Shown: piece by piece, positions 1 to 22,577 of the stretch
Layout: the number at the start of each line of letters is the position of its first letter
Numbering within the stretch: position 1 is the stretch's first letter
DNA from: a virus
Virus record (IMG/VR): IMGVR_UViG_3300045008_000039
Span: 1 to 22,577 of that record
Strand: one strand, 5' to 3'
DNA: 22,577 nt
The notes under the pieces: model-generated
The model's input: only the letters and a program-made list of their open reading frames with translations
Told to the model about the DNA's origin: nothing
Databases searched by the model: none
Translations under genes and position numbers: made by a program

Positions 1-12
1 AAATATGTTAGC

Positions 13-37
13 GGCCTAGTAGCCGTCCCCCTAGGCC
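13..37. repeat. Inverted repeat (hairpin)
   Basis: GGCCTAG at 13-19 is the reverse complement of CTAGGCC at 31-37, with an 11-base loop. On the plus strand GGTCCTTTTA follows, so it could be a weak terminator for a rightward transcript entering from the left. On the minus strand there is no T-run after it. Confidence 0.45.
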
Positions 38-119
38 GGTCCTTTTACGACGACACTAACACCCCTGCCAATGCCCACGCTGGACGGAACCGCGAAATGC
101 GCTAACCAATACATATATA

Positions 120-214
120 TCACAGAATTATATTTTGTCACTGAATTTCTTTTTTTAGACCGAAATATATTTCTTGCCCTATCAATCACACGTCATTGAC
201 TTTTTACTGAATTA
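120..214. promoter_or_regulatory. Three TCACTGAATTA-like repeats (possible operator sites)
   Basis: The motif occurs as TCACAGAATTA (120-130), TCACTGAATTT (138-148) and TTACTGAATTA (204-214), all in the same orientation. The first two are 18 bases apart. A 12-base match to the third, TTTACTGAATTA, recurs at 21666-21677 in the non-coding gap before the winged-helix gene. Repeated similar words in two intergenic regions suggest a shared regulator, but the base composition is low-complexity and chance cannot be excluded. Confidence 0.3.
162..173. promoter_or_regulatory. Perfect palindrome GAAATATATTTC
   Basis: Twelve-base perfect palindrome in the AT-rich gap, between the TCACTGAATTA-like motifs. 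It has the symmetry of a dimeric repressor site. There is no direct evidence of binding. Confidence 0.25.
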
Positions 215-245
215 TAAATGCCTTCTAGCTCCAAATTAGGCCATA

Positions 246-287
246 TAGAAAAGCCCCTGCATCCAGCACAAGGCCGAATGCAGGGGC
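246..287 (-). terminator. Rho-independent terminator after the patatin gene
   Basis: GCCCCTGCAT (253-262) pairs perfectly with ATGCAGGGGC (278-287). On the minus strand the stem is followed by TTTTC and then AT-rich sequence. It lies 42 bases past the patatin stop codon and ends the long leftward late transcript. Confidence 0.8.
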
Positions 288-328
288 GGAGTTCACCCGC
301 TGAGAGACGGGAGCGAATAGACCTTAGC

Positions 329-1216
329 TTAGAGCCAACCCATAGACTGCATTTGCAAAACAGCTTGCATCCCGTATTCCTCGCCAAGCTCCCATAAGCC
401 GCGCTTTTTGAAGTCTAGAAAATTTCCTGTATCCTCGTTTGGGAAGACGTGGATAAAGTCCACACCATCGTGTGCTTGGGCGGCATTCCAGACTAGATCC
501 TCATTCGCTTGCGTAATGTGTTGGGCGACTGTCAGGACGTTTTTAAGTCCCGTCGTCTGTGGCGGATTAGGCGTTGATTTTTCAACGCGACGAATTTTAA
601 CGCCATCAAATACGCCTTCAGGTCCGCAATAGATAATCAAAACGTGCGTTGCCCCTAGCTCAATAGCGGTATCGATCGGCGCATTGTCACCGGCCCCACC
701 ATCACCATAACCTAGATGAGCCGGGAACACACCCTCAATAGCAGATGTACACAGTGCCATGTCTTGCAGTCGACCTTGCAACGTATGCACGCATCCACTG
801 CCGTAATGGTATGCGCGCACGGCTATCTGCTTGCCCTTCAAATCGTCTGTATATGATTCACCCAACGCCTCATTAACTCGCTTCCGTAGTGGCGCGTTAT
901 CGAATGCCGCTGGACCTGTGAAAAAGTCTTTAGCGATGCCTAGATAGGTAAACGCGTTTCGCCACCACGCCCCACTAATATCTGGCGTGAAAACATCGCT
1001 ATTTTTTGTGATTTTCGCCCATTGCGTTTTAAGCTCTTCGGCACCATGGCCCATAAGCAAGCCCTTAGCCAATATGCACGCATTCAAGCCACCAACGGAC
1101 GTGCCGACGATAATCTCGGCACGGTCAATAATGCCAGCGTGCCACAGTGAGTAAAGCGCCCCGGCCTGAAACTCTCCACACGCTCCACCACCTACGAGGA
1201 CCAATCCTAGCTTCAT
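329..1216 (-). CDS. Patatin-like phospholipase
   Basis: A 295-residue serine lipase of the patatin family, which hydrolyses acyl ester bonds of membrane phospholipids with a Ser-Asp dyad. The N-terminus has the Gly-rich oxyanion loop (GGGACG, residues 9-14) followed by QAGAL. The nucleophile elbow GTSVG is at residues 38-42, with Ser40. The DGG motif carrying the catalytic Asp is near residue 172. No signal peptide or membrane segment is visible, so the protein starts out cytoplasmic. The start ATG overlaps the stop of the two-span membrane protein gene (ATGA), so the two are translationally coupled, and a terminator follows. Position beside the endolysin suggests a role in lysis or envelope damage. 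A superinfection-exclusion effector is the main alternative. Family assignment is firm; the role is inferred. Confidence 0.9.
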   Translation of the reverse strand: MKLGLVLVGGGACGEFQAGALYSLWHAGIIDRAEIIVGTSVGGLNACILAKGLLMGHGAEELKTQWAKITKNSDVFTPDISGAWWRNAFTYLGIAKDFFTGPAAFDNAPLRKRVNEALGESYTDDLKGKQIAVRAYHYGSGCVHTLQGRLQDMALCTSAIEGVFPAHLGYGDGGAGDNAPIDTAIELGATHVLIIYCGPEGVFDGVKIRRVEKSTPNPPQTTGLKNVLTVAQHITQANEDLVWNAAQAHDGVDFIHVFPNEDTGNFLDFKKRGLWELGEEYGMQAVLQMQSMGWL

Positions 1217-1452
1217 TGTGCCACCTTGTCAGCGTGTGGGCGAATATGCAAGCTGTACAACGTAACGACGAATGCTGTAGCTCCTAACGTCGAATAGAAC
1301 ACAATCATAGCTTTATCCAACCATGCGCACACGGTCAAAAAAGGCAACGTAAGCGCCAACGCCAAAATGCGCGTGCTGCCAAACCTAGTAAAGATAGCTT
1401 GGCCAGCATCAACAATTTTGATTGTCTCGTCCGTGTCAAATAGCACCGGCAT
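1213..1452 (-). CDS. Two-span membrane protein, holin candidate
   Basis: 79 residues from ATG 1452, preceded by a strong GGGAGG site. Residues 29-45 and 48-68 are hydrophobic and separated by a short Asp-Lys turn, with a basic tail (HIRPHADK). The N-terminal 28 residues are polar. Size, two spans and coupling to the endolysin (TAATG, one-base overlap) fit a class II holin, which forms the inner-membrane lesion that releases or activates the endolysin. No holin family signature is recognised, so it could be another small phage membrane protein. An upstream in-frame start would extend it into the endolysin gene but lacks a comparable ribosome site. Confidence 0.65.
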   Translation of the reverse strand: MPVLFDTDETIKIVDAGQAIFTRFGSTRILALALTLPFLTVCAWLDKAMIVFYSTLGATAFVVTLYSLHIRPHADKVAQ

Positions 1453-1904
1453 TACGCCTCCCTTGGTCTTATGACCTGTTTTTGTCCGTCTTCCCAATAC
1501 GCTACTTCGCCTGCAATTTCACCGTCATGTGGCAAAGATATATGAAGGCACCCGCCTTCAATCAGAAGCTGATGAAACTTTATATCGCTATTCAAGATTT
1601 TTTCTAGGCAGTAACGTAATCCGGCCTCGTCACGATATCCAAGAATGTGAAAATCCATTGCCCGGCCTAGCATATGTTCGCTAGTGGGGCTTCCTTCAAT
1701 TGCAGCATTAACTTCTTGGCACCTAAAACCGCTATGCACAATCACCGGCGCATTAAACAAGTAACGGATAGGTTCACCCAAATCAGAACAAACACGCATA
1801 AGCATAGTCGTGTAAGGCACGGCCTCTTGTTTGTTCTTTGCCTGCAAACTTCGTTTGTCTGTCTGCGTCATTTCTTCAAGCGTGAAGTGCCTAGTTAGAT
1901 TCAC
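1452..1904 (-). CDS. Endolysin, M15-type zinc peptidase
   Basis: 150 residues, the usual length of single-domain M15 (VanY/D-Ala-D-Ala carboxypeptidase-like) phage endolysins that cut peptidoglycan stem peptides. The zinc-site pattern is visible: SGFRC at 58-62, then SEHMLGRAMD with His77 and Asp84, then LHIS with His121. Glu116 is a candidate catalytic base. There is no signal peptide, so export would depend on a holin. The GTG start at 1904 overlaps the upstream stop as GTGA and is preceded by AGGTGA. The stop overlaps the next start as TAATG. The tight coupling places it in a lysis operon. Confidence 0.88.
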   Translation of the reverse strand: MNLTRHFTLEEMTQTDKRSLQAKNKQEAVPYTTMLMRVCSDLGEPIRYLFNAPVIVHSGFRCQEVNAAIEGSPTSEHMLGRAMDFHILGYRDEAGLRYCLEKILNSDIKFHQLLIEGGCLHISLPHDGEIAGEVAYWEDGQKQVIRPREA

Positions 1905-2254
1905 GGGTTCACCTTTTGGCGAGAATCATATTGGGCCATTTCTTCTAACACCCTAAGACGCGTGCTTGCAGTTTGTGCGCGCACCATCGCATCGACCATG
2001 ACCGCTACACGGTCAAGTTTACGCGTATTTGGTGCCAGCTCTTGCCTAATCGTCTCTCTCATCATCTGCTGAATATCTTTGTCTTCCCAATACACAGCGG
2101 ACTGCTTATCTGCCCACCGGGGGCCGAAATAGACGGCATTGCCGACAAGCACACACAGCAGCATAATGCCGTGTGGGCCACGGAACAGGCCAAGAAAAAA
2201 TCCCCGTAGAAACCCTCCAATTTTTTCGCCTTCCGTTTCTTCACTTGTCGGCAT
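1901..2254 (-). CDS. Membrane-anchored coiled-coil protein, possible inner-membrane spanin
   Basis: 117 residues from ATG 2254, chosen because GGAGGGG lies four bases upstream. Longer in-frame starts overlap the preceding gene and lack such a site. A Gly/Phe-rich amphipathic stretch (residues 13-26) precedes one hydrophobic segment at about 29-43. The remaining 70 residues are charged and predicted helical, with heptad-like spacing. One N-terminal span plus a helical C-terminal domain beside an endolysin is the layout of an Rz-type inner-membrane spanin. However, the N-terminal cytoplasmic part is long, and no Rz1-type lipoprotein frame was found within or after it. A virion or lysis-regulating membrane protein is also possible. 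Confidence 0.6.
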   Translation of the reverse strand: MPTSEETEGEKIGGFLRGFFLGLFRGPHGIMLLCVLVGNAVYFGPRWADKQSAVYWEDKDIQQMMRETIRQELAPNTRKLDRVAVMVDAMVRAQTASTRLRVLEEMAQYDSRQKVNP

Positions 2255-2270
2255 AGTGCCCCTCCATGGG

Positions 2271-2477
2271 TTAGTGTTCAATTCCGGTTTCATCGTCTCC
2301 AAGGCCAGCTTCTTGCATAGCATTTCTATATCGGCTGGTGGTAGACGCACTTCCACGCTTGACGCGCAAAAATTTAGCCACCGATTCAAGCGCGGATGCT
2401 AATTTCGATTCGCCTTTATCTGTTTTGCCCTTTCCACCTAACGCGCGGCTGAAAGACGATTCTATTTCTTCATTCAT
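2271..2477 (-). CDS. Small hypothetical protein (68 aa)
   Basis: A 68-residue soluble protein starting at ATG 2477 after a GAGGTAG ribosome site, four bases past the stop of the 636-residue gene. It is rich in Ser, Lys and Glu with an acidic C-terminus (DDETGIEH) and a basic centre (FLRVKRG). No family is recognised. Its position between the ejection proteins and the lysis genes gives no clear function. Confidence 0.65.
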   Translation of the reverse strand: MNEEIESSFSRALGGKGKTDKGESKLASALESVAKFLRVKRGSASTTSRYRNAMQEAGLGDDETGIEH

Positions 2478-2480
2478 TTT

Positions 2481-4391
2481 CTACCTCGTAGCTTGTGTGA
2501 CGCTTGGCGTTAATCCAAGCAGTTTAAGGTACTTCAAGTCATCCTTCGCTTGCGGTGGCTGATTCAAATACCGCTCCATAGACGCATCACTAGCCGCAGA
2601 TGATGCTTTTCTTATCACGTTTCCGGCCATTTTCCCGACGCCATACGGAATAACAGCGTCAGCAACGTTCCCTATCTTATCCAGCATTTGAGGGATGATA
2701 TTACGCGCCGTTTCTGAACCATTAGGCAACTTAGACGCCCACTCACGCACCGTCCGTCCCTCAGCGACAATGCCCTTTAATTTATGATACGAATCCCCAA
2801 GCAAAGCTTCGCGTGAGTTAGCCGGGATTCTATTCATCTCTTTTTCCAGTACGGAAACAGCCGATGTTAAACGCCCAATGTCATCGTGGGACGGTGCATT
2901 TAATGCACTTCTAACCTTGTCCGAAATATTCGACACGGCAACGGAGCGCAATTCATCCGGTTTTATTCCAGTCTGCTCCCCAAACTTAGTAAGCTTGTTT
3001 GAGAAGTCCTTATCGTTTTGGGCGCTTGTTAAAAGTGAATCCCAAAACTTGATAGGGTCTTTCTCTAATGGCTTACCGAGTAAGGCGACGTCTTCAGCCG
3101 ATTTCAGGCCAGCATATTTGGCATTATTAGCTTTCAACGCCCTAGCTAGTGGAGCTGGCAAAGCTGATTGTTCAGCTCCACTTAACGCGCCATACACAGA
3201 ATTGCGGATAATGTTCGATGGAACTCCTGAATCTTGACCGGCTTTATAAATTTCTTGGCCGAAGTTTTGGCGAAGATTGCGTAAATCCGTAACGCTCTTA
3301 GCCTTTCCAACGGCATCAATATATTTCTGCATAACACTAGCCGCAGGGGCAGAAAATCCCTTTGCGGTTAAATCGGTTTGAATCTTACCCTTATCATTCA
3401 CTTTCCAACCGGCTTCACGTACCGCATCGATAATAGACTGCTTAACGGTAACAGGATTTACTTGCGTTACCTTTGAAGCGTCAGCTTTAGCAATCATATC
3501 ATCAATCGACCGCATAGCATTAGATGCCGCTTCTTGAGCTGATTCAAATTTGCCCTGAAATAGACTTGCCGCCGTCGTCGGGTCTTGAATCTTTCCGGCG
3601 CTCTGCAACGTCTTTCCGAGATTACCCTCGAACGATTCGGCCTGCTTGCGCGCAAGTACCTGGATGGGATTGGATGACCGGCCCATTGCCTCGCGTTCCA
3701 TTTCAGGCGTAACGCCCTTCAAACCTTGCGCTATCTGCTGTTGAGCCGGTGACAGTTTGCCAAAAGTTCCTACGGGTAGCTCCCTTGTGGTTGGGGCCGC
3801 CGCTAATGGGCGATAAGGAATTAACGATTCCATTGCAGACTTAGCTGAATTTGGCAATTCGGATGACCGCACAATTCCCCGCGCCATGTTAGCCGATTGA
3901 GCAGTCGGAAGGGTAAATTTACCGGCACCCACGCCAGCCGCCATAGGCAAAACAGCCTTCATCCAGCTTGGAAGCGCCGTATTCTCTACTCCAGCCGCAG
4001 TTCCCGCTGAAGCTATCACGCTTGGAACATATAATTCCGGTGCCAACAATGCCGATACACCATGCAATGCCGTACGCCCAAGCGCCCCGCCCGTATTGGC
4101 TAAATTAATAGGCTCTTGGCCTATCATCTGCGCGCCTAAATGGGCCAAGTCTGGAAGCGGTGTTTGTTGGTATGCCGCGTTCGCCGCTGATTTAATCCTA
4201 TCCATAGTGCTTGGACCACCAGACACCGAAGCTGGCGCAGGCGTGAGGTGTTTGGCCACCGCATCGAGCGAATACCCCGCTTCCTTCGCCTTTGCGAAAC
4301 GGGAATCTGATTGCGCGAGATGTCCATATATCTCATCATCGGTGTACCCTGATTTTCGGGCCTTTTCTAAGGCTTCCATTGAGAATGCCAT
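2481..4391 (-). CDS. Putative internal virion/ejection protein (636 aa)
   Basis: Long, mostly helical protein rich in Ala, Ser and Lys, the last and largest of a run of structural genes. The N-terminus has two related helical motifs: ARKSGYTDDEIYGHL (about 10-25) and AKEAGYSLDAVAKHL (about 35-49), a pattern I associate with podovirus internal proteins. Ala/Gly-rich segments at about 95-165 could insert in membranes. No lysozyme or transglycosylase motif is visible. By position after the tail genes and before lysis genes, it is likely stored in the capsid and injected with the DNA. The start is ATG 4391; a second in-frame ATG (MEALEKA) lies four codons later. Confidence is high for a gene, moderate for the role. 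Confidence 0.65.
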   Translation of the reverse strand: MAFSMEALEKARKSGYTDDEIYGHLAQSDSRFAKAKEAGYSLDAVAKHLTPAPASVSGGPSTMDRIKSAANAAYQQTPLPDLAHLGAQMIGQEPINLANTGGALGRTALHGVSALLAPELYVPSVIASAGTAAGVENTALPSWMKAVLPMAAGVGAGKFTLPTAQSANMARGIVRSSELPNSAKSAMESLIPYRPLAAAPTTRELPVGTFGKLSPAQQQIAQGLKGVTPEMEREAMGRSSNPIQVLARKQAESFEGNLGKTLQSAGKIQDPTTAASLFQGKFESAQEAASNAMRSIDDMIAKADASKVTQVNPVTVKQSIIDAVREAGWKVNDKGKIQTDLTAKGFSAPAASVMQKYIDAVGKAKSVTDLRNLRQNFGQEIYKAGQDSGVPSNIIRNSVYGALSGAEQSALPAPLARALKANNAKYAGLKSAEDVALLGKPLEKDPIKFWDSLLTSAQNDKDFSNKLTKFGEQTGIKPDELRSVAVSNISDKVRSALNAPSHDDIGRLTSAVSVLEKEMNRIPANSREALLGDSYHKLKGIVAEGRTVREWASKLPNGSETARNIIPQMLDKIGNVADAVIPYGVGKMAGNVIRKASSAASDASMERYLNQPPQAKDDLKYLKLLGLTPSVTQATR

Positions 4392-4392
4392 T

Positions 4393-5286
4393 TTAACCGC
4401 CGAAGATATTGTCTAAGGACGGGCGCGCAGTAGGCGCTGGTTCTAGCGCTCTAGCTCGCGGCTGTGTAGGTGGATTGATAGATTGAGGTTGACGTTCTGA
4501 CACTGTGGGACGTTGGTATTGTGTGCCACTCCATTTAGCATCATAGGCTTCTTGGGCATCCGCTTTGATGCGTTCAAATCCATCACGAATACTTTCCAGC
4601 ACTAGACGCGCATCTTTTTCGCTCAGTGTCGGATTCAGGGAATCTATTTGTTTTTCAACAATACCCCATTCTGCTTCAGTCATGGCACCAATTGAGCCGC
4701 CAGCTCGTGCCATTTCTAGACCCGCCATCTTCATGTTGTTTTTCAGGCTCTCAAGTGTGTTTCTGGCTTTAGCTGTTTTATCCGTTGGCATATAGCGCGT
4801 CAAAAGAGCGTTATAACCACCAAACGAATTAGCTAAGCCTTCAGCATTCCCAGGGGCAAGTAATTCATCCACTTTTGAAATGCCTAGGTTCGCTTTGGTA
4901 TTCAAGGAATTTATCGCGCCAGTATCTTTGCCGTATTTTTGTTTTTGCTGAATGAATAAGTCAGAACCGGGAACGGCTTCAACATTTGCGTGTTCAGGGT
5001 TCCATCTCTCGCCCGGCTTCAACCGTAAACCAACCGGCATTTCTTCCCCGCCATTCTTGCTGCTTTGTTTAGCTAATAAAAACGGCAGTGCAGATGCAAC
5101 CGGTACGCGAGTGCCTGCAAGCTTAGGTGACAACACGCCAGCATCAACCGTACCCTCGTTTTTATTTTGAAGGGAGTCTATCTGCTGTTGCATCATGGCG
5201 CGCTTAAGCGGCCTATCTTGGATATTGTTGTACAGGGTATTTCCCATTTGCATACCCTGCATCAATGCAGAAGCAAAGTCAGTCAT
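4393..5286 (-). CDS. Putative internal virion/ejection protein (297 aa)
   Basis: 297 residues from ATG 5286 (GAGGTGA upstream; a GTG directly before the ATG is an alternative). The N-terminus is helical and Met/Gln-rich, the central part (about 120-245) is a charged helical domain with AGLEMARAGGSIGAMTEAEW, and the C-terminal 45 residues are Pro/Arg/Ala-rich and probably disordered. It has no membrane segment, signal peptide or catalytic motif that I recognise. It sits between two other proteins of the same style and is one base from the next gene, so it is likely one component of the DNA-ejection complex. Confidence 0.58.
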   Translation of the reverse strand: MTDFASALMQGMQMGNTLYNNIQDRPLKRAMMQQQIDSLQNKNEGTVDAGVLSPKLAGTRVPVASALPFLLAKQSSKNGGEEMPVGLRLKPGERWNPEHANVEAVPGSDLFIQQKQKYGKDTGAINSLNTKANLGISKVDELLAPGNAEGLANSFGGYNALLTRYMPTDKTAKARNTLESLKNNMKMAGLEMARAGGSIGAMTEAEWGIVEKQIDSLNPTLSEKDARLVLESIRDGFERIKADAQEAYDAKWSGTQYQRPTVSERQPQSINPPTQPRARALEPAPTARPSLDNIFGG

Positions 5287-5299
5287 CACGTCACCTCAA

Positions 5300-6361
5300 T
5301 TATAATACGAGAGACGCAACTGCACCCGCAGTGCTCCCAAGCGTGCTTAGGCCTGTACGATACCTATCAAGTTGGTCTAAATACTTCTGCTGTCTGTTGT
5401 ATTCGTCGGCATAAAACTGGTTTTTCTTATCCTGGTATTGAAGCCCAGCAATATAAGAGGCCAAGTCTTGATTTGCTGTATTTGAAGCGCTTAAAGCATC
5501 TGAAAGCCCCATAGAAGCAGAACCACTATTCAACGTCCCGCGTCCTTGGTTAGACGCAACAATATCATTTTGTTGACGTGATAAATTTTGAGCAATCTTC
5601 GTTCGTAAATCGCGCTCAGTCTCAGAGTAGTCTTTTGACGTGTATTTGTCTTCGTCAAAACTGCCCGGCGTGTACTCTCCCGGAGGATTGAAAGCATCAT
5701 CCATAGTTTTTTGCCACCCATAGGTAGGCTCGAAAATGTTAGCGAAATTTAAAGGTGCTGTATTTTGCAGCCCTTTTTCACCACCCGCTCCCCATGGAGT
5801 TTGTTTGCCTGTAAATAATGCATCATCAAAGCCGCCTTGAACTTTATCATATAATTCATTCCACTTTTTACCAAAATCGCCGCCAAGGCTTTGGTTGAAG
5901 TTTGGCAAAGTACCGGGAATATTTTTCAGCCCTTTTTCACCACCCGCTCCCCAAGGCGTACCCGCACCTGTAAATAATGCGTCATCAACGCCGCCTTGAA
6001 TTCTATCGTATAATTCATTCCACTTTTTACCCAATTCACCACCAAGGCTTTGGTTGAAGTTTGGCATAAATCCGGGAACATTTTCGAAACCCTTTTTTCC
6101 ACCAGGTCCCCAAGGCGTACCCTCACCTGTACGAATGGCATTAAGTAAATTTAACTCGAAATTAGGCTTGGTGAACGAATCTGCCCAACCGCCAGTAGCA
6201 TTATGCAGTGCATCGCTACCTGACCAAGTATTGAAAAAGTTTCCGGAATCACCTAAAGGCTTATCCCAAGATACGCCTTTAAACGGGTCATCCCAAGATG
6301 TGCCTTTAAACGGGTTTAGAGAAGGTACAACGTTATTAAGCTGTTCAGATAGGAAGCTCAT
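5300..6361 (-). CDS. Repeat-containing putative ejection protein (353 aa)
   Basis: 353 residues from ATG 6361 (TAGAGGTG upstream). Residues 79-203 hold two full copies and one partial copy of a 53-residue repeat, each starting with TPWG-x-GG-x-KG. The full copies continue with NFNQSLGG, GKKWNELYD and QGG-x-DDALFTG. The N-terminus has a shorter duplication (PFKGTSWDD / PFKGVSWDK). The C-terminal 120 residues are Gln/Asn/Tyr-rich and helical, ending in a short hydrophobic tail (GAVASLVL). No enzymatic motif is seen. The neighbours suggest an internal virion protein; the Trp-Gly-rich repeats could mediate self-assembly. Confidence 0.58.
   Translation of the reverse strand: MSFLSEQLNNVVPSLNPFKGTSWDDPFKGVSWDKPLGDSGNFFNTWSGSDALHNATGGWADSFTKPNFELNLLNAIRTGEGTPWGPGGKKGFENVPGFMPNFNQSLGGELGKKWNELYDRIQGGVDDALFTGAGTPWGAGGEKGLKNIPGTLPNFNQSLGGDFGKKWNELYDKVQGGFDDALFTGKQTPWGAGGEKGLQNTAPLNFANIFEPTYGWQKTMDDAFNPPGEYTPGSFDEDKYTSKDYSETERDLRTKIAQNLSRQQNDIVASNQGRGTLNSGSASMGLSDALSASNTANQDLASYIAGLQYQDKKNQFYADEYNRQQKYLDQLDRYRTGLSTLGSTAGAVASLVL
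5753..6127 (-). repeat. 159-bp in-frame tandem repeat (2 full copies and 1 partial)
   Basis: Copies cover about 6127-5969, 5968-5810 and 5809-5753 and encode the 53-residue unit. The second and third copies share long identical stretches around the TPWGAGGEKGL codons; the first has diverged more. The reading frame is preserved throughout, so the duplication was tolerated or selected. Confidence 0.8.
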
Positions 6362-6370
6362 AGTACACCT

Positions 6371-6832
6371 CTAGTAAAGGTCATATTCGGGGCTGATTCC
6401 ATTCATGTTATCTTCTTGGTTTAACGCTTGGCCAAGCCCAGCCTTTCGCAATGCGTTTTTGAAACGGCTATTTTTCCATGCTCCCAGTCCATATCCAGCG
6501 CCAGCGCCTGCCAACGTCAAAAAGAAATTGTTTTGCGCATCGTCTACCTGTTTCTGCAGCGCATAGCTAAACGCGGCATCATCGTTTGCTTTTTGCCATT
6601 GAGCCATGCGTTGCTTTTCGTTAGCAATTTCATCGTTCCCACGCGCATTACGCAATGCCGCCTCGTTCAAATACCCGGCATCAATATTACCAGCGCCCGG
6701 AACTCTACTAGCCGCATTGGCAAACGTGACATTATTTGAGGATGCATTGTCATGTAATGCCCTGTATAAGCCAGAATCAGCAAAACCTGCATAATCGCTC
6801 GGATTGTATTTTTTAAGAGTAGGATAAGCCAT
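6371..6832 (-). CDS. Putative internal virion protein (153 aa)
   Basis: 153 residues from ATG 6832, with AAGAAAGGG upstream. The N-terminal half is polar with many Asn and Ala. The middle (about 70-100) is a Gln/Lys-rich helix, followed by FFLTLAGAGAGYGLGAW, a Gly/Ala-rich segment at about 103-119 that could enter a membrane. The C-terminus is basic then acidic. A small protein with one Gly-rich hydrophobic segment just before larger helical proteins fits the small ejection protein of podoviruses. No family is recognised with certainty. Confidence 0.5.
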   Translation of the reverse strand: MAYPTLKKYNPSDYAGFADSGLYRALHDNASSNNVTFANAASRVPGAGNIDAGYLNEAALRNARGNDEIANEKQRMAQWQKANDDAAFSYALQKQVDDAQNNFFLTLAGAGAGYGLGAWKNSRFKNALRKAGLGQALNQEDNMNGISPEYDLY

Positions 6833-6833
6833 A

Positions 6834-7319
6834 TTATCCCTTTCTTAATTCGATGATATAAAGGGCCGATGAATTGGAGTTATCATTTACAGTAGCTGTT
6901 CCAGCAGACGACTTTAAATTCAGTTTAACGTTGTGCTTTCCAGCCGATAGTGTCAGTGGAAACAGAATAAAGAATTGAGCTGTATCGTCTTGATTGTAGC
7001 CGTGCCATACAGATTTATCGCGCTCTGTATTATCCACCACGAAACTAGATGTAACATCTATTGAGGCTGTATGCACTGCATGCACATTACATTTCACAAC
7101 AAAAATATATAGACCACCCGAAGCGTCAAATGACGTAGTGAATGGCCGAAAGTCGCTAAAAGACGTTGTGAGTGTTTTCGTGGAAGTTGTAACGATTGAA
7201 GAAACAACACTAAACCCACTAAATTGTGTAGCTACATCCAGCTTCTGAAAATTATCTTTCAGAAGCTGGTCTTTTTGCTCTGCCGTTAATGATTTAGACC
7301 ATACATCAAGTAAGTCCAT
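6834..7319 (-). CDS. Small beta-rich hypothetical virion protein (161 aa)
   Basis: 161 residues from ATG 7319, chosen for its TTGAGGCGCAA ribosome site; earlier starts would overlap the preceding gene by up to 65 bases. The first 35 residues are helical and charged. The rest is Ser/Thr-rich with alternating hydrophobic residues (STKTLTTSFSDFRPF, KHNVKLNLKSSAG), typical of a beta-sandwich. That arrangement suggests a short helical anchor carrying a jelly-roll-like domain, perhaps a tail or head accessory protein. A perfect 13-bp inverted repeat lies within codons 17-27. No family is recognised. Confidence 0.6.
   Translation of the reverse strand: MDLLDVWSKSLTAEQKDQLLKDNFQKLDVATQFSGFSVVSSIVTTSTKTLTTSFSDFRPFTTSFDASGGLYIFVVKCNVHAVHTASIDVTSSFVVDNTERDKSVWHGYNQDDTAQFFILFPLTLSAGKHNVKLNLKSSAGTATVNDNSNSSALYIIELRKG
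7238..7269. repeat. Perfect 13-bp inverted repeat inside a coding region
   Basis: CCAGCTTCTGAAA (7238-7250) is the exact reverse complement of TTTCAGAAGCTGG (7257-7269), with a six-base loop. On the plus strand TCTTTTTG follows, which is terminator-like for antisense transcription. On the minus strand it would be a hairpin about 50-80 bases into the 161-residue gene. Confidence 0.75.
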
Positions 7320-7326
7320 TTGCGCC

Positions 7327-9699
7327 TCAATACTGACTATCTGTAACATTGAAATTGAGGCCGAAGGCGTCAATTTCAACCGGTACATCATAGTCAGAGT
7401 TTCGTAGACGCAACCGAAACATCCGGCCTATTAAGCCACACGTTACGGATTGGCCTGCCTTGAAATCTGCCAAGCTCATGTCATATTGAAGCGTCATGCT
7501 TGGCGTGGTGCTGTTTTCTAAAAAAACATCGCAGTAAAGTATTCCTGTTGAAACATTACCAGCAACGAAAACTTGTTGCAATACTTTTCTAAAAAACGGA
7601 CTGCCGAACTGAAGCAGTGGAGTATCCACGTAAAACGGGATAGATGTGCCAGCGTCATTCACGGATGAATCGTGAATATAAACATCACCGGAATATCCAC
7701 CACTCCATAAAGACCTAGCAAAGTTAGCGTCTGAAACTTCAGCTAATACGTTAGTCTGGCTTTCGTATTCTCTGAATGTTTCGGTTTCGTAATCATAAAT
7801 CAATATCCTGTCGCGCACGGTTGAGGAATGCGACACAACCGTCCACCAGATTTCACTTCTCGTTGGATGCAACGCCGCGCTCGAAAACGAAAGCGCCGTA
7901 ATGTTGTACGATGACGATTCAGATGGATTGAACCTGTCTAGAATTTCAGCGGCGCTAGGCACAACGAACGTATATGTTCCTACGCACACAGCTGGGCCAC
8001 GTTCGGACAAGAAATATAACCCTTTCGCTCCAGCGTCTTTTATTCCCCAATGGCCCAAAGCACCAATCGATGAAGAAATAGCGCGAGACGTGAACGGGCT
8101 TGAAGAAACACTGGTGTAATTAATAACAAAAACCTTATGCCGCTTGAAGGCGTACAAGTTCCCATTCCAAACAGCTATGCCAGTGATAACTTCGCCGTCA
8201 TTCGTATCTAGATCAAGGTAATTGCCTCCAATGCCGCCATAGGTTGACCAAATTTGAGGCGCTCCAAGAGCTGAGAACCATAGCCGGCTTGGATTGTTCG
8301 CATCGCCGGAGGCCACAAGGAAGTTCTGCCACGCGGCCATGTAACGCAGTGTCGGCGTTGGAGCTTGGCTCGTGAAATACGCTTGTTCTTGCAAGTATTC
8401 AAGCAATAGCGTGTTTTCTGTGCCTGCAGGTGGAGCTGTAATGTTAAATGTAGTGGTGCCATTCGGCAAAGGATTGCCAACGGAAACAGATCCCGACGCA
8501 AGCTTGTAATAGGTACTGCCACCAATCGTAGTCATAAAAACAGCCGTTGCCGCCGTCCCATAATCCCATGACGGCCCAGCCGGAATCGTTGCCGCCGTAA
8601 CGGCTATTTTGTCCGTTGCTGCCGTAGTAGTAACAGTATATTCCAGACTGCTTCGGTAGCCGCCGCTGGTCATCGTCTGAACAAGCATAACTTTGTACGT
8701 TCCGGTTGTAACCGTTCCACCTAAGGCGCTTCGTGCGAACGTTCCACTAGGCCTAGCTCCAAGCGTTGCTATCGCTCCGCTTCCATTCCATGTATAAATT
8801 CCAGCGTCACCGGCGCAAAAAAGAATATTCTTCAGCGTTGCCCACGAAATGAGCTTATCTTGGCCTGTGTTTGTTATGCCCCCTAAACTAGTCCACGTTC
8901 CGGCGTTGTTATATTCTAGCGCGCCATTGCTGGACCGCATTTGTTTTTGCGTTTGTGCGCTTCCAAATCTGTAATCGTAAATGCCTTGGATGATAGTGTT
9001 TGAATAATCGTAAACCGATAACCTTAAATTATGAGCGTCATACTTCTTGGGGAAAAACGTCAACACACCACTAACGCTACCCCCGAAAGAAATATTGCTA
9101 CCTCCACCATCCGCATCGCCATAAGCTGTGATGAAATTTAACGTGCCATCTTGGTTTACGGATGGAGTATAAACTATCCCTACGTAATATTGAGCCGTCG
9201 AAACAGTCGGAGGGATAGGAAAAACAAAATTATAATCGGCCTTCGTTGTGCCAATAAACACGGGATTGGATAATCCGTTAGCTATGAGTGAATCTGGTGA
9301 AGAACTCACCGCGTTTTTAGTGAAAATACAAGCTTGTGCTGTTACACCAGATAAAGACGCCAATGATAAAACAACGCGTGAAATCGTATTTGCCGAAAGA
9401 GAAACTAACGTCATTCCATAAATAGGCGCGTCAAATTGAACAACGTTGTCGTCGTCGTGATTATAAAAAACCGTACTAACACTAGAAGTCAAATTCGAAA
9501 ACATTGCAGATGATGAGTTCCCAACGATACTCTTTCCCGTCCGCTTCCTAACAGCCCCACTTGTGAAAAAGTCGCAATTCAGCAACGACGGCGACTTCAT
9601 GCGCTGGCTAGCTGAAGCCTCAACCATCAAAGGGGATGGGCGAGACGATAAGCCACCATTCAAGTTTGCTAGTACGTTGAATTTTCCAGTGGTTGCCAT
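7327..9699 (-). CDS. Tail nozzle/stabilisation-like structural protein (790 aa)
   Basis: A 790-residue beta-rich protein with no signal peptide or membrane segment. The N-terminus (GKFNVLANLNGGLSSRPSPL) and an early RKRTG motif, followed by many repeated Trp/Gly strands, resemble the large tail-tube-extension proteins of podoviruses (T7 gp12-like nozzle or P22 gp10-like stabilisation protein). A typical propeller-like block lies at about 460-580: SRLWFSALGAPQIW, then ITGIAVWNGNLYAFK, then GLYFLSERGP. It follows the adaptor gene directly, as expected for the distal part of the neck. The start ATG 9699 has AGG nine bases upstream. The structural role is fairly secure; the exact homologue is not. 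Confidence 0.72.
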   Translation of the reverse strand: MATTGKFNVLANLNGGLSSRPSPLMVEASASQRMKSPSLLNCDFFTSGAVRKRTGKSIVGNSSSAMFSNLTSSVSTVFYNHDDDNVVQFDAPIYGMTLVSLSANTISRVVLSLASLSGVTAQACIFTKNAVSSSPDSLIANGLSNPVFIGTTKADYNFVFPIPPTVSTAQYYVGIVYTPSVNQDGTLNFITAYGDADGGGSNISFGGSVSGVLTFFPKKYDAHNLRLSVYDYSNTIIQGIYDYRFGSAQTQKQMRSSNGALEYNNAGTWTSLGGITNTGQDKLISWATLKNILFCAGDAGIYTWNGSGAIATLGARPSGTFARSALGGTVTTGTYKVMLVQTMTSGGYRSSLEYTVTTTAATDKIAVTAATIPAGPSWDYGTAATAVFMTTIGGSTYYKLASGSVSVGNPLPNGTTTFNITAPPAGTENTLLLEYLQEQAYFTSQAPTPTLRYMAAWQNFLVASGDANNPSRLWFSALGAPQIWSTYGGIGGNYLDLDTNDGEVITGIAVWNGNLYAFKRHKVFVINYTSVSSSPFTSRAISSSIGALGHWGIKDAGAKGLYFLSERGPAVCVGTYTFVVPSAAEILDRFNPSESSSYNITALSFSSAALHPTRSEIWWTVVSHSSTVRDRILIYDYETETFREYESQTNVLAEVSDANFARSLWSGGYSGDVYIHDSSVNDAGTSIPFYVDTPLLQFGSPFFRKVLQQVFVAGNVSTGILYCDVFLENSTTPSMTLQYDMSLADFKAGQSVTCGLIGRMFRLRLRNSDYDVPVEIDAFGLNFNVTDSQY

Positions 9700-9701
9700 G
9701 G

Positions 9702-10421
9702 TTAGTACCTGTGAAGTGGGAAGATTAGGCTTTGCGTCTGCACCATATCATCGCCGCGTACCGTATTCATAGTCATAATCATCTGTTCGTTTTCCAAGAA
9801 AGCCCTATCCGAAATTTCTTTGGCTTCCTTTTGATGGTATTGAGACCGCGCCGCATCGTTACGCATGGTGAATAACTCACCCAATGGCGCATGAATCAAA
9901 TAGTCTTCATATTCAGGTGGAATGATGCTTATATCCGTTGCAGGCGTAGCCAATGGCGTAACGTGCAAAAAACCATCGTAATTGATGGTGTATATAGCAT
10001 CCGGCGCTGGCCACAAATCATACTGCCTAGCGTTGTTAGCCGCTGGCGGTGCCTCAACGGCAATCACCGGAATACCATTCCCAACGTTAGTCCATCCGAA
10101 CGGATAATTAGCCAAGAACGCTTGACGTGTTTTGACTGCTATGTTCTGGCCTATATTGCGGATGTTCAGGTTAGTTGGAATAGACAACGCATCCGGCATA
10201 GCAATGCGCGCAATGCCAGCTACTGTGTTAATGGTCCCGTCCACTGTCTTCCATTGCCACTGCCTCAACGAAGCGAAGCGCATATAATGCTTGTTAATAG
10301 CACGAATAATCATAGCCTGCGTAGGATATGACGTGGCAGACGATGAGCCTTGATTGAATAAATGCGAATCAATCTCAGCTATAATCTGCGCTAATGTTCT
10401 TTGCCCATTCAACGCGGCCAT
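9702..10421 (-). CDS. Head-tail adaptor protein, SU10-type
   Basis: 239 residues. The pattern is that of the podovirus adaptor that sits under the portal ring: an N-terminal helical hairpin (RTLAQIIAEIDSHL), a helix with INKHYMRFASLRQWQW, then a beta segment with TINTVAGIARIAMPDAL and a Pro-rich WPAPDAIYTINYDGF strand. A helical C-terminus (about 170-220) is rich in Gln, Glu and Met. The start ATG 10421 has GAGG upstream. It lies between the capsid genes and the nozzle-like gene, which is its usual place. The fold call rests on pattern memory of the SU10 adaptor family; no search was run. Confidence 0.68.
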   Translation of the reverse strand: MAALNGQRTLAQIIAEIDSHLFNQGSSSATSYPTQAMIIRAINKHYMRFASLRQWQWKTVDGTINTVAGIARIAMPDALSIPTNLNIRNIGQNIAVKTRQAFLANYPFGWTNVGNGIPVIAVEAPPAANNARQYDLWPAPDAIYTINYDGFLHVTPLATPATDISIIPPEYEDYLIHAPLGELFTMRNDAARSQYHQKEAKEISDRAFLENEQMIMTMNTVRGDDMVQTQSLIFPLHRY

Positions 10422-10430
10422 AATGACCTC

Positions 10431-10514
10431 TTATTCAATGCTATACGCAACGTGGCATATGATTACACCTGCAGTCAACGCCATGTTGAGTTTTCTGTAA
10501 AGTGGTTTCAATCC
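10431..10514 (-). pseudogene. In-frame continuation after the amber codon
   Basis: After TAG 10515-10517 the signal-peptide frame continues as GLKPLYRKLN then MALTAGVIICHVAYSIE and stops at TAA 10431-10433. The stop is immediately followed by the GAGG site of the adaptor gene, the tight spacing expected of a true gene end. It may be a decayed 3' half, a readthrough extension, or (from ATG 10484) a separate 17-residue peptide. Evidence is positional only. Confidence 0.35.
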
Positions 10515-10548
10515 CTAAATAATAGTAGGAGTCACTATTAATTTAGGG
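10513..10548. repeat. Hairpin spanning the amber codon
   Basis: On the plus strand CCCTAAAT (10513-10520) pairs with ATTTAGGG (10541-10548), and the inner AATAGT pairs with ACTATT with one bulged A, giving a 14-bp stem with a seven-base loop. No T-run follows on either strand, so it is not a standard terminator. On the minus strand the stem is followed directly by ATTGAAAC after the shared G's. Confidence 0.7.
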
Positions 10549-10646
10549 ACAAATCCAGCGCCAGCGGTTAAGCTAACGTGCATTCCTGCAGCGTTACCCT
10601 GCACACACAACAATATCAGGGCGCTCACTAGCAGTATTTTCTTCAT
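10515..10646 (-). CDS. Small secreted protein with a signal peptide (43 aa)
   Basis: Starts at ATG 10646 inside the 3' end of the GT4 gene, in another frame, with GGA five bases upstream. The first 20 residues are a clear signal sequence: two Lys, then ILLVSALILLCV, then QGNAAG with an AxA-like cleavage site. The mature part would be only about 23 residues and ends at TAG 10515-10517. The same frame stays open past this codon for 27 more codons to TAA 10431-10433, which lies directly beside the ribosome site of the adaptor gene. That spacing suggests the original gene had about 71 residues. The cysteine in the hydrophobic core does not make a standard lipobox. Function is unknown. Confidence 0.5.
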   Translation of the reverse strand: MKKILLVSALILLCVQGNAAGMHVSLTAGAGFVPKLIVTPTII

Positions 10647-11916
10647 ACGTTCCATCTTTTTCGAATGCCATTAATATCTTTGCCAATCTTGCGCTAATGT
10701 CGGCTTGATTGTATCGCGCCTTAACATCGGCATAGGCCGAATCTCCCATGCGCTGGCGCAAATCAGCATCGACTACTAGCCTACGAATACACTTCAACCA
10801 TTCATCCGTTCCATTTGCCAAGAATCCATTAATCCCCGGCCTTACATCGCCGTTGTAGGGCTCCATATCCTGATAAACGCCCGGAATATGCAGGGCCGAA
10901 AACTCAAGATACTTGATATTGCTCTTCGCCCTGTTAAATTCCGAGTCACACAGAGGCGCTAAACCAATGTCAACACGCTTATCGCGTAGCCAGTCGAAAT
11001 AATCATCAATTTCAACACCAGCGAACACTTCCACTTGGGGATGCTCGCGTAATCCAAGCTTGTCGAAGAAATCAGGAAACAAAAGCACCTTTTCCTGCTC
11101 ATCCATGCTTGACCCGGCCGCCCCAGTGGCACGGTACCAAGTGTTGTAGCACAAACGAAGGTTCGGGAATTCATCCAGTAACGCCTTCAGCGCCTTTGCA
11201 ATCGTTTTCCAGTCCCGGTAGTGCGAATTAGATCCAAATAGGCCAAGGCGAATAAGACCGTCCTTCTTAGGCTCCAATAATACCGGAAAATTATCAAAAT
11301 CAATCCCGTTCGGAATCACGACTGTATTGGGGTTGTATGCGCAATACTTGCGGCGCATGACCTCCGTACTGACAGTCACCAGATGGGCCTTGGACAATTC
11401 ATCCAGCACAATTTCGCAAGGATGCCGCCTTACTTGCACCATGCACAAGCGGCCTGTCTTAGGATGCCGTTCTAGGCGTGCTCCATACTGAGTCGCCAGT
11501 GCTGGCCACTTCTCGTCTCCCTCTTCATCCTCTGGGATCTCTGCCCACACGTCCTTCCCGTTGTCCTCGTTAAACCAAAACTTATAGTTCGGGTTATCCG
11601 TTGGAAGGCTCAAAATATCGTCATCAATATCAATGACTAGCTTTTTCACTTGCGCCGTAGCATATAGCCGGGCGCAATCCTCTTCGGACGCTTTAAACGT
11701 GGTAAAAATAACGTCATTGTTCTCGATTATTGACGCATGGCTCCCGATACCGGGAACGTTGCAAGGGCCGGTCAATCCTTCCCACTTCACGCGCTCAGAA
11801 CGCAAAGGAAGCCCCTTAACAGTGAATCCCGGAAGCTTCGCTAAATACTTCATCGGTTGCCATACGCGATACATGGCAACGCCGTTAAAGCCAGAATGGA
11901 AGGCAAAAATTTTCAT
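10594..11916 (-). CDS. GT4-type glycosyltransferase
   Basis: A 440-residue cytoplasmic enzyme with the two Rossmann domains of GT-B glycosyltransferases. The N-terminal domain begins MKIFAFHSGFNGVAMYR, the usual start followed by a Gly-rich acceptor-side loop. The linker carries VVIPNGIDFDNF (about 198-210), and the sugar-nucleotide domain starts IRLGLFGSNSHYRDW. Near residues 335-385 are the donor-site features EFSALHIPG, then GINGFLANG, then the helix of DLRQRMGDSAYADVKARY. GT4 enzymes move a sugar from a nucleotide sugar to an acceptor with retention of configuration. The donor and acceptor are unknown. Its ATGA coupling to the preceding gene puts it in the head operon, so a virion protein or a host glycan are both possible targets. 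Confidence 0.88.
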   Translation of the reverse strand: MKIFAFHSGFNGVAMYRVWQPMKYLAKLPGFTVKGLPLRSERVKWEGLTGPCNVPGIGSHASIIENNDVIFTTFKASEEDCARLYATAQVKKLVIDIDDDILSLPTDNPNYKFWFNEDNGKDVWAEIPEDEEGDEKWPALATQYGARLERHPKTGRLCMVQVRRHPCEIVLDELSKAHLVTVSTEVMRRKYCAYNPNTVVIPNGIDFDNFPVLLEPKKDGLIRLGLFGSNSHYRDWKTIAKALKALLDEFPNLRLCYNTWYRATGAAGSSMDEQEKVLLFPDFFDKLGLREHPQVEVFAGVEIDDYFDWLRDKRVDIGLAPLCDSEFNRAKSNIKYLEFSALHIPGVYQDMEPYNGDVRPGINGFLANGTDEWLKCIRRLVVDADLRQRMGDSAYADVKARYNQADISARLAKILMAFEKDGTYEENTASERPDIVVCAG

Positions 11917-12338
11917 CCTACCACCTCTCCACCGGTCCCAAAACGTTCTGTCAATTTATCGAAACTACTTTTCTCGTTCCAGCCCGGCAAGGCTGATAGC
12001 TTCCCTCTGATACCGGGCACAAGCCAATCTTTCCCAAACTGACTTACTGCTTTTTCTTTTGTGATGTGCCCATGAGCCACCAAAAGGGAAACCGTAGTCA
12101 TCCATCCCCGATGATATTCGCCCCGTGAATCAAAGAAGTCCTTCACGGGTATACGCGAAAACCATCGGGGCGATGCAATGGCACCAATCCACCGCAAACC
12201 TACTGCGTTGCTATCTGGATGACCTGGCGCGAGCTTATAAAGCCCCGATACCTTTAGCGGCCCCCATACAGCTTTAATCCTGCCGTCTATTCTCATCAGT
12301 CGATTAACTACGCTTTGCGGTGACAAGCTCTGGTGCAT
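11913..12338 (-). CDS. Hypothetical protein (141 aa)
   Basis: 141 residues from ATG 12338, with GGAGG seven bases upstream. The sequence is basic with scattered Trp and His, including LRWIGAIASPRWFSRIPVKD and HRGWMTTVSLLVAHG, and it ends Gly-rich. There is no signal peptide or obvious long membrane span. It is coupled by ATGA to the GT4 gene, so it may be expressed at a fixed ratio with it and could be a partner. I do not recognise the family. Confidence 0.6.
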   Translation of the reverse strand: MHQSLSPQSVVNRLMRIDGRIKAVWGPLKVSGLYKLAPGHPDSNAVGLRWIGAIASPRWFSRIPVKDFFDSRGEYHRGWMTTVSLLVAHGHITKEKAVSQFGKDWLVPGIRGKLSALPGWNEKSSFDKLTERFGTGGEVVG

Positions 12339-12360
12339 TGCATCGCCTCCTATGATTAGG

Positions 12361-12558
12361 TTAGGCCTGCGTGATAGGGTCCTTCATCGTCACGCTTGCA
12401 TTCGCCTTGTGAGTTTCGATTTTGAAACTCATCGGGTTTTGAGCGGCAGGGTTTACCGGCGTACGCCCGTTGTTGCCAGTCACGTTCGGGCTTTCGGGAA
12501 TATCGCCGTAGATATTGCCACCACTACTAGGGTCGTTGTACTTGTTTGGGTTAGCCAT
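12361..12558 (-). CDS. Small Asn/Pro-rich protein after the capsid gene (65 aa)
   Basis: 65 residues from ATG 12558 with GAGGT and a four-base spacer; an extended frame upstream would run into the terminator hairpin and is rejected. The protein is polar and probably flexible: NPNKYNDPSSGGN, then VTGNNGRTPVNPAAQNP, then a C-terminal segment FKIETHKANASVTMKDPITQ that may form strands. A small protein gene just after the major capsid gene is a common place for head-decoration proteins, but no family is recognised. Confidence 0.62.
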   Translation of the reverse strand: MANPNKYNDPSSGGNIYGDIPESPNVTGNNGRTPVNPAAQNPMSFKIETHKANASVTMKDPITQA

Positions 12559-12569
12559 TGCAACCTCGG

Positions 12570-12610
12570 AAAAAAGAAAGCAATGGGTGCTAGGTTCAGG
12601 CCTAGCACCC
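12570..12610 (-). terminator. Rho-independent terminator after the major capsid gene
   Basis: GGGTGCTAGG (12585-12594) pairs perfectly with CCTAGCACCC (12601-12610), with a six-base loop. On the minus strand the stem is followed by ATTGCTTTC and TTTTTT. It begins eight bases past the capsid stop and runs to the ribosome site of the next gene. Partial termination here would raise capsid mRNA relative to downstream genes. Confidence 0.85.
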
Positions 12611-12617
12611 ATGCAGT

Positions 12618-13604
12618 TTAGCCGTTAAAGCTCACGGCGGTCAACACGCTCAATGCACGATGGGCAGAGTTCTTGTCGGCTAACACACTGCCGGACAGAT
12701 ACTTGGCACCGAAGTACATCTTGTAAGCCACTGTAGCAATGTTGCGGTAAGGGTCAGCCGCGCCAGCACTACCGGGAAGGTTCACAACAATGTCAATCGC
12801 TTCGTTTTCCAGATTCACAGTTGCAAACGCATTCTCACCCATCACGAAGCCAGTGTAAGCAGTCACGCCGGACGTAACAGACGTAGTAGTGATGTTCTGG
12901 CTACGCAATAGGCGCATACCCATTAAAGCGCCAACTTCACCATTCCAAATCTTGTTAGGCTGGCTATACTGAGCCGTAGCGGTGAAACCGCCAGTGCTAG
13001 TATCCGACATTAGATCATAGATTTGATAATCGTGGAAAACGCCAGCGTATTTCTGACTGTCGCGGAATGGCCGAACCGAGCTAGCGCCAAGCTTCGACAC
13101 TAGGCGGCGTACCATCGTAGGCGAAAAAATATCAGCCGTAGTGATGCTGGCAGTAGTGGCAGATCCGCTTGCGCCCTTATATGAACCAGCATTCGCCAAC
13201 AATTCAGCGCGGATTAACTGGTCAACCGTATCCGAAGCCGCATCAGCCAGTAACAGCGTAGCATCTTCAGTTACTTCACGGCGGCTAGTCATCTGAGCAA
13301 ACTCTGTAATCTTCGAGAACTGGCCATATGGAACCAGCGTCAAAGATGCAGTGTTAGCGGTCAGCGCAACTTGTCCACCCGTCACCGTATCTTCATTCAG
13401 TGCCGCTGTGGTGCCGTTGATGTTGCCGAAGCGGTTAAACACGAACGAGCCGCCAGAGTTCATCGGCAACTTTTCGTGCTTACCCAACGGATAAAACACT
13501 AAATTCTGAAACAGACGGTCTTGGGCCATCTGCTTGAAATAACTGCGCGCCAGCTGTTCGATATTCTGGCCATACGCTACGTTTGTTGCTGAATCATAAG
13601 CCAT
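12618..13604 (-). CDS. Major capsid protein, N4-gp56 family
   Basis: 328 residues, starting at ATG 13604 behind AAAAGGAG. The order of features matches N4-gp56-type HK97-fold capsid proteins: a helical N-terminus (NIEQLARSYFKQMAQDRLF), then GKHEKLPMNSGGSFVFNRF (the LP-x-NSG strand), then LVPYGQFSKITEFAQMT, the long spine helix with DTVDQLIRAELLANAG, and a C-terminal half of beta strands with YRNIATVAYKMYFGAKYL. It lies directly after a scaffold-like gene and before a terminator, as expected for the most abundant virion protein. Confidence is high for capsid, good for the family. Confidence 0.88.
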   Translation of the reverse strand: MAYDSATNVAYGQNIEQLARSYFKQMAQDRLFQNLVFYPLGKHEKLPMNSGGSFVFNRFGNINGTTAALNEDTVTGGQVALTANTASLTLVPYGQFSKITEFAQMTSRREVTEDATLLLADAASDTVDQLIRAELLANAGSYKGASGSATTASITTADIFSPTMVRRLVSKLGASSVRPFRDSQKYAGVFHDYQIYDLMSDTSTGGFTATAQYSQPNKIWNGEVGALMGMRLLRSQNITTTSVTSGVTAYTGFVMGENAFATVNLENEAIDIVVNLPGSAGAADPYRNIATVAYKMYFGAKYLSGSVLADKNSAHRALSVLTAVSFNG

Positions 13605-13628
13605 TGAATCTCCTTTTAGGCACTACAC

Positions 13629-14453
13629 CTACTTGCTTCCGAAGTATCCGTTCTTGTCCAGTACATCGGCGATTGCTTTTTGACGGTCCTTCGCATCGGT
13701 AGGCAAACCATCAGCGCCGTTCGAGTTCTGCGTTGTCTTTGAGCCGCCAACGCCTGACGCGGCACGTTTTGCCTTGCCTTCCTGTTCCAGCTTCGCTTGG
13801 TTGCTTTGAGTCTGCATCGATTGAGCGTAGCGATTACGGGCGATATCGATTAGGCGATAAACTCCAGACTCCGTGCTATGGATTTCATTGAGCAATGTTT
13901 CCGCCTGATGGTTGCCTTGTTCAGAAGCGTTCTTCACCATCATATAGGCATTGCCTAGTTCGCCGTCCAGCTCACCAAACTTATCCCCAAGAGCCGAACG
14001 CGCAATATCCATAATGCGCTCGTTGCGTCGCTGTAGCTGATAACCGTCTAGCATTCCGTCATAGGATTTAAAACGTTCCCCGAACTCCTGTTCGACCAAA
14101 TGCTTGATTAATTCTCGCGCTGATTTCTGGTCTTGCTCAGGTAACTCCGAAAAGCTCTTTGGCGCTTGTGCCTGTTTAGTTTGGTTAAGATACTTATCCA
14201 TTTCGGATGCACGCTTACGGAAACCGCCAAGCTCGCTATTTATGCGATTTTGAAATTGGCGCTGTTGCTCCATAAAGGCGCGCAGTTCACGCGTGTCAAA
14301 AGCCGGTTCCTGACCCTGAGCGGAACGCCCATTACCATCATTTTCGTTTCCCTGTGTTTGGGCATTCTGTTCAGCGCCAGCCGCCGCCTGTGTGCCTTGG
14401 TCAGCTGCATCAATCGCCGCCGCCATTTGTTCCATGCTCATTTCTTCGCTCAC
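13629..14453 (-). CDS. Capsid scaffolding protein
   Basis: 274 residues from GTG 14453, which has GGAGG four bases upstream; a TTG twelve codons earlier (14489) has a weaker site. The protein is highly charged and helical with a Gln/Ala/Asn-rich N-terminus (AAAGAEQNAQTQGNENDGN), a central coiled-coil-like region (FMEQQRQFQNRINSELGGF) and a basic Gly/Lys-rich C-terminus (KAKRAASGVGGSKTT) that could bind the capsid protein. There are no catalytic motifs. Length, composition and place between portal and capsid genes are those of podovirus scaffold proteins. Confidence 0.75.
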   Translation of the reverse strand: MSEEMSMEQMAAAIDAADQGTQAAAGAEQNAQTQGNENDGNGRSAQGQEPAFDTRELRAFMEQQRQFQNRINSELGGFRKRASEMDKYLNQTKQAQAPKSFSELPEQDQKSARELIKHLVEQEFGERFKSYDGMLDGYQLQRRNERIMDIARSALGDKFGELDGELGNAYMMVKNASEQGNHQAETLLNEIHSTESGVYRLIDIARNRYAQSMQTQSNQAKLEQEGKAKRAASGVGGSKTTQNSNGADGLPTDAKDRQKAIADVLDKNGYFGSK

Positions 14454-14494
14454 AATGCCTCCAATCGGACTTAGTCCCGGTGGATTCAATAGCC

Positions 14495-14770
14495 CTATTC
14501 GCTTTCAGACGATAAGGCTTGTTTAGCTTCATGCGATTGTTCTTCCAGGTCGGAAGGCAATGCTAAAAGCTCCCGATAGGCAAGGATGCGCTCCCTCGCG
14601 GCTACCAAGTCGTTATGCGTTGCTAGAGGGTCTAACATACGTTCTTGCTTGGCCTCAATAGCCAGCTTCAAACGCATCTCTACCAATCGCCATGCATCAC
14701 TACGGGCCATCTGCATAAGCAAGGTGGCTTCGTTCAAAATAACTCTAGCTTCATCTTGTCCAAGCGTCAT
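14495..14770 (-). CDS. Small helical protein after portal (91 aa)
   Basis: A 91-residue all-helical protein, coupled to the portal gene by ATGA. It has the layout often seen just after portal genes: a helix with ATLLMQMARSDAWRLVEMRL, a middle containing KQERMLDPLATHNDL, and a helix ARERILAYRELLALP, then an acidic Ser/Glu tail. The function of this type of protein is not established. A head-assembly or structural accessory role is inferred from position only. Confidence 0.62.
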   Translation of the reverse strand: MTLGQDEARVILNEATLLMQMARSDAWRLVEMRLKLAIEAKQERMLDPLATHNDLVAARERILAYRELLALPSDLEEQSHEAKQALSSESE

Positions 14771-16632
14771 TGTGTCCCCATAGGATTGGCTTGCGCCAAC
14801 TGATTTACCGGCGCAGGTAATGGCACTGGTATGGACGGTGCAGTGACAAACATATCCTTGCTAGATTTTTGGCCCCGCAACGGAAGCGAAATCTCTGTAA
14901 TATGCTTAGGCAAGTTATACTTCGTGCCGCCAAGCATCCCACCGTTGTTAGCCTCAATCATCATCTTTATAAAACTCGTGTCGTCTGCCACCTGACGAAG
15001 CTTATAATTTTCCGTCGTCACAGAAGCGGAATTGAAACGATATTCACCAGCTAGCATTTCTTTCGACATTAACTGCGCGCCTGTCTCTTCGCTCTGCGGA
15101 TGCACCACCATCTGCCCATCTACGCCGAATTGACGGTAGAACCAATAGCATTCCTGCGCCAACGCTTCGATTAGACCTTGATTTAAATTATCCGCAATAT
15201 CAGCAAAGCGACTGCCTGCCGCTGCTTGCAAACCTTGGAACTCCGTGGCTGTATCACTACCGTTAATGCCTTGGAATTGCTCGTTCGCTCCTGTGGCTTC
15301 CCGCGCTTGTGTGATAAGCATTGCAATGTATCCTTGAATCACCTTCACGCTTGTTGGATTGGGCACAAATTCCTTGATGTCGGACGCATCCAATACAGGC
15401 TGCATCCCCATCGGCCTAGAAAACGTAGTGCGCCCGGATAATCCGGATTTGTTGCCGTAAAAAATAGTCGGATTACTGCACCAGTCCACAATAAGCTGAT
15501 TCTTTGCAGAATAGGCGTTAATGGCTTCAAGCAACGGCTTAACAGCCTCAAGCACGCTAAAGCCAGCTACGCTTTCCGGGTCCTGCACCGTCACAGCGGA
15601 TACATATGGATGACGTTTTGGGTTTAGAACGTTTTCCTCGAACATAAAGAGGTGTTCGCTCTCAACCAGGAAGAAGTGTGCTTTAATTCCGCGTACCTGT
15701 TCCGTTGCTGCATCGGTATAAGTCAGGTAGCAATACCATTCGTCAATCTGATAAAACTTGTCGTCAGCGTATGGGGTTCGCCATTTATCGTCACCGCTAG
15801 CACGCTTCAAACGCTTCTCGTAGTCGTCTCGCGCTGTACCAGATAAGCCGCTAGGGACGATGTTCTTTAGCCGGTCAACGTTCTGCACGCGGCCTTCCTG
15901 CTCCCAGCGCTTCAGCTGGTTAAAGCTCATGTATGCGCGTTCGCGTACCCACTCGGAATCTTGTATGCGTGTTGTGGTGTTGATATCCCACGCCATGTTG
16001 CCAGCGCTTTTCTTCTCGAAGTCCCAACCTTCCTTCATCGTCACACTAGCATTTTCACCCATGTACATCTTGACGCCAGTAATAGGGTCTTGGGCATAAA
16101 TAGCTTCAGTCTTTTCTACTGGCTCCATTCGCCAAACACTGCGTGCGATAGTGTACCCATCCAGCAAGGCCGCTTTAATGCACGCCTTGCCGTGCGTAGG
16201 CTTGCGCATTTTATGTACTAGCTCTTGATTAACGAAATCTTCGACAATTCGTTGCTTGTCAGCCGACGAAATTTCTTCAGCCACGGCCTCAACGAATTTA
16301 GGACGATTCATCAACGTGTTATTTAGACGCGCATCAACGCTCTCAACGATTCCGTAAGCAACGGCCATCGGAATCTGCGCACTGGCCCTATTCGACACTT
16401 GACTCGTCTTCAGATTGCGCCAAAGCGTCCTATTTTCTTCGATTAATCGCAGCTTAGGCCCAAACCACGCATCCCACGCCGAATTGCGTGCCTTCGCAAA
16501 CGCAATCACTGCCTGTTCGGTCAAGCCGTCAGGCAAAGCAACAATTCCACTTCCACCGCCACTTTGGTCTTGCGACAAGGTGCCTAAATCCGATGGCTTG
16601 GGCGGCTCATTGTTGTTATAGATTGGTTCCAA
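14767..16632 (-). CDS. Portal protein
   Basis: 621 residues. The dodecameric portal forms the DNA gate at one capsid vertex, binds the terminase during packaging and carries the tail. Visible features are an N-terminal helical part, the block FSVLEAVKPLLEAINAYSAK (about 350-370) and the portal-type helix region AREATGANEQFQGIN then DTATEFQGLQAAAGSRFADI (about 440-480). The only start is TTG 16632: an in-frame TGA lies two codons upstream and the next Met is about 88 codons in. GGTGA lies four bases upstream of it. A terminator ends 12 bases before the start codon, so its mRNA must read through the terminator or be processed there. Confidence 0.85.
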   Translation of the reverse strand: MEPIYNNNEPPKPSDLGTLSQDQSGGGSGIVALPDGLTEQAVIAFAKARNSAWDAWFGPKLRLIEENRTLWRNLKTSQVSNRASAQIPMAVAYGIVESVDARLNNTLMNRPKFVEAVAEEISSADKQRIVEDFVNQELVHKMRKPTHGKACIKAALLDGYTIARSVWRMEPVEKTEAIYAQDPITGVKMYMGENASVTMKEGWDFEKKSAGNMAWDINTTTRIQDSEWVRERAYMSFNQLKRWEQEGRVQNVDRLKNIVPSGLSGTARDDYEKRLKRASGDDKWRTPYADDKFYQIDEWYCYLTYTDAATEQVRGIKAHFFLVESEHLFMFEENVLNPKRHPYVSAVTVQDPESVAGFSVLEAVKPLLEAINAYSAKNQLIVDWCSNPTIFYGNKSGLSGRTTFSRPMGMQPVLDASDIKEFVPNPTSVKVIQGYIAMLITQAREATGANEQFQGINGSDTATEFQGLQAAAGSRFADIADNLNQGLIEALAQECYWFYRQFGVDGQMVVHPQSEETGAQLMSKEMLAGEYRFNSASVTTENYKLRQVADDTSFIKMMIEANNGGMLGGTKYNLPKHITEISLPLRGQKSSKDMFVTAPSIPVPLPAPVNQLAQANPMGTQ

Positions 16633-16643
16633 GGGTCACCAAT

Positions 16644-16680
16644 AAAAAAAAGGCAGGATTCCCGCTTTGGGTATCCTGCC
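16644..16680 (-). terminator. Strong terminator between packaging and head modules
   Basis: GGCAGGAT (16652-16659) pairs with ATCCTGCC (16673-16680), with an inner CCC/GGG pairing, and is followed on the minus strand by eight T's. It lies 22 bases past the stop of the 53-residue gene and only 12 bases before the portal start, with no room for a promoter in between. It could act as an attenuator or an RNA processing site. Confidence 0.88.
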
Positions 16681-16701
16681 TCTGTGGCTACAGTCAGCAG
16701 T

Positions 16702-16863
16702 CTAAGCTAACTTTATTTGGCTGGTTATTTCAGCGTGTACAGCCTTCCCGTCCTGTATTTTTATGACTAGGACGGAATACCTCGCCTTCTTCGCGTCCCG
16801 AAACAATCTTAGAACATTTTCTTCTTCTTGTGTGAGGCTAACTATTTTGTCGGCGTTAGTCAA
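16702..16863 (-). CDS. DUF2292/YezD-like small protein (53 aa)
   Basis: 53 residues starting at TTG 16863, which overlaps the TerL stop (TTGA) and has a perfect GGAGG seven bases upstream. An N-terminal helix (TQEEENVLRLFRDAKKA) is followed by two strands, YSVLVIKIQDGKAVHAEIT, ending in KLA. This helix plus V-x-I-x-x-QDGK-hairpin shape is that of small DUF2292 (YezD-like) proteins. Their biochemical role is not known. The similarity is recognised by eye and should be treated as tentative, but the ribosome site and coding pattern make a real gene very likely. Confidence 0.7.
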   Translation of the reverse strand: MTNADKIVSLTQEEENVLRLFRDAKKARYSVLVIKIQDGKAVHAEITSQIKLA

Positions 16864-18374
16864 TAGTATTCCTCCGCGAAGTAATCCCCGTTGCGCGGGG
16901 CTGAATGCTCAAAGGCCGTCTTGGCTAAATAGCGTTCCCGCTCTGCCCCGTGGTCCTCTGGCGTTTGAGCTGCCACAATCCAAGGTGCCATCTGCTTACC
17001 TATCGCTACTACGGCATACCTGATAGCGTCTGCCGCGTGGTCATTGAATTTTCGTGGCGCTTCTCTCGCGTTCCTTTCTGCACCTTCTCGCATTTCTTCC
17101 CATTGATACGTTTGCAGCTCGTTTATTAAATTGATGCATTGGGGCCGCACGATAAATAGTTTCGGGCTTCCTTTCTCGCCGCGCTTTGGATGCCAATTGG
17201 GGAACGGACGTTCAGGGTCGGGCGTCAAGTATTCTTTGACCATGTTAATTCCGAATTGAACATCCTTGTCCGGATTAAGACCAAATATCCCTAGCTCGTT
17301 GTACTGGTCCCAAATCGTTTTCCCGTCGCCGTCGTAATTCCCCTTCACGGCATAGTCTAGATAGACTAAAAACTTTTCGTTGTTCCCCACTGGCAGCTTA
17401 TCGCTACCAGCTAAAAACTTAAACGCTTCGGCGTGTTCTTTCACTGTCATATGGTCACGGTAATGCTCGCGATAGAAAACTATATTACCCATTTCGTCAA
17501 CGGCTCCAAACTCAATAGCCGTTGGGTTCCTGTACCCGTGGTCCCATCCGACAATGCGCGGCCAATGATCGGGAATCGTTAGCGCGCTGATTCCGTGGAC
17601 GTTTTCGATGTCGAACTCAGGATATACCATGCCGCCGAACGTATCCCACGAACCATTGATATACCTGTTATATAGTTCGGTGGAATACGACCGCTTAAGG
17701 TCATCCATCCACCCGTCGGCGTGATATTTTTTGTTTTCCGTTGTCGGGATATCGTAGAACTTGTTTGTCCCTGCCTTGTTATAAATGAATTCCTGCTTCA
17801 CCCAATTTGGCGCAGGGTTCATTTCGCAAATCAATTGATTGTATGGTGTTGGAATATACCCTAATGACCTCATCAATTGCGCGCCATAACGTTGTTTGTA
17901 CTCCGCTATTGATTGAGGGTTCCACTGTCTACAACGGCCCTTCAGCTCAAGGAAAAATTCGTGCGCTACTTCCTCGGCCTGTGAGATGCCAACAAATGCA
18001 ACATTAGGGCCGCGTACCTTTCGGACGTCATCGAACGTGACAAACCAAAGCTTTGAACCGTTTGCATACGATACTGTCATATCCGCGAACTTACTTATCA
18101 CAGGTCCATTCCAGCTCCCGCCATTGCGCCGCAATGCGATCGCTTCGAACGATGGAATAATAGACTTTTCGAGTGCCGTATATGTTTTACGTCCGATAAT
18201 TGCCATGCTTCCGGCGTACACTTCAAGGTTCAGATGTATCTTCGCCAACATGGCGTATGACTTGCCAGAATTGAATCCGCCGCCTGCTCCGATGCACTTA
18301 TTCACGCGGTCAAAGAAAAAAGCTCGCTGTTGCGGCTTGTCCGTGAAATCGAGAATAGATGATATACTACTCAT
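16860..18374 (-). CDS. terL: Terminase large subunit
   Basis: 504 residues: the ATPase-nuclease motor that packages DNA. ATG 18374 is chosen because it overlaps the preceding stop as ATGA; a GTG nine codons earlier is possible. The adenine-motif-like KPQQRAF (13-19) precedes the Walker A loop GGGFNSGKS (31-39). A Walker B-like strand VAFVGISQAEEV follows at about 125-135 with the acidic pair. The C-terminal RNase H-like nuclease shows VGWDHG (about 274), VYLDYAVKG (about 340) and NDHAADAIRYA (about 443), giving the metal-binding Asp set. The Walker B strand has SQ where many relatives have DE, but AEE supplies acidic residues. Confidence is high. Confidence 0.93.
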   Translation of the reverse strand: MSSISSILDFTDKPQQRAFFFDRVNKCIGAGGGFNSGKSYAMLAKIHLNLEVYAGSMAIIGRKTYTALEKSIIPSFEAIALRRNGGSWNGPVISKFADMTVSYANGSKLWFVTFDDVRKVRGPNVAFVGISQAEEVAHEFFLELKGRCRQWNPQSIAEYKQRYGAQLMRSLGYIPTPYNQLICEMNPAPNWVKQEFIYNKAGTNKFYDIPTTENKKYHADGWMDDLKRSYSTELYNRYINGSWDTFGGMVYPEFDIENVHGISALTIPDHWPRIVGWDHGYRNPTAIEFGAVDEMGNIVFYREHYRDHMTVKEHAEAFKFLAGSDKLPVGNNEKFLVYLDYAVKGNYDGDGKTIWDQYNELGIFGLNPDKDVQFGINMVKEYLTPDPERPFPNWHPKRGEKGSPKLFIVRPQCINLINELQTYQWEEMREGAERNAREAPRKFNDHAADAIRYAVVAIGKQMAPWIVAAQTPEDHGAERERYLAKTAFEHSAPRNGDYFAEEYY

Positions 18375-18952
18375 CCGATGCGGGTTGCCTTCACTTCCCA
18401 CGCGAAATTGTTTCCCTGCTTCACGAATTTTACGCCCTCGTTATGCAATTGGTACGGCACCTCACGGAAAAATAAATGCGCGTTTCCAGCGTTCCAGTCA
18501 GCATTCATCAACATCCGTACATCCGCGCCAATTCCGTGGGGCGGTAGCTTTGCGATTGCGTCCTTCAGCATATTCAAGTGTTCTGTCATCACATCTGCAG
18601 GCTCTGGCTCTTTTGTGGCCTCTGCTTGGGCGCGCAGTTGCTCAGCGTTTAGTTCCATCGACTTAAACGGGTCAAAAGGTAAATCGTGATTATCACTCAT
18701 ATCATATAGCTTAGGCGGTTCTTGCCTTTCACCCTCTGCCACTTTATCGACACTGACACGGGCGGCCCTTGAAGCTGGCCCACCTGCAATATCTGCACAC
18801 TTCGCCATAACGCTGTCCACGATTCCAATGACGCTCTTTAACCGCTCGTCGTCGCTGAAATCACGCTTGCGCCACCGCTCCGCAATCACGCGCACAGAAT
18901 CGTTGAACTTCTTACTGTCCAGTAGCTCCGATGCAATCTGTTTGGCGTCCAT
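18371..18952 (-). CDS. Hypothetical protein upstream of TerL (193 aa)
   Basis: 193 residues, coupled to its neighbours on both sides: TAATG with the GT-C gene and ATGA with TerL. The N-terminus is helical and charged (AERWRKRDFSDDERLKSVIG), the middle (about 75-115) is acidic and Pro-rich, and the C-terminal 70 residues look globular: HLNMLKDAIAKL, then NAHLFFREVPYQLHNEGVK. No family is recognised. Tight coupling to TerL suggests a packaging-related role or a second small-subunit-like protein, but there is no motif to support this. Confidence 0.6.
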   Translation of the reverse strand: MDAKQIASELLDSKKFNDSVRVIAERWRKRDFSDDERLKSVIGIVDSVMAKCADIAGGPASRAARVSVDKVAEGERQEPPKLYDMSDNHDLPFDPFKSMELNAEQLRAQAEATKEPEPADVMTEHLNMLKDAIAKLPPHGIGADVRMLMNADWNAGNAHLFFREVPYQLHNEGVKFVKQGNNFAWEVKATRIG

Positions 18953-20217
18953 TAGTTCCGCTCCATTAGTGTGTGCGCTCCAGACGTCGACACGAACGCT
19001 GGACGATAGTTTGAGTAATCGAATTGCTTGGCGCTATACGGGCAATGCACGATATAGCGTGGTGCCTCGCCTTCGGGAAGGCCCGGTAGTTCTGGAATCT
19101 CAACGCGCCACGCTTTGCGGTGAGTGTTCAGATAGATTTGATTTTCCATCCCATTAACCCATATCACTTCGTCCTCGCTTGTGTTTTCCATGATCATTTT
19201 TTCGATTTTTTTGCAATCGGCCATCATATCACCGTAGTTCCCTCCACCACCAGCAAAAGTGAAGCGGTAGACTAATTGCGGCTTCCACCAACATATTCCG
19301 TCACGGACTGCCCACACCAAAGCTAGGCCTAGGATGGTTGCAACGCTTGGGCGCGCAGATATAGCCAAAGGGAAAGACAACGCTATGAAGTGGTGAGGCA
19401 CTATCTGCTTGCTCCACACCATCGCGGCCAGCATCACGGCGGCAACAAGCATCCATTTGTTTGTGAGGTCGCATCCAGCGACAATTGGCGCGAGCAGCGT
19501 AAGGCACGGCACAAGCAGGGTAGATGCAGATAGGATGTTCTTTTTTATTGTGCGCGTTTTCCCGAACGCCGCCGGAACCGCAATTAGCCATACGTAGGCT
19601 TCGATGATTCTTTTTGTCGTAATGATATACCCTAGAATCGCAACACTCGGTGCCACCAACGCGGCCAAAACAAGTCCGTCTATGTTGCCACCTAATCCGC
19701 ACGCCCACGCAGCTGGGAGGACGATGAAAACATTCTTTTGATTCGCCCACGGCAATACCCCGATAAATAATGCAGACACAGCATAGCTACCCTTAGCTCC
19801 AGCTAATGCGGCCATGGCTAATATCGCCGTCGTCAGCCACTCAGTGTTAGCCATATGCGTCCACAGTGTCGGGCTTGCAAGCATCACGGCCAGCAGTACA
19901 GCCCCAAATGGATTGATGACCGACAACGCCACACAGGCCACCATTGCGCCAAACATAGGTAGGACGCGCACACGTTCACCAATGCCAAAAATCTTATTGC
20001 GTGGCATCACTAGTTTGTACAACCAATGAATTAATGGCGGCTTAATGTCACAGTGCCCGTCATCCAGCCAACGTGTCCTGAAAAATGCAGGATAAGCATA
20101 CGGCGTGAAGTCTCTATCTTGTGGCGTTGCTGCAAAGCGAATGTACCACAGCGCAATAATGCTATTCGCCGCCATCATCGTCATCAATTGCGTCATTAGT
20201 CCCGTTGTCATTTGCAT
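18952..20217 (-). CDS. Membrane GT-C glycosyltransferase (ArnT/PMT-like)
   Basis: 421 residues with eight or more hydrophobic spans between about 70 and 320 and a soluble C-terminal domain from about 335. The first outer loop has the GT-C signature: DRDFTPYAY (about 34-42, a candidate catalytic Asp) and DIKPPLIHWLY (57-67), the KPPL-x-x-W motif of ArnT/PMT-like lipid-sugar-dependent transferases. The C-terminal EDEVIWVNGMENQIYLNTHR resembles the usual soluble-domain motif of that superfamily. These enzymes move a sugar from a polyprenyl-phosphate carrier to an acceptor on the outer face of the inner membrane. The 5' end overlaps the preceding gene by 56 bases; alternative ATGs at 20196, 20184 and 20175 are possible. 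It is an odd cargo for a packaging operon. LPS or O-antigen modification is the likeliest role, by inference. Confidence 0.82.
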   Translation of the reverse strand: MQMTTGLMTQLMTMMAANSIIALWYIRFAATPQDRDFTPYAYPAFFRTRWLDDGHCDIKPPLIHWLYKLVMPRNKIFGIGERVRVLPMFGAMVACVALSVINPFGAVLLAVMLASPTLWTHMANTEWLTTAILAMAALAGAKGSYAVSALFIGVLPWANQKNVFIVLPAAWACGLGGNIDGLVLAALVAPSVAILGYIITTKRIIEAYVWLIAVPAAFGKTRTIKKNILSASTLLVPCLTLLAPIVAGCDLTNKWMLVAAVMLAAMVWSKQIVPHHFIALSFPLAISARPSVATILGLALVWAVRDGICWWKPQLVYRFTFAGGGGNYGDMMADCKKIEKMIMENTSEDEVIWVNGMENQIYLNTHRKAWRVEIPELPGLPEGEAPRYIVHCPYSAKQFDYSNYRPAFVSTSGAHTLMERN

Positions 20218-20671
20218 CGCCGCCGAAGAAAGATTTCAAATCGTCGTTATCTTGCTTGGCCGAAAACATGGGCGCGATAAATATTCCAGTCGCCGTAGTC
20301 GCCTCGGCCTTTACGTTGATTATGTTCGCTTGTGGGGATAGTCCCTCACGGTCTGCAATGATTTTAAGCGCCTCTAGGCTTATCCGCGCTTGATAGTCAT
20401 TGTCTTTATTGCCTGTTTCTAAAGCCTTAATAATATTACGTTGCGCGGCAAGCAAGAGCGCTGGGTTTTTACGGCGGAACTCTTTCATCTGGATGTCACG
20501 TTTTATTTCGGAAAAACGCTGGGAAAGCTTGTGTTTGTTCAGCTTGCTTAGCGCCGCGAACTCGCCCAGCGTTTTAACCTTGCCGATAGAACGTGCGTGA
20601 ACGAACTCTTCGTAGAGAGCCTCATAGTCATATTTAGGAATTGGCCCACGGCTCCCTATGCGTTTAATCAC
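20162..20671 (-). CDS. Putative terminase small subunit
   Basis: 169 residues from GTG 20671. The N-terminus GSRGPIPKYDYEALYEEFVHARSIG followed by TLGEFAALSKLNKHKLSQRF is the layout of phage DNA-binding proteins with a KYD-W/Y-E motif and a helix-turn-helix, many of which are small terminase subunits. A helical centre (about 75-110) may oligomerise, and the last 20 residues are very acidic (DAIDDDDGGE). It is two genes upstream of TerL rather than adjacent, separated by the GT-C gene and an unknown protein. It begins two bases after the stop of the 39-residue gene. A transcription factor is the alternative. Confidence 0.55.
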   Translation of the reverse strand: MIKRIGSRGPIPKYDYEALYEEFVHARSIGKVKTLGEFAALSKLNKHKLSQRFSEIKRDIQMKEFRRKNPALLLAAQRNIIKALETGNKDNDYQARISLEALKIIADREGLSPQANIINVKAEATTATGIFIAPMFSAKQDNDDLKSFFGGDANDNGTNDAIDDDDGGE

Positions 20672-20673
20672 AA

Positions 20674-20793
20674 TTACATTCCGATTGCCCGGCGCAAAGG
20701 AACGAGCTTTTTAATTGCGGGTGTTGGTGTTTCGGTTGCTTTTTTTTGTGGCGCAAGCTTCTTAGTGGATTTTTTTTTAGGCGCGCATTTCAT
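20674..20793 (-). CDS. Small Lys/Pro-rich protein (39 aa)
   Basis: 39 residues from ATG 20793, with AAAAGGAG and a five-base spacer, one of the best ribosome sites in the window. The sequence is strongly basic: MKCAPKKKSTKKLAPQKKAT, then a Thr/Pro stretch, then KKLVPLRRAIGM. It stops two bases before the GTG of the small-terminase-like gene. The Lys-Pro repeats suggest a nucleic-acid-binding or disordered tail-like protein; no family is recognised. It is too short for usual gene-length cut-offs. Confidence 0.62.
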   Translation of the reverse strand: MKCAPKKKSTKKLAPQKKATETPTPAIKKLVPLRRAIGM

Positions 20794-20814
20794 TTTTACT
20801 CCTTTTTGTTTGAG

Positions 20815-20888
20815 TGGGTGCAGGGGCCGGACTCGAACCGGCGCTATTTGAGGGGGGGGTTAGGTTCAAAAAGCCTCCAAGCCCTGCT
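20815..20888 (-). other. tRNA-like remnant (T-arm, acceptor pairing and CCA)
   Basis: On the minus strand 20842-20826 is a perfect T-arm: GCCGG, loop TTCGAGT, CCGGC. It is followed by CCCTGC, one A, one C and an encoded CCA (20817-20815). GCAGGG at 20887-20882 pairs with CCCTGC, giving six acceptor pairs. Between them, 39 bases would have to form the D and anticodon arms, but they contain a run of eight C's and no proper seven-base anticodon loop or D stem that I can fold. This looks like a decayed or rearranged tRNA gene, or the tRNA 3' part of an attachment site, rather than a working tRNA. Confidence 0.5.
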
Positions 20889-20895
20889 CAGTCAT

Positions 20896-21273
20896 TTATC
20901 CGAAGTAAACCCCATCTGATTCATATACTAGTTCTTTTTTGTTCAATAGCTTTTCCAGGTCATCCAATGACCGGATAACGGCGGCTGTGTTTCCTGATTG
21001 AGCTACCTTTTGGAGGAAGTTCCGTTGCTCATCTGATACACGCCCGTTCCCGGTCTTGAATTCTAATGCGGCCATTGTCCCGTGCGGGAACACTCCCAGT
21101 TCAGCCCACACTAGACAGTCAGCCATGCCGCGAATGCCCGCGAATGCGCGATAACATCCGCGCTGTTTGTCGAAAACGGCATTGTTGTTTACGCGCCCGA
21201 ATATCAGTATTCCTCTTTGATACCCGAGCCGCTTAAGGCACGCAGTTTGTATCGAGTTTTCCCTTGCGCCCAT
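20896..21273 (-). CDS. VRR-NUC domain nuclease
   Basis: 125 residues, a stand-alone VRR-NUC domain of the PD-(D/E)XK nuclease superfamily. An N-terminal Glu helix (Glu5) leads to GMADCLVW (Asp52), then ALEFKTG (Glu71 and Lys73), then the conserved QRNFLQKVAQSGNTAAVIRS with Gln83, the typical order E-D-ExK-Q. Such small phage proteins act on branched or flap DNA, probably in recombination or in resolving replication products before packaging. It starts three bases after the winged-helix gene stop, behind AAGAAGG. The family is confident; the substrate is inferred. Confidence 0.85.
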   Translation of the reverse strand: MGARENSIQTACLKRLGYQRGILIFGRVNNNAVFDKQRGCYRAFAGIRGMADCLVWAELGVFPHGTMAALEFKTGNGRVSDEQRNFLQKVAQSGNTAAVIRSLDDLEKLLNKKELVYESDGVYFG

Positions 21274-21276
21274 GGT

Positions 21277-21522
21277 TTATGCCTTCTTCAGAGTTCGGAC
21301 GTATTCGCGCCCTGTGGGAGTTATGCGGAACCCTCGTGACCGGTTAGGCATTATTTCAACGTGCCCAAATCGTTCGAGCCTCCGAAGCGAAGCGCGAATT
21401 GAGCCGGACGCAACGTGTGACTCAATAGATAATTCGCGCATCGTCGGCGGGAAAATATCCTCCGGACACAACGCGAATAAAATGGCTATCTCGTTTTGAG
21501 TTATTCCTCGGTTTCGTTTCAT
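21277..21522 (-). CDS. Small winged-helix DNA-binding protein (81 aa)
   Basis: 81 residues from ATG 21522 behind AAGGCGGGT. An extension to 21660 is possible but its codons overlap repeats and hairpins and look non-coding. The domain is a winged helix: first helix NEIAILFALC, helix-turn-helix TMRELSIESHVASGSIRASLRRLERFG, and a wing HVEIMPNRSRGFRITPTGREYV. The pattern resembles LexA N-terminal or MarR-like domains without a catalytic or ligand part. The direct repeats TAACACTT upstream (21533-21570) may be its own operator. A phage transcription regulator is the natural reading. Confidence 0.75.
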   Translation of the reverse strand: MKRNRGITQNEIAILFALCPEDIFPPTMRELSIESHVASGSIRASLRRLERFGHVEIMPNRSRGFRITPTGREYVRTLKKA

Positions 21523-21532
21523 ACCCGCCTTG

Positions 21533-21570
21533 TAACACTTATTTATTTGTTTGGCCACTAAATAACACTT
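21533..21570. promoter_or_regulatory. Direct repeats 30 bp apart before the winged-helix gene
   Basis: TAACACTT occurs at 21533-21540 and again at 21563-21570, exactly 30 bases apart, close to three helical turns. They lie just upstream of the chosen start of the winged-helix gene. Same-face repeats in front of a regulator gene are a plausible autoregulatory operator. No -10/-35 pair is obvious. Confidence 0.35.
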
Positions 21571-21601
21571 TTTTGTGTCCCTCGTGGAACATTCGGCCCT
21601 T

Positions 21602-21628
21602 GGCCGCCACGGCGCAAATAAGGCGGCC
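21602..21628. repeat. GC-rich hairpin in the intergenic gap
   Basis: GGCCGCC (21602-21608) pairs with GGCGGCC (21622-21628), with a 13-base loop. No T-run follows on the minus strand. It may stabilise or shape the leader of the winged-helix transcript. Confidence 0.4.
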
Positions 21629-21733
21629 GAAACCTTTTGTCCGTGGTTTTCTCTGGTCATGGGTATTTACTGAATTACTTTAGGCTCCACGCTCTGTTTT
21701 GGACTATCCTGTGTGGCCTATCCAGCGCATTCG

Positions 21734-21766
21734 AACTGGGCCATCTGATTTTACGATGGCCCAGTT
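21734..21766. terminator. Perfect 12-bp hairpin downstream of the Gly-X gene
   Basis: AACTGGGCCATC (21734-21745) pairs perfectly with GATGGCCCAGTT (21755-21766), with a nine-base loop. It starts six bases past the stop of the Gly-X gene. The T-rich side (TATTTTC) lies on the plus strand, so as a leftward terminator it lacks a U-run. It may protect the 3' end of the transcript or act as a terminator for antisense transcription. Confidence 0.5.
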
Positions 21767-21771
21767 TATTT

Positions 21772-22053
21772 TCAGTATCCGTCGCCGTCGCCGTCGCCTG
21801 CGCCGTCGCCGTTGCCGGTGCCGTAGCCTGAGCCGTCGCCGTAGCCGTAGCCGTTGCCGTAGCCGTTGCCGTAGCCGTAGCCGTTGCCGGCGCCTGCGCC
21901 GTTGCCTGAGCCGTTGCCGTCGCCGTTGCCTGAGCCGTAGCCTGCGCCGTAGCCTGCGCCGTAGCCTGCGCCTGAGCCTGCGCCGTAGCCTGCGCCGTAG
22001 CCTGAGCCTGAGCCGTAGCCGTTGCCTGAGCCGTAGCCGTTTAGTGCTTCCAC
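21772..22053 (-). CDS. Alternating (Gly-X)n protein (93 aa)
   Basis: 93 residues from GTG 22053, which has GGAG seven bases upstream, inside the end of the DUF6948-like gene. After MEALN, every second residue is Gly without a break to the C-terminus (44 Gly), and the X positions are only Tyr, Ser, Asn, Ala, Asp or Thr. Every Gly codon is GGC. This low-complexity, silk- or GRP-like composition predicts a flexible, sticky or phase-separating polymer with no globular fold. There is no signal peptide. The function is unknown. It is in the -1 frame relative to the gene upstream, but the GTG with its own site is the better explanation than frameshifting. Confidence 0.72.
   Translation of the reverse strand: MEALNGYGSGNGYGSGSGYGAGYGAGSGAGYGAGYGAGYGSGNGDGNGSGNGAGAGNGYGYGNGYGNGYGYGDGSGYGTGNGDGAGDGDGDGY
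21777..22040. repeat. Imperfect hexanucleotide repeat (GCCNNN)n
   Basis: On the plus strand GCC occurs every six bases for about 260 bases, with the alternating triplet drawn from GTA, GTT, GTC, TGA, TGC, GGC and GGT. It encodes the Gly-X protein on the minus strand. The uniform GCC spacing and local duplications point to growth by strand slippage. Confidence 0.85.
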
Positions 22054-22373
22054 ACTGGGACTCCGTTAAGCGATGCGACTGCCTTGTCTGTCATCTCTAT
22101 TTCTTCGATTACGTTGTTGATTTTTTGGAACTCCACTGCGCATGGGAATTTGCATTCGTTCGGAACGCTAGTCCCATCGACAGCTAATTGCGACAACGTT
22201 GCCGCCCCCTTCCAGAACCACACGCGCCGAGCGTTTTTCATTTCGACGTTCACACCATTCACCTCCGCCTTGCGATCGACAATCTCGCCGAAGAAAACAC
22301 CAGCCCCGTAACTACGGACCATGTATATTTTCTTTTTTCCAGTCGCCTTTTTTTTCGCGTTTGCTTTTTTCAT
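22041..22373 (-). CDS. DUF6948-like protein (110 aa)
   Basis: 110 residues from ATG 22373 behind GAGAGGGCAG; a TTG farther up lies inside a hairpin and is rejected. The first 17 residues are almost all Lys/Ala (KKANAKKKATGKKK). The rest has the signature I associate with DUF6948: YMVRSYGAGVFFGEIV, then KNARRVWFWKGAATLSQLAVDG, then a C-terminal strand and EMTDKAVASL. This is a widespread small phage protein of unknown function. Its last codons overlap the start of the Gly-X gene. The gene is clear; the family is by eye. Confidence 0.75.
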   Translation of the reverse strand: MKKANAKKKATGKKKIYMVRSYGAGVFFGEIVDRKAEVNGVNVEMKNARRVWFWKGAATLSQLAVDGTSVPNECKFPCAVEFQKINNVIEEIEMTDKAVASLNGVPVWKH

Positions 22374-22391
22374 TTTCTGCCCTCTCGTTTT

Positions 22392-22412
22392 GATGGCTGA
22401 CAATCAGCCATC
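22392..22412. repeat. Perfect 9-bp hairpin before the DUF6948-like gene
   Basis: GATGGCTGA (22392-22400) pairs with TCAGCCATC (22404-22412) around a three-base loop. On the plus strand TAGTTTTA follows. On the minus strand it lies between the stop of the partial gene and the ribosome site of the next, where it may act as a partial terminator or mRNA stability element. Confidence 0.55.
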
Positions 22413-22429
22413 TAGTTTTAAACACGTCG

Positions 22430-22576
22430 TCACCAATCAGTCCCGTGTTCGTAATTGTATCCGTCTATATCAGCATCTTTTTCGGCTTGCGTCGGTTCGT
22501 CTATCTCCGGTTCCTTTTCTTCCTGCTCTGGCTCATCACAGCCGGGGCAGTCCTGCGATTTGCAGATGCGGCAATA
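22430..22576 (-). CDS. C-terminal part of an acidic protein with Cys pairs (partial)
   Basis: The gene enters from the right edge; only the last 48 codons are visible and the start is outside the window. The visible part begins YCRICKSQDCPGC, two Cys-x-x-Cys pairs that could bind zinc, followed by a strongly acidic tail (DEPEQEEKEPEIDEP, then DADIDGYNYEHGTDW). It ends at TGA 22430-22432. A short zinc ribbon with an acidic tail is typical of small phage regulatory or unknown proteins; no family is assigned. Confidence 0.65.
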   Translation of the reverse strand, partial: YCRICKSQDCPGCDEPEQEEKEPEIDEPTQAEKDADIDGYNYEHGTDW

Positions 22577-22577
22577 G

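Follow-up and report, generated by a model that had tools for sequence, protein, structure and literature searches.

A gene on the minus strand of the window (i.e., the whole 22,577-nucleotide stretch of viral DNA analyzed here), at positions 18952-20217, most likely encodes a GT-C (GT-CA, ArnT-like) membrane glycosyltransferase, an assignment that draws on profile homology, predicted fold and an active-site signature. New here is an orphan GT-C gene inside a terminase cassette; phage GT-C genes as such are already known, and in the literature searched, the coverage of which was partial and makes this weak evidence, we found no description of one within a packaging operon. We postulate that this ArnT-like enzyme of the GT-CA class, produced late and using a host donor, alters the host envelope and limits superinfection and progeny loss. 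To this explanation as a whole we assign a probability of about 0.55, its least certain parts being the acceptor and the biological benefit.

The gene and its place in the packaging operon

The open reading frame comprises 421 codons (421 aa) and reads from 20217 to 18952. The initial annotation described a multi-span protein with DRDFTPYAY and DIKPPLIHWLY in the first outer loop and a soluble C-terminus, and both the reading frame and the alignment confirm this layout: DRDFTPYAY occupies residues 34-42 and DIKPPLIHWLY residues 57-67, both after the first hydrophobic helix, and the soluble C-terminal part covers about residues 312-421. Given that the relatives begin ca. 23 residues before the DRD motif in the alignment, translation probably starts from an in-frame ATG at 20184, 20178 or 20175, not from position 20217. 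Scans of IMG/VR proteins recovered three full-length relatives with 40-47% identity, and since these retain 105 invariant columns, both motifs included, the reading frame represents more than chance.

The start of the reading frame falls inside a TerS-like (HTH) gene (20162-20671, minus strand), and so does each of the three candidate ATGs; orthologues of this upstream gene lie in the same place, and one of the four matches the PHROG terminase small subunit (7e-6). At the other end, the stop codon shares one base with the ATG of the next reading frame (TAATG, 18952), a small ORF of 193 aa (18371-18952, minus strand) that has no family match, keeps its position in all four contigs (orthologues at 21-26% identity) and overlaps the gene for the terminase large subunit TerL (16860-18401, minus strand; PHROG terminase large subunit, 3.4e-31; Pfam Terminase_3/3C). 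The coordinates thus bear out the claimed coupling by overlap to the TerS-like gene and to the gene preceding TerL.

The same gene order, i.e., TerS-like gene, zero to two tiny ORFs, GT-C, small ORF, TerL and portal, all in one direction, is found in 4/4 contigs in which this interval can be seen (the fifth contig of the clade, G064, begins at TerL), which is the outcome of the survey of relatives that had been suggested. The GT-C stop overlaps the following start by 1-4 bases in each of the four, and in the relatives the tiny ORFs fill most of the gap between the TerS-like and GT-C genes. The family is rare, being confined to these four contigs: further scans of IMG/VR viral contigs returned the same three relatives and none new, a pattern scan of GTDB contigs found none, and searches of phage records (50,697) and plasmid records (72,556) were likewise negative. 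An ArnT query retrieved seven phage records, several of them at record ends or host-like, and these were left out of the analysis. Because no multi-span gene adjoins TerL in any of 36 contigs whose TerL is more distantly related (25-32%) and whose sequence extends some way upstream, the presence of a GT-C gene beside TerL is lineage-specific.

Mean pairwise identity amounts to 44.9% for the GT-C protein, 44.1% for TerL, 45.6% for the portal and 56.5% for the capsid protein; the TerS-like protein and the small ORF reach 27.4% and 23.1%, respectively. The TerL of relative G063 resembles its counterpart in G064 (40%) more than the one in the window (33%), yet the GT-C gene is retained in G063. 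Judged from these comparisons, the gene is a constrained, stable component of the clade. A recent insertion was considered and rejected, its GC content (0.509) and GC3 (0.558) being within the values of its neighbours and four diverged contigs carrying it; the same observations speak against a recombination scar in a single genome.

On the strand of the gene, from 21748 to the end of TerL, a search for sigma-70-like sites (the only promoter type covered) found none, but the region holds fewer such sites than expected by chance, which makes this negative result weak evidence. From the conserved overlaps and this result we infer, with good support, that the GT-C gene is co-transcribed with the packaging genes; the earlier statement that it is expressed with them stands to that extent.

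Assignment to the GT-C glycosyltransferases

Searches of Pfam, NCBIfam and PHROGs gave chance-level matches only, none of the four family members passes the curated cut-off of PF13231 (PMT_2), and a profile search of PDB sequences returned nothing relevant. A comparison profile of 29 PMT_2/ArnT proteins (PF13231 proteins from bacterial genomes plus E. coli ArnT) was matched by the four-member family both locally (P 2.4e-4, score 39.6, 162 columns) and globally (P 1.4e-6, 387 columns), while the control profiles, i.e., MFS, Wzx and NuoL-like proteins, scored 13.6-15.8 and gave no match. Among 200 column shuffles the top score was 37.4 against the real 39.6, this highest value stemming from a local shuffle, in which part of the signal survives. 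The signal resides in the N-terminal core (residues 29-210); the C-terminal domain has no profile match to the PMT_2 C-terminus, and AF2 predicts an alpha/beta domain there (18955-19281, minus strand), putatively periplasmic and containing the invariant IWVxGMENQIY.

The AF2 model built from the four sequences (pLDDT 69.9, pTM 0.74) has about 11 TM helices, with short helices at 34-53 and 61-70 between TM1 and TM2 in a loop of low confidence (pLDDT about 40-62). The comparison with ArnT and other GT-C folds that had been suggested was run with Foldseek against the PDB, and all matches listed with a probability above 0.5 have the GT-C fold (among them ArnT, AftB, STT3, ALG9 and ALG3). ArnT (5f15) was matched with a probability of 1.00 and an rmsd of 5.9 Å over 358 columns; E-values of 0.004-1 and TM-scores of at most 0.49 make these similarities modest, and an earlier model from three sequences gave the same outcome. 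The predicted fold hence contains a GT-C core, and the loop Asp is present throughout the family.

This residue, D36 of the DRD motif, lies together with Y40 in the first periplasmic loop (codons 29-40; 20098-20133, minus strand), invariant in 4/4, and is followed by an equally invariant GHxDIKPPLIHWxYK motif (codons 55-67; 20017-20055, minus strand) that includes K59. In hhalign D36 pairs with the Asp of ArnT PDETRYA and K59 with the Lys of ArnT EKP (two alignments). In ArnT of C. metallidurans D55/E56 are active-site residues and K85 contacts the donor phosphate (PMC7801869), and every GT-CA enzyme is stated to have, at the tip of the first juxtamembrane helix, an Asp that is essential (PMC12041299). 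By this alignment, D36 is a candidate catalytic Asp and K59 a candidate ligand of the donor phosphate, equivalent to K85. As the Arg of ArnT DETRYA gives way to a Pro that is invariant in the phage family, substrate contacts are expected to differ from those in ArnT. Taken together, the profile match with its negative controls, the AF2 and Foldseek results and the invariant D36 and K59 support the ArnT/PMT-like assignment given in the initial annotation.

The phage protein shares with ArnT/PMT_2 enzymes (GT83/GT39-type, PF13231) the first-loop Asp, the KPP(L)xxW motif, the core over residues 29-210 and a predicted periplasmic C-terminal domain, but it falls below Pfam detection, has the Arg-to-Pro exchange and a C-terminal domain unmatched in sequence, is shorter than ArnT (about 420 vs about 550 aa) and is not accompanied by an arn operon. 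With AftB, AftD, ALG9, ALG3 and STT3/PglB (GT-CA) it has the predicted overall fold in common (Foldseek probability 0.5-1.0), whereas identity is about 10-15% and acceptors and hosts are other ones. Annotation libraries miss genes such as this. Two unannotated BFVD entries, A0A514K2W1 (Nitrosopumilus spindle-shaped virus) and A0A8S5S3I0 (Siphoviridae contig), match the GT-C-like model with a Foldseek probability of 1.00, which suggests that more unrecognised viral GT-C enzymes may exist.

Proposed function and competing explanations

Lipid-phosphate sugars are the substrates of GT-C enzymes, which work at the periplasmic face of the membrane. In the mechanism that we propose the enzyme would span the inner membrane of the host, expose its active loop to the periplasm, take a single sugar from a host-supplied polyprenyl-phosphate-sugar donor, with D36 as catalytic Asp and K59 at the donor phosphate, and transfer this sugar to a glycan or glycolipid of the envelope, for example LPS. 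As a translation product of the head/packaging operon it would act late, and the surface that progeny would bind would be altered, with less superinfection and fewer progeny lost on debris as the outcome. Since neither a GtrA flippase (PF04138) nor a GT2/GtrB-type synthase (PF00535) was found at E<=1 in the five, possibly incomplete, contigs, the sugar donor is probably host-derived. Activity, host donor and late timing are what we infer for this enzyme; a role in changing LPS is plausible, at roughly even odds, and the phage host might not make LPS.

Receptor blocking has a precedent in Llp of phage T5, which is made early, not late (PMC9586334). The analogy is a functional one only, the shared proposed benefit being that virions do not re-adsorb to infected cells or debris, and Llp is an early lipoprotein, whereas late production is predicted for the phage GT-C, a membrane enzyme. 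The data suggest that envelope modification may be part of the late program of this phage. A further, tentative proposal, which we hold possible and no more than that, is that an orphan GT-C dependent on a host donor became fixed in the terminase cassette as a means of receptor modification timed with packaging and release, i.e., an exit-timed remodelling and not lysogenic conversion. A GT-C gene that keeps pace with TerL and portal in its evolution inside the packaging operon, and lacks its usual donor-making partners, would mean that envelope remodelling can belong to the productive late program; D36 and K59 offer defined mutable targets for asking whether phages modify receptors to protect their released progeny.

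Lysogenic conversion is the setting from which GT-C enzymes of phages are known; there they alter the surface of the living lysogen. It is conceivable, though we consider it unlikely, that the gene serves such conversion or superinfection immunity, i.e., that the phage is temperate and expresses the enzyme in the prophage state, perhaps from a cryptic promoter, changing the lysogen surface as Gtr does. The initial annotation saw no lysogeny genes, and the 22.6-kb window, a fragment, indeed has no integrase, but in relative G063 a tyrosine integrase gene lies upstream of this packaging cassette (L088 1212-2219, minus strand; PF00589, 1e-28), and MW202801, the closest podovirus with an annotation, has an integrase as well. 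The clade is therefore likely to have temperate members, and the contrast that had been drawn with lysogenic-conversion genes is weak. A temperate phage normally keeps the genes of its late operon silent during lysogeny, and for this reason late expression of the GT-C gene is compatible with a temperate life style. GT-C enzymes are, moreover, the hallmark of phage seroconversion (PMC11127046). Against conversion stand the place in the packaging operon kept in 4/4 contigs, the overlaps, the lack of a promoter-like site on the strand of the gene within the window, and the absence of a GtrA or GT2 (GtrB-type) partner from the five (incomplete) contigs. The likeness to the GtrABC/GT-C three-component pathways of phages, for which a Caudoviricetes example has been mentioned (PMC11127046), accordingly extends to a phage-borne GT-C and the predicted periplasmic use of a polyprenyl-phosphate sugar, but not to the partner genes, nor to the separate conversion cassette in which those pathways are encoded.

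We regard as distinctly improbable a repurposing of a GT-C-derived protein for lysis or host takeover, in which undecaprenyl-phosphate carriers would be tied up or a periplasmic or peptidoglycan target modified, with no receptor masking. The divergence of the protein, its unmatched C-terminal domain, the missing donor-making partner and the role of the operon in lytic growth would all fit, but the strictly conserved Asp and Lys of the putative active site argue for retained catalysis.

A second, apparently soluble glycosyltransferase of GT4-like type is encoded after the capsid genes (10594-11916, minus strand; phrog_7162, 1.1e-34) and occurs in all five clade contigs with 44-53% identity, and it is a possible functional partner of the GT-C enzyme. 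That the two share one glycosylation pathway, e.g., modifying a phage-coded surface component, would agree with their joint occurrence in every contig where they can be seen, but we consider this reading very unlikely. The active site of the GT-C enzyme is expected on the periplasmic side, as in other GT-C enzymes, whereas virions assemble in the cytoplasm, and the GT4-like protein differs in type from the GT2 enzymes by which lipid-phosphate sugars are made; direct glycosylation of virions by the GT-C enzyme is therefore unlikely. In podovirus MW202801 a sugar-modification gene cluster lies where the window has the GT4-like gene, after the capsid genes.

That the protein is some other multi-span membrane protein (transporter or flippase) with a superficial GT-C likeness would explain the missing curated family match and Foldseek E-values that are not below 0.001, but it is hardly credible when PMT_2 matches and the MFS, Wzx and NuoL-like controls do not, and when the confident fold matches are all GT-C.

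Other features of the window and its relatives

Further upstream on the minus strand, a glycine-tyrosine-rich ORF (21772-22053) is made of tandem repeats with 6-, 24- and 36-base periods, and in relative L002 (1-405) the corresponding position ahead of the TerS-like gene has a GY repeat fused to another domain. A small LexA-like winged-helix regulator without a peptidase domain (21277-21660, minus strand; PF01726, 2.5e-6) is encoded upstream of a VRR-NUC nuclease gene. In the tail region, a 353-aa ORF contains a 159-base tandem repeat (5761-6131; 2.3 copies, 85% match). Near the beginning of the window, a patatin-like phospholipase (329-1216, minus strand; PF01734, 8.8e-21) is located close to a peptidase M15 endolysin-like gene (1452-1904), and the two possibly belong to a lysis module.
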